A stretch of 64,000 bases of DNA from an uncultured Anaerobiospirillum sp. GTDB taxonomy: Bacteria; Pseudomonadota; Gammaproteobacteria; Enterobacterales; Succinivibrionaceae. A program made the position numbers and the translations under genes. The notes below the pieces were generated by a model that was not told the origin of the DNA, made no database searches, and saw only the letters and a program-made list of their open reading frames with translations. Where the stretch lies: positions 52,770 to 116,769 of the forward strand of contig CALXOW010000002.1 in assembly GCA_944390115.1 (NCBI GenBank), read 5' to 3'. Shown here one piece after another: positions 1-64,000 of this stretch; within the stretch, counting starts at the first letter, position 1, and every line of letters begins with the position of its first letter.

Positions 1-753
1 ACCTCCATCCTCTTTGCCTTGATCGTTCCTCCTACGATCCCACTGTGGCAGGCCGCCTTAGGTATTTCCTTTGGCGTCGTTATCGCTAAGGAACTGTTCG
101 GCGGTACTGGTCGTAACTTCATGAACCCAGCCTTAGCTGGCCGTGCCTTCTTATTCTTTGCTTACCCTGCTTCTATCTCTGGTACCAATTGCTGGGTCCC
201 AGTTGATGGCTTCTCGGGTGCAACTCCACTTGCTCAGTGGATGGAAGGCGGCGAGGCTGCTTTAGTTAATGCCTTAGGCGAGAAGATCACTTGGTTTGAT
301 GCCTTCTTAGGTAACATCCCAGGCTGTATCGGTGAAGGCTCCACCTTAATGATCTTAGTAGGTGCTGCTATCATCTTAGTCATGGGTATTGCCTCGTGGC
401 GTATTATGGTCGGTATCTTAATTGGTGCCTTCCTGTGCTCTTCCCTCTTCAATGCCATCGGCTCTGACACCAACAACATGTTCTCGATGACCTTCATCTG
501 GCACATCGTTTTAGGTGGCTTTGCTTTTGGTGCTGTCTTTATGGCAACCGATCCTGTATCTTCGGCCTTTACCAACAATGGTAAGTGGTGCTTTGGTATT
601 CTGATTGGTGTCATGGTTGTGTTAATTCGTGTAGTCAACCCAGCCTACCCAGAAGGCATGATGCTCGCCATCTTATTTGCTAACTGCTGGGCTCCTCTGT
701 TTGACTACTTAGCAACCAACCGCAATATCAAGAGGAGACTTGGCCGTGCTTAA
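1..753 (+). CDS. nqrB: Na+-translocating NADH:quinone reductase subunit B (5' truncated by window edge)
   Basis: Membrane subunit B of the sodium-pumping NADH:ubiquinone oxidoreductase, which carries a covalent FMN and takes part in Na+ translocation in the inner membrane. The reading frame is open from base 1, so about 250 C-terminal residues of a roughly 410-residue protein are present and the true start lies upstream. The motif GFSGAT contains the threonine (codon 223-225) that matches the FMN-attachment threonine of the family. [17 protein letters not shown] and several long hydrophobic helices are typical. The end overlaps the start of nqrC, showing an operon; nqrA would lie upstream, outside the window. 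Confidence 0.96.
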
Positions 754-1531
754 GTTCAATAAAGACTCTGTATTTGGCACGTTCACTGTCATTATCGGTC
801 TGTGCTTGATCTGCTCGGTGTTGGTCTCAAGTGCCGTTGTGGCCTTAGGCCCATTCCAGCAAGCTGCGATCAACAATGACCGCCAGGTAAATATTCTGAA
901 GGTATCTGGCTATGACATTGAGGGTACGGTTGCTGATACCTTTAAGGCTCATATCGAAGCACGCTTAGTTGATTTAGACTCGGGTAAGTTCGTCCCTGAT
1001 GTCACCTCTGAGCAAGCTGAGGCCTTTAACTTCCAATCCTTATCCAAGGATCCTAACTACAACACTGCAATCCCAGCCGATGTCGATTACGCTAAGATGC
1101 GTTTCCGCACCAAGAACATGCCGGTTTACTTAGCTAAGAACGACAAGGGTGAAGTCGAGCGTTACTTATTACCATTCTATGGTCAGGCTCTGTGGTCGAC
1201 CGTATATGGTTATGTCGCTATTGCTCCTGATGGCAATACCATCAAGGGTGTTACCTTCTACAGCCACGGTGAGACCCCAGGCTTAGGTGGTGAGATCGAC
1301 AACCCACGCTGGCAGGCCTTATGGGTTGATAAGAAGATTTGGCGTGACGACGGCACTCCAGGCTTCGTCATCACCAAGGGTGCTGATCACTTTGGTGCCG
1401 ACAAGGACTATGAAGTGGATGCCCTCTCGGGTGCTACTTTAACCGCTGTGGGCGTTAACAACGCTGCTCACTACTGGTTGCACGTAGCTTACAAGCCTTT
1501 CTTAGAGAACGTCCGCAAGGGGGAAATCTAA
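746..1531 (+). CDS. nqrC: Na+-translocating NADH:quinone reductase subunit C
   Basis: Subunit C of the Na+-NQR complex, with one N-terminal membrane helix (about residues 10-35) and a periplasmic domain carrying the second covalent FMN. The motif LSGATLT near the C-terminus holds the family's FMN-attachment threonine. I chose GTG at 746 because AGGAGA at 733-738 lies seven bases upstream. A TTG at 740 is in frame but too close to that ribosome site. The start lies inside nqrB (8-base overlap) and the stop abuts the nqrD start, consistent with translational coupling. Length (261 residues) is normal. Confidence 0.95.
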
Positions 1532-2194
1532 ATGAGTGAAGCTAAGGCTCCAACATGGAAGGAAGTCCTAGTTGACCCGCTCATCGCAAATAATCCTGTG
1601 ATGGTGCAGGTCTTAGGTATCTGCTCTTCCTTAGCCGTTACGTCGTCGATGAAGACGGCCTTCGTTATGGGCCTCTCGGTCACTGCTGTCTGCGGCTTCT
1701 CTAATCTGGCTGTTTCTTGGGTTCGTAACTACATCCCAAGCTCGGTCCGTATTATTGCCCAGATGACCATTATTGCCTCGCTGGTAATTCTGGTCGATCA
1801 GGTCTTAAAGGCTTTTGCTTATGACCTGTCCAAGCAATTGTCCGTGTACGTCGGTCTGATTATTACCAACTGTATCGTTATGGGTCGTACTGAGGGCTTT
1901 GCCTTGAAGTACCCTCCAGTTACCTCCTTCTTTGACGGTATTGGTAATGGCCTAGGTTACATGCTGGTTCTGTGCGTTATCGCTACGATTCGTGAGCTCT
2001 TTGGCTCGGGTTCGTGGTTTGGCATCACCATCATGCAAACTATCAACAATGGCGGCTGGTACAACCCATGCGGTCTGTTAGTTATGCCACCATCGGGCTT
2101 CTTCTTAATTGGTCTCTTGATTTGGTTAGTTAAGGTTTACCGCAAGGACTTAATTGAGCAGCCTGAGTACGAGACCCACAGGGAGGATTACTAA
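1532..2194 (+). CDS. nqrD: Na+-translocating NADH:quinone reductase subunit D
   Basis: Polytopic inner-membrane subunit D (220 residues), homologous to RnfE-type proteins. It pairs with NqrE to form a membrane core with an intramembrane iron centre. Two cysteines in membrane segments, C31 and C114 (in ITNCIVMGR), are at the positions expected for the iron-ligating cysteines. The ATG follows the nqrC stop directly, and the TAA overlaps the nqrE ATG by one base (TAATG), so the genes are almost certainly coupled. Confidence 0.96.
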
Positions 2195-2793
2195 TGTTAG
2201 AGCATTACCTCTCTTTATTGGTGAAGAGTATCTTCATCGAGAACATGGCTTTAGCCTTCTTCCTTGGTATGTGTACCTTCTTGGCTGTGTCCAAGAAAGT
2301 TACTACCTCTATGGGCTTAGGCTTAGCGGTGGTGCTGGTTCAGGTCTTATCGGTACCTGCGAACAATCTCATCAATACCTACATCTTAAAGGCTGATGCC
2401 TTAGTTCCAGGTCTTGATCTCTCGTTCTTAAGCTTCATTACCTACATCGGTGTGATCGCTGCGATCGTGCAGATCTTGGAGATGTTCTTAGACAAGTTCG
2501 TACCGTCCCTGTACAGCGCCTTAGGTATCTTCTTACCTCTGATCACCGTTAACTGCGTTATCTTCGCAGGCGTATCGTTCATGGTACAACGCGAGTACAC
2601 CTTCGCTGAGTCGGTGGTTTACGCTTTCGGTTCGGGTTCGTCGTGGGCTCTGGCTATTGTGCTGTTAGCTGCTATTCGTGAGCGCTTAAAGTACTCCGAT
2701 GCTCCAGCTGGTGTGCGTGGTTTAAGCTTAGTCTTTATCACCGCTGGCCTGATGGCAATTGGCTTCATGTCCTTCTCCGGCATTCAGCTCTAA
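2194..2793 (+). CDS. nqrE: Na+-translocating NADH:quinone reductase subunit E
   Basis: Polytopic subunit E (199 residues), an RnfA-type membrane protein inserted with topology opposite to NqrD. C27 (GMCTFLAV) and C121 (TVNCVIFAG) correspond to the cysteines that complete the intramembrane iron centre of the family. Start ATG overlaps the nqrD stop by one base, and GGAGG just upstream is a good ribosome site. Nine bases separate its stop from nqrF. Confidence 0.96.
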
Positions 2794-2802
2794 GAGGTAC
2801 GC

Positions 2803-4032
2803 ATGTTTACAATCGTCTCGGGCGTTTTGATGTTCGTGATTGGCGTTGCCATCTTAGTGGCATGCATTCTCGTAGCAAAGCGCTTCTTAGTCAGTTCGGG
2901 CGATATCACCATTGGTATCAATGGCGATGACAAGCTCGCATTTAAGTGCCCAGCGGGCAATAAGTTGTTAAACAACTTATCTGACCGTGGTATCTTCGTT
3001 TCGTCCGCTTGCGGTGGCCGTGGTGCTTGCGGTCAGTGCAAGGTTAAGGTCGTCAAGGGTGGCGGCGACGTGCTGCCAATTGAGTACTCGCACTTCACCA
3101 AGCGTCAGATCCGCGAGGGTTGGCGTTTAGCCTGCCAGGTTACGGTCAAGAATGACTGTGAGCTGCAGCTGCCAGCTGAGATCTTCGGCGTTAAGAAGTG
3201 GGAGTGCGAGGTTATCTCCAACGATAACGTTGCTACCTTCATTAAGGAGTTACGCCTCAAGGTACCTGAGGGCGAGGAAGTTCCATTCCGCGCCGGTGGT
3301 TACATTCAGATCGAGGCTCCAGCTCACACCGTTTACTACAAGGACTTCGATATCCCTGAGCAGTATCGCGGTGACTGGGAAAAGTTTGGTCTGTTTGACT
3401 TGGTTTCCAAGGTCGACACCCCAACTATCCGTGCTTACTCGATGGCTAACTACCCTGATGAGAAGGGTCTCATTATGCTCAACGTGCGTATTGCGACCCC
3501 ACCTTTACGTCAGTTAAAGGAGCTGCCACCAGGCATTATGTCCTCCTACATTTGGAGCTTAAAGCCAGGCGACAAGGTCACGATCTCCGGTCCATTCGGC
3601 GAGTTCTTTGCTCGCGATACCGACAACGAGATGGTCTTCATCGGTGGTGGTGCCGGTATGGCTCCAATGCGTTCGCACATCTTCGACCAGTTAAAGCGCC
3701 TCAACTCTAAGCGTCGTATCTCCTTCTGGTATGGTGCGCGTTCGCTCAAGGAAGCTTTCTACGTCGACGAGTTCGATCAGTTAGCCAAGGAGCATCCAAA
3801 CTTCACTTGGACCTTAGCTTTATCTGATGCCCTCCCAGAGGACAATTGGACTGGCGCAACGGGCTTTATTCACAACGTTCTCTATGAGAACTATCTGAAG
3901 AATCACAAGGCCCCAGAGGACTGCGAGTTCTACATGTGCGGCCCGCCAATGATGACCAAGTCCTGCGTCAATATGCTGCATGACTTAGGCGTTGAAGACG
4001 AGAACATCTTGTTCGATAACTTCGGCGGCTAA
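2803..4032 (+). CDS. nqrF: Na+-translocating NADH:quinone reductase subunit F (NADH dehydrogenase, 2Fe-2S/FAD)
   Basis: Electron-entry subunit that oxidises NADH and passes electrons to the membrane subunits. It has one N-terminal membrane helix (about residues 5-25), a ferredoxin-type 2Fe-2S domain with C70, C76, C79 and C111 ([13 protein letters not shown] and LACQV), and a ferredoxin-reductase-like module with RAYSMANYP (FAD) and [14 protein letters not shown] (NADH). The cysteine numbering fits the family exactly and the length is usual (409 residues). It is the last gene of the operon and is followed by hairpins and a rho-independent terminator. Confidence 0.97.
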
Positions 4033-4043
4033 CCCCCAGCCCG

Positions 4044-4110
4044 CAGCGCCAGCCAGCTTGCTTTGCAAGCTGCGCTGGCGCTGCCCCGAGCGCAGGCTGC
4101 GCCTGCGCTC
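4044..4110. other. Two strong GC-rich hairpins after nqrF
   Basis: Arms 4044-4053 and 4074-4083 pair perfectly (CAGCGCCAGC/GCTGGCGCTG), with an inner AGCTTG.../CAAGCT stem. A second hairpin spans 4088-4110 (GAGCGCAGG.../CCTGCGCTC). They precede the true terminator and may stabilise the nqr mRNA 3' end. No T run follows, so they are not terminators themselves. Confidence 0.6.
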
Positions 4111-4113
4111 TCA

Positions 4114-4153
4114 AGCAAAGCCCCATGGCCTCACGGCCACGGGGCTTTGTTTT
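4114..4153 (+). terminator. Rho-independent terminator of the nqr operon
   Basis: A stem of about 15 bp (CAAAGCCCCATGGCC against GGCCACGGGGCTTTG, one mismatch) with a three-base loop is followed by TTTT. It lies 82 bases after the nqrF stop. Confidence 0.85.
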
Positions 4154-4197
4154 ACCCCAACATAACCATAAGTTGTATCTATGAAAAAGTTGCGGCA

Positions 4198-4364
4198 TAT
4201 GGCGTACCAATGAGCTGATCAATGTCACATTTTTCGCTGACCGTCGTTCCAGTGCCAGCTTCATTGATAGCTCTGAAAGCCCTTATATTAAGGCAGCAAG
4301 TCATGTTAGTATAAAATTTAATCCTGCAATTTTGTGACATTGATCAGCTCATTGGTACGCCATA
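4198..4364. mobile_element. MITE-like element, 167 bp, with 32-bp perfect terminal inverted repeats
   Basis: Bases 4198-4229 and 4333-4364 are exact reverse complements (32 bp; the ends begin TATGGCGTACCAATGAGC). The element is flanked by a 9-bp direct repeat GTTGCGGCA at 4189-4197 and 4365-4373, abutting the inverted ends exactly. The 100-bp interior holds no coding capacity. Long perfect ends, a target duplication and the small size are the hallmarks of a miniature inverted-repeat transposable element mobilised in trans. A 9-bp duplication is used by several IS families; I cannot name the parent IS. No second copy is visible in the window. Confidence 0.85.
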
Positions 4365-4520
4365 GTTGCGGCAGTGCTGTGGGCTGTTATCCTAGAACCA
4401 GCTGGGGAGCTTTTTGCTGGTGATAGTCGGGCTCGGCTGTGTCCTTGAAGATTCGTGAAAGAAAAAATGGCTTGAGCGATCTACACTCAAGCCAAGTTAA
4501 CACAAGCGTAACAAGCAGAT

Positions 4521-4826
4521 TTAGCGCTGGCGCAGGCGCTGTACCTCGATAACCAGCGTAATAGCGACGATCACGTCCACGATGTTCCACAGAACGCGCC
4601 CTAAGCTTAGCGGGGCAAAGGGCTGGAACAGGGCCGCCAGCACCGAGGCCGCAATCATTTGCACTTGTTCTTTGCGCTGGCTATAGCCCCAAGCAAGCAG
4701 TAGGAAGCCCACGGTGGCAGAAAATCGTACCAAGATGAAATAGCCATAGGGCAGCGGGGCTAGGCAACCAAAGAACAAGGTGGCCAGAATCAGCTCGACG
4801 ATGATGAGATTTTGGGCTTTGGACAT
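4521..4826 (-). CDS. Small membrane protein, DUF6804-like
   Basis: A 101-residue protein with about four hydrophobic segments and the sequence PLPYGYFILVRFSATVGF followed by a pattern like LFQPFAPLSLGRVLWNIVD. This resembles the DUF6804 family of small membrane proteins of unknown role. AAGGAG lies about seven bases before the ATG. It stands alone between the MITE and nanQ, divergent from nanQ. The family call is from memory of the pattern; no function can be given. Confidence 0.7.
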   Translation of the reverse strand: MSKAQNLIIVELILATLFFGCLAPLPYGYFILVRFSATVGFLLLAWGYSQRKEQVQMIAASVLAALFQPFAPLSLGRVLWNIVDVIVAITLVIEVQRLRQR

Positions 4827-5043
4827 AGGAAACTCCTTTTCAATGCTCTAGATTAAGCTTAGACTGTGCCGCCCTAAGCTGGTAGGTCAAGCAGCAGCGC
4901 TGGTATGTCAGTTTGTGAGCTGGGCGCAAGATTTGATGAGAGCGCTGGAGTACAATGAGCGTATTGCCATAAGGGTGCCCGAAGCTTGTGGCTTTGGGGT
5001 TGACCTGTTGTGGCGTACCACACTGATTGAGGAGCAATTAAGC

Positions 5044-5499
5044 ATGTTAGCTACTTCCCTTGAGCTTGCTACTAAGTACGATTACCTGGCTGAGAAGTTC
5101 CAAAAGAGCTTTGAGTGGCTTAAGAACAACGATGCCACCAAGCTTGAGAATGGCCGCTATGACATCTGCGAGGGTGCCTTTGCGTTAGTTCAACGCTACA
5201 CCACCGTTCCATTTGAGGCTATTCGCTTCGAGGCTCACAACGATTACTTCGATATCCAGTACTTAGCCCAAGGTCAAGAATCCTTCAACGTTTGCCTGCG
5301 CAAGGACTGCCAGGTAACCGAGGAGGATCCAGCTAATGATATGGTTTACTTGAGCACTCCTGAGGTTTACACCTCCGTTACCTTAAAGCCAGGTGAGTTC
5401 GCTATCGTTCCACCTGAGGAAGGCCACCAGCCACGTATTGCCTACCAAGGCAAGCCAGTTGACGTGGTCAAGGTCGTCGTCAAGGTAGCTGTCAAGTAA
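5044..5499 (+). CDS. nanQ: YhcH/NanQ family N-acetylneuraminate anomerase
   Basis: A cupin-like protein of the YhcH/YjgK/YiaL (DUF386) family, 151 residues, the usual family length. In E. coli the nan-operon member is a sialic acid anomerase that speeds conversion between the alpha and beta forms after uptake. Family motifs seen are EAHNDYFDIQYLAQGQE and GEFAIVPPEEGHQPRI, which carry the metal-binding His/Glu residues. ATG 5044 is chosen because GAGGAG lies nine bases upstream and it gives the family length; the frame stays open further upstream. It converges with nanK and belongs functionally to the sialic acid island. A bidirectional terminator follows. Confidence 0.88.
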   Translation: MLATSLELATKYDYLAEKFQKSFEWLKNNDATKLENGRYDICEGAFALVQRYTTVPFEAIRFEAHNDYFDIQYLAQGQESFNVCLRKDCQVTEEDPANDMVYLSTPEVYTSVTLKPGEFAIVPPEEGHQPRIAYQGKPVDVVKVVVKVAVK

Positions 5500-5564
5500 G
5501 CTCAAAGTTTTGAAGCCCCTAGAGCGCGGGTGCCAATAAGTGCTCGGGGCTTGGTGTGTGGAAA

Positions 5565-5605
5565 GAAAAAGGCGTAGCCAGTTAATCTGACTACGCCTTT
5601 TTTAT
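5565..5605. terminator. Bidirectional terminator between nanQ and nanK
   Basis: The stem AAAAAGGCGTAG...CTACGCCTTTTT is flanked by an A run on the left and a T run on the right, so it can serve both the plus-strand nanQ and the minus-strand operon that converge here. Confidence 0.8.
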
Positions 5606-5848
5606 CGGATCCTGCATGGCTGGGCCCCAGTGTGGTTTATCCATACTAAACTGAGCCTGGTGCCGAGCAGAGCTAACTTGAAGCAGGGCTAGGTGCTTAG
5701 CCCAAAGCCTTGGGCTAGGCGCAAAGCCTAGTGCCAGGACTAATTCCACATAAGCTGCCGCCGGACTTAGTCCGATGCCCAGTGCACGCAGGTGCTGTGC
5801 TCAGACTAAAGCTTGGCAGAGTTCAGGCGCGGGCTGGTGCGGCCTAGG

Positions 5849-6754
5849 CTAGAGGCCTTGGCGCTGCTTGAAGTGGAAAAAGCCGCCTAACATGCCAGCG
5901 TCGTTGCGCAGCTTGGCAAACTCGATGCGGGTAGCGTCGAGCACAATCTTTCTGAGCTTGCCCTCTAAGGCCTTTTCAATGCGAGGACGCAGATAGTCCT
6001 CGCGCGCCATAATGCCGCCGCCTAAGACCACGGCTTGTGGGTTTTGCACCGAGACGACATTGGTGATGCCGTCCGTGAGGTGCTCAACTAAATCGGCGAT
6101 CGCGTCTTGGGCTACTGGGTCGCCTGCTTCGGCTTCATTGAAGATGCGAATGCCGTTGACCTCGCTGATATCGCAGCCACGTAACTTAGCGTAGTACTTA
6201 ACTAAGTGGGTGGTCGAGGCCAGCTCGTGGAGCATGCCACCTGGAACGCGCATATAGGCGATTTCACCGGCGCTGTTGGAGGCACCGCTGATTAAGCGCT
6301 CATTGCAGATCATGGCGCCGCCGATCGAGGTGCCAATCGTCATACAGAATATGCTGTGGCAGCCCTTGCCCGCACCCAACCACATCTCGCCTAAAGCGGC
6401 GCAGTTAACGTCGTTTTCGACCTCGCAAGGCAGGTCAAACTCGTTTTTGATGATTTCCTTGTAGTTGACGCCAGTGTAGTTGGGGATAGCGTCCGGCAGG
6501 GCATAGACAATCTTGCCTTGGTCGGGATCGACCATACCAGCCGTGGAAATGGAAACGCCACCAATCTGCTCCTTGCCGTACTTCTCAAGGGCCTGCTGGC
6601 AGATATTCTTGACCTTGGCGACGATGCCGGGACCGCCGTGTGCTTGGGCCTCGGTCGGCAGCTCGCCACGCTCTTGCAGAGTGCCATCGATCGTCGCGAT
6701 GCCATGCTTAATGGCAGTGCCGCCGATATCAATGAGCACGTAAACCTTTTGCAT
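5849..6754 (-). CDS. nanK: ROK-family sugar kinase, probable N-acetylmannosamine kinase
   Basis: Probably phosphorylates N-acetylmannosamine to ManNAc-6-P, the step between NanA and NanE. The 301-residue ROK protein has an N-terminal phosphate-binding motif DIGGTAIKHG (residues 9-18), GGVSISTAGMVDP (66-77), the catalytic-Asp region ENDVN (D115) and IGTSIGGAM (140-148). The usual ROK zinc motif (CxCGxxGCxE) is missing after SAGEIAYM, where the sequence reads RVPGGMLHELAS. This is unlike E. coli-type NanK and leaves some doubt about substrate. ATG 6754 was chosen over an upstream ATG at 6769 because AGG and GAGG sequences precede the former and nothing precedes the latter. It is the last gene of the minus-strand nan series. 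Confidence 0.85.
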   Translation of the reverse strand: MQKVYVLIDIGGTAIKHGIATIDGTLQERGELPTEAQAHGGPGIVAKVKNICQQALEKYGKEQIGGVSISTAGMVDPDQGKIVYALPDAIPNYTGVNYKEIIKNEFDLPCEVENDVNCAALGEMWLGAGKGCHSIFCMTIGTSIGGAMICNERLISGASNSAGEIAYMRVPGGMLHELASTTHLVKYYAKLRGCDISEVNGIRIFNEAEAGDPVAQDAIADLVEHLTDGITNVVSVQNPQAVVLGGGIMAREDYLRPRIEKALEGKLRKIVLDATRIEFAKLRNDAGMLGGFFHFKQRQGL

Positions 6755-6864
6755 AAATCCTGACCTCATTTTGTCACACTGCCATCTTACTCTAAGGCTC
6801 CTGATAGAGAGCCCTGCTGTTAGGTTGGGATGCAGGTGCTGCGGTTTTTGTAGGGGCCAAAATG

Positions 6865-6890
6865 AAAAAGCAGGGCAAGCCCTGCTTTTT
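6865..6890 (-). terminator. Terminator downstream of the SSS symporter
   Basis: AAAAAGCAGGGC and GCCCTGCTTTTT form a near-perfect palindrome 110 bases past the symporter stop. On the minus strand the T run follows the stem. Expression of nanK beyond it would need read-through or a promoter in 6755-6864. Confidence 0.75.
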
Positions 6891-6999
6891 GCTTGTCGCC
6901 TTGGGGCAAGGCCTGTGCTCGGCCGCCAAGACGCTCTCTTTTGTTTCGCTTTAGGGCGCCCCCAAGGGTTGAGGGCACGCCAGGAATGCTAATTTATGA

Positions 7000-8538
7000 T
7001 TAAGCTTCCTTCTTGGTAGCCGAAGCGTAGGTCGAACCATCGCGAGCCTCGAACTCTTGACCGGTAACCATAGCTTGGATCTTCGATACTACGATACCTA
7101 CGATTAAGGTAACGATGATCGCGATTAAAGCATACATCCAGAACGAGATGCTTGGGACGTTGTACTTTAAGTAGAAGACCGAAGCGGTAGCGCACAGGAA
7201 GCCGATAAAGGCACTTAAAGCAGTGGTCTTCTTGGTTGCGACACCTAAGACGAAGACACCAGCTAAGGCACCTAAGGCCTGGCCTAAGAACGAGTTGAAG
7301 AGCTCGTAAGCGGACTTAACATCAAGACGTGCTAACCACATGGCAACTAAGATCGCGAAGATACCAACTGCTAAGGAGATGTACTGAGCGATCTTGGTCT
7401 GACGCTGGAAGGTCATGTTTGGCGTGATGATGGTCTGGATGTCCATAACCCACGAAGTAGCAACCGAGTTGATGCCGGTCGAGAGGGTCGATTGGGCGGC
7501 AGCGTAGAGCGCAGCTAAGATGATACCAGTGACGCCGACTGGCAGCTCATAGGTGATGAAGTAAGCGAATACCTGATCTTGAGCGGTGCGGAAGGTGTCA
7601 GTGATGAGATCTGGGTTCTGTTGATAGTACAGGTACAGACCAGTACCAACTAAGTAGAAGACCGAAGCGCAGAAGATGGAGAGTACACCGTTGCCGATGG
7701 TCATCTTATTAAGCTGCTTGATATCGGTGGTGGTGGTGAAACGCTGTACTACGTCCTGCGAGGAAATGTAGTTACAGAAGGTGGTTAAACCGCCGCCGAC
7801 CAAGGTAACAATTACCGAGGTGCCTAAGAGGTTGGCCCAATCCATCCACTTTTCGGTATCAGCTAAGAAGCGACCGCCCTCGGTTAACGAGTAGGTGATG
7901 TCGCTTAAACCATTGTCTAACATGTAGATGATGTAGAACATGGTTAAGGTGATACCGCCGATTAAGATCACGCCTTGGATGAAGTCGGTCCACAGAACCG
8001 CCTTCAGACCGCCGGTGTAGGAGTACACAATAGCGATTGCGCCCATAGCGATAATCAGTACGTCCACGCTAATGCCGGTTAAGTTAGCTAAGGCTAAGCA
8101 TGGTAAGTACATAACGATCGACATACGGCCCAGCTGGAAGAGCACGAACATCAGAGCGCCTAAGACACGCAGGCCACGGGAGTTAAAGCGCAGCTCTAAG
8201 TAGTGGTAAGCGGTGTCGATATCGAGCTTGGCGTAAACTGGGAGGAAGTAACGGATAGTCAGTGGAATAGCGATGATCATACCGATCTGAGCAAACCACA
8301 GCATCCAAGTACCGCCGTAGGAGTTACCAGGCAGGGCTAAGAAGGAAATAGGCGACAGTAAGGTTGCGAAAATGGATACGCAGGTAACCCACCAAGGTAC
8401 GGTACCGTCACTCTTGAAGAATTCCTTACCTTGCATCTCCTTCTTGGAGAAGTAAATACCACCTAAGAGCACGGCGATCATATAGACCACCAGCACCGTG
8501 GTATCAATCCAAGTAAAACCTTGAAGCTCCTCAGTCAT
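7000..8538 (-). CDS. Sodium:solute symporter (SSS family), probable sialic acid transporter
   Basis: A 512-residue inner-membrane protein with about 13 predicted helices, matching the SSS (LeuT-fold) family. The N-terminal pattern (IYFSKKEMQGKEFF, then VTCVSIFATLLSPISFLALP) is like that of SiaT-type sialic acid/Na+ symporters. The Ser/Thr-rich first helix is part of the substrate and Na+ site in that group. Its place between nanA and nanK makes N-acetylneuraminate the likely substrate, which is inference from context. AGAGG before the ATG supports the start. It has its own terminator downstream and a 560-bp non-coding region upstream. Confidence 0.88.
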   Translation of the reverse strand: MTEELQGFTWIDTTVLVVYMIAVLLGGIYFSKKEMQGKEFFKSDGTVPWWVTCVSIFATLLSPISFLALPGNSYGGTWMLWFAQIGMIIAIPLTIRYFLPVYAKLDIDTAYHYLELRFNSRGLRVLGALMFVLFQLGRMSIVMYLPCLALANLTGISVDVLIIAMGAIAIVYSYTGGLKAVLWTDFIQGVILIGGITLTMFYIIYMLDNGLSDITYSLTEGGRFLADTEKWMDWANLLGTSVIVTLVGGGLTTFCNYISSQDVVQRFTTTTDIKQLNKMTIGNGVLSIFCASVFYLVGTGLYLYYQQNPDLITDTFRTAQDQVFAYFITYELPVGVTGIILAALYAAAQSTLSTGINSVATSWVMDIQTIITPNMTFQRQTKIAQYISLAVGIFAILVAMWLARLDVKSAYELFNSFLGQALGALAGVFVLGVATKKTTALSAFIGFLCATASVFYLKYNVPSISFWMYALIAIIVTLIVGIVVSKIQAMVTGQEFEARDGSTYASATKKEA

Positions 8539-9098
8539 AGAAACCTCTAATTACTCACTTGCAGAAGACTAGGATTGACCAAAAGCAGTAAGCAGATAAG
8601 CAAAGGAGCGCTCGGCTTAGTACTTTTGAAATTGAGATGGCGCCATGGGCTTACCTAACGCCTTATTGAGCGTATCGGGTTAAACCATCTGCTACGTTTG
8701 TTCCTTAGCAACTGACTGCACGCAGCTTACGCTGAGCGTTAAGCTTCGCTTTTCAAGCTGGGCCTTGCTAAGGTCTAAGCATGTGGGCGCTGTGAGCGAC
8801 CAGCAAAAAACGTAAAACGCAAACATGACAGAACAAACTGTTTCAGGTTCACACCTATCTAGGGCACAAAACCCCCAATAAGGAGGTGCACACTGGGTTT
8901 GCTCGCTTCATGTAACACAAACTAAATAGCCCCCTGAAGAGAGTCAAAGCTAACAAAGGTACGCTTTCTAACTTCAGGTCTCGCCTCAAGGGGACTAGAG
9001 TGTGTGTGGTTGGGTTAGTAGCAGGAGCGGGCGCCGTGCCCTGCTACATCTGCCTAGAGCTTGCACTCTAAGCAGGAAATAGGGTTCTACCTAACTTC
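8539..9098. other. Non-coding region between nanA and the symporter, with structured segments
   Basis: No credible gene. Arms CCTTAGCAA (8703-8711) and TTGCTAAGG (8765-8773) are perfect complements and enclose a nested GCTTACGCT...AGCGTTAAGC stem, giving a 71-base fold in the presumed leader of the symporter. CCTGAAG near 8933 can pair with CTTCAGG near 8973 close to the end of nanA. The region could hold the nanA terminator and a separate promoter for the symporter, but I cannot place a -10/-35 with confidence. Confidence 0.5.
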
Positions 9099-9980
9099 TT
9101 AGAAGTACTTGTGGTAGATTTCCTTAGCACGGGTGATCATCTCTTCGCTGTATGGGCCCATTGGCTTGCGGCAGTAGCCAGCGTCAACACCAGCCTCTTG
9201 CAGGCAGATCTTTAAGGTGCCATATAAGCCGTTGGCTAAGACGTCAGAGATGAAGTCGTTGGTTACGTGCTGGGTCTCTAAAGCAGTCTTGATATCACCG
9301 GCACGGGCAGCCTCGAAGATCTTGCGAGCGCGAACGCCGTTGACGTTGAAGGTCGAGCCGATAGCACCATCAACACCTAAAACGGTGGCTGGTAACATCA
9401 TCTCATCGAAGCCGGCAAATAAGGTCTTGTCTGGGAAGGCCTTGCGGAAGCGCTCTAATAAGAAGAAGTCGCCTGCGGTGAACTTAACACCGGTGATCTT
9501 CTCGTTCTCGAACAGAGACTTGAACTGATCAACCGAGATGTTAACGCCGGTTAAGAATGGGATGAAGTAAACGACCATCTGGTTGTCAGCGGCAGCGGTG
9601 ATGGTGTTGTAGTAGTCCTTGATCTCGTCGAACGAGAACTTGTAGTAGAAAGGAGTTACTGCCGATAAGGAATCGTAGCCTAAGTCGGTAACGAACTTAG
9701 CTAACTCAACGGACTCGTTGATGTTTAAGGAACCAACCTGAGCGATGAGTTGAACCTGATCCTTGGCCTCGTCCTTAGCGATCTCAAAGATCTTCTTCTT
9801 CTCGGCGGTGCTTAATAAGAAGTTCTCACCGGTAGAACCGCCAACGTACAGACCATCGACCTTGCAAACATCGATGTTGTGACGGACTAACTGGCGAACG
9901 CCATTCTCGTTAACGTTGCCATCCTTATCAAAGGAAGTTAACAGAGCAGAGTAAATACCGCCAAGCTTCTTATATGCCAT
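9099..9980 (-). CDS. nanA: N-acetylneuraminate lyase
   Basis: Cleaves N-acetylneuraminate to N-acetylmannosamine and pyruvate, the first intracellular step of sialic acid catabolism. It is a 293-residue TIM-barrel class I aldolase of the DapA/NanA group. GSTGE (48-52) binds the pyruvate carboxylate, Y138 (VVYFIPFLTG) is the catalytic tyrosine and K166 (GVKFTAGD) forms the Schiff base. The TG after PFL fits NanA better than DapA. ATG 9980 is used because GGAG lies seven bases upstream; the frame is open further upstream but without a ribosome site. Confidence 0.95.
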   Translation of the reverse strand: MAYKKLGGIYSALLTSFDKDGNVNENGVRQLVRHNIDVCKVDGLYVGGSTGENFLLSTAEKKKIFEIAKDEAKDQVQLIAQVGSLNINESVELAKFVTDLGYDSLSAVTPFYYKFSFDEIKDYYNTITAAADNQMVVYFIPFLTGVNISVDQFKSLFENEKITGVKFTAGDFFLLERFRKAFPDKTLFAGFDEMMLPATVLGVDGAIGSTFNVNGVRARKIFEAARAGDIKTALETQHVTNDFISDVLANGLYGTLKICLQEAGVDAGYCRKPMGPYSEEMITRAKEIYHKYF

Positions 9981-10146
9981 TTTAAGTCTCCACTTAAGTG
10001 AACTAGGCTCGAGGCTGATATCACTTGAAGCTTGCACAAAAGATAGTGTGGATGCAGCTTGTGTGAATGCTCAGGCCCAAAATTGGGGGCTCGGGTCCAA
10101 GCCTTGGGGTAAGCCCAGACTTGGGGGCGAGCGATAAATCTAGGGT

Positions 10147-10227
10147 GCAAGAAAAGCACAACGTAAAGCGCAATCCGCAATGCGGTAGGAGCTCCGGCAA
10201 GAGCTGTGGGGTTCGTGCTTTTCTTGC
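10147..10227. repeat. 81-base long-range inverted repeat between nanE and nanA
   Basis: GCAAGAAAAGCAC (10147-10159) and GTGCTTTTCTTGC (10215-10227) are perfect 13-bp complements. The loop contains a further CCGCAATGCGG palindrome. In the minus-strand transcript it would form a branched structure in the 317-base gap between nanE and nanA. It may act as an attenuator or processing site, or be an unrecognised small repeat element. Confidence 0.6.
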
Positions 10228-10297
10228 TTGTCTGTAGTTAATCTTGCTAGGTCGTGCCTGCCGTGTGGCAGGTACGCCTGTGTTCTGACCTTGGTCT

Positions 10298-10972
10298 TTA
10301 AACCTTTGGTAAGGCGTCGATGAACCACTTGCCGATGACTTGTGGGCGGGTGATCGCCGAACCCACGATGGCACCGTAGGCGCCAACCTCGTAAGCGATA
10401 CGCAGGTCATCTGGAGTGTTGATGCGGCCTTCGGCAAATACCGGGATCTTTAAGGTCGAGGCTAAGCGTGCAACTAAGCCAAAGTCTGGGCCCTTTAAGT
10501 GTGGGGTGTATGGGGTGTAACCAGACAGGGTGGTCGAAACTGCGTCAAAGCCAATCTTCTCGGCGTTGTGGCCTTCCTCGTCGTTGGAGATATCAGCTAA
10601 AGACAGACGGCCAGCATCCTTGATCATCTTGACCAAGTCCTCTAACTTCTCATCGTTAGGGCGCTTACGTAAGGTGGCGTCTAAGGCGATAATCTCGCAG
10701 CCGCAGTCGATTAAGGCTTGGATTTCCTTCTTGGTTGGGGTGATATAGATCTCGCTGTCATCGTAGTTCTGCTTGATAAGGCCGATAACAGGCAGACCGG
10801 TTACCTTCTTGATCTCAACGATATCGTCAACGGACTGGCAGCGAATGGCGACAGCTCCTACTTGCTTAGCAGCTAAGGCCATACGACCCATAATAAATGG
10901 GCTGTGCAGTGGCTCGTCAGGCAGAGCTTGGCAGGAGATAATTAACTTATTCTTGAATTGTTCAAACAGCAT
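10298..10972 (-). CDS. nanE: N-acetylmannosamine-6-phosphate 2-epimerase
   Basis: Converts ManNAc-6-P to GlcNAc-6-P, feeding the amino sugar pathway. The 224-residue TIM-barrel protein has ISCQALPDEPLHSP at the N-terminus, IIALDATLRKRP and ADISNDEEGHNAEKIGFD in the middle and PVFAEGRINTPDD then GAIVGSAITRP at the phosphate-binding end, all typical of NanE. GAGG precedes the ATG. It lies between the porin gene and nanA on the same strand. Confidence 0.95.
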   Translation of the reverse strand: MLFEQFKNKLIISCQALPDEPLHSPFIMGRMALAAKQVGAVAIRCQSVDDIVEIKKVTGLPVIGLIKQNYDDSEIYITPTKKEIQALIDCGCEIIALDATLRKRPNDEKLEDLVKMIKDAGRLSLADISNDEEGHNAEKIGFDAVSTTLSGYTPYTPHLKGPDFGLVARLASTLKIPVFAEGRINTPDDLRIAYEVGAYGAIVGSAITRPQVIGKWFIDALPKV

Positions 10973-11353
10973 GGGTTCAACCTCGTATCGTGCGGTCGCT
11001 AACGATCGTTGTAACTGATTGCGAATTTAAACTTCCTTAAAGGAAGCATCCTGCTAAGCCTTAGAGCTTAGGCAACGCGTAAAAGAGATATAGAGCCAAA
11101 GTCCCAAAAATTTTGTGGTCGAGGCGCGTTTTAAAAGCTGGGATGAGGTCATTACCTCCAAGCTGGCATTAGCTAAACTCAAGCTAGCATTAGCTCAATT
11201 TACCACGTAAGCTTGTTTGAATATGACATCAACCAATGCTGGGGCTTTTAGGTTGGTGGCCTGCCCCCAGCTTGATAGGCGCTTTTCACTCGAACCTAGG
11301 TGCGCTAGTGGGATAGCTAGCTTTAGGCCCGCATGATCTGGTGCTCTTCAGCA

Positions 11354-11395
11354 CGTAAAAAGCTGATCTCTCAGTGAGGAGAGCAGGTTTTTACG
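11354..11395. terminator. Imperfect terminator-like hairpin below the NanC-like gene
   Basis: CGTAAAAAGCTGATCTCTC pairs imperfectly with GAGGAGAGCAGGTTTTTACG, with an A run left and a T run right. A second hairpin, CCTTAGAGAC/GTCTCTAAGG at 11438-11459, sits next to the stop of the porin gene. The rest of 10973-11486 holds no recognisable gene and probably includes the nanE promoter. Confidence 0.55.
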
Positions 11396-11486
11396 GACTG
11401 CCTCAGCAAGGAGGCAAGTTGCCTTGCCTCCCTGAAACCTTAGAGACACGTCTCTAAGGCTTTAACGTTAACCGTTAATCACGCGA

Positions 11487-12266
11487 TTAGTCGAAGGTGT
11501 ATTGGATACCAACACGCAGACGGAGCTGACGCTCATCGGAGGTACCAGCAACAGCGATATCACCAAACTCGATATATGGGTTCCACTTGCCGAAACGATA
11601 GTTCATCGAGAGGTTCTGCTCGTAGTTGTGATCGTCATTGTCATACATGACACGAGTTGAACCATCCATGTTATCGTTTAAAGCCCACATGTAGGTGTAG
11701 TTGTAGTTGATACCAAAGTTGCCGTAGGAGTAGCCAATCCAAGCATCGATACGGCCATTCTTTTGGTCTGCCTTACCGATTTCGTATTTAGTACCATCAT
11801 CGCGCGTCTTCGTATCGCTGCCGTCATAACGCCAGTAGTCGTAACGAGGGCGAATGGCAAACCACAGACCAAAGTCGGTGTTGTACTGTAAGCGCAGATA
11901 TGGCTTGTAACCAGTGGTGTCACCGGTAGACTCAGTGATGATACCTGGGGTGATGGTAAAGCCGGTACCTGGAATCTTGTAGCCCCACCATAAGCTCATC
12001 TCAGTGGCGTTGGTTACGAAATCGCCCCATTGACCTTCGTTATACTCTGGGTTGCCTGGACGATCAGAGCCGGACTTGAACGAAGAATCAACGTAGAAGC
12101 CGATACCGTTCTCAAAAGCACCGATTAAGCAGATACGGTCGAAATTCTCGCTGTACTCACCACGGTACTCGTGACGGTAGTCAGCGGTGAAGGTTGCAGC
12201 TTGGGCTGCGGTAAACATTGCTGCGGCAGCTAAGCCGACACCTAAAGCAATCTTTGAAAAGCGCAT
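11487..12266 (-). CDS. NanC/KdgM-family outer-membrane channel
   Basis: A 259-residue exported protein with a clear signal peptide (MRFSKIALGV start, cleavage likely after AAQA near residue 23) and a body of alternating aromatic beta strands ending in YTFD. DYRHEYRGEYSENFDRICL near the mature N-terminus and ITPGIITES...YKPYLRLQY in the middle match the monomeric KdgM/NanC porins for acidic sugars. In E. coli NanC lets N-acetylneuraminate cross the outer membrane. Its place next to nanM supports the same role here. GGAG six bases before the ATG decides the start. Confidence 0.8.
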   Translation of the reverse strand: MRFSKIALGVGLAAAAMFTAAQAATFTADYRHEYRGEYSENFDRICLIGAFENGIGFYVDSSFKSGSDRPGNPEYNEGQWGDFVTNATEMSLWWGYKIPGTGFTITPGIITESTGDTTGYKPYLRLQYNTDFGLWFAIRPRYDYWRYDGSDTKTRDDGTKYEIGKADQKNGRIDAWIGYSYGNFGINYNYTYMWALNDNMDGSTRVMYDNDDHNYEQNLSMNYRFGKWNPYIEFGDIAVAGTSDERQLRLRVGIQYTFD

Positions 12267-12315
12267 TTCTTACTCCATTATTGGAACAAGGATTAAGCCG
12301 CCCCTAATCACCAGA

Positions 12316-12325
12316 TTTTTTTTTT
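12316..12325. repeat. T10 homopolymer upstream of the NanC-like gene
   Basis: Ten consecutive T (A10 on the transcribed strand) lie about 50 bases before the porin ATG, in the likely promoter or leader. Tracts of this length can slip and change promoter spacing, but no promoter elements were identified around it. Confidence 0.5.
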
Positions 12326-12452
12326 GCTGAGCACTTGTCTCATTTGAGGGCAGCTTAGAAGGATGCTTGCAAGGCAAGCTTGAGTGAAACCGCAGTTTTA
12401 CCTGCGGCTTCGTCGGGCAAGATAGGATTACCAGTCCTATGTAGTAGAGCGA

Positions 12453-13598
12453 TTACTCTACGACGACCTTGCCGTCTTGAACCTTAACGGTCTGAACATC
12501 AGTGGTAGCCTTACCACCGGAGGTCTCGCCACCAACTAAGATCAGCTCATCACCGTTTTGGATGCTGACACCGTAGGCAAGTGGGGTTGCCAGGTCACCG
12601 GCATAAGACCAAGCACCGTTGGCGTAGGTGTAGATCTCATCGCGCCAGGTCTTGGTGCAGCCGTTGTGAGCAAAGTTTTGACCCTTATTGTAGTTGGCAG
12701 TCGAGCCTGGGAAGTTAGCACCACCAATTACTACCAGAGTGCCGTTGGAGTAGCCCGAGAAAGCACCGGCTACACCCTCTTGAACTTTGTCGCCTTGGGC
12801 TGGGATTAAGTCAGGAGTGTTCTGTAACTTGGCGTAGTCATCTTCAACCGTGAACTTAACGGTGGTGGCAGTACGCAGGCCTGGCTTGCGCTCGCCGTTG
12901 ACGACAAAGACGCCGTGGTCAGCTGGGTCAACAGCAACGGCCGAACCGGCGGTACCAAAGTAAGGTAAGTTACCTACCGTGGTCCACAGATTGTTTTGTG
13001 GGTCGTACTGTAAGATCGCCTTGTTGAAGAAGTAGTCCTTGACTAACTTGCCGTTGTAGTCAGCGTTGATCTTAGCTAATAAGTCCTTGTCGCCGACCTT
13101 GTTGGCATAGTCAACGTCCGAGAAGTAGCCGTCAAAGATTTCCTTGTTGACCGAGCCGATTACTAAGGCGTTCTTGCCATCAGCGGTAACTACGGTGTGG
13201 CCGGTTAAGCCGATTGGGCTGCGGGTTAACAGCTTGGTCCAAGTGTCGGTAGCAGGATCGTACTCAAAGACCTCATTGGAAACCGAGGTGATATCCGAGT
13301 CAATCTTGCCGCAACCACCAAAGACATAGATCTTGCCGTTTAAAGCTACAGCTTGAGCTTGGTCACGAGCTGGAGCTGGGAAAGCAGCAATTTTCTGCCA
13401 TTGAGGTTGAGCACTCTTGGTGTCTAACTTGTACCAGTCCTGACCTGCGGTACCTAAACCAACGTAGATGACACCATCGTTGATTGCACCAGCACCGGAC
13501 TTAAATGGAACTGGAACATCAGGTAAGGAAGCGGCTAAAGCGGCCGAGGAGGCAAAAGCGGTTAAAGCTAAGGCGGCTGCTAACTGCTTAATCTTCAT
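12453..13598 (-). CDS. nanM: N-acetylneuraminate epimerase (mutarotase), Kelch repeat, periplasmic
   Basis: Periplasmic beta-propeller enzyme that converts alpha- to beta-N-acetylneuraminate before uptake. It has a 381-residue precursor with a signal peptide (MKIKQLAAALALTAF..., cleavage near residue 22, ALAA), then Kelch-type blades visible as DGVIYVGLGTAG, NGKIYVFGGCGK, NGTLVVIGGANFPG and DELILVGGETSGG. The family length is usual and the order nanM-nanC-nanE-nanA is coherent. AGGAG lies ten bases before the ATG. It is the promoter-proximal gene of the minus-strand nan series. A weak hairpin, CCGCAG...CTGCGG at 12390-12407, follows the stop. Confidence 0.92.
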   Translation of the reverse strand: MKIKQLAAALALTAFASSAALAASLPDVPVPFKSGAGAINDGVIYVGLGTAGQDWYKLDTKSAQPQWQKIAAFPAPARDQAQAVALNGKIYVFGGCGKIDSDITSVSNEVFEYDPATDTWTKLLTRSPIGLTGHTVVTADGKNALVIGSVNKEIFDGYFSDVDYANKVGDKDLLAKINADYNGKLVKDYFFNKAILQYDPQNNLWTTVGNLPYFGTAGSAVAVDPADHGVFVVNGERKPGLRTATTVKFTVEDDYAKLQNTPDLIPAQGDKVQEGVAGAFSGYSNGTLVVIGGANFPGSTANYNKGQNFAHNGCTKTWRDEIYTYANGAWSYAGDLATPLAYGVSIQNGDELILVGGETSGGKATTDVQTVKVQDGKVVVE

Positions 13599-14754
13599 AG
13601 ACGGGAACTCCTATTTAACTCATCAAGCCCAGCGCAGGTACTCACCAACTCCTCAGATCGTGAACTATAGCGCAGGGGCTAAACTGCACTCTTGAGTTGA
13701 GGCTTGGTTATCTTCAAGTCTGGGAGTTAGTACTCAGTACCGATTAGCTGAAAAGATTAAGCGCCCCTTTGGGATAGTGGGATAGATAAGCGGGGGTGGA
13801 GCTCTTGCAAGTCTCAAGGCTCCGGCGCTTGCTCTTTTCAGTCTAACCAGCGCTGCCTAAGCATGGCTTGGAGATATTTTTCATGTCCTATGATAGTGGA
13901 AGAAAATTTTTTCACAATCGCAATCTGTGAGAATTGTGATCTTGTTCAAAATCCGTAACAATATCGTACAGAAACGGCATGTCTATCACACTTTTGCCCG
14001 CACTCTACCCCAAACTCGCGCCAAGCCGCACCAGTAGTGGCCTTGCGCTCTGAACCTCATTTTGAAAATGTGATTTGGAGCAAAATTTCACCAATAAAGA
14101 GCCTGCTTGCCAATAAAATTTGACTGGCTGGGGTGGTCTTACCTTATGATTGATCTGTCCCATGGAAAAATTTTTTACCCGCAGCAGGCTGAGGAAAATT
14201 TTTTCAGAGGTCAGCATGGCGTTAAATAAGCCGGATTGAGGCTATGGCGCGCATTGTGCCGGATAGCTTCGTGCACCGAGCCAGAGGTCGTGTGCCAGAT
14301 GGCGGTGCGGGTGGGGCCTGATAGCGGCGTGCACCATGCCTGGTGCTAGCGCCAGCTTTGTGCTCGTGCACATCGTGCTGTGTGCAGTTATAAGCTTTAT
14401 GCTCGCATAGATTGTGCTTGATATGGGAGCATGCTCTGTGCCCGCACACACCGTGCTTTGTGCCTACTGGGCGTGCTGTGTTGATTACGGGAACTAATTG
14501 TACTTATCGTTGTCTGTAATGCACTTGAGACGGTTCTCATCAGGGGAGTAGCTCGTAAGCGGTGCTAATAGAGGAGCAGTGCATCGAGGAAAGCTGTGGT
14601 TGGCGCGCTGAGGCAAATAAGCCAATTAAGCCCAAAGAGTTGCAATTAGGCTAACAGAGCTGAAATTAGACTGTTGTCTAGTTGAGAAGTGGGCACTGCG
14701 CTCACTGGTTGATAAGGTGCTTAACCCGAGTTAGGGTTGGAGGGGGCACAGAGG
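13599..14754. promoter_or_regulatory. Divergent regulatory region between nanM and the RpiR-type regulator
   Basis: About 1.15 kb without a credible gene. It contains two exact copies of GAAAATTTTTTC (13902-13913 and 14194-14205) and a near copy GAAAAATTTTTTAC (14165-14178). An inverted pair TCACAAT/ATTGTGA occurs at 13912-13918 and 13933-13939. The AT-rich sites are reasonable operator candidates for the adjacent RpiR-type regulator, but this is inference. Bases 14220-14460 are instead rich in repeated GTGC words and look like degenerate repeats. Confidence 0.5.
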
Positions 14755-15657
14755 ATGAAGAGCATGCGTGAGTTAAAGTTACCTGCCAGCGTCAGTGGCC
14801 GCATTTTGCCCACCTTACGTGCGGTCGAAGCGGAGCTGCCACTCGCGTTAAAACGCCTGGCGCGCTATATCTTAGAGCATCCCAACGAGGTGACGACTAA
14901 GAATGTCACTGATATTGCCGATGGCGCCAGCGTGGGTGAGGCAACGGTGGTGCGCCTGGCTAAGACCTTGAAGTTTCCGGGCTTCAAGGAATTTCAGTTA
15001 GAGCTAGTCAAGGAGCTGGCGGGCAAGAATCAAAGCAGCGAAGAGCAAATCCTCGACTCCAATATCGAAGACGATGACGATTGCGTCGTGATTGCCAAGA
15101 AACTTAAGTTGGCGATCCGTCGTTCTTTGAGCGAGAACATCCGCAATATTGAGCCGCAGACCTGTATGGCCGTCGCCGATGCGATCTACAAGGCCCGTAA
15201 GGTCTTCATTATTGGGGTGGGCAATTCCTGCTTGAGCGCCTTATTCTTTAAGAACAAGCTGTGCCGTATCGGGATTGATGCCCAGGCTGAGTCGATGGAC
15301 CACTTTATGTACACGGCCCTGGCGATGTTGGGCCCCAGCGACGTCGTGATTGCGCTCTCGCAAAAGGGCAATAGCTACGAGACCGTCAAAGCCTTTGAGA
15401 TTGGTAAGGATTGCGGGGCTTTGGCCGTAGCGATCACCAACAATCCGGTAGGGCGCCTGGCACATCTTGCCGACTACGTTATCTACAACGGCAACGAAGA
15501 GGGCATGTTGCAAGGTGACTCGGCGGCGACTATTGCCGCGCAAATCCATATCTGTGAGCTGCTCTACTCCTTAGTGGTGTCATTCAATCGCACCAAGGCT
15601 ACCAAGACCAAGCAGATCACCCTGCAGGCCTTAAGTCGCAAAATTTCTTTGGATTAA
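14755..15657 (+). CDS. RpiR-family transcriptional regulator, probable sialic acid regulator
   Basis: A 300-residue DNA-binding regulator. An N-terminal HTH_6 domain (about residues 15-90, with TKNVTDIADGASVGEATVVR as the helix-turn-helix) is followed by a SIS sugar-phosphate-binding domain (about 120-270, FIIGVGNSCLSALFFKNKL and VVIALSQKGNSYET). Vibrio-type NanR belongs to this family and senses ManNAc-6-P, so the divergent position next to nanM points to control of the nan genes. ATG 14755 has GGAGGGGG eight bases upstream; an in-frame TTG at 14737 does not. Confidence 0.85.
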   Translation: MKSMRELKLPASVSGRILPTLRAVEAELPLALKRLARYILEHPNEVTTKNVTDIADGASVGEATVVRLAKTLKFPGFKEFQLELVKELAGKNQSSEEQILDSNIEDDDDCVVIAKKLKLAIRRSLSENIRNIEPQTCMAVADAIYKARKVFIIGVGNSCLSALFFKNKLCRIGIDAQAESMDHFMYTALAMLGPSDVVIALSQKGNSYETVKAFEIGKDCGALAVAITNNPVGRLAHLADYVIYNGNEEGMLQGDSAATIAAQIHICELLYSLVVSFNRTKATKTKQITLQALSRKISLD

Positions 15658-15803
15658 CCCGACCAAAAAAGCCTAAAACGTTTTTGAGGCCTGTCCACTT
15701 AGTCTTCAAGTGGGATCGTGGACGAGCATGGTTGGCATATAATCGGCTTGTAGTGACCGCATTTGCGTTTCTTAAGGTCGTAGAGTCAAAAAAAAATAAC
15801 GTT

Positions 15804-18485
15804 ATGGGCTTAGTTTGGGGCAGCAGCGGCTATATCGAAGCTGCTGAGAGGAGATTAGTGCAATGGGGCACCGCGTGCGCGGTGACCTGTGCGCTCTTAC
15901 TGTGCCCACCGCTCCCAGTAGCTCACGCCAACCAGTCCGCCGCGCGCAACGAGGTACTGGCCATGCGCCCCGCAAGCGCGTCTTCACTCCCGCTCGACAC
16001 GCTGGTGCTCCCGCCGACCACTTCAGCCCACGCAAACGCACCTCAAGAGAGCGCGCCCGCCCCGCGCGCCCGTACCGCGACCACGTCAGCTCGCCCCCAC
16101 ACGCCTCAAGCGGCCACCTCCACTCGGCCTAACGCGACTCGTACCTCAGTGCGGGCATCCGGTACAGCAGCACGTGCGTCCGGTTCGGCTGTGCATGCGC
16201 AAGGCGCGGCAGCGCCCGCACCTGCTGCGGCAAACTCTCGCCCTACCGTGTGGGGCTGGGATGCTGGACGGCTTGATTATGCCTATGGCTCCGCTGAGGT
16301 TGCAGCCTTTGTTAACACGCCTGAGCAGGTGCAATTGCAAGTGGTGCTGTGCTCCCTCAATGAGGCCACCCCATTTCGCATGAGCGTGATCTTGCCGCAC
16401 ACGGTTGCCAATTCCGGCATTATCCCGATTAAGCTCCATGTTGATGGCACGGTCACTCACGTCTATGCTGAGCTGGTGGGTAATGCGCTCGAGTTTCAAA
16501 TTGACAGCGCCTTTCTCGTCACCTTGCCCGATAGTCCGACCTTTGAGCTGGAATTTAATAAAGACGATGCGGCCTATCTCAAAGTGCCCGCAATGCTCTC
16601 CTTTCCCATGGAACGCGCCCGTCTGGTGTTAAGTGAGGTTGCGCGCACCTGCAAAGTACTCAGCGCTCAAAATGGCTTTGAGAGCTCACCTCAGCTTATC
16701 TCGGGCATCTTATGGCCTAATCAAGGCTTTAATAGCAGTGCGACCTTAGAGCGCCTGGTGCAAGAAGATCCTAAACGCGCGCAAGAGCTGATCGTCGCTG
16801 AGCACCAAGAATCAGTTGCGCTCAAAAAACAGCCCACCACCCGGCCTGACTCTGACTCGCCCCAAGAGCAAGCCCGTCAGTCCTTTAATCAACGCGTCAC
16901 ACATATCAATGGCGTGCCTTTCTTAGCGCCGATTGATATCGATGAAGCGTGCTTACGTCCGGTCGATGACCGCAATGATCTGGTCACGTACGCGCCTGAG
17001 CGCTTCCAGCTGCCCGAAGAGTCTACGGGTGCTGCCCCATCGGCGGTGTTGACTGCCGCTGTTGGCGCCGCAGCGGTGCGTGCCGCGCGCTCTGGGCAGG
17101 AGACTGGGTCAGGGCGTTTCCATATCAGTGCGCTGCAAGAAGGCTCGCCTACGCGCGACTTTGTCCCGTCGCATTGGGAGCGTCGTGACTCCTCCGAGAA
17201 TCAGGAGGCAGCTCAGGCGCGCTCCTATAGCTTTGTCTTAAGCAAACAATGCCGCTTAGCTTTAGATCAAGTCTATGCCCGTACCGGGCAAGAGGCACTG
17301 TCCTATTTGCGCGAGCTGTTTTATGCCCCTGAGGGCAATTATCAGCGCTATGCCGCGCGTTGGCGCTCAGTAATGCAAGATAGCGCCAGTATGGACTTTG
17401 AAAGTCCGCGTGCCACCGCTGAGCGCATCGCGCGTGAAGGCAAGTTGCTGCAAGATTACGATTATTACCTGGCGCTCTATACCCTCTTTAGTGCGGGGTC
17501 GGAGCACTTGGTGCAGTACCCGCAAAGCTATTACGACATTATGCATTTGGGCAAGGATCCCGCAACCTTCCTCTATGCCATGGATAATCGCTATGAGCTG
17601 GAGACGATCAAGTATTCCTCGGTTCTGGTGCGGCGCTTAACCGGCTTTGTCACCAAGCGGCGCAATGTTGAGGATGCTTTGCTTGCCTGGTGGTCCTTTT
17701 ACCAAGAGCTCTGTGCCCTCTTGCCGCCGCTAGCGCGGGCGCAATCGCTGCGTCCTGTGATCTATCGCCAGATGCTGATGCGGATCTGGCGTCAAGCAGG
17801 CTATCCTGAGACGCTGCATTTGCGCCCTGAGTACGCCTTTACGCAAGGACGGCATGGCCGGATTAGTACCGGCGAGTCCTTAGAGGCGCAATGCTCGATC
17901 TTTGAAGGCAGCAATAACGACCAATTCTTCTTTTCCAGCCCCGAGTGCCACAGCATCATCATCACCGATATGCGTCTCTTGGGCTACAACAACGAAGATT
18001 TGCTGGTGGTGTGGCGTAATTGGGAGGCCTATCGTGAGGCCTGGCGCCGCTCGCCTTTTGCTTACAGTCTCAAACGTGAGAGCGCCGAGGGCAATTTAAG
18101 GTCCAATTTCGACCTGACTTTATTGTCCTTGTACAAGACCTATGGCTTTGGTGATTACTATTTGATGCGCAAGTGTATCTCCAGCCGCGACCGCGATATT
18201 TGCGCTTATGAGACCTTTAGAAATAAGGAAAGCTACCAAAACGATATCCGGCGCAGTATTGCGGCCCTCTCTAAGGTTTCAGCGCAAGAGGCGCATAGTT
18301 TGAGTCAGCTACACAATCTGTGGCAAAACTATTACGAGAGCCTGTGTGTCTTCACCAACAACTTAGTGACACGCGGCATGTTAAGCCCTTGGCGTGCTCC
18401 CTTTATCCAAGGTGTGGCCGTGACGGCCCAAGCCGAAGCCATCATTAGCGCTCTCAATCCCAGCATCAACAGCGACGAGTTCTAA
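15804..18485 (+). CDS. Large exported protein of unknown function (893 residues)
   Basis: Not recognised. From ATG 15804 the product starts with a likely signal peptide: positively charged n-region (ERR), a hydrophobic core TACAVTCALLLCPPLPVA and an AHA cleavage site near residue 42. Residues about 43-150 are Ala/Pro/Thr/Ser-rich and low in complexity, resembling an envelope linker. The rest (about 150-893) is a mixed, mostly helical-looking globular region rich in Tyr, Arg and Leu, with no catalytic motif that I can name. No strong ribosome site precedes the ATG, and an A9 tract lies just upstream. GTG 15858 has AGGAGA but only three bases away and would lose the charged n-region. The gene stands alone between the regulator and galM, with a hairpin after it. 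Confidence 0.7.
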   Translation: MGLVWGSSGYIEAAERRLVQWGTACAVTCALLLCPPLPVAHANQSAARNEVLAMRPASASSLPLDTLVLPPTTSAHANAPQESAPAPRARTATTSARPHTPQAATSTRPNATRTSVRASGTAARASGSAVHAQGAAAPAPAAANSRPTVWGWDAGRLDYAYGSAEVAAFVNTPEQVQLQVVLCSLNEATPFRMSVILPHTVANSGIIPIKLHVDGTVTHVYAELVGNALEFQIDSAFLVTLPDSPTFELEFNKDDAAYLKVPAMLSFPMERARLVLSEVARTCKVLSAQNGFESSPQLISGILWPNQGFNSSATLERLVQEDPKRAQELIVAEHQESVALKKQPTTRPDSDSPQEQARQSFNQRVTHINGVPFLAPIDIDEACLRPVDDRNDLVTYAPERFQLPEESTGAAPSAVLTAAVGAAAVRAARSGQETGSGRFHISALQEGSPTRDFVPSHWERRDSSENQEAAQARSYSFVLSKQCRLALDQVYARTGQEALSYLRELFYAPEGNYQRYAARWRSVMQDSASMDFESPRATAERIAREGKLLQDYDYYLALYTLFSAGSEHLVQYPQSYYDIMHLGKDPATFLYAMDNRYELETIKYSSVLVRRLTGFVTKRRNVEDALLAWWSFYQELCALLPPLARAQSLRPVIYRQMLMRIWRQAGYPETLHLRPEYAFTQGRHGRISTGESLEAQCSIFEGSNNDQFFFSSPECHSIIITDMRLLGYNNEDLLVVWRNWEAYREAWRRSPFAYSLKRESAEGNLRSNFDLTLLSLYKTYGFGDYYLMRKCISSRDRDICAYETFRNKESYQNDIRRSIAALSKVSAQEAHSLSQLHNLWQNYYESLCVFTNNLVTRGMLSPWRAPFIQGVAVTAQAEAIISALNPSINSDEF

Positions 18486-18613
18486 CCTCTGAGCTCACTG
18501 CAAGTGAGCACAGCCGCATCAGCAGACATAACCTCTAAACATAATAATGCGCGCGCCTTGCGACGAGCTAACATAAGTATCAGAAAAGATAAGTTTTAGG
18601 GTGCAGAAACAGA

Positions 18614-18644
18614 CCAGCCCCCAAGGCTGGGCCTTGGGGGCTGG
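18614..18644. terminator. Perfect 13-bp hairpin between convergent genes
   Basis: CCAGCCCCCAAGG (18614-18626) pairs with CCTTGGGGGCTGG (18632-18644) across a five-base loop. It lies between the 893-residue protein gene and galM, which converge. No T run is adjacent on either strand, so termination is likely but not certain. Confidence 0.55.
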
Positions 18645-18689
18645 TGCGAGTGTACGCGCTTGTTGGGCGCGCGTCCGCGCTTTGTGCGC

Positions 18690-19763
18690 TTAGATTACCG
18701 TAAACTTGTAGGTAATGAAGTGCTTTAATGGAGCGCTTGGGCTAACCAGTGGGTTGACGTCCTTGTACTGATCTAAGTGTGGAGCGTCAGGGAAGTACTC
18801 TGGCTCAATAGCAAAGCCGTCGTAAGCACCGTAGACCTTGCCGTCATCACGGGCGTAGGCACACATGTCCTCAGTGGCGCCTTCGTTAATGGCATTGCCC
18901 GAATAGAATTGGAAGGCTGGGTAGTCGGTGTAAACGTCGAGCTGGACGCGGGCGCCGTCAATTGGCTCGCCCTTGACCGATACGACTGGCTTGGTGGTGT
19001 CGCCCATACCCTTGACCACAAAGCAGTGGTCGTAGCCGTGGGTGAACTCCATATTCTTGTCATCGGCAAAGTCGTCGACCGAGTTTGCAAACTTCTTCCA
19101 CTGAGTGAAGTTGAAGTTATCGACCTTGTCGGTGCGCGCGGTGACGTTGTAGAGCTCGCCGGTTGGAATAGCGCGCGAGTCAATCACTAAGATTTGCTCG
19201 GAGTTAAAGCAGCCCTCGTGGCCTAAGACCGAGCTGTGGTGGCCATTTAAGTTGAAGTAGGAGTGATTGGTGATGCAGGCGGCGCACTCTTGGTCGCACT
19301 TGCCTTCGTACTCAATCTTTAAGGCGCCATCGTCACCTAAGGTGTAAACGACGGTCAGGTCAAAATTGCCTGGGAAGCCCTCGTCGCCATCAGGCGAGTG
19401 CAGGGTAAAGGTGACGCTGTTCTTGCTTTGAGCGGCAATAGTAAAGCGCTTCTTATCAAAGCCGACCTCACCGCCGTGCAGGACGACGTCCTTGCCGCCG
19501 CCTACGGTGTAGCTCTTGCCATTGGCCTTGAACTCACCGTGGTTGATGCGGTTGGCGTAACGGCCAATGGTGGCGCCCATATAGCACAGCTGACGGCTGT
19601 AATCCTCAGGGGCCTTAGGGCCTACTAACATCTCGTGGAGCTTGCCGTTAACTGGGACTTTGATCGAGTGGATGGTAGCACCCCAGTCCATAATGGTTAC
19701 GCTCATATTGTGGGCATTGGTCAGCTCAACGAGCTTTGGGTTTTGGGCAAAAATATCGCTCAT
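18690..19763 (-). CDS. galM: Aldose 1-epimerase (galactose mutarotase)
   Basis: Interconverts alpha and beta anomers of aldoses such as galactose and glucose. The 357-residue beta-sandwich protein has YMGATIGRYANRI, the catalytic-His segment ITNHSYFNLNGH, a second conserved His in HGYDHCFV and the catalytic-Glu segment FAIEPEYFPDAPH. Length and motif order are normal for GalM. No strong Shine-Dalgarno is visible just before the ATG (GAGGAGG lies further upstream), so the start is less certain than the identity. No galactose pathway genes are adjacent. Confidence 0.92.
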   Translation of the reverse strand: MSDIFAQNPKLVELTNAHNMSVTIMDWGATIHSIKVPVNGKLHEMLVGPKAPEDYSRQLCYMGATIGRYANRINHGEFKANGKSYTVGGGKDVVLHGGEVGFDKKRFTIAAQSKNSVTFTLHSPDGDEGFPGNFDLTVVYTLGDDGALKIEYEGKCDQECAACITNHSYFNLNGHHSSVLGHEGCFNSEQILVIDSRAIPTGELYNVTARTDKVDNFNFTQWKKFANSVDDFADDKNMEFTHGYDHCFVVKGMGDTTKPVVSVKGEPIDGARVQLDVYTDYPAFQFYSGNAINEGATEDMCAYARDDGKVYGAYDGFAIEPEYFPDAPHLDQYKDVNPLVSPSAPLKHFITYKFTVI

Positions 19764-19883
19764 CTATTCCACGCCCCGTGCTGGGGGCCTCCTCCTCAAA
19801 AAACATTTGGTGCCCGTGGTGGGCTCAATCCCCTAACTTACTCTAAGACGCTCTAGGGCTCAATAGGCCCAGCGCACAGAAAT

Positions 19884-19919
19884 GAAAAAGCGCCAGACCT
19901 GAGGCCTCGCGCTTTTTCT
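19884..19919. terminator. Terminator after the substrate-binding protein gene
   Basis: GAAAAAGCG and CGCTTTTTC arms enclose a partly paired loop; A and T runs on both sides allow termination on the minus strand, 20 bases past the stop at 19939. Confidence 0.7.
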
Positions 19920-19938
19920 AAATCAAGCAGAAGTTGCT

Positions 19939-21504
19939 TTATTCTACGGTCTTCTCGACATCCTTAAAGAACATCAGGCCGATTGGGTGCACTTCGGCAT
20001 TCTTGATATTAGGACGATAGGCTAAGAGGTTCTGGGCGTGAGCAATTGGGAAAATACCAACGTCCTCAGCTAAGACACGCTCAGCCTCTTCGTAGATCTT
20101 GGTACGCTCTGGGCCATCCTTGACGTGGACACCTTGCTCAATTAAGGCGTTGAACTCCTCGTTTTGCCACAGACCTTGGTTGATGTTGGCATCAGGGCGG
20201 GCAAAGATATTGATGAAGTTGTCAGGATCGCCGTTATCGCCGTTCCAGCCGATAAAGCTTAAATCCCACGAGTCAGTCATTAAGCGGCTCTTGAAGGTCG
20301 CCCAGTCGTAGACGGCAATCGAAGCCTCCACGCCCACTTCCTTTAAGTAGGCCTGAACTGCCTCAGATAAGACCTGGCCACCCACGGTGTTGGAGTAGCT
20401 GGCGTTGGAGTTAGCGATAATCTTAACCTTGGTGACGCCCTTCTCAGCTAAAGCCTTCTTGGCGGCCTCTGGGTCGTAGGTTACAGTTGGAGTGTTCTCG
20501 CTGTAGCCTGCCATAAAGCTTGGGAAGTAGGTCTTAGCGTAGCTCGAGAAGCCCTTATAGAGCGACTTAACTAACTCTGGGGTGTTGATGGCTTGAGCTA
20601 AGGCGCGGCGAATCTCGCGATCCTTGGTCTGCTCGTGCTCACGGGTGTTAAAGAGCATATACAGGGTGCTGTTGCCATCACGCTGGAAGATCTTGTTGCC
20701 CGCAGCGGTGATTTGCGGGGCAACGTTGGCGTCGATACCGGTGATGATATCGACCTCACCATTGTTTAAGGCTACGACACGAGCGCCATTTTCCTTCATT
20801 AAGCGGAAGATGACGTTTTGAACCTTAGGCTTTTCGCCCCAGTAATCCTCGAAGGTGGTGAGGATCACTTGCTGGCCGCGATCCCAAGCTACTAAGCGGT
20901 AAGGACCGGTACCAACTGGGTTGGTCATGAGGTTGTTGTTATTGGCCTTTAAGGCAGTAGGGGAGGCAATAGGGGCAGCATAGAGCATGGCCATATTGCG
21001 TAAGAATGGGGTCGAGCTCTGCTTTAAGGTGATCTTAACCGTGTACTGGTCTAAGACCTCAACCTTAGCCACGTCACCGTAAACTAACTCAGCGTAAGCC
21101 ATACGGGCGGTGCGGTTCTCAGGCATTTGGCGCTCGATATTGAACTTGACCGCCTCAGCGTCAAATGGGGTGCCGTCGTGGAACTTGACGCCCTGACGCA
21201 GCTTAAAGGTGTACTCCAGGCCATCGTCGGAAATAGTCCAGCTCTCAGCTAAGCCTGGCTCAACTTCCATCGAGCCCGGCTTGAAAGCTAACAGGGACTC
21301 GTAGATGTTGCTGATGACGTCGCCGGAGTAATTGTCATCGACCATAGCTGGGTCAAGGCCAACCGGCTCGGTCGAAACGGCAACAAAGAGATTATCTTGA
21401 GGCTTGCGCGATAAGGCTGCTTGGGCAGCGGAGCTAAAGAGGCTAGCACCGACCACAGCAGCGCAGGCCAGAGCTAAAACCGACTTCTTAAAATGGAACT
21501 TCAT
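19939..21504 (-). CDS. ABC transporter substrate-binding protein, oligopeptide/dipeptide/glutathione type (SBP_bac_5)
   Basis: A periplasmic binding protein of 521 residues. It has a signal peptide (MKFHFKKSVLALACAAV..., cleavage near AAQAA), then the family 5 hallmarks GLDPAMVDDNYSGDVISNIYESL and LRQGVKFHDGTPFDAEAVKFN, and a C-terminal FIGWNGDNGDPDNF. The DPDNF style is like GsiB/HbpA/DppA proteins that bind peptides, glutathione or haem; the ligand cannot be read from sequence. No permease or ATPase genes are adjacent, so it is an orphan. ATG 21504 gives a standard signal peptide, although the ribosome site is weak and a TTG 12 bases upstream is in frame. Confidence 0.88.
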   Translation of the reverse strand: MKFHFKKSVLALACAAVVGASLFSSAAQAALSRKPQDNLFVAVSTEPVGLDPAMVDDNYSGDVISNIYESLLAFKPGSMEVEPGLAESWTISDDGLEYTFKLRQGVKFHDGTPFDAEAVKFNIERQMPENRTARMAYAELVYGDVAKVEVLDQYTVKITLKQSSTPFLRNMAMLYAAPIASPTALKANNNNLMTNPVGTGPYRLVAWDRGQQVILTTFEDYWGEKPKVQNVIFRLMKENGARVVALNNGEVDIITGIDANVAPQITAAGNKIFQRDGNSTLYMLFNTREHEQTKDREIRRALAQAINTPELVKSLYKGFSSYAKTYFPSFMAGYSENTPTVTYDPEAAKKALAEKGVTKVKIIANSNASYSNTVGGQVLSEAVQAYLKEVGVEASIAVYDWATFKSRLMTDSWDLSFIGWNGDNGDPDNFINIFARPDANINQGLWQNEEFNALIEQGVHVKDGPERTKIYEEAERVLAEDVGIFPIAHAQNLLAYRPNIKNAEVHPIGLMFFKDVEKTVE

Positions 21505-21770
21505 TGAATTAATCAATCAATTAGCAAAATGAGCAGGGAGGATGCGTGGAGCACTACCGCAGAACGCAGCAGATCCACAATTGGCGCATTATAGCACCGG
21601 GGCTTGTGCCTCAATTTGCGGCAAAAACCGGGTTCAAGCTCAAAGTTTGGCTCGCTGCTGGTGCCTGTGCGCACCAGGAGCGGGAAAATACCAACATCGC
21701 CGCCCTAGTTGTGCTAGGAGGCAGCCGGTACTAGGACTTAGGCGCAAAAGCTAATTTGCGACCATGAGAT

Positions 21771-22103
21771 TTTGTTTGAATTTGTGATCTTTGCCGTATA
21801 ATGGGCGCCACTTTTGGGTAGAGGTGGCGCTGCCACCTAAAGCGAACAGAGCTTAAGCTCAGGGATGGGCCCAGGGCCCCTTGGGAGTTCGCTGACCCTA
21901 TTGGCAAGCGCTTGGTGGGATCACGTCAGATCCAATGGGCAAGCGCTACGGGAACACGCTTGCACCAAGCGCAGGTGCTGCTTTTGGCAGTGCTCAAACA
22001 TCAAACAAGGCTGCGCCCCTAATCAAGGGACGTCAGGGCCCTATTGCCCGCATTAAGCGGGTCTGATGTCATGCGCCTAGCAAGCTCTAACTTAGGAATT
22101 GCT
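21771..22103 (+). promoter_or_regulatory. Promoter and long leader of deaD
   Basis: TATAAT at 21797-21802 is a perfect -10. TTGTTT/TTTGAA sequences at 21772-21780 are possible -35 boxes at 16-19 bp spacing. Transcription from here gives a leader of about 295 bases before the deaD ATG, as in other cold-shock helicase mRNAs. The leader has a GGCAAGCGCT word repeated at about 21902 and 21938. No gene is seen in 21505-22103. Confidence 0.6.
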
Positions 22104-24512
22104 ATGTCGCAACAAGATTACGACTCCATTATTGATGCGCTACTTGAGGCCGATGCCGCCCGCATGGCCGCCGACCAAGACGCCTTAACTCCAGACGATG
22201 CCACCAACGCAGAGCAACAAACTGCCTCAGAGCCGCAAGCTACCACTGAGCCACAAGCTATCCCAGAGGAAGCTGCTCCAGAGGCAAGCCCTGAGTGCGC
22301 GCCAGAAGTTGCAACCGCTGCTGAGATTTCAACCGCTACTGAAGCTGAGATTGAGCGAGCCGCTGATGCGGACGAGGCTGAGACTGAGGATGCTGAGGCT
22401 GCCGCTGAGACTGAGGCTGCTGCTGAGCCTGACGGGGTACGCTTTGCTGATTTAGGCCTAGCCCCTGAGGTGATGGAAGCGGTTGTGCACGAGGGCTTTG
22501 AGCAGCCGACTCCGATTCAAGAGCGTGCTATTCCGGTGGTGCTCTCGGGCCGTGACATGATTGGTCAAGCCCAGACTGGTACGGGCAAGACCGCCGCCTT
22601 TGCGCTGCCGATTTTATCGCGCTTGGTCTCAGGTCATAAGCGCACCAAGTACGATAGCCGCGAGCGCGCGATTTTTGCCCTGGTCTTGGAGCCGACCCGT
22701 GAGCTCGCTTTACAGGTCGCCGAGTCTTTTTCGCGCTTTGCTCACTTTATCGAGGACTTCCGCGTCGTGCCAATCTACGGCGGTGCTTCTTATGAAGCGC
22801 AGCTCAAGAGCTTAAAGCGCGGCGTTCAAGTCGTGGTTGCTACCCCAGGTCGCTTAATGGACTTGATGGAGCGCGGACGCTTGGACTTTAGCGCGGTCGA
22901 GCACGTGGTGATCGACGAAGCCGATGAAATGCTGCGTATGGGCTTTATCGATGACGTTGATTGGATCTTAGAGCGCGTCACCTCCGAGCATCAGACGGCG
23001 CTGTTCTCGGCTACCATGCCGGAGGTCATTCGCCGTATCGCGACTGCGCACTTAGTTGACCCGATTGAGGTGCGTATCGAGTCGCGTACCACCACCGCAA
23101 CCACGGTGCGTCAGCGCTATTGGGTCGCAACCGGTGCCCACAAGATCGATGCCATGACCCGTATGCTCGAAGTCGAGCCATATGAGGCAGTCTTGGTCTT
23201 TGTCCGTACTAAGACCGATGCGGAGGAAGTTGCCAATAAGCTCGCCGCTCGTGGCTTTGCCTGCGCCGCTTTACACGGCGATATTCCACAGCGTCAGCGT
23301 GAGCACCTGGTCAATCGCTTAAAGAAGGGCACGCTCGATATCTTAATTGCTACCGACGTCGCCGCTCGTGGCCTTGATGTCGACCGCATCACCCACGTCT
23401 TCAACTACGACATCCCATATGATGCCGAGTCCTACGTGCACCGTATTGGCCGTACCGGCCGCGCCGGTCGCACTGGTGAGGCGATCTTATTTGTCTCGCC
23501 ACGTGAGCGCCGCGCCTTACGCCAGATTGAGCGTGTCACCAAGCAGCGCATTGAGCCGATGTCGATGCCGACGATTGCCGACGTCAACAAGCGCCGTCTT
23601 GAGAACTTCCGCAATCAGATCTTAGACACGATCGAGAACTCGGACTTAGAGCCGTATGTTCAGGTGATCGAGGAAATGCTGACCGATGACAGCATTGAGC
23701 CGGAAATCCTGTGCGCGGCTCTTGCCAAGATGGCCCAGCGCGACGGCGAGCTGCTCTTAGATGAGAGCGAGCCTGAGCCAGCTTTCCGCAGCTTCGACGA
23801 CAAGCCAAAGAGCAACTTTGAGGGTAATCGCGAGCGTCGTCGGGGTGGCCCATCGGCTGAGCCACAGCCGCTTAAGGACTTCCCTGACCTCAAGATGGTG
23901 CGCTACCGCTTAGCAGTAGGCCGTCGTGATGTGGTCAAGCCAGGCCAAATCGTGGGTGCAATCGCCAACGAGGCCAACCTCGATAGCAAGTACATCGGTG
24001 AGATTTCGATCTTCGATACTTTCACCATCGTTGACCTGCCAGAGGGTATGCCGCGTGAGACCATGGACGTATTAGCCCATGCCCGTGTCAATGGTCGTGC
24101 CTTAGAGCTGCGTGAGTACAGCGCTGAGCCGCCACGTAAGCACGAGCACTCCGAGCGCCCAGAGCGGGGCGAGCGTCATGAGCGCGGGGATCGTGGTGAG
24201 CGTGGTGAGCGCGGTGGCCGTCACGAGCGTGCTGGGCGCGGCGAGCGCTTCTTGGAGCGCGCAGAGGCGCCACGCGGTAAGGGCCGCTCGCGCGATTTAG
24301 CCGCCTTTGGCTTTAATGAGCCGATCTTTGTCGATGATACGGTCGACTTTGAGGAAATGGCCCACCCAAGCCCAAAGGGCCCTAAGGGTAAGAAGGGTAA
24401 GCATCGCCCAAGCTTTGACTTGGACGCACGCGGCCGTAAGGGCGGCCATGGTCCTAAGGGGCCAAAGGGTGGCTTTAAGGGCCGTCCGCATTTTGGTGCG
24501 CGTGGCTTCTAA
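22104..24512 (+). CDS. deaD: DEAD-box RNA helicase, DeaD/CsdA type, with acidic N-terminal extension
   Basis: ATP-dependent RNA helicase for ribosome assembly and mRNA remodelling, especially in the cold. From ATG 22104 (AGGA seven bases upstream) it has 802 residues against about 630 in E. coli. Residues 1-112 are an Ala/Glu/Thr-rich acidic extension absent from typical DeaD. The core follows: Q motif FEQPTPIQ (132-139), Walker A AQTGTGKT (156-163), PTRELALQV, ATPGRLMD, DEAD, SAT, then HRIGRTGRAGR. The C-terminal part has the CsdA RNA-binding fold (YRLAVGRRDVVKPGQIVGAI) and a basic RG/KG-rich tail. A terminator follows. Confidence 0.95.
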   Translation: MSQQDYDSIIDALLEADAARMAADQDALTPDDATNAEQQTASEPQATTEPQAIPEEAAPEASPECAPEVATAAEISTATEAEIERAADADEAETEDAEAAAETEAAAEPDGVRFADLGLAPEVMEAVVHEGFEQPTPIQERAIPVVLSGRDMIGQAQTGTGKTAAFALPILSRLVSGHKRTKYDSRERAIFALVLEPTRELALQVAESFSRFAHFIEDFRVVPIYGGASYEAQLKSLKRGVQVVVATPGRLMDLMERGRLDFSAVEHVVIDEADEMLRMGFIDDVDWILERVTSEHQTALFSATMPEVIRRIATAHLVDPIEVRIESRTTTATTVRQRYWVATGAHKIDAMTRMLEVEPYEAVLVFVRTKTDAEEVANKLAARGFACAALHGDIPQRQREHLVNRLKKGTLDILIATDVAARGLDVDRITHVFNYDIPYDAESYVHRIGRTGRAGRTGEAILFVSPRERRALRQIERVTKQRIEPMSMPTIADVNKRRLENFRNQILDTIENSDLEPYVQVIEEMLTDDSIEPEILCAALAKMAQRDGELLLDESEPEPAFRSFDDKPKSNFEGNRERRRGGPSAEPQPLKDFPDLKMVRYRLAVGRRDVVKPGQIVGAIANEANLDSKYIGEISIFDTFTIVDLPEGMPRETMDVLAHARVNGRALELREYSAEPPRKHEHSERPERGERHERGDRGERGERGGRHERAGRGERFLERAEAPRGKGRSRDLAAFGFNEPIFVDDTVDFEEMAHPSPKGPKGKKGKHRPSFDLDARGRKGGHGPKGPKGGFKGRPHFGARGF

Positions 24513-24546
24513 GTTAGGGCGTTAATCCGTCAATTAAGCGCTTTTT

Positions 24547-24588
24547 TACGGCTCAGCATCACGTTTGCGCGCGGTGCTGAGCCGTTTT
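24547..24588 (+). terminator. Rho-independent terminator of deaD
   Basis: CGGCTCAGCA and TGCTGAGCCG arms (24549-24583) are followed by TTTTCT. The hairpin starts about 35 bases after the stop. Confidence 0.8.
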
Positions 24589-24780
24589 CTTTGCGATTTT
24601 GGGGATATTGGTCACATTGTTGCTAAATTTCGTACCTATATGGCGTTACAGCACGGTGCCAAAACCGCATAATTAGCATTAAGAAAAGTGAAGTAGGCCG
24701 TGCACTGTACCAGCGCACGGGCTTTAAAATTGCCACTTTTTCTTTTTGCTTTTTTTGTTGGTGTGGTTTTAGGAGGCGCT

Positions 24781-25566
24781 ATGTCTGATCAAATTACGTC
24801 ACTTGTTAGTGCCATTACTAAGTTCTTGGGCTGCCCTTGCACTTACTTTGCACCGATGGTTGATGACGAGCCTTTGATGGAAGCCTATCGTCAGGCCTTG
24901 GAGGAGAGCTCGGAACTTAAGACCTTTGTCCCCGTGATTATTGTGCCTTCCGAGACCTTACTTGACACCTTGGTTATGAACTCCGATGAGACTGCCAACG
25001 GAGATGATATCCCGGAAAAGTACGATTTAGATGAGGTCACACGTTTTCGCAATGAGCTGCTCTCTGCCGACTCGACGCAGGGCGGCGCTGCATTAAGTGA
25101 GCTGGTTTCGATCGCCCAAGATGTGCTGGAAGATCCCGAGCTCTTTGAGCGCATGATCAACGAAGAAGGTGGCACGGTCGAAAGCCATCACCAATTCCTG
25201 TCCTACTGGGACTACGACAGTGGTATGACCGAGCACGTGATCTTAGCCAAGATTCCGGTACAGCATCCGTACAATGTCTTTGCCTACCTGCCGATGGGCG
25301 GCTGGAACGCTTGCCCGAGCAATAGCGCCTTAATCGCGATTTCGCGGCTGTGGTACGAAAAATATGGCGCCGTCCCAGCTGTAATCAGTAAGGACACCGT
25401 GGAGTACTTGGTCGAAGAGGCTGTTCCTGAGAGCGAGTGCAAGGATCTTGCGATCAAGCAATACGCCTTCTGCCCATCGATTATTGAGGAAAGTGATGGC
25501 ATCACCATTTTCTCACACGCCGAGGGCCTTAAAACCTCCAGTGTCTGGTACTTCTGGTGGGATTAA
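24781..25566 (+). CDS. DUF4253-domain protein
   Basis: A 261-residue cytosolic protein whose C-terminal half matches the DUF4253 pattern: AYLPMGGWNACPSN, RLWYEKYGAVPAVIS, a Glu in DTVEYLV, KQYAFCPSIIE and the terminal WYFWWD. The family's function is unknown; some members sit near toxin-immunity loci as possible immunity proteins, but no toxin gene is seen here. ATG 24781 has a perfect AGGAGG five bases upstream. The frame is open 27 codons further back and would add a hydrophobic stretch, but that lacks a ribosome site. It is a single-gene unit with its own terminator. Confidence 0.8.
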   Translation: MSDQITSLVSAITKFLGCPCTYFAPMVDDEPLMEAYRQALEESSELKTFVPVIIVPSETLLDTLVMNSDETANGDDIPEKYDLDEVTRFRNELLSADSTQGGAALSELVSIAQDVLEDPELFERMINEEGGTVESHHQFLSYWDYDSGMTEHVILAKIPVQHPYNVFAYLPMGGWNACPSNSALIAISRLWYEKYGAVPAVISKDTVEYLVEEAVPESECKDLAIKQYAFCPSIIEESDGITIFSHAEGLKTSSVWYFWWD

Positions 25567-25591
25567 AGCGTAGCGCAGTACTAATTAACAG

Positions 25592-25616
25592 CAACGGGGC
25601 TTGAGGCCCCGTTTTT
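25592..25616 (+). terminator. Terminator of the DUF4253 gene
   Basis: ACGGGGC, a TTGA loop and GCCCCGT, followed by TTTT, 26 bases after the stop. Confidence 0.8.
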
Positions 25617-25715
25617 GTTGCAGCTCACGCTGTCAGCTCAGCCGCCCGCTTAGGGGCGGGCGCTTGAGGCTGAGGCGCGGGCGCTTGAGCCTGGTAGCTT
25701 ACGCGCTGAGGTGGC

Positions 25716-26891
25716 TTAGCTTACGCGTGGTGGCTTCTTGACCAAGCACAAAAGCACGACGCCCAAGGCGGCAATGCCGATGCCCACCTCGTAGATGACG
25801 AGGTAGGAGCCGCTGCTGGCCAGCGAAATTAAGGCGCCACCGGCAATCTGGCCCGAGGTCGAGGCGTTGATGTAGAGCGAGGTTGCTTGGCCTGGAATGG
25901 TTGGGAGTAGTTCTTGGAAAAAGACCATGCCCATCGAGGCGACAAAGGCGATGTAGAGCGCCGAGAAGAATTGGATTGCCAGCATCTGCTTTTCGGTGTG
26001 AGCAAAATGCAGCAGCGCTAAGAACACCACGAGACTCATCGCGCCAATCACCACGACCGTCTTGAGGCCAATACCCTTGGATAGGCGCGCCGCTAGGAAC
26101 ATGAGCGGAATCTCCAGGAAGGCCGCGAGGCTCAACATAAAGCCTGGGGTGTTCTCGGTGAGCTTTAACTCTTGGGTCACGTAGAGCGGCATTGACGTGA
26201 TGTAGCTGGAGAAAGCAGTGAACATGCACGCGATACCGACAAAGAGCATCATGACCGAGCCGTTTTTCCACCAAGCGATATGGCGCGATTTGTCGGCAAT
26301 GCTCTTATCTAAGACATTAGGCAAGAAGAAAAAGCAGGCCAAGCAGCACAGACTAAAGGAGCCCATCGTGACCATAAACAAGAGGTCAAAGCTGCCGCCT
26401 AAGGCGATGCCGTAGGAAATAGGTGGACCGATGACCCAAGAGAGCGAGGCTAGGGAACGCAGAAAGGTCGTGAACATAAGCGAGCCTTTCTTGATGTTCT
26501 TGAGCGCGTACTCACGGGCCGAAGCAAAGATCTGCGGGAAGGAAACAGGGTAAGAACCCAGGCAGATTAAGCCTACGGTGCATAAGACCCAGTAGCTCGG
26601 GCGCAAAAAGAGTAGCACCGAGGCCGCCACACCAAAGAGCGAGGCGATGCAGATAATCGACGGGCGCTGCAAACCCATATCGGAAAAGCGGGCGACCGTT
26701 TGCACAATCAAGATCGTGGCAACCGGCAAGAGCACGAAGAAGAGTGAGATTTGGAGCGGATCAAAGCCCAGCTCGGTGTTGAGGTAGAACGACAGCACTG
26801 GGTTAAAGAGCGAGCTTGAGATCGTGATCAAGAGGCAGATGATCACATAAGTCGGGATGGAGCCCGTACGCGAAGCGCCTAAGGTCTGCAT
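25716..26891 (-). CDS. MFS transporter, sugar efflux SetA/SetB-like (copy 1)
   Basis: A 391-residue major facilitator with 12 likely helices. RFSDMGLQRP between helices 2 and 3 is the family A-motif region, and SFPQIFASAREYA plus TFLRSLASLSWVIGPP match SetA/SetB-type sugar exporters. Substrates of that group are sugars and sugar analogues; none can be assigned here. ATG 26891 is supported by AAGGA eight bases upstream and by alignment with the paralogue next door (27082-28437), with which it shares most of its length. The two genes are tandem, same strand, about 190 bases apart. Confidence 0.82.
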   Translation of the reverse strand: MQTLGASRTGSIPTYVIICLLITISSSLFNPVLSFYLNTELGFDPLQISLFFVLLPVATILIVQTVARFSDMGLQRPSIICIASLFGVAASVLLFLRPSYWVLCTVGLICLGSYPVSFPQIFASAREYALKNIKKGSLMFTTFLRSLASLSWVIGPPISYGIALGGSFDLLFMVTMGSFSLCCLACFFFLPNVLDKSIADKSRHIAWWKNGSVMMLFVGIACMFTAFSSYITSMPLYVTQELKLTENTPGFMLSLAAFLEIPLMFLAARLSKGIGLKTVVVIGAMSLVVFLALLHFAHTEKQMLAIQFFSALYIAFVASMGMVFFQELLPTIPGQATSLYINASTSGQIAGGALISLASSGSYLVIYEVGIGIAALGVVLLCLVKKPPRVS

Positions 26892-27081
26892 CAAAAAGTC
26901 CTTGTTAGCGGAAAAGCGCGACCTGCGCGGTCGCAAAGTTATGGCCGGTTGGTCGTGAGTTCTGGTCGATGGGGCGTGACCGCGCGGTCATTATGTCAGT
27001 CAGTGGCCCGCCATTATAAGCAGGTGCGCCCCCATAAGATCATGGAGGCGCAAAAATTAAGGATGCGGCCGCAGTTAGGCT

Positions 27082-28437
27082 CTATTTGATGGTGACGTTC
27101 GGCTTCTTGACCAGGGCAATCAAGATCACACCCACCACCGCGATGCCCAGACCACCGTTGTAGATGGTCATGTAGGAGCCGCTCTCGGCTAAGGAAATCA
27201 TGCCACCTCCGGCGATTTGCCCGGCGGTTGAGGCATTGATAAAGAGCGAGGTCGACTGACCAGGGATGGTTGGGAGCATTTCCTGGAACAGCACCATGCC
27301 GATTGAGCCCAAGAAAGCAATAAAGAGAGCCGGGAAGATCTGCAGCGCTAAGAGCTGAGCTGGAGTAGTGGCCCAGTGCAGGAGCACCAAGAAGACAAAG
27401 AGGCTGATCGCTCCGATTAAGACCACGGTCTTAAGGCCAATAATCTTAGAGAGCTTAGCGCCTAAGAACATGAGCGGAATCTCCAGGAAGGCTGCTAAGC
27501 CCATAATGTAGCCAGGCAGATTGGTCGAAAGCTCAAGCTCTTGGGTCACATAGAGCGGCATCGATGAGATATAGCTCGAGAAGGCGGTGAAGATCAGGCC
27601 GGTGCCCGCAAAGAGCATCATGACCGAGCTATCCTTCCACCAAGCGACCTTAGCACCGGCGAAGCGTGCCGCTTTAGCAGCTTGATTTACTTGCTCTGTA
27701 CCTGGTTCGTGGTGGGTAGCCTCGTCAGTACTAGTCTTACCGTCAGCGCTAGCCGCAGCGCTGGCCTGGCCGTCAGCTTTGGCCTCAGCTCTAGTCTCAG
27801 TGCTGACCTTGCCGTCAGTGCTCTCAGGGCTACTCTCGCCTTGATTGGCGTCAAAGACGTTAGGCAAGAAGAAGTAGCTGGCCAAAAAGCACAGGAAAAA
27901 CATCACCGCTGTGACGGTGAAGAGCAGGTTGAAGCTGCCGCCCAAGGCAATAGCGTAAGCCAGCGGTGGGCCTACCACCCACGACAGCGAGGTGAGCGAG
28001 CGCAAGAAGGTCGTGAACATAAGCGAACCTTGCTTGACGTGCTTGATCGCAAACTCACGGGCGGAGGCGAAAATCTGCGGGAAGGCCACTGGGTGGGTGC
28101 CCAGGCAAATTAAGCCTATAGTGCACATGGTCACAAAGTCCGGGCGCGAATAGAGCACCAAGGAGCTGCCGATACCAAAGAGCGAGGCAATGCAGATAAT
28201 CATTGGGCGCTGCAAGCCCATGTCAGAAAATCGCGCAATCGTTTGCACGATGGCGATAGTAGCAAGAGGCAACAGCGCAAAGACAATCGAGATATGGATT
28301 GGATCAAAGCCCAGTTCAGTGTTTAAGTAATAGGACATGACTGGGGCAAAGAGAGAGCCGGAGGTAGCGATGAGCACGCACACCACGACATAGGTGGCGA
28401 CGTTACCACGCTTGTTTGCACCATAAGTTTGGAGCAT
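27082..28437 (-). CDS. MFS transporter, sugar efflux SetA/SetB-like (copy 2, with long central loop)
   Basis: A paralogue of the downstream transporter, sharing the motifs RFSDMGLQRP, FPQIFASAREFA and TFLRSLTSLSWVVGPP. It has 451 residues because the loop between helices 6 and 7 (about 197-263) is about 60 residues longer than in copy 1 and is made of Ala/Ser/Thr/Glu repeats with recurring ADGK/TDGK words. This loop is cytoplasmic in MFS proteins, so transport may be unaffected. The tandem pair looks like a local duplication that then diverged. The ATG at 28437 follows TAGGTG; an in-frame GTG six bases upstream is also possible. Confidence 0.82.
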   Translation of the reverse strand: MLQTYGANKRGNVATYVVVCVLIATSGSLFAPVMSYYLNTELGFDPIHISIVFALLPLATIAIVQTIARFSDMGLQRPMIICIASLFGIGSSLVLYSRPDFVTMCTIGLICLGTHPVAFPQIFASAREFAIKHVKQGSLMFTTFLRSLTSLSWVVGPPLAYAIALGGSFNLLFTVTAVMFFLCFLASYFFLPNVFDANQGESSPESTDGKVSTETRAEAKADGQASAAASADGKTSTDEATHHEPGTEQVNQAAKAARFAGAKVAWWKDSSVMMLFAGTGLIFTAFSSYISSMPLYVTQELELSTNLPGYIMGLAAFLEIPLMFLGAKLSKIIGLKTVVLIGAISLFVFLVLLHWATTPAQLLALQIFPALFIAFLGSIGMVLFQEMLPTIPGQSTSLFINASTAGQIAGGGMISLAESGSYMTIYNGGLGIAVVGVILIALVKKPNVTIK

Positions 28438-28756
28438 AGACACCTACTTGAAAAAGAAGGCTTGTGGCGGCTATTGACCGAGCCGACGCGGCGTCAAGTC
28501 AGACGGGCTCTGACTTGGCAAGTTGATGCGTGCGCAGCGCACGCGAGGCTATGCTAACAAGTGCTAAAACTTTTGCAAGATGGAGCTGCTGCTTTTCACT
28601 CCGAGCTGACGCGCTGGCCATTGCGCTGACGTGTCCGTGCACGAAAAAGGTGCATAGGCCGATAAAACGGGCATCTCAAAGCTTTGACAGGCGTTTAGGC
28701 ACGCGCGGCGCAAGCAAAATAGATGCAAGAATTATCGAATTTTGGGAGGCTTTGTG

Positions 28757-29647
28757 GTGGTTACTGTAAGCGATGAGAGCAAGGACATTGCGCGCGCCAA
28801 TCGCAGTGCCGGATATAAGCTCAGAAACGGCTTATCTATGCCCGTGGTCGGCTATGGCACCTGGGCTCTGCCTGATAGTCCTGAGTGTGCTAAGGCGGTC
28901 TGTGATGCCATTCGCGCGGGCTACCGCTTAATTGATGGTGCCGCTTTCTATAAAAACGAGCGTAGCGTAGGTAAGGGCATTCGGGCTGCCATCAGTAAAG
29001 GCGTGGCGCGCTCAGAGCTCTTTGTCACCTCCAAGGTCTGGGTCGAGAACTTAGGCTACCAGAACACCATGGACTCCTTTTTCAAGTCGCTCAATGACTT
29101 GGAGCTTGATTACCTCGATCTGTACTTAATCCACTGGCCTGCCAGCCCCAATAAGCACCCTAATTGGCTCGATCTCAATTGCGCCACCTGGCGCGCGATG
29201 GTTGAGCTCTACGAAGAGGGCTATGTGCGCGCGATCGGCGTCTCCAACTTCTTGCCGCACCACTTAGAGAAATTGCTCTCGTTTCGCGTGACCCCAATGG
29301 TCAATCAGCTTGAGGTGCACCCCGGCTACAGCCAACGCGCGCTCGTCACCTTATGCCAAGAGCACGGGATCGTGGTCGAGGGCTGGTCGCCTTTTGGCCG
29401 GGGCGCAGTGTTGAAAGATGCCACCATCAATGCCATTGCCGATGCCCATGAGTGTACCGCTGCGCAAGTGTGCCTAGCATTCTGCCGCCAGCTTAAGGTC
29501 ATTCCGCTGCCTAAGAGCTCAGCCTCCAACCGCATGGTCTCAAACTTAGATTTCCTCGATATCACCTTAAGCACCGCCGAAATGGGCCAGCTCTTAGCCC
29601 TAGACGATATCAAGCTTGGCTACTCGCGCGAGCACCCTGATCGCTAG
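28757..29647 (+). CDS. Aldo/keto reductase (2,5-diketo-gluconate reductase-like)
   Basis: NADPH-dependent carbonyl reductase of the AKR superfamily, 296 residues, TIM barrel. The catalytic tetrad is complete: D60 and Y65 (LIDGAAFYKNE), K93 (FVTSKVWV) and H126 (LYLIHWP). RAIGVSNF and IPLPKSSASNRM are the usual cofactor-side motifs. It is closest in pattern to the DkgA/AKR5 group; the substrate is unknown. GTG 28757 is chosen for its seven-base spacing from GGGAGG; GTG 28754 is equally in frame. It converges with the methyltransferase gene at a shared terminator. Confidence 0.88.
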   Translation: MVTVSDESKDIARANRSAGYKLRNGLSMPVVGYGTWALPDSPECAKAVCDAIRAGYRLIDGAAFYKNERSVGKGIRAAISKGVARSELFVTSKVWVENLGYQNTMDSFFKSLNDLELDYLDLYLIHWPASPNKHPNWLDLNCATWRAMVELYEEGYVRAIGVSNFLPHHLEKLLSFRVTPMVNQLEVHPGYSQRALVTLCQEHGIVVEGWSPFGRGAVLKDATINAIADAHECTAAQVCLAFCRQLKVIPLPKSSASNRMVSNLDFLDITLSTAEMGQLLALDDIKLGYSREHPDR

Positions 29648-29680
29648 CCACGAGCAAGCTGCCCCCAACTCCCAAAGCAA

Positions 29681-29716
29681 AACAGCCGCGTGCAACACAG
29701 TTGCACGCGGCTGTTT
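29681..29716. terminator. Bidirectional terminator between convergent genes
   Basis: AACAGCCGCGTGCAAC and GTTGCACGCGGCTGTT form a 16-bp near-perfect stem between the reductase and methyltransferase genes. Confidence 0.8.
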
Positions 29717-29747
29717 GCGCTGGGGCAAAGCCTTAGGGGCTCTGCCT

Positions 29748-31331
29748 TTAGGCTAAGCGCACTAAGCGCGCCATATAGAAGCCATCAAAGCCTGAGGATG
29801 GCAGGATGACCTTTTCCTCTTCGAGCTTGAAGCTGTCTTGATGCTTCTCTAAGAAGGCCTGGACCTGAGCTTGGTTCTCGCTTGGCAGAATCGAGCAGGT
29901 CGAGTACACGACCTTGCCGCCGACCTTGACCATGTGGCTGTAGCGCTCCAGGATGTCCGCTTGTACCTTCTTTAACTCCACTAAGCGTGGGTTGATGTCA
30001 GCCCACTTGGAGTCAGCAGTACGGCGCAGTACGCCCAGGCCCGAGCATGGGGCGTCGATTAAGACGCGGTCAGCGTGCTCATAGAGGCGCTTTACGACCT
30101 TGGTCGAGTCGATTAGGCGGACCTCGACGTTGAAGACCCCGGCGCGGCTGGTGCGCTTGCGCAGGTCATCTAACTTCCACTGTTCGATATCAAGGGCAAT
30201 CAAGGTGCCTTTGTTCTGCATCAGGGCCGCTAAGTGCAAAGTCTTGCCACCAGCGCCCGCACAGGCGTCGATGACGCGCATGCCCGGCTCCACCTGTAAG
30301 AATGGAGCGATCTCTTGCGAGCCTGGGTCTTGCTGCTCAAACAAGCCCTCACGGAAGGCGGCGGTGCGGAACAGCGCCGAATTGGAGGTGACCTCCAAGG
30401 CGGTGTTTACGCCCTTAACCGAGCGGGTAACTACACCTTCTTGGGTTAAGCGGCTAGCGAGCTCATCGCGCGTGGTCTTTAAGGTGTTGGTGCGAATAAA
30501 GCGCTTGGCGGGCTCACCTAAGGCCTTGCGCTCGGCCGGCCAGGCTTCCTTGAGCTCACGCGAGCCCAGCTCTTCAAGCCAGTATGGGCAGCCTTCGACT
30601 AAGAGTGGATGCTCTTGGGCTTCCTTTTGGCGCTTGGTCAGACCTGAGCGGTCAAAGCCCTCAGCGTCAAGCTCAGGCTCAGGCCAGCCCATCTCAGCGT
30701 AGTAGGCGAGAATGAGGAAATTGACGTGGCGCTTGAAGTCTGAAGGACGCTTGAGGCCTGCAAGCTGCGCATAATAGGACAAGCGGCGGAACATCGCATT
30801 GATGTGGTTGATGACAAAGCCTTGCTCGCTTTGCGGCAGCTTAACCTTGGCAAACCACAGAGCATAGGCCTTATCCAAAGGCTTACCATCGACTAAGGTC
30901 GTGGTCAAAATGCTGTTGACCAGACGCAGCTGGAAGGTAGTAAAGCCTGGCTTATGCGAGACGCGCTTAGGGGTAATCTCCTTGCGGCGTGGTACGCGCA
31001 CTGGCTTGGTGGTTTCACCGGCCTTGCCCTCACGGCGCGCGCGCAGTAAGGCGACCTCGCGCCCACCCTTGACCCCATCTTTACGTGGGCTGGTGTGGCC
31101 GCTAGTATGGCCGGTCAGGCACTCACCGGTGCGGCCCGCGCTGCGGCTCGTGCTGCGACCACTTGCGCCAATACCATGGCTTGCGCCGCCGCCATGGCTC
31201 GTGCCCTTACCTAAGTGGCTGGTGCCCTTGCCGCTGTGGCTTGCGCCTTCCGAGCGGAAGTTGCGTGCTTTTGCTTTTTGGCCAAAGGAGGTGCGCTTCA
31301 CGCGCATGGGAGTAGAGGCATCGAAAGGCAT
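29748..31331 (-). CDS. RNA (cytosine-C5) methyltransferase, NOL1/NOP2/Sun (RsmB/RsmF-like)
   Basis: SAM-dependent methyltransferase of about 527 residues that forms m5C in rRNA or tRNA. The SAM site is VIDACAGAGGKTLHLA. The two conserved cysteines are in IDAPCSGLGVLRR (motif IV) and VVYSTCSILPSENQ (motif VI). The N-terminal side includes IRTNTLKTTRDELASRL, as in RsmB-type enzymes. Residues about 20-100 are a Ser/Gly/His/Arg-rich low-complexity tail (repeating SHSGKGTSHLGKG-like words), probably disordered and RNA-binding. Which rRNA position it targets cannot be told. Start ATG 31331 is uncertain because the ribosome site is weak; ATG 31307 is an alternative. Confidence 0.85.
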   Translation of the reverse strand: MPFDASTPMRVKRTSFGQKAKARNFRSEGASHSGKGTSHLGKGTSHGGGASHGIGASGRSTSRSAGRTGECLTGHTSGHTSPRKDGVKGGREVALLRARREGKAGETTKPVRVPRRKEITPKRVSHKPGFTTFQLRLVNSILTTTLVDGKPLDKAYALWFAKVKLPQSEQGFVINHINAMFRRLSYYAQLAGLKRPSDFKRHVNFLILAYYAEMGWPEPELDAEGFDRSGLTKRQKEAQEHPLLVEGCPYWLEELGSRELKEAWPAERKALGEPAKRFIRTNTLKTTRDELASRLTQEGVVTRSVKGVNTALEVTSNSALFRTAAFREGLFEQQDPGSQEIAPFLQVEPGMRVIDACAGAGGKTLHLAALMQNKGTLIALDIEQWKLDDLRKRTSRAGVFNVEVRLIDSTKVVKRLYEHADRVLIDAPCSGLGVLRRTADSKWADINPRLVELKKVQADILERYSHMVKVGGKVVYSTCSILPSENQAQVQAFLEKHQDSFKLEEEKVILPSSGFDGFYMARLVRLA

Positions 31332-31791
31332 GGCAAATCTCAAAGAGGTACAAAGAAGTACAAGCACCGCACGGTGCGAACGAAAATTTGAGTCAAAGCG
31401 CCATTATATCACGCTCTTGAGAGCCGAAATGCGGCGAACTCAGGGCCGATTTACGGCACAGTGAGGACCGTGCACCGGGATCGAACGTGCACTATGCACG
31501 GGCACGGCGGCGCCGAATGGCCCTAACACGGGCGTTTTCTGGGCGGTGCACGGGTCTTTGCGTGCATTTTTGAGTAAGCTCACAACAAGGCCGTGATGTT
31601 TTTTATACAATTAACCCTGATTGCCTTGGGGCACACCCAAGGCAATGGGCTACGCCCCGTGCTTAACGTACTGACTGAACTAAGTTCAAAGCTGAGCTTT
31701 GGGCTTTTTTGCTATGCGTGGCGTATCCCAGGATTGGATTTGTTTGTTGGTCTTGAGATAGCTTTCACAGAGCAGATCTTCGGAGGAAATT
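31332..31791. promoter_or_regulatory. Non-coding divergent region with a perfect hairpin upstream of the GntR gene
   Basis: No gene seen. TTGCCTTGGG (31621-31630) and CCCAAGGCAA (31636-31645) form a perfect 10-bp inverted repeat with a five-base spacer. It could be a terminator-like leader structure or an operator for the GntR-type protein that starts at 31792. Bases 31450-31570 are rich in GTGCAC words. Confidence 0.45.
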
Positions 31792-32496
31792 ATGCCAGAG
31801 AGCTCGCGATCAGATGCAGTGACTAATGAAATCGTTAGTTACATGCGCCAGATGATCAGCACTGGCAAGTGGCCAGTGGGCTCCAAGATCCCATCTGAGA
31901 ACCAACTGCGCGCGCGCCTTAATGTCTCGCGCACTTCCTTGCGTTCGGCCATTATGCAGCTGGCAGCCCTGAACGTACTCAAGGCCAAGCAAGGCATTGG
32001 CACCTTTGTCATTGCGCCCTTACATGACGAAGCGATCTTTGAGGAGACCGGCAAGAGCCTGGGTGCCAAGAAGGAAATCGTCCAGATTTTGGAATTTCTG
32101 AAGATTGTGGCCCCGACCGCGATCTTCATTGAGATGCAGAAGTTCAACAAGTGCTTTAAGGGCTTAGAGCGCCAGCTCATGACGTTCTTAGAGCAGCAAA
32201 AGGACTTAGCTACGCGCGACCAAGCGGAGTTCTTGCGCTCCTGCTTTGAGTTCCACATCGTGATCTTCAATGCCATCGTCAACGAGTTCGTTAAGAACTC
32301 GGTGATTGAGGCGATCACGCGCCTGCAAAACGCGGTGGCGGTGCTGCACCCGAATGTTTCCTGCCAGGTCATCCTGACCTTACACAGCAAGCTCATTAAG
32401 GCCATTGTCAAAGAGGATCCTAAGCTGGCGCGCCGCTGCCTCAAAAAGCTCTTTGACTACCTCACCGCCCACGATTATCTGCGCTCCTTGAGCTAA
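31792..32496 (+). CDS. GntR-family regulator, FadR/FCD subfamily
   Basis: A 234-residue transcriptional regulator. The N-terminal winged helix-turn-helix (about residues 8-75) has the signature KIPSENQLRARLNVSRTSLRSAI and KQGIGTFV. The C-terminal part is a helical FCD-type ligand domain (about 95-230). FCD regulators usually sense small organic acids; the ligand here is not apparent and no metabolic operon is attached. GGAGG is six bases before the ATG. It converges with the restriction-methylation gene 24 bases away. Confidence 0.85.
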   Translation: MPESSRSDAVTNEIVSYMRQMISTGKWPVGSKIPSENQLRARLNVSRTSLRSAIMQLAALNVLKAKQGIGTFVIAPLHDEAIFEETGKSLGAKKEIVQILEFLKIVAPTAIFIEMQKFNKCFKGLERQLMTFLEQQKDLATRDQAEFLRSCFEFHIVIFNAIVNEFVKNSVIEAITRLQNAVAVLHPNVSCQVILTLHSKLIKAIVKEDPKLARRCLKKLFDYLTAHDYLRSLS

Positions 32497-32519
32497 GCTG
32501 GAGTCGCTGCTGCTGCCGC

Positions 32520-33479
32520 TTAAGAAGCCGTAGCTTTAGTCGCCGTCGCTTTAGCTGAAGCCGCTTTAGCGGTGCGCCCTTTCTTCTGCTTCTTCTTGGG
32601 GGCTGCTGGCGGCAAGCTTGCCACCTTGGCCCGGTGCAGGGCGCATAGGCGCTCAATCACCTCAGCATCAGTGGCCTCAACGCTTAGGCCATAGGCTTGC
32701 AGTACTAGGCGCTCACAGGCTTCATGTGCGGCTTTGAGGTCATCAGGCATGCTCTTGGGGTCGTAGAGCGCGCCCAGACTCTGCCCGGCATGCGCCGCGC
32801 GCACAGCAAGAATGGCTTGTCCTGCTTGTTCTAACGCGTGCACCAGCTCGGGCTTTGGGTTCTCGGGCCACGGAAAGTTGCTATACACCGGATTTAAGGT
32901 GTAGCGGCAACCTTCGCCTAAAGTATTGCCCACCATCTTGATCCAGAGCATGTTGAGGTGCGAACCCAAGATGCTGAAGTGGTACAAGGTAGCACCTGGA
33001 ACGATGACTACCAAGTTGCTAGCAAAGATGCTCGGGTCAATGAACATGAGCGGCAGATAATGGCGATTGCCAGAGAAAGTCTGCGGAATAATGAGCGAAT
33101 CGGTATTAGGGAAGCACTCAACGTGAAAGCGGGTTGGTTTATCAGCTTTTTTGCGTGTATCCTCGCTAGTGCTGTTCAAGCGGTACTCACGGACGCGCTC
33201 GATACGCTCGCGGCATAAAGGCAAGTGGATTAGCTCAGTATCAGAGGTGTCGCCCAACCACAGACAATAGCGTGGGGTACTGGTAATAAGCTCATCGGAG
33301 CCATACCACGGATGAAAGTAGGGCGCAGCTTGCGGCTCGCGCTGGAGAAAATTCTCTTTTTGCTTGAGCGTGAACAGGTAATTGCCGTCATCAATCGGCT
33401 TGTTACCGCTGTAGGCGCTAGGGGCGGGAAAGAGCGGAGTTTTTTGCTTGAGTGGGAAAAAATCGGCGCTTGGCTGCAA
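32520..33479 (-). CDS. C-terminal part of MmeI-like restriction-methylation enzyme (out of frame with the N-terminal part)
   Basis: This frame carries the target-recognition and C-terminal region of the enzyme whose start is at 35380. Homology-like sequence runs continuously in this frame from just after the G10 tract (VECKLYTRNDCLHVPH) to the stop at 32520. NPVYSNFPWPENPKPE is a typical MmeI-family C-terminal signature. A lysine/alanine-rich tail ends the protein. The only candidate start for this part alone is a TTG at 33479 without a ribosome site, so it is probably translated only when the tract is in the ON length, as a joined protein of about 953 residues. Confidence 0.8.
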   Translation of the reverse strand: MQPSADFFPLKQKTPLFPAPSAYSGNKPIDDGNYLFTLKQKENFLQREPQAAPYFHPWYGSDELITSTPRYCLWLGDTSDTELIHLPLCRERIERVREYRLNSTSEDTRKKADKPTRFHVECFPNTDSLIIPQTFSGNRHYLPLMFIDPSIFASNLVVIVPGATLYHFSILGSHLNMLWIKMVGNTLGEGCRYTLNPVYSNFPWPENPKPELVHALEQAGQAILAVRAAHAGQSLGALYDPKSMPDDLKAAHEACERLVLQAYGLSVEATDAEVIERLCALHRAKVASLPPAAPKKKQKKGRTAKAASAKATATKATAS

Positions 33480-35380
33480 ATAGGCGTTGATGTGAGGGAC
33501 GTGCAGGCAGTCGTTTCGCGTGTATAATTTACACTCGACCCCCCCCCCATAGATGACTTATTATTTATATTAGAAAAGCCAACAATAATGCAAATAACCT
33601 GCGCACTCTGCTTGACCTCGTTGACCCAAGGGAAGGATTGCCAGGCAAAGTTGATGGTAATACCCTGTTCGTTAAGTGGCGCCCAGAGGTTACGCACCGA
33701 AGTTCCCTTGCAGATCGAATCGGTGGCTACAAAGGCGGTCTTAATGCTCGGATACTGCGCCATGATGTCAGCGGCCTTCTTGAACCAGCAGCCCACATAA
33801 TCGATGTCACCGGCGCTCTGCCACATCGGGCCAAAGACCGCCAGCTGTTCTGCGGTTTGTTCTTTGGTGCGCTTCTTGGAGCCAATAAATGGCGGATTAC
33901 CCATGATGTAGCTGAGCTTTTCGTACGGTACCACTTGCGCCCAAGGCAGGGTCAGGGCGTTACCTTCCTTGATGTTGATATAGGCGGTGAGCGGGAAAAA
34001 TTCGAGCTCATGCTCGATGATCTCGCTAGTCTGCTCAATCATCTGACTTTCAGCAATCCACAGGGCGGTTTTGGCTACGGCGACGGCAAAGTCATTGATC
34101 TCGATGCCATAGAACTGGTCGATGCTCACCTTGATCGGGTCTAAGTCCTCGATGCCCAAGAAGGTCTTGCCGTGGTAGAGCTCGCGGATGACTTCGTTTT
34201 CTAAGCGGCGCAGGCTCAAGTAGGTCTCGGTGAGGAAATTGCCCGAGCCACAGGCTGGGTCAAGGAAGGTGAGGTGGGCGAGCTTTTCTTGGAAGCGCTC
34301 CAAGGCACGGCGTCTTGAGGCCACGGAGTCAAGCTGCCTAATCTTGCTAAACTCGGCTTTGAGATTATCCAGGAATAACGGGTCGATCACCTTGTGGATG
34401 TTCTCAACCGAGGTGTAGTGCATGCCCCCTTGGCGGCGCAGCTCGGGGTTTAAGGTGCTCTCAAAGACCGCACCGAAGATGGTCGGGCTGATCTCACGCC
34501 ACTTGAAGTTGGTGTCAGGGCCCTGGGGATTGCGCAGCAAATCCGCGATTTCTGCGGTGAACTGCGGGATAAGCGCGTCATCATCGGCAAAGAGGTCGCC
34601 GTTGACGTAAGGGAATGCTAGGAGATCCGGATTTTCGTAGGGGTCGCGCTCGTCCTTGGGGGTATTGAGCACGGTAAAGAGCCTCTTTAAGCCGTCGCGC
34701 ATCAGCTCTGGACTGAACTTACCTAAGTAGTCTTGAAAGGCGGTTTCACTCTGAAACAGCCCAGCGTCCTCAGCATAGAAGCAAAAGACCAAGCGCACGC
34801 ACAGCTTGTTGAGACTTTGCTGAGCCAAGGTGCTGTCCGGATCGTGGTACTGTGCGGCCAGGAGACGATAGAGCTTGGAGACTACGGTGCCAGCTTGCAC
34901 CGAGAGGTCCTCACGCTCCTTGGGGATAGTGCGGTCATCCTGGACCAAGAAGCTTAAGCGGTAGTACTCGTGCTCAAAGTCAGCAAGCGCCACCGTAGCG
35001 GTCGGACCCGTGCCTGCTTGGTTCATATCGTAGATGACAAACTGGTCGAAGTTACAGGTCACGATATAGCGCGCCCGCTTGTCATAACTTAAATCGGCGT
35101 TGTATCTCTTGGCTTGTTCATAAGCAGTGGTGAGGTCGATGCCACGGCTTTTTTGCTCGATTAAAACGTGGGTCGACTCGATATAGGCATCGATATAGCC
35201 ACTTTTAGCTTTGTCGGGCTTGGGCTCAAAGTCAATAAAGTCCAGCGGCCTTTCGATGCCAAAGACGCGCTGGAGCAGGTCAAGCCAAAAACTTTGATTC
35301 TGGCCCTTCTCGTAGTCCTTCCTTCTGAGCCAATCACGGGCAAAGTTTTTAGCGGCGATGCGTTGCTCGGTTGGGGTCAT
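33230..35380 (-). CDS. N-terminal part of MmeI-like type IIG/IIL restriction-methylation enzyme (frame-interrupted)
   Basis: Single-chain restriction-modification enzyme. The nuclease site is YIDAYIESTHVLIEQKS (D64, E75, K77, a PD-ExK pattern). The gamma-class N6-adenine methylase has FLDPACGSGNFL (motif I) and YIMGNPPFIGS (motif IV). The native frame runs to about residue 610, then meets a G10 tract (33539-33548). After that this frame reads about 100 unrelated residues to a stop at 33230, while the true continuation is in another frame ending at 32520. The current allele therefore lacks its target-recognition part. One added G or two lost G would restore the frame. Located in an accessory stretch. 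Confidence 0.85.
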   Translation of the reverse strand: MTPTEQRIAAKNFARDWLRRKDYEKGQNQSFWLDLLQRVFGIERPLDFIDFEPKPDKAKSGYIDAYIESTHVLIEQKSRGIDLTTAYEQAKRYNADLSYDKRARYIVTCNFDQFVIYDMNQAGTGPTATVALADFEHEYYRLSFLVQDDRTIPKEREDLSVQAGTVVSKLYRLLAAQYHDPDSTLAQQSLNKLCVRLVFCFYAEDAGLFQSETAFQDYLGKFSPELMRDGLKRLFTVLNTPKDERDPYENPDLLAFPYVNGDLFADDDALIPQFTAEIADLLRNPQGPDTNFKWREISPTIFGAVFESTLNPELRRQGGMHYTSVENIHKVIDPLFLDNLKAEFSKIRQLDSVASRRRALERFQEKLAHLTFLDPACGSGNFLTETYLSLRRLENEVIRELYHGKTFLGIEDLDPIKVSIDQFYGIEINDFAVAVAKTALWIAESQMIEQTSEIIEHELEFFPLTAYINIKEGNALTLPWAQVVPYEKLSYIMGNPPFIGSKKRTKEQTAEQLAVFGPMWQSAGDIDYVGCWFKKAADIMAQYPSIKTAFVATDSICKGTSVRNLWAPLNEQGITINFAWQSFPWVNEVKQSAQVICIIVGFSNINNKSSMGGGSSVNYTRETTACTSLTSTPICSQAPIFSHSSKKLRSFPPLAPTAVTSRLMTAITCSRSSKKRIFSSASRKLRPTFIRGMAPMSLLPVPHAIVCGWATPLILS
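33539..33548. repeat. G10 homopolymer (C10 on plus strand) inside the restriction-methylation gene
   Basis: Ten identical bases lie exactly at the point where the coding frame switches. Counting codons, a tract of 8 or 11 G would join both halves in frame; 10 G leaves the gene off. This is the classic arrangement of a slipped-strand phase switch. An assembly or sequencing error in the homopolymer is the alternative. Confidence 0.8.
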
Positions 35381-35434
35381 GCGCTCTGATCCTCAAATGA
35401 GAGCGCACAGCTCAAGCTGCTTGGTTAGGAGGGA

Positions 35435-36067
35435 TTAGGCTTGGTGGCTTTGGTCGACGCCCGCTAGCTGATCGACCGTGGCCCAGCACAGGCGCACAAA
35501 GTGCTCCATGAAGTACTTAACTTCGGGCATGCGTGCGCAATAGTCCTCAAGCACGTGGTCTAAGCGCTCTTTGACGTGAGAAAATTCTTGGTTCGAGAAT
35601 CGTAACTCATCGTTAGCTTTGATGTAAGCGGCCAAGGTGTCGGCGGCCTTGACGATCGCCTTTTGCTCCTCGTCGACTTGGTCTTGGATGATGAGAGGCG
35701 TAAAGTCTGCTTGCAGGCACTCAGGCAGCGTGGCCACGCACTCCTCTTCGGCGTTGTGCTCGATGAGCTTGTACTGGCGCGTAAACTCAGGATTTAAGTA
35801 CTTGGTGGCGGAGTTAAGGTCTTGGAGCTTGCTCTCTGAGACCTCGTGGTAGAGCGCCAGGACCGCGACGCGCTCGGCGTTGACGTTGCCGCCAAACAAG
35901 CGGTTTTTAATCACGGCGAGCATATGGGCGATGACCGCCGTTTGGTGGCTGTGCTCGGAGACATTCTCCTCGCGGAAGTTGTGCATCAGCGCCCAGCGCT
36001 TGATGAGCGACATGCGCACAATCCACGCCAAGAAGGTACTTTCTTCAGCTGGGGTTAAGTTAGTCAT
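35435..36067 (-). CDS. YfbR-like HD-domain 5'-deoxynucleotidase with HD changed to HE
   Basis: A 210-residue protein aligned by eye with E. coli YfbR, which dephosphorylates deoxyribonucleoside 5'-monophosphates. The metal-site residues H39 (NVSEHS), H74 and D143 (KAADTL), and active-site E78 and D83, match the YfbR positions. The second half of the HD pair is Glu (LYHEVSE, residue 75) where the family has Asp. GDLPTP of YfbR reads QDLNSA here. The enzyme may be altered in metal choice or activity. ATG 36067 follows GGAGGA; an in-frame start 13 codons upstream lacks a ribosome site. Confidence 0.82.
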   Translation of the reverse strand: MTNLTPAEESTFLAWIVRMSLIKRWALMHNFREENVSEHSHQTAVIAHMLAVIKNRLFGGNVNAERVAVLALYHEVSESKLQDLNSATKYLNPEFTRQYKLIEHNAEEECVATLPECLQADFTPLIIQDQVDEEQKAIVKAADTLAAYIKANDELRFSNQEFSHVKERLDHVLEDYCARMPEVKYFMEHFVRLCWATVDQLAGVDQSHQA

Positions 36068-36148
36068 GGGGTCCTCCGTTGTTTGAGTTTTACCCCATTG
36101 TGCCACGGCCTTACCCCCAGATGATGAAATTGGGCCTTCAGTGCCAAG

Positions 36149-36421
36149 CTAGGCTTTCCTTGGTGTGCTTTGCTCCAGCACTTTTTGCGGAAAGCACTCC
36201 CGCAGATGTTTTAGATAAACTTCAGCGCGCTGGGCTTGCTCTTTGACCAGCTCCACTTGCTCCAAGTACTCGTCAATACGCGCTAAGAGCCAGGCATCGC
36301 CTTTTTCCGGATGCTGCTCAAACTCGATAAAGCGTGCGATGCACTCGAGCTTCATGCCGTTGACGCAGCAGGTGGTGATGAAGTTCAGGCGCTCGACCGC
36401 CTCTTCGCCGTAATTGCGCTG
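36149..36421 (-). pseudogene. Truncated MerR-family regulator remnant
   Basis: From 36421 the minus strand reads QRNYGEEAVERLNFITTCC then VNGMKLECIARFIEF, the end of a MerR DNA-binding domain, followed by a coiled-coil dimerisation helix to the stop at 36149. An in-frame TAG (36422-36424) precedes it and the N-terminal helix-turn-helix is missing. Only about 90 of the expected 120-140 residues remain. The 67-residue frame from ATG 36355 could be translated but lacks DNA-binding residues. Confidence 0.65.
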
Positions 36422-36534
36422 CTAAGCCTTGGTGCTGGATTTTGGTCTACGCATGAGTCCAGCGTTTGATTTGTGCCTGCGGCTTGGGGTTTATTGGTGC
36501 TCAGCTGAAAGGTTTTAGCTTACTGTCTTTAGCT

Positions 36535-37125
36535 TTAGGTTCCGATGTAAACGTAACCAGGATCGCTATATGATCTCATTGAATCGAAACCAAAATTGCT
36601 TGGCAAATCGGTGTCATCGTCATTATAGGACTCATACTTTCTTCTGGATGCGCGTGGTGAGCTGAAAGGAATGTCCTCATCATCCTCATTATCGTCATTG
36701 TTGGAGGAGAGTGACGAGCTGAAAGGAGTGTCCTCATCGGCGCCATTGCTGGAAGCATCTGGCTGGGGGTAAGGTGGCCAGACCGAGTATGCTGGGGCAC
36801 TGCCATAAGGAGCTACCTTCTTGGTGCCATTACTGGAGATACGCTGAGGGTAAGGCGACATGACGTTGCTGGGGTTTGCTGAGGTGCTGCTAAATGGAGT
36901 GTCAAACTCGTCATTCAACTCGCTTTGAGTTCGGTCTCTTGCAATCTCCTCGTCCCGTGTGTCGAGCTCTTGCAAGCCCTGTCTGATCGCTTCTAGTTCG
37001 TCAGCTAACTCTTGTTCGCGCTGTTCAAGATAGCTTCTCACATCGTAGCCGCGCTCTTGCAGCTCACTAAAGCTATCTACCTTGAGCTTACGCATTAAGC
37101 CCGCTAAGTTGTACACCTGTTTCAT
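36535..37125 (-). CDS. Acidic repeat protein of unknown function with D(T/I)PFSS motifs
   Basis: Not recognised. 196 residues. Residues 1-70 are helical and charged, probably a coiled coil (SYLEQREQELADELEAIRQ). The rest is disordered and Ser/Pro/Asn/Asp-rich, with three copies of an acidic stretch followed by DTPFSS (75-80, 132-137) or DIPFSS (151-156) and a degenerate DTDLPS (171-176). The DEDIPF word resembles the acidic C-terminal tip of single-stranded DNA-binding protein, though here it is internal. GAGGG before the ATG decides the start. It begins 20 bases after the PLD-like gene ends, so the two form a likely operon. Confidence 0.7.
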   Translation of the reverse strand: MKQVYNLAGLMRKLKVDSFSELQERGYDVRSYLEQREQELADELEAIRQGLQELDTRDEEIARDRTQSELNDEFDTPFSSTSANPSNVMSPYPQRISSNGTKKVAPYGSAPAYSVWPPYPQPDASSNGADEDTPFSSSLSSNNDDNEDDEDIPFSSPRASRRKYESYNDDDTDLPSNFGFDSMRSYSDPGYVYIGT

Positions 37126-37145
37126 AGTGCAGCCCTCTTTGTGAC

Positions 37146-37922
37146 TTAAATGAGTTCGGTGGTTACCGCATCCCGTGCCGTCCACGGGTTAATCCAGTCA
37201 CTCTCCCAATTAAGTGGATCTCCTTTCAGGTAGATAATCTGCGCTTCGCAGATGAATGCTTCGGCAATCTTAGGGTCGTGGATCACGACGGCGTTTTCTA
37301 AGGAGTTGAGTGACATGGCCGTGAAATTGAGCGATCCCGTCCACACAGAGGTAGGTTGATAGGTGTCGTGCTTGTCGCGCTGCAAAAACGCCAAAAACTT
37401 ATTGTGCATTTTAGGGACGCGATACATCTGGGTCGGCACGCAGTAGCCAAAGCTGCGCACCGGCGCTAAATGCGTGAGCTTCTCGGGGTACAAAGCCTGG
37501 TCAAATGGTCCAACCGGTACCTTGCTGCCGTCAAAAGGTTTGAGGGCATCATAGGCCTGGTGTAGTGTGGCTTTATCGCTGGCGGTCAGTGTCGATTTAA
37601 GATCAGGGCGCAGGAAATCCTCTTTTTGCACAACAAGCAAGGTTTCCTTTTGGGCTAAAGCCGCGAGGATATCGAGGTCGGTAATCCATGCAACCGCACC
37701 AATCACCATATCAGCAGATGCAATCTGCTCGAGCAGATGATCCTTTAGATCCCGAAAAAACACCTCCACATTCGCACTGGCTATTGAGTGATCGTAGGTC
37801 ACAAGCTCGTTGAGGTCCGTAAAATCATCACGGTCATTGTGCCGTTTTAGCCATCTGCGTCCAGCGCCTTCGCCGTTAGATGGCGCGTACTTGGGTGCTT
37901 GCTTCGCCGGTATTGGATACAT
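37146..37922 (-). CDS. Phospholipase D-like domain protein
   Basis: A 258-residue protein with one PLD-type catalytic half-site: H173-x-K175 (KMHNKFLAF), then WTGSLNFT (195-201) and NSLENAVVIHDP. Residues 50-100 (VFFRDLKDHLLEQIASADMVIGAVAWITD) match the first strand-helix of PLD-like nucleases, where such proteins often start with a damage-sensing or recruitment domain. With a single motif it would act as a dimer, likely on nucleic acid. The start is uncertain: ATG 37922 has AAGGAG about 11 bases upstream. It is followed by the acidic repeat protein and lies close to a restriction gene, so a defence role is possible but unproven. Confidence 0.7.
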   Translation of the reverse strand: MYPIPAKQAPKYAPSNGEGAGRRWLKRHNDRDDFTDLNELVTYDHSIASANVEVFFRDLKDHLLEQIASADMVIGAVAWITDLDILAALAQKETLLVVQKEDFLRPDLKSTLTASDKATLHQAYDALKPFDGSKVPVGPFDQALYPEKLTHLAPVRSFGYCVPTQMYRVPKMHNKFLAFLQRDKHDTYQPTSVWTGSLNFTAMSLNSLENAVVIHDPKIAEAFICEAQIIYLKGDPLNWESDWINPWTARDAVTTELI

Positions 37923-38087
37923 TCTGCCGATGACTCCTTGAGTTTTACGTGTTTCCAGCAACTCATGTACCCAAAAAGAATGCCACGGCTCAAGCGCCCA
38001 CGCCCGCACCTATGCCCGCGTTTTGAGCTTGGCGCGAGCTGGAGATAAAACTGCCATTTATTGCCGTTAGGTGGGGCGGCAGAGTGG

Positions 38088-39281
38088 TTATTGGCGCTCG
38101 GCTGAGAGGTAGCAGCCTAAGACCTTGAGGTTGGTGGTGTGCTCCTTAAGCTGATCTAAGATCTCTTGCATTACTGGGGTGTCGAGGTTGGCCTCAACGT
38201 CGGCAAAGAAGATCTCCTCCCATACCTCGCGACTCTTGGTCTCCATTGGGCGTGAGTAGAGCTTGGTTAAGTTGATGTTGTGGGCGCTGAACGCATTGAG
38301 CACCGCAATGAGTGAGCCTGGGGTGTACTTCTTGGTGCTAAAGAGAATGGAAGTCTTAGCCTCGAGGTTGTTAGGTATCGTGACTGGCGTCTTGCTTAAG
38401 ATAATGAAGCGGGTGTAATTGCTCTTATTGTTGGCAATGTCGCTCACCAGTGGCTGTAAATCGTAGTAGCGCGCGGCGTGCATCGAGCCTAGGGCGACGG
38501 CGCTTGGATCATTTAACTCGGTGATCTTGGCCATGGCCTCAGAGGAGGCATGGGTGTAGATGATCTTAGCGTGGCTTAAGTGCTCCTTTAAGAACTTGGA
38601 GCATTGCGCGACCGGCTGGGGGTGCGAGTAAATCGTCTTGATCTTGGAGTAATCGATTTGGGTGGTGCCGCTTTGCTGCGTGGTCGCTGTGGCATCGTGC
38701 GGCAGCGCCAAGATCGAGTGGTCGATTGGGTAGAAAATTTCGCCTACGATGTGCGCCGTCATCGTCTGCATGATGTCGACCGACTCGTTGATCGAGCCTG
38801 AGTTGGAGTTCTCAATCGGCATCACGCCGTACTCGCAGGTGCCGCTTTCCACCAGCGCCACAATCTCATCAAAAGAAGCGCAGGAATGCTCCTCCATGCG
38901 TCCTTCATAGGCCTCAAAGAAGCGATGGGTCGCAAGATGTGAGTAGGTGCCCTTGGTGCCTAAGTACGCCACCGAGGTGTTGCGGGTGACATCAACGCCG
39001 TTGACCGCCTCGACGATATAGCTTTGCTCATAGGATACGGTGTGGGCCATGATGAGCTCGTAGACGTCGTGCACCATGCTTGGGCTTATGCCTGCTGCCA
39101 CAGCTTTATTCATCAGGGTGGAGAGCTTTTGACCCTCGCGGAGCTTATCGACGATCCCTTGGTTGTGGGCTAATTTGTAGCGAGCCACATCGCGCGCGAC
39201 CTCTTGGCGTTGTTGCAGTAAAGAGATGATCTCACTGTCAATGGCATCAATGGCATCACGACAATCCAGTAAATCGCGCAT
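38088..39281 (-). CDS. pheA: Bifunctional chorismate mutase/prephenate dehydratase (P-protein)
   Basis: Makes phenylpyruvate from chorismate in phenylalanine synthesis. The 397-residue protein has an AroQ chorismate mutase domain (about 1-85, RDAIDAIDSEIISLLQQR), a dehydratase domain (about 105-290, VAYLGTKGTYSHLA, GVMPIENSNSGSINE, and the catalytic-Thr motif YTRFII) and a C-terminal ACT domain for phenylalanine feedback (about 305-395, PGSLIAVLNAF and KLYSRPMETK). Domain order and length are as in other gammaproteobacteria. No leader peptide rich in Phe codons was found upstream. Confidence 0.95.
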   Translation of the reverse strand: MRDLLDCRDAIDAIDSEIISLLQQRQEVARDVARYKLAHNQGIVDKLREGQKLSTLMNKAVAAGISPSMVHDVYELIMAHTVSYEQSYIVEAVNGVDVTRNTSVAYLGTKGTYSHLATHRFFEAYEGRMEEHSCASFDEIVALVESGTCEYGVMPIENSNSGSINESVDIMQTMTAHIVGEIFYPIDHSILALPHDATATTQQSGTTQIDYSKIKTIYSHPQPVAQCSKFLKEHLSHAKIIYTHASSEAMAKITELNDPSAVALGSMHAARYYDLQPLVSDIANNKSNYTRFIILSKTPVTIPNNLEAKTSILFSTKKYTPGSLIAVLNAFSAHNINLTKLYSRPMETKSREVWEEIFFADVEANLDTPVMQEILDQLKEHTTNLKVLGCYLSAERQ

Positions 39282-39423
39282 GGAACCTCCAAGAGCAGGG
39301 CGGTGGCCGGTGGCGTGGGGCTAGGACTAGACTAGCGTGGGGCTAGTGCCGGGAGCGTAGGTCTAGGATCTAGAGCGGTCTTGGACTTAGAGCAGTCTCG
39401 GGCCAACCGGGCCTAAAAACGAC

Positions 39424-39447
39424 AAAGGGCGTCATCTGACGCCCTTT
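39424..39447. terminator. Terminator after the Bax-inhibitor-like gene
   Basis: AAAGGGCGTCA and TGACGCCCTTT form a perfect 11-bp stem with a two-base centre, 87 bases past the stop at 39534. It also insulates pheA from upstream transcription. Confidence 0.75.
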
Positions 39448-39533
39448 AATCTTAAGAAGATGTGTGCCCTCAATCAATGCACTTGCCTGACGGTTGCCTT
39501 GTTATGGGGCACGAAATGCGGTGCTAGCTACTC

Positions 39534-40283
39534 TTACTCGCGGTTGACGATCGAGAGGAGACGTAAGATCTCGACGTAGAGCCAGCAGATAGTGACTAAC
39601 AGCGAGAAGGAGCAATAGTACTCAAAGTACTTTGGCAGGCCTTCGTTGACCGACTGCTCAATCATGTCGAAGTCTAAGACTAAGTTCAGAGCAGCAATGG
39701 TGCATACAGCCAGCGAAACGATGATGGCAAAAGCACCGGTGCTTGGTAACAGTGGGAAGCCAAAGAGATTGCAGATGAAGTTCAGAAGATACAGGATCGC
39801 AATACCGCAGGTAGCGCCAATTACGACGCTGCGGAAACGGGCGGTAGGGACGATCAGACGGAACTTCCATAAGGCCAGCATTGCCATCAAGACGACAAAG
39901 GTCGACATCACGGCAGTGGCGACAATGCCTGGGTACTTGAACTCAAAAACGGCCGATAAGGTACCTAAACCGGCACCCTCGCAGATCGCATAGAGCGGAG
40001 CGGTGATCGGGGTGGATTGTGGCTTGAAGATCGCGATCATGGCTACGACGACTGCCGCGATGATCGAGCCGTACATCAGCAGGCTTGGGGTGGCTTGGTT
40101 CTGGATGATATAGCCTAAGCTATAAATCATGCTGCCGTAGCCGACGATGAAGGTAATGGCGACCAAGAAGATGGACTTGGTCGTGGTGCCGGATAAGGTG
40201 GCAGTCTCGCCTAAGCCGCCGAAGTTAAACTCACCTGAGGCAGCACGGTCGAGCACACCCATGGCTGGATTTGATGATGCCAT
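39534..40283 (-). CDS. Bax inhibitor-1/YccA-like membrane protein
   Basis: An inner-membrane protein of 249 residues with seven likely helices. The pattern YPGIVATAVMSTFVVLMAMLAL...RFRSVVIGA and the C-terminal GLPKYFEYYCSFSLLVTICWLYVEILRLLS matches the bacterial Bax1-I (PF12811-like) group. The acidic residues of the conserved D-pair are present (LDFDMIEQ). Physiological role in bacteria is unclear; calcium leak is proposed for relatives. ATG 40283 has GGAG six bases upstream; ATG 40295 lacks a ribosome site. Confidence 0.85.
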   Translation of the reverse strand: MASSNPAMGVLDRAASGEFNFGGLGETATLSGTTTKSIFLVAITFIVGYGSMIYSLGYIIQNQATPSLLMYGSIIAAVVVAMIAIFKPQSTPITAPLYAICEGAGLGTLSAVFEFKYPGIVATAVMSTFVVLMAMLALWKFRLIVPTARFRSVVIGATCGIAILYLLNFICNLFGFPLLPSTGAFAIIVSLAVCTIAALNLVLDFDMIEQSVNEGLPKYFEYYCSFSLLVTICWLYVEILRLLSIVNRE

Positions 40284-40735
40284 ATTGGACTCCATTAAAG
40301 AAAACTATCTGCTAATTCTAGCAAAGCAAAATTAGGACACACTTTGCATTGTAGCTTTTTTCTCATTAATGTGAGGTTGCACGCAAGGATTTTCAAGCTG
40401 GGGGCGGGGCTTTCCTTGCGCCCTTAGCGTGCATTTTTAAGCGGTTTTGTGAGGTAGGTTGGGTTTCACTGCCATACTAGTTTACAAGTTGCGCCCAGGC
40501 GCTTAGCATGTGTACTGGGCTTTTTTCAGTTTTTTTTGTTCCTAGTTTTGTGAGAAATGCCCCTTTAGGCGGCGGCTTTTGTCGCTAAGATCTTTTGTCT
40601 AGGAGCGCTTGGGCTCGTACCGGGGTGGACAAGGTGTCCTGATAAGGGTGTCCTGATAAGGGGAGCTTGTCCTTAGGTGGTGTGATACGGGTTAAGCCAA
40701 GCCGTGCAAAGTTCGTTTTGATTTAGGAGTGTGAC
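40284..40735. other. Non-coding divergent region upstream of kdgK
   Basis: No gene seen. It contains a duplicated AAGG(G/T)GTCCTGATAAGGG-type word near 40631 and 40646, T-rich stretches at 40525-40545, and the AGGAG ribosome site of kdgK. Promoters for both flanking genes must lie here but none is clear. Confidence 0.4.
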
Positions 40736-41692
40736 ATGGCCAAGGGTTTATTACTGGCAGGCGAGCCAATGGGCTTATTGATTGCGCAAAGCGAAGGTTC
40801 GCTTGAAAGCGTTGCGGGCTACTCGCTGGCAGTAGCGGGCGCTGAGTTCAACGTAGCCACGGGCGCAGCACGTTTAGGCCACTACGTTTCCTATTTAACC
40901 AAGCTTGGTGATGATCCATTTGGCAAGCTCATTGCCCGCACTTTACGCAACAATAAGATCGACGATGGTAACGTCCTGTACACCAAGGAGCGCACCACCG
41001 GCTTCATGTTAAAGAGCAAGGTCTCCAAGGGCGACCCTGAGATTTTCTACTTCCGTAAGGGCTCGGCTGCTTCGACCTTATCCTCCGAGGACGTTGAGCA
41101 TATCGACTTCTCCAAGTTCTCGCATGTGCACTTAACCGGTATCTTCCCAGCCTTAACTGAGTCGACCCGTGGTGCCATGATGACCCTGATCAAGAAGGCC
41201 CGTGAAGCTAACCTCTTTATCTCCTTTGACCCGAACTTACGTCCACAGCTGTGGCCATCCCAAGAGGTTATGGTCAAGACCTTAAATGAGCTTGCTACTT
41301 ACGCTGACTTAGTCCTGCCAGGTGAGGGCGAGGGCAAGATCTTATGCGGCAGCGAGGATGCCCACAAGATCAACGACTTCTATCAGTCGTTAGGTGCCAA
41401 GATGGTCGTAACCAAGTTAGGCCCTAAGGGTGCCTTAGTCCGCAATGGCGACCAAGAGAGCACCGTCCCAGGCTTCATTATCGATAAGGTGGTAGATACC
41501 GTCGGTGCCGGTGACGGCTTTGCTTGCGGCGTGCTCACGGGCCTGATGGAAGGCTTAAGCTTAGAGCAGGCAGCTGAGCGTGGCTGCGCAATCGGTGCTA
41601 TTCAGTGCACCTTCTCAGGCGATAACGAAGGCCTGCCAACCCCAGAGCTGTTAAAGGCCTTCATGGACAGCCACAAGCGCGTTGAGCTGTAA
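40736..41692 (+). CDS. kdgK: 2-dehydro-3-deoxygluconokinase (PfkB family)
   Basis: Phosphorylates 2-keto-3-deoxygluconate to KDPG in hexuronate degradation. The 318-residue PfkB-fold protein has AGAEFNVATGAARLG (substrate side), FDPNLRPQLWP, and the anion-hole/catalytic motif DTVGAGDGFACG near residue 255. The next gene encodes a KDPG aldolase, which completes the pathway and supports the substrate. AGGAG eight bases before the ATG supports the start. The 317-base gap to the aldolase with a hairpin suggests separate or attenuated transcription. Confidence 0.92.
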   Translation: MAKGLLLAGEPMGLLIAQSEGSLESVAGYSLAVAGAEFNVATGAARLGHYVSYLTKLGDDPFGKLIARTLRNNKIDDGNVLYTKERTTGFMLKSKVSKGDPEIFYFRKGSAASTLSSEDVEHIDFSKFSHVHLTGIFPALTESTRGAMMTLIKKAREANLFISFDPNLRPQLWPSQEVMVKTLNELATYADLVLPGEGEGKILCGSEDAHKINDFYQSLGAKMVVTKLGPKGALVRNGDQESTVPGFIIDKVVDTVGAGDGFACGVLTGLMEGLSLEQAAERGCAIGAIQCTFSGDNEGLPTPELLKAFMDSHKRVEL

Positions 41693-41758
41693 GAGCGGGC
41701 GCGGTACTGGCACGAGCGCGCCCTTGGGCTCTGCGCGGGTGCTCAGTGCTATTGCCCC

Positions 41759-41781
41759 ATTGCGGCGCGGGACGCCGCAAT
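41759..41781 (+). terminator. Possible weak terminator after kdgK
   Basis: ATTGCGGCG and CGCCGCAAT form a perfect 9-bp stem with a five-base loop, followed only by TTGTGG. Partial termination between kdgK and the aldolase gene is plausible. Confidence 0.5.
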
Positions 41782-42009
41782 TTGTGGCCTAGATTACGAC
41801 TAGGCTCAATGGTAATTGGCCTAGGGCCTAGGCTTTGCTAAGCTAGCTTTGTTTTCTCCTGCCCTCTGCGCCGAGACAAGGTTTGTGCGCAAGAAGGTGG
41901 GTTATTGGGCAACTAAGTGTTTGCAGGTGTGTTGCACTTGGTTGCTTGGCCCCCAACTAATAACGGCGTGCTCTTTTTTTGGGGAGTAGGCCGTAGCAGA
42001 GGATTTTCC

Positions 42010-42981
42010 ATGTCTGATATTTTTGAGCGCATTAGCGAGTACGGTATTGTTCCTCTCGTTACCTTAGATGATCCTAATGATGCCGTACCATTAGCCCGCG
42101 CTTTAGTCGCTGGTGGTATCCCGATCGCTGAGGTTACCTTCCGTACCTCCGCTGGTGGCGAAGCTATCAAGCGTATGGCTAAGGAAGTACCTGAGATTAT
42201 CGTAGGCTCGGGTACCGTTCACGATATCGACCACGCAAAGGAGACGGTCGATAACGGCGGTAAGTTCGTTATCACCCCAGGCTTCAACGCTAAGGTTGTT
42301 GACTGGTGCGTTAAGAACAACGTCCCAGTTTGCCCTGGCACCGTCGTTCCATCTGATATCGAAGAGGCGATGAACTTTGGCCTCAAGGTAGTCAAATTCT
42401 TCCCTGCCGAGGCCTACGGCGGCATCAACACCTTAAAGGCCTTAGCTGGTCCTTTCGGTGCCATGAAGTTCGTTCCAACCGGTGGTGTTGGCTTAAACAA
42501 CTTAACTGATTACTTAGATCTGCCAAACGTTGCTGCAGTTGGCGGTAGCTTTATTCCACCTTCGAAGCTGGTTAAGGCCAAGGATTGGGACGGCATCAAC
42601 AAGCTGTGCCAGCAGATCGTAGCTAAGGTCATGGACTTCAGCGTCGGCCACGTCGGCATCAACGCTGGTGACCCAGACAATGCCGGTAAGGTTACCGACC
42701 AAGTCGCAGCCCTCTTTGGCACCGACAAGCGCGAGGGTGATATCTCCTTCTTCAGCGGCAACTTAGTTGAAGTTATGAAGAAGCCATTTGTTGGCACTCA
42801 TGGCCACATCTGCGTTGACACCCGTGACTTACGCCGTGCTATGGCTCTGTTAAAGCGTAAGGGCGTGGAGTTTGACGAGGCCAACTTCATGTACGACGCT
42901 AAGGGCAAGTTAGTCACTGCCTACTTAAAGGACGAGATTGGCGGCTTTGCCTTCCACATTCGTCAGCGTCCAGCTTGCTAA
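42010..42981 (+). CDS. eda: KDPG/KHG aldolase fused to a C-terminal VOC-like domain
   Basis: Cleaves 2-keto-3-deoxy-6-phosphogluconate to pyruvate and glyceraldehyde-3-P. Residues 1-205 are the class I aldolase with E41 and R45 (EVTFRT), the phosphate loop GSGTV and the Schiff-base lysine K129 (VVKFFPAEAYGG). Residues about 208-323 add a vicinal-oxygen-chelate (glyoxalase)-like domain (GHVGINAGD, GHICVDTRDLRRAMALLKRKG) not present in E. coli Eda. Fused forms of this length exist in other gut bacteria; the second domain's role is unknown. ATG 42010 follows AGAGGA. It pairs functionally with kdgK. Confidence 0.9.
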   Translation: MSDIFERISEYGIVPLVTLDDPNDAVPLARALVAGGIPIAEVTFRTSAGGEAIKRMAKEVPEIIVGSGTVHDIDHAKETVDNGGKFVITPGFNAKVVDWCVKNNVPVCPGTVVPSDIEEAMNFGLKVVKFFPAEAYGGINTLKALAGPFGAMKFVPTGGVGLNNLTDYLDLPNVAAVGGSFIPPSKLVKAKDWDGINKLCQQIVAKVMDFSVGHVGINAGDPDNAGKVTDQVAALFGTDKREGDISFFSGNLVEVMKKPFVGTHGHICVDTRDLRRAMALLKRKGVEFDEANFMYDAKGKLVTAYLKDEIGGFAFHIRQRPAC

Positions 42982-43053
42982 TAGCATTGCGCTTTTAGCA
43001 GCTTTGCGCTAACAGCATCGTGCTAACAGCATGGTGCTGTTAGAACGCCGTGA

Positions 43054-43095
43054 TGGCGCTAGGCTTGGCCCGGCGCTGTCCGGCGTTTTTTTTTT
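43054..43095 (+). terminator. Terminator after the KDPG aldolase gene
   Basis: AACGCCG (43054-43060) and CGGCGTT (43081-43087), followed by T10 ending at 43095. A separate CTAACAGCA/TGCTGTTAG hairpin lies at 43023-43043. The terminator ends 18 bases before the next ATG. Confidence 0.75.
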
Positions 43096-43113
43096 GTTTT
43101 TAGGGAGGTTTTC

Positions 43114-44013
43114 ATGAGTGCGCCGCAGCACATCACGGTGGTTGACTACAACCCCGCTTGGCCGGAGCTGTTTGCCGATGAGCGTGACTTGATTGCACCG
43201 GTGCTCGGTGCGCAGCTGCTTGAGTGCTACCACATCGGTAGTACGGCGGTGCCAGGGCTTGCGGCCAAGCCTATTATCGACCTTATGGTGGTGGTGCGAG
43301 ATGTCGCTAAGGTCGATGCCCTTGCGGCTCAGTTTGAATCCTTAGGCTATGAGTACATGGGCGAGTTTGGTATTGCCGGGCGGCGTTATCTGCGCAAAGG
43401 CGGTGCGGAGCGTACCCACCAAATCCATATCTTTGACCTCAAGAGCGAGCATCATATCGTGCGCCACTTGGCGCTGCGTGATTATCTTAGGGCCCACCCT
43501 GCGGCTTGTGCTGCGTATGCTGAGCTCAAGCGTAAGCTAGCCGCCCAGTTTCCTTACGACATTGCGGGCTATTGCGACGGCAAGGACGCCTTGGTGCAAG
43601 AGCTCGAGCTTAAGGCTTTGGCCTGGTATGACGCCAGCTGGGAGCGCCTTTATCTTCAGGCGCGGGTGGTGCAACGGCCAAGAACCATTGGACGCTTGGT
43701 GGAGACTGGTCAAGTGGCGGCGGCGCTGCTGACCAAGACGGGCGCTATCTTCACCGGAGTGTGCCTGGATACCGCCTGCTCCTTGGGCATGTGCGCGGAG
43801 CGCAATGCCATCGGCAGCATGCTCACCGCAGGCGAGTCGGACATGACGCGCCTGGTCGTGGTGATGCCTGGCGGCGCGCTCGGGCTACCGTGCGGTGCCT
43901 GCCGCGAGCTTATGATGCAGCTCGGCGCTGATGCCTTGGAGATTTTGACCGAGCGTGAGCCAGTTCAGACCGTGACGCTCAGTGCACTGATGCCACAGTG
44001 GTGGGGCCATTAA
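43114..44013 (+). CDS. GrpB-family nucleotidyltransferase-fold domain fused to a cytidine deaminase-like domain
   Basis: A 299-residue two-domain protein. Residues 1-175 match the GrpB/UPF0157 family (nucleotidyltransferase-like fold): DYNPAWPELF, the HIGSTAVPGLAAKPIIDLMV signature (40-59) and FDLKSEHHIVRHLALRDYL. Residues 185-299 are a cytidine/blasticidin-S deaminase-like domain with the zinc residues C227 and catalytic E229 (MCAERNAIG) and C260, C263 (LPCGACREL). Both active sites look intact. Function is unknown; nucleotide or antibiotic modification is conceivable. GGGAGG before the ATG supports the start. It converges with ung. Confidence 0.85.
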   Translation: MSAPQHITVVDYNPAWPELFADERDLIAPVLGAQLLECYHIGSTAVPGLAAKPIIDLMVVVRDVAKVDALAAQFESLGYEYMGEFGIAGRRYLRKGGAERTHQIHIFDLKSEHHIVRHLALRDYLRAHPAACAAYAELKRKLAAQFPYDIAGYCDGKDALVQELELKALAWYDASWERLYLQARVVQRPRTIGRLVETGQVAAALLTKTGAIFTGVCLDTACSLGMCAERNAIGSMLTAGESDMTRLVVVMPGGALGLPCGACRELMMQLGADALEILTEREPVQTVTLSALMPQWWGH

Positions 44014-44072
44014 GGGCACGCCCGTGCGCGCTGCTCGCAGTTGAGCGTGGTGCGGCTTAGAGGTTGGGCGCG

Positions 44073-44771
44073 CTAGAAAACGAGCTCCTCGGGGGCCACG
44101 GTCTGCGGCAGCTGCCAATTGATGGGGGCTTTGCCGTGCGCCATGAGGTAGGCATTGGCCTGCGAGAAGTGATGACAGCCAAAGAAGCCTCGGCTGGCCG
44201 AGAGCGGGCTCGGGTGCGGGCTTTCTAAGACCAGGTTGCGACTGCGGTCGACCACTTTGCATTTATTGCGCGCCTGGGCGCCCCAGAGCAGATAGACCAC
44301 GTGCTCACTATTTTGGTTGATGAGCCTAATCACCTCATCGGTGAATTGCTCCCAGCCTTGGTTGGCGTGGGCCATGGCTTGGCCCTCACGCACCGATAAG
44401 ATCGCGTTTAAGAGGAGCACGCCTTGGCGCGCCCAAGACACGAGGCAGCCGTGCGGCGGCGGCACAAAGCCGGGGATATCTTGGCTTAACTCCTTGTAGA
44501 TATTGACCAAGGACGGCGGCACGCGCACCCCAGGCCTAACCGAAAAGGACAGGCCCATTGCTTGTCCTAATTCGTGGTAGGGGTCTTGGCCTAAGATGAC
44601 GACCTTGAGCTCCTCAAACTTGGTCAAGCGAAAGGCATTGAAGATTTCATGGCGCGGCGGAAAGCAGCGGTGACCTGACGCCACATCTTGGTCGTAGTAG
44701 CCCAAGGCATGGGTAAAGTAGGGCTGCGTTTTGAGCGGTCCTAATAAGTCATGCCAGGTTAAGCTCGCCAT
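44073..44771 (-). CDS. ung: Uracil-DNA glycosylase
   Basis: Removes uracil from DNA at the start of base excision repair. The 232-residue family 1 enzyme has the catalytic-Asp motif GQDPYH (D63), LLLNAILSVR, and the DNA-intercalation motif HPSPLSA (H186), all intact. AGAGGAG precedes the ATG. It converges with the GrpB-deaminase gene and is downstream of pseG on the same strand across a minisatellite. Confidence 0.96.
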   Translation of the reverse strand: MASLTWHDLLGPLKTQPYFTHALGYYDQDVASGHRCFPPRHEIFNAFRLTKFEELKVVILGQDPYHELGQAMGLSFSVRPGVRVPPSLVNIYKELSQDIPGFVPPPHGCLVSWARQGVLLLNAILSVREGQAMAHANQGWEQFTDEVIRLINQNSEHVVYLLWGAQARNKCKVVDRSRNLVLESPHPSPLSASRGFFGCHHFSQANAYLMAHGKAPINWQLPQTVAPEELVF

Positions 44772-44840
44772 TAGTTTTCTCCTCTTGCTGCAGGGTGCAC
44801 CGAGTGGTGCGGGCGTTGGGCGCGGCGCACGCTGCGTACT

Positions 44841-44951
44841 CAGCTTGCGCTGGGCGCTCAGCTGGTGCTGAGCACTCGGCTGGTGCTGGGCGCTCTGCTG
44901 GTGCTGAGCGCTCGGCTGGTGCTGAGTGCTCGGCTGGTGTTGAGCACTCGG
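44841..44951. repeat. 18-bp minisatellite between pseG and ung
   Basis: About six tandem copies of an 18-bp unit close to CGGCTGGTGCTGAGCGCT begin at 44841 and end at the pseG stop codon. Copies differ by 1-4 bases. The unit keeps reading frames open on both strands, creating spurious Ala/Glu-rich frames. Confidence 0.8.
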
Positions 44952-46160
44952 CTAGTGCGGTGCGGTCTCTAAGAGCGTTAGTACCGCTTGGGCGACACGC
45001 TCTAGGCCTAGTCCATCGTAGACCTTGAGGCAATTGTGCGTGAACTGCGGCGCGTTGGCAATAAGCTCCTTAAGCGTAGCTTCCACGGCTTCAGGGTCAG
45101 AGAGCTGGGGGAGCTCAAGGTTCAGGCCAAAATGGAACTTGACCATGGCCTGAGGGCCCCCGATCTGATTGTCGGCAATGACCACGCCGATGGTCGGAAT
45201 GCCCGCCGCCAGACGCTCACGGAACATGCCGCCATAGGCGCCGATCACCACGTCATGCTTAAAGAGCAAGTCGGCGACATCCTGGCAGTGGCGCATCAGG
45301 TGCACGCGCGCGCGGTATTGCGCGGGAATGGTGGCGATGAGGCGCTCGAGCTCAGGATAGTCGTTGTTGGCAGCTCCGGCGATAATGGTAAAGGCGTAGC
45401 GCTCATAAAGCTGGCCTGAGAGCAGGGCCTGAGTGAACTTGAGGCAGGCTGAGACTGGATCCGCGCCGCCAAAGTTGACAAAGACACGTACCGGCTCGCT
45501 GTGCCCTAATTTCTCTATGTCAATGCCTTTGTGCTCCAGCTCGGCTTTGAGGCTCGGCGGCACAAAGTACGCGGCATTGGCGATCGGCGGCAGGGGCTCA
45601 GGGAGCTTTTCTTTGCCGATTAGGGCGCGTACGCTCAGGGCGTTGCTATGGGCGCCACAGGTGCAACTGCTGGGCTCATTTAGCGGGTAGTTCTTAGGAT
45701 AGAAACGCTCGGCGGTCAGCGAGTACTGGGAGCCTAAGAGCAGCTGGCAGTGGGGCGGACACAGCTTACGGTAGGCTTGCTCGTTCGGGCCTAGGTTTTG
45801 GTCGATCAGCACGTCGCATTGATGCTTGCGATTGTAGAGGTCGTCTACCACCAGGATTTTGCTGCGCGTATTGAGCGGGGCCTCAAAGCTCGCATCAATC
45901 GCATAGTCGTCGATCAGCAGTACTTGTGGGACGGTGGCCTGAGCGCTAAGGTGCTCTAGGATGTCCTCCTTGGTGGCAAAGGTCTTGATCTCATCGTACT
46001 CGGCGCACAGCGGGCGTAAGGCCTCGTCAAAGGCGTAGACATAGAGCGTCAGCTGGGCGTGCGCCTTGAGCTTGGGCAAGAGCGGCTTGATGCGCATCAA
46101 ATGTCCGGTACCGATGCTGCGATTGGCGCGTACAATCACGCCGATCCAAGGTTTGGCCAT
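44952..46160 (-). CDS. pseG: Pseudaminic acid pathway UDP-sugar hydrolase
   Basis: Removes UDP from UDP-2,4-diacetamido-2,4,6-trideoxy-L-altrose, step 4 of pseudaminic acid synthesis. It is a 402-residue GT-B fold protein with RANRSIGTGHLMR (catalytic His in GxGHxxR) at the N-terminus, the middle VVDDLYNRKHQCDVLIDQNLG and the nucleotide-binding FVNFGGADPVSACLK and IGAYGGMFRERLAAGIP. It is longer than usual because of an extra stretch of about 55 residues (roughly 168-225). It follows pseF with a three-base gap. The pseH acetyltransferase and pseI synthase are not in the window. Confidence 0.9.
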   Translation of the reverse strand: MAKPWIGVIVRANRSIGTGHLMRIKPLLPKLKAHAQLTLYVYAFDEALRPLCAEYDEIKTFATKEDILEHLSAQATVPQVLLIDDYAIDASFEAPLNTRSKILVVDDLYNRKHQCDVLIDQNLGPNEQAYRKLCPPHCQLLLGSQYSLTAERFYPKNYPLNEPSSCTCGAHSNALSVRALIGKEKLPEPLPPIANAAYFVPPSLKAELEHKGIDIEKLGHSEPVRVFVNFGGADPVSACLKFTQALLSGQLYERYAFTIIAGAANNDYPELERLIATIPAQYRARVHLMRHCQDVADLLFKHDVVIGAYGGMFRERLAAGIPTIGVVIADNQIGGPQAMVKFHFGLNLELPQLSDPEAVEATLKELIANAPQFTHNCLKVYDGLGLERVAQAVLTLLETAPH

Positions 46161-46163
46161 AAC

Positions 46164-46913
46164 TTAGCTCTTCCCTATCTTCTTGATCGCCTCAGCCAGG
46201 ATTAAGGCGTATTCCCAGTCCTCAGGCGTGTCGATGTCGATGACGCGATAGCGTGGCATCTCAAACATGCGGTAGGTAAATTCGGCCGCGCGACTGCGGT
46301 CAGGCTCGGTGGCCGTACCGTCGAGCATGGCGCCGTGGGTAGCCTCTAACAGCTTTGGGCTGTGGAAATAGAACTGACCTGCGTCCTGGAAGCTGCGTGG
46401 TAAGTCCTGCGAGCGCATCATTTGGCATTCAGGCATGATGGCAATCGGTGCGCCCTCTGGGCTTTGGTAGAAGCCGCGCTGAACTGGGAATGGGAACTCG
46501 CAGCAAGCAAAGATGTAGTCGGCGTGGTCGGCGCTAAACTTAGCGTAGGCAGCCTGTAGGTACTCTGGAGTTAAGAGGGGCGCGGTAGCGTAGACCGTGA
46601 GGATAGTGTCGTAATGACCGCCGCGCTCAGTCATCTTGCGGTAGGCATCTAAGGCCACCACGGCGGTGCCCGCATAGTCATTGGCCAGTGCCGCATCGCG
46701 CATAAAAGGTACGGATGCTCCGTATTGTCGTGCGACGGCGGCGATTTCCTCATCGTCGGTCGAGACGATCACATCGGTGCAGATGCCGCTCTTGAGGCAA
46801 TTCTCAATGCTGTAGGCGATGAGAGGCTTACCCAAGAAGTCCTTGATGTTCTTGTGGGGAATGCGCTTGGAGCCTCCACGGGCCGGAATCACTGCTAAAA
46901 CTGAGTTGGCCAT
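46164..46913 (-). CDS. pseF: Pseudaminic acid cytidylyltransferase
   Basis: Activates pseudaminic acid to CMP-pseudaminate. The 249-residue protein of the CMP-NeuA/PseF family has the nucleotide-binding start VIPARGGSKRIPHKN and a VSTDDEEIAAVARQYGA segment. The C-terminal FYFHSP...YRVIDIDTPEDWEYAL fits PseF better than NeuA. ATG 46913 follows GAGGA and lies one base after the pseC stop, so the genes are coupled. Confidence 0.9.
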   Translation of the reverse strand: MANSVLAVIPARGGSKRIPHKNIKDFLGKPLIAYSIENCLKSGICTDVIVSTDDEEIAAVARQYGASVPFMRDAALANDYAGTAVVALDAYRKMTERGGHYDTILTVYATAPLLTPEYLQAAYAKFSADHADYIFACCEFPFPVQRGFYQSPEGAPIAIMPECQMMRSQDLPRSFQDAGQFYFHSPKLLEATHGAMLDGTATEPDRSRAAEFTYRMFEMPRYRVIDIDTPEDWEYALILAEAIKKIGKS

Positions 46914-46914
46914 G

Positions 46915-48072
46915 TTATTTGTCCTCAAACTTATCTAAGGCGGCGGCAATAATGGTTGCGACCATGCTTTGCTCGACACGGGTGATCTTGGTGTGCAACG
47001 GAATGGTGAGGGTGTGCTCATAGAAGTACTCTGCTCCTGGTAAGGCCTCAGGGTACTTCTGCTGTTGATAGTAAGGATGGCGGTAAATCGGGATGTAGTG
47101 GATTTGGGCGCCTACCCCCTTATCGCGCAGGGTCTGGTAGATTTCGTTGCGGTGCTCTACTTGGATTTGGTAGAGGTGCCACGAGCTCTCAAAGCCAGGG
47201 ATATCGGCAACCGGCAGCTTGACCAAGTTGTGGTCGAGAATATCGACGTAGGAGCGCGCCAGCTCTCGGCGCTTTTGCAGGAAGCTATCGAGGCGATTCA
47301 TCTGGGAAATGCCTAAGGCAGCCTGCATTTCGCTCATACGGTAGTTATAGCCCAGCATTAGTTGCTCGTAGTAGAAGCCCGGCATATCTGGATTTTCCAT
47401 CTGGGCGGGGTCGTGGGTGATGCCGTGGGCATGTAAGAGGCGAATCTTGGCCGCGAGCTCTTCGTTGTCGGTAAGGCAGGCACCACCTTCGGCGGTGGTG
47501 ATGATCTTCACTGGGTGGAAGGAGAAGACGGCGACATCAGAGAACTTGCACTTGCCAATCAGGGTGTTCTCATAGGTGGCGCCTAAGGCATGAGAGGCGT
47601 CTTCGATCAGGTAGAAGCCGTAGCGCTCCTTTAAGTTTTGCAGATAGCGCAGCTCACATGGGCGTCCTGATAGGTGCACGGCCACCACGGCCTTAGGCAG
47701 CGGCTTATGATTTTGCTCGGCGTCCTTGAGCATTTGCCCTAACTTGACGTGATCTAAATTGCCGGTGTGCGGGTCAACGTCGATAAAGCGCACCGTGGCT
47801 CCGCAGTAGCGGGCGCAGTTGGCCGAGGCCACAAAGCTGATCGCACTGACCCAAACCTCATCTTGCGGGCCCACGTCTAAGGCCATCATGCACAGGTGTA
47901 AGGCGGCGGTGGCGTTGGAGACCGCGACGGCGTAATCAGCATCAGTGTAAGAGCACAAGCACTCTTCAAACTCACTGACGCGCGGGCCACAGGTTAGATA
48001 ATTGGAGCGCAGCACGCGCTCGACCGCTTGGATATCATCTTCGTCGATGTTTTGAGTGCTGTAGGGAATCAT
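46915..48072 (-). CDS. pseC: UDP-4-amino-4,6-dideoxy-N-acetyl-L-altrosamine transaminase
   Basis: PLP-dependent aminotransferase for step 2 of pseudaminic acid synthesis (DegT/DnrJ/EryC1 fold, 385 residues). The PLP lysine is in FSFHPVKIITTAEGG. Other marks are AVSNATAALHLCMMAL (phosphate site), LIEDASHALGATY and YNYRMSEMQAALG. Length is normal. It is first in the pseC-pseF-pseG set and is separated from pseB by a terminator and a short palindrome. Confidence 0.92.
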   Translation of the reverse strand: MIPYSTQNIDEDDIQAVERVLRSNYLTCGPRVSEFEECLCSYTDADYAVAVSNATAALHLCMMALDVGPQDEVWVSAISFVASANCARYCGATVRFIDVDPHTGNLDHVKLGQMLKDAEQNHKPLPKAVVAVHLSGRPCELRYLQNLKERYGFYLIEDASHALGATYENTLIGKCKFSDVAVFSFHPVKIITTAEGGACLTDNEELAAKIRLLHAHGITHDPAQMENPDMPGFYYEQLMLGYNYRMSEMQAALGISQMNRLDSFLQKRRELARSYVDILDHNLVKLPVADIPGFESSWHLYQIQVEHRNEIYQTLRDKGVGAQIHYIPIYRHPYYQQQKYPEALPGAEYFYEHTLTIPLHTKITRVEQSMVATIIAAALDKFEDK

Positions 48073-48112
48073 GATGCTGCCTTATGTGGGCCCCAATCGG
48101 GCGGGGCCAATG

Positions 48113-48156
48113 AAAAAGGGTCAGGAGGTCGCGCGTGCAACCGGGCCTGACCCTCC
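48113..48156 (-). terminator. Terminator between pseB and pseC
   Basis: AGGGTCAGG (48117-48125) and CCTGACCCT (48146-48154); on the minus strand the stem is followed by TTTTTCATT. A perfect palindrome AGTACAGCTC-GT-GAGCTGTACT lies at 48171-48192, just after the pseB stop. Transcription of pseCFG then needs read-through or an internal promoter. Confidence 0.7.
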
Positions 48157-48211
48157 AAATAATTGCAATCAGTACAGCTCGTGAGCTGTACTTGGTCGTA
48201 GTTGAGCTTGA

Positions 48212-49264
<1,053 letters not shown>

Positions 49265-49477
49265 TTAGCGTCGAGGTCTGAGCCTGACAACGTGCCAGGT
49301 CTTAGCCTGACAGCTAAGAACTGAACTCAAAGCAGGCAGCGTCACCATACGCTGCAAAATTAATATGCCCAGGGCAATCCCTTACCATTGTAACGGCAAG
49401 TGGCCGCAAAAAATCTAACCTAAGGCGCCAAGTTGTGCGGCAACTTACAGGCCAACTTTGCGCCCTAGTGGTTAGCC

Positions 49478-49551
49478 CAACTGTGCAACCCACTTGTCAG
49501 GTCAACTGTGCGGCCCACTTGTCAGGTCAACTGTGCGGCCCACTGGGCGGT
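49478..49551. repeat. 25-bp tandem repeat next to flrA
   Basis: Two full copies and one partial copy of CAACTGTGCGGCCCACTTGT-type units (49478-49502, 49503-49527, 49528-49551), with two base differences between the first and second. It lies eight bases past the flrA stop codon. Confidence 0.75.
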
Positions 49552-49558
49552 AGCGGCG

Positions 49559-51151
49559 CTACTGGGCGGTTAGGCCGTACTTCTTCATCTTCTCGATTAA
49601 GGTGGTACGGCGCAATCCCAAGGTTTCAGCTGCTTTGGCCACCACGCCATTGGTTTGCTCGAGCGCTTGCTTAATCATCGATATTTCAATATCGGTAATC
49701 ATGTCCTTAAGGTTTACCCCCTCAGGACGCAAACGCGGCACAAAGGCCTCGGCCATGTCATCCTCATCGCGAATGACCGGTAAATCAGGCAGGTCTTCTT
49801 TCTTGGCTTCAGGCTCGGTAGGAGCGCTGGCCGCATTAGTGCGGCTATTGCTCTTAGGCGGATTAAAGGCGCCCGGATCGGTGCTGATAACGCTGTTGTC
49901 GTCCATTCCGGCAAAGTCGGAGCTTTGCTCAAACTCATCAGGCGCAGTAAAGGCCTCTAAAATGGCCTCGCGCTCGGCCAGCGGATCGTCGGCCACCTTA
50001 TCCCCTAAATATTTAGCCGGTAAGTCAGAGGCATCGACTACTTCGTTAGGGTGCAAGATGAGTAAGCGCTCGACTAAGTTCGAGAGCTCACGCACATTGC
50101 CCTTCCACTGGTTTTGCATTAAGGCCAGCATCGCACGCTGGGTAAAGCGGATGGTGGTGTGCTGTTCCTTGCCGTGGCGATTGACCAGCTCTTGGATTAA
50201 GAGCGGGATATCGTCAGTGCGCTCTCTAAGAGGTGGTGTCTCAATTGGGAATACGTTGAGACGGTAGAACAGATCTTCACGGAAGCGGTTCTCTTGCACC
50301 ATCTTCTCGAGGTTTTGGTGCGTCGCCGCAATCACACGAACATTGGCGGTGATGATCTTATTGGAGCCCACGCGGGTAAAGGTGCGCTCTTGGAGCACGC
50401 GCAAGAGCTTAACCTGCATCTGAAATGGCATATCGCCGATTTCATCTAAGAACAGGGTGCCGCCTTCGGCCAGCTCAAAACGACCTTCACGGGTGGAAAA
50501 AGCGCCGGTGAAGGCGCCCTTCTCGTGACCGAATAATTCCGACTCGAGCAGTTCACTAGGAATGGCGCCGCAGTTGACTGGGACAAAAGGCTTCTTGGAG
50601 CGATTGGACAGATCGTGAATGGCGCGGGCCACCACTTCCTTACCGGTGCCAGATTCACCTAAGATCAAGACATTGGCATCAGTGGGGGCCACCTGCTCGA
50701 TTAAGCGACGTACCACGCACATCGCGTCCGAGCGGCCCACTAAGCGCTTGATTAAGGCGCCACGGCGCCCATCGGAGCGCCCCGAGAGGCGGCTCATGGT
50801 GCGAAATGATTGGCAGTAGTGCAGCAGCTGCACTAACTCGTCGTAGGTTGGCTCCTTGCTCAGACGGCCAATGTAATTGGCATCTTCCTTACCGGAGGGA
50901 ATGAACTCACTATCGCAGACAATAAATGCGGTGCGCGGGTATTTGGCCATAATCTTGGCGCTAGAGACCTTACCCGTGAGCGTTCCTAAAATGCACGCAT
51001 CGATCTGCTCTGAGGATGAATCAAGATAGGACAAACAGTCCTCAATTTCGCCAGTTTGGGTCGCAGCCCCTAAGAACGTAAAGATCGTTTCTAGAGCTTG
51101 GCGTTTATCTTGGTCATGCTCAACTATGAGCACATTTCCTGAAAACTGCAT
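49559..51151 (-). CDS. flrA: Sigma-54-dependent flagellar master regulator FlrA/FleQ
   Basis: Enhancer-binding activator of early flagellar genes. The 530-residue protein has an N-terminal FleQ receiver-like domain (about 1-115), a central AAA+ sigma-54 interaction domain (about 135-370) with GESGTGKE (Walker A), the sigma-54 contact loop GAFTGA, and [13 protein letters not shown] (Walker B), and a C-terminal Fis-type helix-turn-helix (ending [17 protein letters not shown]). A linker of about 100 residues, Pro/Asp/Glu-rich, separates the last two, which is longer than usual. It reads away from the flgJKL genes across a 2.1-kb gap. Confidence 0.9.
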
Positions 51152-51628
51152 AAACTCGCCTTTCGCTTAGGCCTAACACAGAGCTGAAAGCCCATTTGAT
51201 GTAATCTAAGTCCAAGTGCTCGACTCAAGAGCACGCGCCTAGCAAGGCTTGTGACCTTAAGTCTGTCTGAACTTTTGTCGCGAGTTAAACCAGCTTCAAA
51301 AGTGCTCAAGCGCAATAGAGCCTGGCAGCAGCTAAGAACAGCCGTTCCAGTTTTGGACTTGAGGCGTACTTGGCAAGACCTCCTGAGGTAAGAGCTCCTA
51401 AGACTAGGATTCCTGCGCTAAGGGGCTTACTGTCAGGACTCCAACCGCCAGGATTGCTGCCATGACGCCAGCGTGGACCAATCTAATGAGAATAAACAAT
51501 GTTAAGCAATAAGGTACCGGCCGTACGGATGCTGATAAGCAGGCGTAAGGTCATTCCTTACTGGTTTGAGCATGTGAGCGTTGTTACAGCGCTAACATGA
51601 GGTCTAGCATGGAATCTCACTCTTAATT

Positions 51629-51644
51629 CCGTAAACGTTTACGG
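51629..51644. promoter_or_regulatory. 16-bp palindrome, LacI/PurR-like operator candidate
   Basis: CCGTAAACGTTTACGG is a perfect palindrome with the AAACGTTT core typical of LacI-family operators. It is about 480 bases upstream of flrA, so its target is unclear. Confidence 0.45.
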
Positions 51645-52284
51645 CTTTAAGGGTGTTCCACCGCTGAGTTTGATCGTCCTCGGCACTGGAAGCCTAAAAG
51701 CTCTCTCCTGAGACAACCTGCAGGTCTTGGGTTTAGCAAGACCATCCCATCTCAAAACGTTGGTGCTTGGAGCTAGCACACTGTCACCATAGGTGAACCG
51801 TGTACAGCCTTGGGCCCTGAAACTCGGGGCTCAAAGCGTTGATCCTGACTTAAGTTCTAGTGCTCACCTTGCTCATCTAGTGTTACTGCAGGCGATGCCC
51901 TTGGTCACAAAAACAAACAGATGCTCACCAGGTCTTGATCCAGGATTACGGCACGAGCATCTCTGCGCTAAAACGGAGGGAAATGCACCATGCGCTAGCA
52001 TGAAATCACTGTTGTAAGAGACTGGTTTTCTGTAACCATCATACCCTTTTTGGGGGAGCTTTGGCAGGATTTTGACGGGCTGTCAAAAATTTTGAAACGA
52101 TCCTGGGGAGTTTTTTAAGTAACTGTATTATCTAGAACGCACAAGCCGGGAATGTCTACAGCAGCGCTAAGCCCGAGGTTATCGCGATCTTGCGGTGAGC
52201 ATCGCAGCTGCTGTGATATCTATAGAGCACATAATAGCGCCCACAAATCACCCTGTCAGGCCCTAACTTTGAGCGGAGTGTGTT

Positions 52285-52379
52285 TTCTGTATACAGAAGA
52301 ACTCACGGCCGCACCCTGAGATCACTTGGTTAACATTGAGTTAAGGCCCGATTTTAAGCGCTCTTTAACCTGTATACAG
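52285..52379. promoter_or_regulatory. Two CTGTATACAG palindromes 83 bases apart
   Basis: TTCTGTATACAGAA (52285-52298) and CTGTATACAG (52370-52379) share a 10-bp palindromic core, with start-to-start spacing of 83 bases. They look like paired sites for a dimeric regulator. The core is shorter than the E. coli LexA box (CTG-N10-CAG), so LexA is unlikely. Confidence 0.5.
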
Positions 52380-53090
52380 TCTAGCATCTAGATGTGCTAA
52401 TCTAATTTAACAATGTATCTTGAAAATAGATTCAGCGCATGTCGATACTGGGCTTGATCCTGATGACCACGCCGTTTTCTGATGGTTCTTAAAACATCAG
52501 CTGTATCTATTTTACACCATGACAATAAAACCAGAGTTGCACCGTTATAGTGCGCAATTGTCCGACAAGTTAAATCTAGAGTTGTGAGCCATCTGCCCAA
52601 GATCAGATCAGGACTCTGATCATGAACTGCAAACGGTTGCAGTGGGCGCGTATCTTTGCCCAAAGTGCCGCAGCGGCCCTCGCACCGCAGGTACTAAGGG
52701 GCAACCTTTGAGCTTAATCCTTTAAGTCAAGCCAGCTGGAAGCAAAGTGCCCGTAAGCGCAATTGGCCCCGCTCATTGGCATTACGCCCTGGGTACTTCA
52801 AAACTGATGTGCCGCTAAAAGCGACCACTCTCAGGAGCAGTCCGAGACCTCCACCAAGAGGAACCGACCGTGAGCAAGCGAGCAAGAGGACCGATCGCGA
52901 GCAAGAGGATTGATTGCGAGGAAGCGCGCAAGATGGAGTAACCCTGCGTGTCGTCTAGAGCAGTCGCCGTGCTTTGCCGCCTGATGCGACCTGATTTGCC
53001 GCTTAGGCCAAGGCCGCTGCAATGCGGCAAAATTGGGGCAAAATTTGGCGGCAAATGGCTTATTTATCGGTCTTAAGATGGGGAGATGCG

Positions 53091-53106
53091 TGGCATAACG
53101 CTTGCA
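53091..53106 (+). promoter_or_regulatory. Sigma-54 promoter upstream of flgJ
   Basis: TGGCATAACGCTTGCA matches the -24/-12 consensus (TGGCAC-N5-TTGCA), with GG and GC exactly 10 bases apart. It lies 169 bases before flgJ and fits control by the FlrA regulator encoded nearby. Confidence 0.75.
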
Positions 53107-53188
53107 CTTTTTGTAAGTTGGACTGTGCGGTGAGGGCGCAAGTTTGCGCGCACCAGTCCGTTAACTAGAGCAAATCGTGGGGCCCGAT

Positions 53189-53243
53189 GGCGTGGTGCCA
53201 TGATGAGCAAGGCGTGGTGCCATGATGAGAAAGGCGTGGTGCC
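53189..53243. repeat. 22-bp tandem repeat in the flgJ leader
   Basis: GGCGTGGTGCCATGATGAG plus three bases repeats at 53189, 53211 and 53233 (the last partial). It lies between the sigma-54 promoter and the flgJ start. Confidence 0.75.
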
Positions 53244-53274
53244 CTGTTAGGGGTGGTAGTAAAGGTTTTTTCCT

Positions 53275-54408
53275 ATGGATACGAGCTCTCCGGACATGCA
53301 AAAGGCTCAGGCTAGCTTAGGCCTGATTGCTGATACCCGTGGCTTAGACAAGCTGCGGCAAATGGGCCATGGTAGCAACAAGGAAAAGGCTCAGGCCCTG
53401 TACATGGCCGCGCAGCAATTTGAAGCTTTGCTGATGCAGTACTGGGTCGATGGCATGCGCTCAGCCAATGAAACGATCAATCCTGATTCGCCGCTGCGCA
53501 GCAAGTACTCAGGCTTTTTTGATGACATGCTCGCCCAGCAGCAGGTCGGTTCGATGGTGCAAGGCAATGGCACCGGCGGCGCGTCCGTTAACAAGAACTC
53601 GATCTCCTACCTTATCACCAAGCAATTTGCCTCGAGTTTAGGCGACGAGGGCAAGGCGCTATTAGCAGAATTAGAAGGTCGCCCTTACGATCCTAATGAG
53701 GGTACGCAGGCCGTTGAGGGCATGATGCCGCTCACGAAAGAGCAGGGCTATTTGCCGCTTGATCGCGATCAACGCGGTTATATGGCGCTGCAAGGTGAAG
53801 CCACTCCAGGCTTTATGCGCTATAGCGAAGCTGATCAACAGCGTGCGATCGCTCGTCCTTCGACTATGTATGCCAAGGCCAAGCACAATAACGCCAGCGT
53901 CGGCGCTTTAAGCGACCTCTACAGCTCGCTGCCTGATGTGCGCGAGATGCGCAGCTTCAAGTCTCCAGAGGACTTTGTGCAGAAGATGATGCCTTATGCC
54001 CGCAAGGCGGTAGAGGGCATCGGTATGAACCCACTCGTGTTAGTAGCGCAAGCGGCCCTGGAAACTGGTTGGGGTCAGCACGTGCCTGAGGGCAATAACT
54101 ATTACGGTATCAAGGCCGGTTCCTCGTGGCAGGGCCCAACCCAAGACCTTGATTCCCCAGAATTTGAACAAGGGGCCATGGTAACGCGCAATTCGCGCTT
54201 CAGAGCTTACCCATCGGTCTTAGAGTCCATGCAGGACTACGTCGCGCTGATTACTGGCAATGCGCGTTACGCTAAGGCAGCGACCAAGAGCTTCGATCCT
54301 GATACCTACTTCGATGAGATTCAGAAGGCAGGCTACGCCACGGATCCGCACTATGCTGCTAAGCTTAAAAACATTACGCGTCAGATCGCTTTTATGGCAT
54401 ATAAATAG
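53275..54408 (+). CDS. flgJ: Flagellar rod assembly protein/muramidase FlgJ
   Basis: Periplasmic rod-cap protein that cuts peptidoglycan for the growing flagellar rod. The 377-residue protein has the N-terminal rod-binding domain (about 30-125, QFEALLMQYWVDGMRSAN and YSGFFDDMLAQQ), a linker (about 125-215) and a C-terminal glucosaminidase domain (about 220-377) with the catalytic Glu in AALETGWGQ and NNYYGIKAG...FRAYPSVLESMQDYV. There is no canonical Shine-Dalgarno before the ATG (TTTTTTCCT), so translation may be weak. It is followed by flgK, in the usual order. Confidence 0.93.
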   Translation: MDTSSPDMQKAQASLGLIADTRGLDKLRQMGHGSNKEKAQALYMAAQQFEALLMQYWVDGMRSANETINPDSPLRSKYSGFFDDMLAQQQVGSMVQGNGTGGASVNKNSISYLITKQFASSLGDEGKALLAELEGRPYDPNEGTQAVEGMMPLTKEQGYLPLDRDQRGYMALQGEATPGFMRYSEADQQRAIARPSTMYAKAKHNNASVGALSDLYSSLPDVREMRSFKSPEDFVQKMMPYARKAVEGIGMNPLVLVAQAALETGWGQHVPEGNNYYGIKAGSSWQGPTQDLDSPEFEQGAMVTRNSRFRAYPSVLESMQDYVALITGNARYAKAATKSFDPDTYFDEIQKAGYATDPHYAAKLKNITRQIAFMAYK

Positions 54409-54658
54409 CATCCGATTGGGTGCACGATAGGGCCAAAATCAGGGTGCAAAGCTGATATTTATCGGATTGAGCTGGTGTGATCGCACGATCGGATAAAACG
54501 CGGTGGACGGCAAAAAACTTCCACCCCAGCGCCAGCTGCGAGCTCTCCTGCGAGAGCTCCCGTAGCGCTCACATGAGCGCTGAAGCTCAGCTGAAATGCG
54601 GCTGAAGCGGCAGCTTGCCCCATGCGGCTGATGTCATGTTGTTGTAGGAATTTAGGCA
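54409..54658. other. flgJ-flgK intergenic with two perfect hairpins
   Basis: GAGCTCTC-CTGC-GAGAGCTC at 54540-54559 and AGCGCTCA-CA-TGAGCGCT at 54564-54581 lie side by side in the gap between flgJ and flgK. No T run follows, so they may be processing or stabilising structures rather than terminators. Confidence 0.5.
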
Positions 54659-56794
54659 ATGCTCGATTTGTTACAGACTGGTAAGTACGGCGTGCTTACC
54701 CAGCAGAAGTTGCTCAACACAACTTCCAATAACATTACCAACGTCAACACGGAAGGCTACGTCCGCCAAGAGACCGTAGTCTATACCAGTGCCCTTGAAT
54801 GGGGCATTGGCGAGACCATCACCCGCCGTCTGTACGATAAGTACACCCAGCGCGAGATGTTCCGCGACCAAGGTAACGTCGGCTTCTACGATGCATATGC
54901 CACCGGTCTTAACACCGTTGATAAGCTCTTATCGAGCAAAGACACTTCGATGGCCACGCAGTTAGACAATCTCTTCTCTTCAATGGAAGAGTCGGTGCAC
55001 AACACCACCTCGACTGCCTATCGCCAAGAGCTGCTCACCCAGCTTCAGACCACAGTAGACCGCTACAACACCTTAAACTACAACATCAAGAACGAGCTCA
55101 CCGACATCAACAACAAGATCTCCGATAGCGCCACCAGCATCAATGACTTGGTGGAAGCCTTCTACGAGGTCAACCGCAGCGTGCGCAACTTAAGTGACCG
55201 TGCCGCACAAACCGATGTGGGCTTACAGCTTTATGACAAGCGTGACATGATCGTAAATCAGCTCTCGGAGTTAGTTGATGTCAACTTAACCGTAGAGCCT
55301 GATGGCGCTTACAGTCTGTACTTAGGCAACGGCCAGCTCTTAGCTAACGCCGATACCTATGCTCAGATCAAAGTGGTTAAAGATGAAGCTGATAACACCA
55401 AGCGCTCCTTAAACTTAGTGTTTGAGGTACCGGCCCATACTGAACTCAAGATGGGCGACTCGGCGTGGGGCGGCAAGATTGGTGGTTACTTAGCAGCCTC
55501 TAACGAAATGCGTCAAGCCATGCGCGAGTTAGGTCAAAGCGCCTTGGCTTTAGCTGACGCCTTAAACGTCCAAAACAAGGGTGGTATCACCTTAGAGGGC
55601 ACCAAGGGCGGTGACCTCTTCAAGATTCCTCAGCCAGTCGCAGGCGTACGCGTCAATGGTGCAGACGACATGGCGATGCAGCTCACCTTCAACGAAGGTG
55701 AGGGCTCGGACATCCGCAACTGCGACTACCGTGTCCTTTGGGTTAACGATACAGATGGCGATCCGCAAGCACGTGTCTTCATGGTTGATGCCGATGGCAA
55801 CGAGACCGAGATTGATCCGAATACTATCCATCAAACCAGAGATGCTGATGGCAACTTAATTGTTGTACCTGAAGGGCATGGCATTACCTTCAATTTCGGC
55901 AAAAATGTTTTTGACAACGATTTAGCTAATGCCCGTGCCGAGTTTAAGGTGCAGCCAACCCTGAACGCTGCTTTCGACCTTAAGGCCAACATCACTAAGC
56001 CAGAAGATTTCGCCTTTGCCTCTGCTATTCGTGTCAGCGGTGATCAGGTGGTGGATGGTAACGCAGTCCCAAGTCTCGAGGGCGTCTTTATGACGGGCCC
56101 AGATATGGGTATTGATATCGATCCGGCTACGGGCAAACCACAGTTTACGACCAACCCTCCAGCACCTTGCTATGTGCGTTTTGAGGGCGATCCTGAAACG
56201 GGCAGCTACGTCATTTATGGTCCTGAAGTCAATGCTGCTGGAGAAATTGTTACCGACGCCGAAGGTAATGTGGTCGTTGATTTTGACAATCCTTTAGGTT
56301 CAGCCCCAGCATCATGCAATGGTGTTGATATCTTTGCCAACACGCGTTGGAATAATCCGGATACTCAAACAGCAGCTGACACCAATGGCTATCCTGGCTA
56401 TGAGGTTAGCTTCAAGGGTACCGTCAAGAATGGCTCGTCCTTTAAGATCGAGATCAATACCGACGGCTACAACGACAACACCAACGGCAACTTGATGGCG
56501 GGCATCAAGCAAGAAGGCATTGTCTTTAGTACTGATAGCGTCCGTAATAGCATCACCGAAGATTACGCTGACATGGTTTCGGCCTTAGGTTCGGCCGTGA
56601 TGTCAGCTAATACCGATTTAAAGGCAGCACAAGCCAAGTGCGAGCAGAGCCAAAACCTCTTCTCGTCGACGGCGGGCGTCAACCTCGATGAGGAAGCGGC
56701 GAACCTGATTCGCTACCAGCAATCGTACTCAGCCTGCGCTCGTATTATTAGTGCCTCGCAAACCATCTTTGATGCGTTGATTAGTGCTATCTAA
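54659..56794 (+). CDS. flgK: Flagellar hook-associated protein 1 (FlgK)
   Basis: Forms the first hook-filament junction ring. The 711-residue protein has the N-terminal axial motif (LLNTTSNNITNVNTEGYVRQETV, residues about 18-40), a large variable middle and the C-terminal motif (GVNLDEEAANLIRYQQSYSACARIISA), which pair as a coiled coil in axial proteins. AGGAA eight bases before the ATG supports the start. It is 21 bases upstream of the first flgL and surely in the same operon. Longer than E. coli FlgK (547), with the extra length in the exposed middle. Confidence 0.94.
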   Translation: MLDLLQTGKYGVLTQQKLLNTTSNNITNVNTEGYVRQETVVYTSALEWGIGETITRRLYDKYTQREMFRDQGNVGFYDAYATGLNTVDKLLSSKDTSMATQLDNLFSSMEESVHNTTSTAYRQELLTQLQTTVDRYNTLNYNIKNELTDINNKISDSATSINDLVEAFYEVNRSVRNLSDRAAQTDVGLQLYDKRDMIVNQLSELVDVNLTVEPDGAYSLYLGNGQLLANADTYAQIKVVKDEADNTKRSLNLVFEVPAHTELKMGDSAWGGKIGGYLAASNEMRQAMRELGQSALALADALNVQNKGGITLEGTKGGDLFKIPQPVAGVRVNGADDMAMQLTFNEGEGSDIRNCDYRVLWVNDTDGDPQARVFMVDADGNETEIDPNTIHQTRDADGNLIVVPEGHGITFNFGKNVFDNDLANARAEFKVQPTLNAAFDLKANITKPEDFAFASAIRVSGDQVVDGNAVPSLEGVFMTGPDMGIDIDPATGKPQFTTNPPAPCYVRFEGDPETGSYVIYGPEVNAAGEIVTDAEGNVVVDFDNPLGSAPASCNGVDIFANTRWNNPDTQTAADTNGYPGYEVSFKGTVKNGSSFKIEINTDGYNDNTNGNLMAGIKQEGIVFSTDSVRNSITEDYADMVSALGSAVMSANTDLKAAQAKCEQSQNLFSSTAGVNLDEEAANLIRYQQSYSACARIISASQTIFDALISAI

Positions 56795-56815
56795 CTGAGT
56801 CTGTAGGAGATCGTA

Positions 56816-58096
56816 ATGCGCATTTCAACTTCGATGCAGTACAACTCGCATCTGAATTACCTCCAGACGGCGAACACTAAAGTCGACCAAGCTTCGACCC
56901 AATACAATACTGGTTTGAAGTTCCAGACCGCTGGTGAAGATCCAGGTGGCATGGCCGCTAAGATCAAGTATCAGGCTGATATCACTGCCTACGAGCGCTA
57001 TGGCGACAACGCCAAGGTGGTCTCTGATGCCTTAGACCAAGAGGAAACCGCCTTAGGTCAGATCTGGGATGTGATGTCGAGCATCCAGACTCGTCTCATC
57101 CAGGCTATCAACGGCACCTTAGATGATGGTTCGCGTCAAGCCTTAGCCGAGGACATCAAGCAATCGCGCGATCAGCTCTACAGCTTGATGAACACCAAGA
57201 ACGCCGAAGGCGAGTACATCTTCTCGGGCGCTCAGTCGGACATCCCAACTTACACCGTAACCTCAGATGGTAACTACATCTGCAACGCTGATGGTTCGAC
57301 CAAGAACGTCAACGTCTCGCCGACCATCACCGTCCAGACCACCGACTCAGGTCTCAATATCTTCGAAAACGTGATGTACGCCTACGACATCGAAGGGGTA
57401 GATCTGATTGATCGTAGAAACAATACTTCGGCTGGTTCGCCCCTGTACACGATTTCGGACTACGACCAATTTAATGCGTTCTTTGGTGACCACTTTGACT
57501 ACGGTACGGGCGGTACCAGCGCCGCAAGCAACGTCAACAGCTTCAGCATTGTGTTCCACGATGGTGGTACGTTTGATCTGCGTGATCTTAACGGTGACAC
57601 TATCGCGTCAGGTGAGGTTGTCGATGGTAAGGTCGAAGTTAATGGCATGGAGTTCACTCTGCCAGATGGCTTCACTCCAACCGATAATTACCGCATTGAC
57701 TTTACCCTGCAGCAGCCTGAGCAAGGCAACATCCTCAATAAGCTGACCGAGATCGTCAACAAGCTCTCGCTGCCAAAAGATGAGTGGGATAACATCAATC
57801 AGAGCACTTCAAGCTTGACCCACGATTTAGCTGAGATGCAGCAGAACATCGAACTTGCCAAGAAGCAGGTCGATACCTATCGCGGTATGGTCGGTGCCCG
57901 TGGCGCTAACATCGATGCTATTATCCAGTCGGACGAGTCCTTAACCGATATCAAGAAGGAAGCTAAGGCCAACGTCTCGGAGATGGACGCCTTTGAGGCG
58001 GTCTCGAACTTGTTAGTCGCGCAAAACGCGCTGCAAGTGGCCCAGCAGTCTTACAACTTGGTCCACTCGACCACCTTATTTGATTACATGAGATAA
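56816..58096 (+). CDS. flgL: Flagellar hook-associated protein 3 (FlgL), copy 1
   Basis: Second junction protein between hook and filament, flagellin-like. 426 residues. The N-terminus MRISTSMQYNSHLNYLQTAN and C-terminus NLLVAQNALQVAQQSYNLV are the paired axial helices. Residues 1-191 and about 303-426 are nearly identical to the next gene (58213-59538), including at the DNA level, while 192-302 are different. AGGAGA before the ATG decides the start. A terminator follows, so copy 2 probably has its own transcript or relies on read-through. Confidence 0.93.
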   Translation: MRISTSMQYNSHLNYLQTANTKVDQASTQYNTGLKFQTAGEDPGGMAAKIKYQADITAYERYGDNAKVVSDALDQEETALGQIWDVMSSIQTRLIQAINGTLDDGSRQALAEDIKQSRDQLYSLMNTKNAEGEYIFSGAQSDIPTYTVTSDGNYICNADGSTKNVNVSPTITVQTTDSGLNIFENVMYAYDIEGVDLIDRRNNTSAGSPLYTISDYDQFNAFFGDHFDYGTGGTSAASNVNSFSIVFHDGGTFDLRDLNGDTIASGEVVDGKVEVNGMEFTLPDGFTPTDNYRIDFTLQQPEQGNILNKLTEIVNKLSLPKDEWDNINQSTSSLTHDLAEMQQNIELAKKQVDTYRGMVGARGANIDAIIQSDESLTDIKKEAKANVSEMDAFEAVSNLLVAQNALQVAQQSYNLVHSTTLFDYMR

Positions 58097-58111
58097 CGGC
58101 TTGGCCGTTAA

Positions 58112-58144
58112 GAAAAAGGGCGGACTGCGGTTCGCCTTTTTTGT
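58112..58144 (+). terminator. Terminator after flgL copy 1
   Basis: AAAAAGGGCG...CGCCTTTTTT stem-loop right after the stop. The very similar terminator behind copy 2 suggests that gene and terminator were duplicated together. Confidence 0.8.
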
Positions 58145-58212
58145 ACTAGGCAGCGGCGCTATCTAGTGCTCAGTTTGCCGCTCACAAGCTCTAACGTCTG
58201 CAAGGAGTTTCT

Positions 58213-59538
58213 ATGCGCGTTTCCACTTCCATGCAATACCAGTCGCACCTCAATTACTTGCAGACTGCGAACACCAAGGTTGACCAAGCCTCGACCCAAT
58301 ACAATACTGGTTTGAAGTTCCAGACCGCTGGGCAAGACCCAGGCGGTATGGCCGCTAAGATCAAGTACCAGGCTGATATCACCGCCTACGAGCGCTATGG
58401 CGACAATGCCAAGGTGGTCTCCGATGCCTTAGACCAAGAGGAAACCGCCTTAGGTCAGATCTGGGATGTGATGTCGAGCATCCAGACCCGCCTCATCCAG
58501 GCTATCAACGGCACCTTAGATGATGGTTCGCGTCAAGCCTTAGCCGAGGACATCAAGCAGTCGCGTGACCAGCTCTACAGCTTGATGAACACCAAGAACG
58601 CCGAAGGCGAGTACATCTTCTCGGGCGCTCAGTCGGACATCCCAACTTACACCGTAACCTCAGATGGTAACTACATCTGCAACGCTGATGGTTCGACCAA
58701 GAACGTCAACGTCTCACCGACTATCACCGTCCAGACTACCGACTCGGGCCTCAATATCTTCGAGAACGTGATGTATGCCTATGACTTTGTCGTTCGAGGT
58801 GCAAGTGGACCAAGCGATGTGTCTGGTAATTATACTGGTGAGTTCACTGTATCTGATTACGATCAATTCAATGCCTTTTTCAAAGATGAATTCAAATATG
58901 GCACTGGTGGTGAGGCTGCACCAGGTACCGATAATGGCTATGTGGTGCTGATCAATGGTGATGGTACCTTTGAGTTGCATGATGGCGATGAAATGCGACC
59001 GGGCAGCTTAGTTGCCGAAGGTGAAATTAAGGACAATAAGATCGAAGTCATGGGCATGTCTTTTACCCTGCCTAACGATTACGAGCTACCTAGTGGTTTT
59101 GATCCTAATGATCCTACTTCTCCTAAAGTTGACTCAATTGTGCTGGAGTTAGAGCAGCCAAGCCAAGGTAACATCCTCAATAAGCTGACAGAGATCGTTA
59201 ACAAGCTCTCACTGCCACAGGATGAGTGGGACAGCATCAACCAGAGCACTTCAAGCCTGACCCATGACTTGGCCGAGATGCAGCAGAACATTGAGCTGGC
59301 CAAGAAGCAGGTCGATACTTATCGCGGTATGGTCGGTGCCCGTGGCGCTAACATCGACGCGATCATCCAGTCAGACGAGTCCTTAACCGATATCAAGAAG
59401 GAAGCTAAGGCCAACGTCTCGGAGATGGATGCCTTTGAGGCGGTCTCGAACCTGTTGGTAGCGCAAAACGCGCTGCAAGTGGCCCAGCAGTCGTACAACT
59501 TGGTTCACTCGACCACTCTATTTGACTACATGCGCTAG
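58213..59538 (+). CDS. flgL: Flagellar hook-associated protein 3 (FlgL), copy 2
   Basis: A tandem paralogue of the preceding gene. 441 residues. Residues 1-191 differ from copy 1 at only three positions (I3V, N10Q, E41Q), and the last 125 residues are almost identical. The middle (192 to about 315) diverges strongly in sequence and length, where the exposed domain of FlgL lies. AAGGAG before the ATG supports the start. Two conserved flanks around a variable centre would allow recombination or gene conversion between the copies. Confidence 0.93.
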   Translation: MRVSTSMQYQSHLNYLQTANTKVDQASTQYNTGLKFQTAGQDPGGMAAKIKYQADITAYERYGDNAKVVSDALDQEETALGQIWDVMSSIQTRLIQAINGTLDDGSRQALAEDIKQSRDQLYSLMNTKNAEGEYIFSGAQSDIPTYTVTSDGNYICNADGSTKNVNVSPTITVQTTDSGLNIFENVMYAYDFVVRGASGPSDVSGNYTGEFTVSDYDQFNAFFKDEFKYGTGGEAAPGTDNGYVVLINGDGTFELHDGDEMRPGSLVAEGEIKDNKIEVMGMSFTLPNDYELPSGFDPNDPTSPKVDSIVLELEQPSQGNILNKLTEIVNKLSLPQDEWDSINQSTSSLTHDLAEMQQNIELAKKQVDTYRGMVGARGANIDAIIQSDESLTDIKKEAKANVSEMDAFEAVSNLLVAQNALQVAQQSYNLVHSTTLFDYMR

Positions 59539-59557
59539 TCTGGTTTTGAGCTAGGGT

Positions 59558-59590
59558 GAAAAAGGGCGAACTTTAGGTTCGCCTTTTTTA
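59558..59590 (+). terminator. Terminator after flgL copy 2
   Basis: AAAAAGGGCGAAC, a short loop and GTTCGCCTTTTTT, with one bulged base, 20 bases after the stop. Confidence 0.8.
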
Positions 59591-60159
59591 TCGGCACGAT
59601 GGTATATAGGCTCAAGTGAGATTACGCAAGGATGTTGGAGCTTGCTGTGCTAACTATGATGAATAAGCCATTTTCAAGGCTTGGGGGTCAAGAAATCCGG
59701 GCTCTTTCCGATATATAACAATGAGAGTGAGCGCATTTTGCGATCTAATGTGCGATCTCGCTTGCGATCGTGTTGGCGGTAATCGCCGCGATCCTTTGTT
59801 AGAAATTACCAGTTTCAACTGTTTGAATGAGCCGTGAGGCTCGAATGAACCAAAGCTCAGGAGAGAAGCTGCCAAGAGCGCTTGGCAGAAGATCTTTCGG
59901 ATAGAGTGCACCTGTAAGCTTGCTTTGCTTTTGCTTGCAGTGGGGTGCGACGCAGCGGAAAGTTTCTTTGTTCTCTTTTGGGAGGCGGTTTGAGTGCTGT
60001 GTCTTGGGCGATACCCTGGGCCCAGGCGCGAAATTGGGAAGTAGTGTAGTGCTGCAAACAGCCTTGATTTGGCTTACACCAGCAAAACAAGCGGACTAGT
60101 CCTAAGTCCTAGTCTTCTTGGGTGTGAAGCCTTCAAAGGGTACCCAAGGAGAGTTAGAA
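59591..60159. other. Non-coding stretch upstream of flaG
   Basis: No gene supported. An 85-residue minus frame (59654-59911) starts with a signal-like stretch but has no ribosome site and a basic low-complexity end. The ribosome site of flaG is AAGGAG at 60146-60151. No clear sigma-54 or sigma-28 promoter was found. Confidence 0.45.
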
Positions 60160-60831
60160 ATGGATATCGGAAGTGTATTTAAGTCAGACAGGGATTTAGT
60201 TGAGCGCAGTGCCGCCCTGCGTGCTAATAATGACCTTAAACGCGCTCTAGATGCCCCCAGCGCTGAGTCGGTTACTTCCAGTGCTGCATCCCTGAGCGCT
60301 AACTCAGTGGTACAGACTCATCCTGCGGACAACCGTAATACTGCTTCTAGTGCGCCTCAGGCGGTGAAGCCGGACGACATCAAAGAGCCTGTGTGGAAGA
60401 AAGAGTCGTTTGTCGCCCAGGTATCCATTCGTAATAGTTTCATCAACGAAGAAAGCGAGCTGGCTCAAGAGCTGCGCCAACAAAATGAGCGCGAAAAGGC
60501 TCAAGCGCAAGAAGAGCGCCGCCAAGAGGCGTTAGAAAACGCCAAGGAAGTGATCGCTTCCTTAAATCAAAAGCGCTTAGCCATCCGCTTTGACACGGCT
60601 GAGAAGTTTGATAACGCCAATGTGGTCAACATTGTTGACTCGGAAACAAGCGAAGTGTTGCGCCAAATCCCATCAGATGAAATCCTGCGGGTGCGTGCGG
60701 CGGTTCAAGCTTATGAGCAGCGCTTAGCTCATGACGATATGATGACCGATCCGTCGCTTAAGGCTAAAGGCGTCGATACGGCAGGCGTTAATGAAGACCT
60801 GCGTGGTGTCGTGATCGACTTTGAAGCTTAG
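60160..60831 (+). CDS. flaG: FlaG-family flagellar protein
   Basis: A 223-residue protein whose C-terminal part (about 145-195) has the FlaG pattern: LAIRFDTAEKF...VVNIVDSETSEVLRQIPSDEIL. FlaG proteins influence filament length in polarly flagellated bacteria. Residues 1-145 are longer than usual, Ser/Ala-rich and then a predicted charged helix (LAQELRQQNEREKAQAQEE). ATG 60160 has AAGGAG eight bases upstream. It sits between flgL and fliS, as in Vibrio and Aeromonas, although fliC and fliD are absent here. Confidence 0.85.
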   Translation: MDIGSVFKSDRDLVERSAALRANNDLKRALDAPSAESVTSSAASLSANSVVQTHPADNRNTASSAPQAVKPDDIKEPVWKKESFVAQVSIRNSFINEESELAQELRQQNEREKAQAQEERRQEALENAKEVIASLNQKRLAIRFDTAEKFDNANVVNIVDSETSEVLRQIPSDEILRVRAAVQAYEQRLAHDDMMTDPSLKAKGVDTAGVNEDLRGVVIDFEA

Positions 60832-60851
60832 AAACCGATTTGTTTGGGCAC

Positions 60852-60890
60852 AAGGTCTAGGCGCGCTGGCGTCTAGGCCTTTGTTCTTTT
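60852..60890 (+). terminator. Possible terminator after flaG
   Basis: AAGGTCTAG (60852-60860) pairs with CTAGGCCTT (60873-60881), one wobble pair, followed by TGTTCTTTT. The rest of 60891-61142 holds a TATAAT box at 61053-61058 that may drive fliS. Confidence 0.5.
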
Positions 60891-61142
60891 CTGAGCCGGA
60901 TGAAAGTTCACGCCTGACTAAAAGTTGGTGCCTAGCTGAAAGTTCGCGCCTAGCTCCAAAGTTGGTGCGAGCTTTGCTCTAGCCAGCTTTTGGCGTAATG
61001 CCGTTCGGAAAAGAGAATAGGGGGCGCCCCAGAGCTGAGGCCACTGGCCTGTTATAATAATGTTGGCTCTAGGTTTAATCGCGCCAAGCGCAGCAGCAGG
61101 GTGTCACTGTGCTGTGGGCTGCCTTGTTTATAGGAGAATAAG

Positions 61143-61619
61143 ATGTACGGACGTAACCTTAAAGCTTACAATCGTACAAAGCTGGAAGCTGAGCTCCTCG
61201 TAGCTTCACCTCACCGTGTAACTCAAATGCTCTTTGAGGGTTTAATTGAGCGTTTAAACCAAGCTAAGGGCTATATCGAGACCAATGATTTTGCCAAGAA
61301 GTCGACCTTCATTGGTAAGGCCATCGGCATTATCAATGGTCTGCAAGGCTCAGTTGATCCTTCCTACGATCCTGAGTTAGGTGAGCGCATTATTGGCTTG
61401 TACGAGTACATGAAGGATCGCTTAAACGACGCCAATATCAATAACGATGTGGCTCCGATCAATGAGGTGATCAAGCTCATTACTCCAATCAAGGAAGCCT
61501 GGGACCAAATCCCTGAGGACATCCGCGACGAGCAGAACACCGCTATCACCAAGAAGTTTGAAGAGATTGACGCCGCTCAGCGTGAGCGCAATCGCAAGGG
61601 CTTTGCCTTCGGCCAGTAA
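61143..61619 (+). CDS. fliS: Flagellin export chaperone FliS
   Basis: Cytosolic chaperone that binds the flagellin C-terminus and prevents early polymerisation. The 158-residue four-helix protein starts with MYGRNLKAYNRTKLEAE, then ASPHRVTQMLFEGLIERLNQAKGYI, the conserved FliS core. AGGAG six bases before the ATG decides the start. A TATAAT box about 85 bases upstream may be its promoter. It is followed by a 20-bp minisatellite and a strong terminator. Confidence 0.92.
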   Translation: MYGRNLKAYNRTKLEAELLVASPHRVTQMLFEGLIERLNQAKGYIETNDFAKKSTFIGKAIGIINGLQGSVDPSYDPELGERIIGLYEYMKDRLNDANINNDVAPINEVIKLITPIKEAWDQIPEDIRDEQNTAITKKFEEIDAAQRERNRKGFAFGQ

Positions 61620-61650
61620 AGCTGGGCTAGCGACCAGTAGGGCCGAACTA

Positions 61651-61750
61651 TCGGTCAATCGAGCCAGACCTCGGTCAATCGAGCCAAACCTCGGTCAATC
61701 TAGCTAAACTTCGGTCAATCGAGCCAAACCTCGGTCAATCTAGCTTGGAT
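61651..61750. repeat. 20-bp minisatellite, five copies, after fliS
   Basis: Five head-to-tail units of TCGGTCAATCGAGCCAAACC begin at 61651, 61671, 61691, 61711 and 61731, with units 3 and 5 sharing TCGGTCAATCTAGCT. No spacers separate them. Confidence 0.9.
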
Positions 61751-61796
61751 CTGTAGGTTGGGCCAAGCGTCTTGGGCCGCTTAAGTGGCTTTCAGG

Positions 61797-61842
61797 GCAA
61801 AACAAAGGGCAGCTCCTTTTGGGGGCTGCCCTTTGTTTTGCT
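61797..61842. terminator. Strong bidirectional terminator between fliS and pyruvate kinase
   Basis: CAAAACAAAGGGCAGC and GCTGCCCTTTGTTTTG form a perfect 16-bp stem between the two convergent genes. Confidence 0.88.
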
Positions 61843-61881
61843 GTAACCAGGCCCAAGTCCTTGGGCTTGGCGCCTTCTTGA

Positions 61882-63291
61882 TTAGATGGTGTGAATCGAG
61901 AAGGTGTTGGTGGTGCCCGATGGAACTAAGGCGCCGGAAACTAAGCAGATGTTGTCGCCGCTCTTGGCTAAACCAGTCTCTAAAGCGAGCTTCTTGCCTA
62001 AGGCAAAGAACTGGTCGGTCGAGGTGATGCGGTCGACTAACTTAGGGATAACGCCACGGACTAAGCACAGCTGACGTGCGGTCTTGATATTTGGCGTTAA
62101 AGCTAAGATGTGCGAGGTTGGGAAGTACTTGCGTAACGCAGCTGGAGCATTGCCGTGCTCGGTGGCAACGACGATGAGCGGAATACGTAAGGTCTCGCAA
62201 GCGTCGACAGCGGCTAAAGATACGGCCTCAGTAACCGATGGGTTCTGCGACTTGATCTCGGTGTGAGCCTTGATCTCGCGATCGGAACGACGGCAGATGG
62301 TGGCCATAGTGGTGACCGCCTCTAATGGGTACTTGCCCTTAGCCGACTCGCCCGAAAGCATAACTGCATCGGTACCGTCTAAGATAGCGTTGGCAACGTC
62401 ACCGGCCTCAGCACGGGTTGGACGTGGATTCTTGATCATCGAATCCAGCATCTGGGTGGCGGTGATAACTGGCTTGCCAACCTCGTTGCAGCGCTTGATG
62501 ATGTGCTTTTGATGGAAGATAACTTCTTGAGCTGGGATCTCAACACCTAAGTCACCACGGGCAACCATGATGCCGTCGGCAGCAGCTAAGATGTCCTCGA
62601 AATTGTCTAAGCCTTCTTGGTTCTCAATCTTAGCGATAATCTTGATGTCCGAGCCACCGTTCTCATTTAAGAAGTCGCGGATATCTTGGACGTCTTGACG
62701 GTTGCGGGTAAAGGAAGCAGCGATGAAGTCAACACCACGCTTGATACCAAAGAGGATATCGTTCTTATCGTGCTCGGATAAGAATGGCATAGTGATGTGG
62801 GTGTTAGGCAGGTTAACGCCCTTCTTCTCGCCTAAGGCGCCGTTGTTTAAGACTTCGCAGTAAACTTCGGTGTCAGTGGTGTCGAGCACCTTTAAGGCGA
62901 TTAAACCGTCGTCTAACAGGACGATGTCACCACGGTGTAAGTCACGGGCTAAGTCAGCATAGGTAACCGAGATCTTCTCACGGTTGCCGACAAAAGTGCT
63001 GTCAGTGGTAATAGTGATCTTCTGGCCGGTAACCAGCTGGATTTCCTGACCGTTCTCTAAGGAGCAAGTACGGATCTCTGGGCCACGGGTGTCCAGGAGT
63101 ACTGCGAAGATCTTGCCCGTCTCTGCCATGATGGCTTCGAGGTTGGTGATACGGCCGCCGTGCTCTTCAAAGTCGCCATGCGAAAAGTTCAAACGCATCA
63201 CGTTCATGCCTGCGTTGAGCAGGGATTCCATGACTTCACGCTTTTCGGATTTTGGGCCGATGGTGCAGACCATCTTGGTTTTCTTAAGCAC
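61882..63291 (-). CDS. pykF: Pyruvate kinase (type I)
   Basis: Converts phosphoenolpyruvate and ADP to pyruvate and ATP. The 469-residue enzyme has the length of E. coli PykF. Seen are [12 protein letters not shown] at the N-terminus, MRLNFSHGD, the Mg/K site [20 protein letters not shown] (catalytic Lys in the IAKIEN motif), [12 protein letters not shown] and [28 protein letters not shown]. No C-terminal extra domain. It converges with fliS. The 325-base region upstream to 63616 has no gene and should hold its promoter. Confidence 0.95.
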
Positions 63292-63616
63292 TTAGAACTA
63301 CCTCGTGACAGGGTTAACGTTTTATCGATTTTCGCGCGCGATTATACCCGAAATCCGTGATAAATATGCGCTAAAACCCCCATCGGTGAGAAAAAAACAC
63401 AGTCATGGCCATTGCCATTGGTGGCTATGATTTAGGGCTAACTTGAACTTGACCTAAACTTCATGCTCACGCCGTTTAAGTGCAATTTGGTGATATGGAT
63501 TTGAACGTGCTTTTTCCCATTCTGCTACTACTTGCGATCTACAATTGATTTATGCGCATTAGATGCGCGTACCCATTCTGGGTGGTCCTTGATGGGTGGT
63601 TTCAGGGAGATGTCTC

Positions 63617-63930
63617 ATGTTGCCTCAATTGACACTCGATAATCTGGTCCATTCGGCTTACGATTTTTGTGAGCAGCAAAATGGCCTCAACCATGTGGAG
63701 TTGCTTGGCGTCACTGATGGCAAAGCCATCGGTAATTACGTGGAACATCGATTCCAAGCCTATTTGCAAGAGCACTACACAGTTAAGATCGGCAATAGCG
63801 CTATGGGCATTGATCTGCCAGGTTCTGATATTATGACTGACATTAAGGTCACGTCCGTTAACCATCCGCAGTCGAGCTGTCCTTTCAAAAGTGCTCGTCA
63901 AAAGGTCTTCGGCCTTGGATACAATTTACC
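63617..63930 (+). CDS. Type II restriction endonuclease, N-terminal part (apparently interrupted)
   Basis: From ATG 63617 a plus-strand frame reads MLPQLTLDNLVHSAYDF and then the pattern GIDLPGSDIMTDIKVTSVNH, PQSSCPFKSARQKVFGLGYN. I recognise this as the start of a type II restriction endonuclease family (acidic-Asp and DIKVTS as part of a PD-ExK site). After YNL the expected hydrophobic strand is replaced by PKPSGQCPVRKGG, and the DNA there is a hairpin unlike coding sequence. GGGAG lies about nine bases before the ATG. The matching methylase gene, if any, is outside the window. The frame itself stays open to base 64000. Confidence 0.65.
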
Positions 63931-64000
63931 TAAACCTAGCGGCCAATGCCCCGTCCGTAAGGGCGGGGATACGGCCGCGAGTTTTCTCTTCTTCAAAGAC
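63931..64000. mobile_element. Hairpin sequence resembling an IS200/IS605-type element end (runs off window)
   Basis: Nested arms GCGGCC (63939-63944)/GGCCGC (63973-63978) and TGCCCCGTCC/GGGCGGGGA around a GTAA loop form a compact stem. This CCCCG...CGGGG layout is typical of the subterminal hairpin and omega-RNA region of IS200/IS605/IS1341 elements. It begins where the endonuclease similarity stops. Only 70 bases are visible, so no transposase or TnpB can be confirmed. Confidence 0.4.

Follow-up and report, generated by a model that had tools for sequence, protein, structure and literature searches.

Organisation of the locus

The window, as we call the whole 64 kb stretch of DNA that was analysed, covers 52770–116769 of contig C2 in the genome of an uncultured Anaerobiospirillum sp. 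(G000; 3.64 Mb in 123 contigs). An MmeI-like type IIG (IIL) restriction-modification (R-M) gene runs from 35380 to 32520 on its minus strand (Table 1). Five Pfam domains were found above the cut-off, in the order expected for MmeI: nuclease, helical spacer, methyltransferase, target recognition domain (TRD) and C-terminal domain. They are spread across two reading frames, and the frame break coincides with a tract of ten G at the joint between methyltransferase and TRD. Otherwise the gene is complete.

An earlier note on this DNA had read the gene as phase-variable, placing the change of frame exactly at the ten G, with nuclease and methylase before the tract, recognition and C-terminal regions after it, and a clean frame on each side. 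Family, tract, position and frame logic were all borne out, and the phase-variable reading is supported. The note's proposal that tracts of 8 or 11 G would yield one protein is consistent with the arithmetic of the two frames as read. In the assembled state there is no single continuous polypeptide; the whole product of the 5′ frame, including an out-of-register tail, is 716 aa long, and the 3′ frame has its first start codon, a TTG, at 33479, about 19 residues in.

The best type IIG model in PADLOC (912 positions long) is matched by the two halves at positions 4–598 and 616–906, and the corresponding matches in the solved structure of MmeI (5hr4) are residues 9–588 and 612–917. The 5hr4 alignment of the 5′ half shows YIDAY...IEQK, which we take to be the nuclease D...ExK motif, as well as DPACGSGNF and GNPPF, presumably the methyltransferase motifs.

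A candidate hairpin at 35381–35406, immediately ahead of the start codon, encloses the ribosome-binding region (z −1.76; equally good folds in 9 of 200 shuffles). This leader also occurs in the deletion scar of genome G006 described below; the leader in G009 differs.

Table 1. Features of the MmeI-like locus in the window, and R-M genes of the same genome that carry a G run of at least nine.
Feature	Position	Strand	Remarks
5′ half: MmeI_N nuclease, MmeI_hel spacer, MmeI_Mtase methyltransferase	33551..35380	-	610 codons, stop-free
G10 tract (C10 on + strand), methyltransferase-TRD joint	33539..33548	-	frame breaks here
3′ half, other frame: MmeI_TRD, MmeI_C, terminal stop	32520..33536	-	domain matches
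Out-of-register tail of 5′ frame, assembled state	33230..33538	-	stop at 33230
Upstream neighbour: YfbR-like 5′-deoxynucleotidase	35435..36106	-	also upstream of G009 orthologue
Downstream convergent neighbour: GntR/FCD regulator	31792..32496	+	same neighbour in G009
R-M gene with G run ≥9: MmeI-like gene	window	-	G10
R-M genes with G run ≥9: two N6_N4_Mtase genes	L131 6581-19155 (G000:C3)		G11 and G9
R-M genes with G run ≥9: four type ISP genes or N-terminal parts	C4, C48, C78, C81 (L132, L137, L139, L140)		

The tract and the run lengths of the window

The G10 tract is the only G or C run longer than five in the window, which holds 37 runs of five, none of six to nine and one of ten. Extrapolating the observed decay of run lengths gives an expectation of 0.005 runs of ten or more in the window. 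A first-order model gave a run of at least ten in 14 of 200 simulations; it also predicts about 19 runs of six or more in the window, versus the one seen. Dinucleotide shuffles reached at least three G8 matches, as the window does, in 21 of 100 cases. These first-order controls are by themselves insufficient to exclude a chance run, which is ruled out by the run-length decay of the window together with the frame break at the run.

An orthologue in a sister species and losses elsewhere

Relatives of the gene are encoded in all 11 genomes of the genus; a close full-length orthologue was found in G009 only (75% identity over residues 1–605; next best relatives 59–60%), flanked by the same two genes (Table 1). 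The earlier note had suggested counting tract lengths in related strains, and this sole full-length orthologue has a G9 tract at the aligned place, with its halves likewise in different frames but in a register unlike that of the window, and with both halves conserved.

Both halves are stop-free in both species. Comparison of G000 with G009 (NG86) gave dN/dS values of 0.10 over the 606 codons of the 5′ half and 0.17 over the 338 codons of the 3′ half, with dS near 1.8 and thus close to saturation; the value for each of the two neighbour genes was 0.08. Differences within the 3′ half are distributed 98/82/187 over the codon positions (p 4e-12). Coding capacity past the break is thus retained: dN/dS and codon bias indicate that the 3′ half, whose own frame is read only when the tract has another length, has been maintained as coding sequence. 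Judged by these substitution patterns, both halves are under purifying selection in both species, and hence the gene is not long dead.

Other sister lineages have lost the gene. G006, whose neighbour genes are the most similar (97% identity), has a large deletion inside the gene that leaves the leader and the first and last codons; the scar lies at the same locus (L196 about 2241–2520, G006:C79). In G005 only a shortened 5′ part is left (about residues 9–282, with an internal stop; L198, G005:C17, contig about 35600–36700). The two neighbour genes are 194–512 bases apart in G001, G003, G004, G007, G008 and G010, too close for the gene to lie between them, and are on separate contigs in G002. 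The scar, the shortened copy and the closed-up neighbours show a dispensable gene that has been lost at least twice. A frameshift shared by all relatives and accompanied by further decay, which the earlier note held would speak against a switch, is not what G009 displays; G006 and G005 display it in part.

These losses bear on the best surviving alternative to phase variation, a recently inactivated pseudogene whose frameshift is fixed and which is being lost, as happened in G005 and G006. The deletion scar and the shortened copy fit such a course, as does the fact that both species keeping the gene have it out of frame. However, both halves are open and are under purifying selection in both species, the tracts of G000 and G009 differ in length and register, and no other disabling change was seen in either copy. 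We therefore regard a pseudogene as improbable.

Methyltransferase-TRD joints among relatives

Joints were surveyed at 149 loci (80 from genome contigs, 29 from the genus, 16 from elsewhere in the family and 24 viral, with at least one record entered twice). They contain 143 methyltransferase-TRD pairs, and in 138 of these both halves share one frame at the joint. The five out-of-frame pairs are the window gene (G10), its G009 orthologue (G9) and three distant paralogues (40–41% identity; two in G001, one in G008) that carry a CCTG-type array. These arrays, of 15, 21 and 7 units, start 170–172 bases past the methyltransferase match and ahead of the TRD match, and the poly-G tracts start 2 and 18 bases past the methyltransferase match. 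The places of the two kinds of repeat are alike, not identical.

Some above-threshold repeat occurs somewhere in the gene in 15 of the 138 same-frame pairs, and four of these 15 have a shorter homopolymer no more than 200 bases from the joint (A8 in L176, A9 in L177, C8 and A8 in L261, A8 in L014). G or C runs of at least nine and tetranucleotide arrays are absent from the gene in all 138. The five MmeI-like genes with a repeat at the break are all out of frame; were a third of such genes in frame, the chance of this would be about 0.13.

The 24 relative loci on viral contigs reach at best 53–60% identity over the matched segment, and no close orthologue was found on these contigs. On genome contigs the best 80 of 581 loci lie at 51–56% identity, and all 80 pairs are in one frame.

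Two side observations concern the distant copies. The three genes broken by a CCTG array between methyltransferase and TRD are L281 1547–5844 (G001:C1), L283 1758–5822 (G008:C163) and L282 (G001:C148); L281 and L283 are each followed closely by another TRD stretch, perhaps a spare recognition cassette, whose MmeI_TRD and MmeI_C domains were confirmed in L281. In addition, two tandem MmeI-like genes (L272 1540–7025, G008:C30) both break frame inside the TRD without a repeat; they were counted as same-frame at the joint, the break lying further inside the TRD.

G runs across the genome, the genus and the family

The genome G000 contains 14 G runs of at least nine, where an extrapolation of the decay in the window gives about 1.6. 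Seven of the 14 are in R-M genes of types IIG, ISP and III (Table 1), which would be very unlikely if the R-M share of the genome were 2–5%, a rough guess. The type ISP item on C81 is short and matches Mrr_cat_2 weakly. Other runs are at an acyltransferase-SGNH gene, a hexapeptide transferase and frames without assignment. At least one G run of nine was found in all 11 genomes of the genus and in 48 of 57 genomes of the family.

The type ISP genes of the genus gave 58 match rows, 30 of them with loci examined. A G or C tract lies upstream of the match in 10 of these 30, five being frame-blocked at the tract and five open; without a tract, 18 of 20 are open and the other two are at contig edges, where the frame is not judgeable.

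Several further observations were made on these runs. The poly-G and poly-C tracts of the type ISP genes (L132, L137, L139, L140 and other loci of the genus) are near the nuclease domain, some of the genes being open and some frame-blocked. The locus with the two N6_N4_Mtase genes is type III-like: several consecutive methyltransferase-related frames precede a single res gene. Runs at L133 7997–8006 (G000:C17) and at L136 3367–3374 and 4389–4397 (G000:C40) touch acyltransferase-SGNH, family 2 glycosyltransferase and hexapeptide transferase genes, which are candidate switched surface-modification genes. Finally, a 24-base sequence (up to three mismatches; L237–L247) occurs at 11 places in G000, nine of them at contig ends, and six of the copies stand 4–6 bases past a G run of 6–12, as if landing beside G runs. 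The idea of a portable tract cassette was dropped, since the 11 copies are confined to one of the 11 genomes of the genus and nine are at contig ends; the sequence probably marks one end of a mobile element present in multiple copies.

The genus-wide picture also bears on the view that the assembled tract is a sequencing or assembly error, the true tract being fixed and in frame. Homopolymers are error-prone, the 123-contig assembly gives a single consensus length, and the same bias could affect G009. Nevertheless, a long tract is present in two separately assembled species, the tract-bearing type ISP genes turn out both open and blocked, and if the true length were in frame, the gene would still contain a run long enough to slip. 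An error is thus a very unlikely explanation.

Discussion

Phase variation of this MmeI-like type IIG/IIL R-M gene by slipped-strand mispairing is very probably the right explanation. What the sequences show is a gene in two halves with a tract at their frame break, a homologous tract of other length in G009, purifying selection on both halves and comparable tracts in other R-M genes. Points that weigh against it are the losses in G006 and G005, the lack of an in-frame copy among the five genes with a repeat at the break, the repeat-free frame breaks in G008:C30 and the shorter homopolymers near the joint of four same-frame copies. In replication the G run would gain or lose a base by slipped-strand mispairing. 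A length joining the halves in one frame would give a single nuclease-methyltransferase-recognition protein, expected to methylate its own sites and to cut foreign DNA. At other lengths, including the assembled one, translation would stop soon after the methyltransferase; the predicted product has no recognition domain and hence should have no DNA specificity, so that marking and cutting would be lost together. That slippage takes place, that ON and OFF cells would coexist as a mixture, that activity would be lost in the OFF state and that gene expression may be affected is inferred. The epigenetic switch acting genome-wide that the earlier note envisaged may then be the consequence.

A scheme without a DNA switch would have either some full-length protein made at all times through slippage of transcription or of the ribosome at the G run, or the 3′ half produced on its own to serve as a recognition subunit. 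It could draw on the ability of transcription to slip at long G runs and on the second recognition-domain stretch just downstream in the distant G001 and G008 paralogues. Against it, no start codon occurs in the 3′ frame before the TTG about 19 residues in, and the differing registers of G000 and G009 fit a tract of changing length better than recoding at a fixed site; we give this scheme very little credence.

If phase variation holds, switchable R-M extends to a gut family of Gammaproteobacteria for which we found no reported phase variation: a literature search for the term with Anaerobiospirillum or Succinivibrionaceae returned no report, and the only match for Succinivibrio with phase-variable concerned fish pathogens. 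That poly-G tracts and CCTG arrays both break the frame at the MmeI-like joint suggests that a switch turning off marking along with cutting has been selected for repeatedly. With so many such genes, a single gut population would be able to vary in its methylation, its sensitivity to phages and its uptake of DNA. The chances seem to us evenly balanced that the genus possesses a multi-gene methylation switchboard, types IIG, ISP and III having each acquired slippable repeats (in the MmeI-like genes between catalytic and recognition parts, by poly-G and by CCTG arrays), such that one lineage then spreads over many combinations of methylation pattern and phage defence. For phase-variable type ISP genes as such we claim no novelty.

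Comparison with known systems

The earlier note had named Campylobacter and Helicobacter among the genera with phase-variable type IIG genes, of which Cj0031 (PMC4889913) and JHP1272 (PMC3936762) are examples. Cj0031 of C. jejuni NCTC11168 is ON at G9 and OFF at G10, its effects on the methylome and on phage were measured, and loss of marking and cutting together has been argued for its OFF state (PMC4889913). Like the window gene it is a single-chain nuclease-methyltransferase-recognition enzyme split into two frames by a poly-G tract within the coding sequence, with conserved domains on either side. Unlike it, Cj0031 has 1243 aa, M.TaqI/Eco57I-related domains and the tract at base 2573 of 3732, and its ON and OFF states were measured, whereas those of the window gene are predicted. 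MmeI itself (5hr4) has the same domain order as the window gene over nearly the whole length, but has a single open frame; the G10 tract lies in the part that aligns with about residues 589–611 of MmeI.

JHP1272 and HP1353-HP1354 of Helicobacter pylori are likewise homopolymer-switched type IIG genes with a TRD structure like that of the MmeI family (PMC3936762). In these a second repeat changes specificity by adding a C-terminal domain, whereas the window has no second G or C run longer than five. The phasomes of Campylobacter resemble G000 in having many poly-G/C tracts, with R-M genes among those switched and 9 and 10 the commonest lengths (PMC6321876); they belong to another class of bacteria and give prominence to surface-modification genes, whereas in G000 half of the long G runs are in R-M genes. 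The kind of switch is thus already known from C. jejuni Cj0031 and H. pylori JHP1272, and the window gene is very probably a further member.
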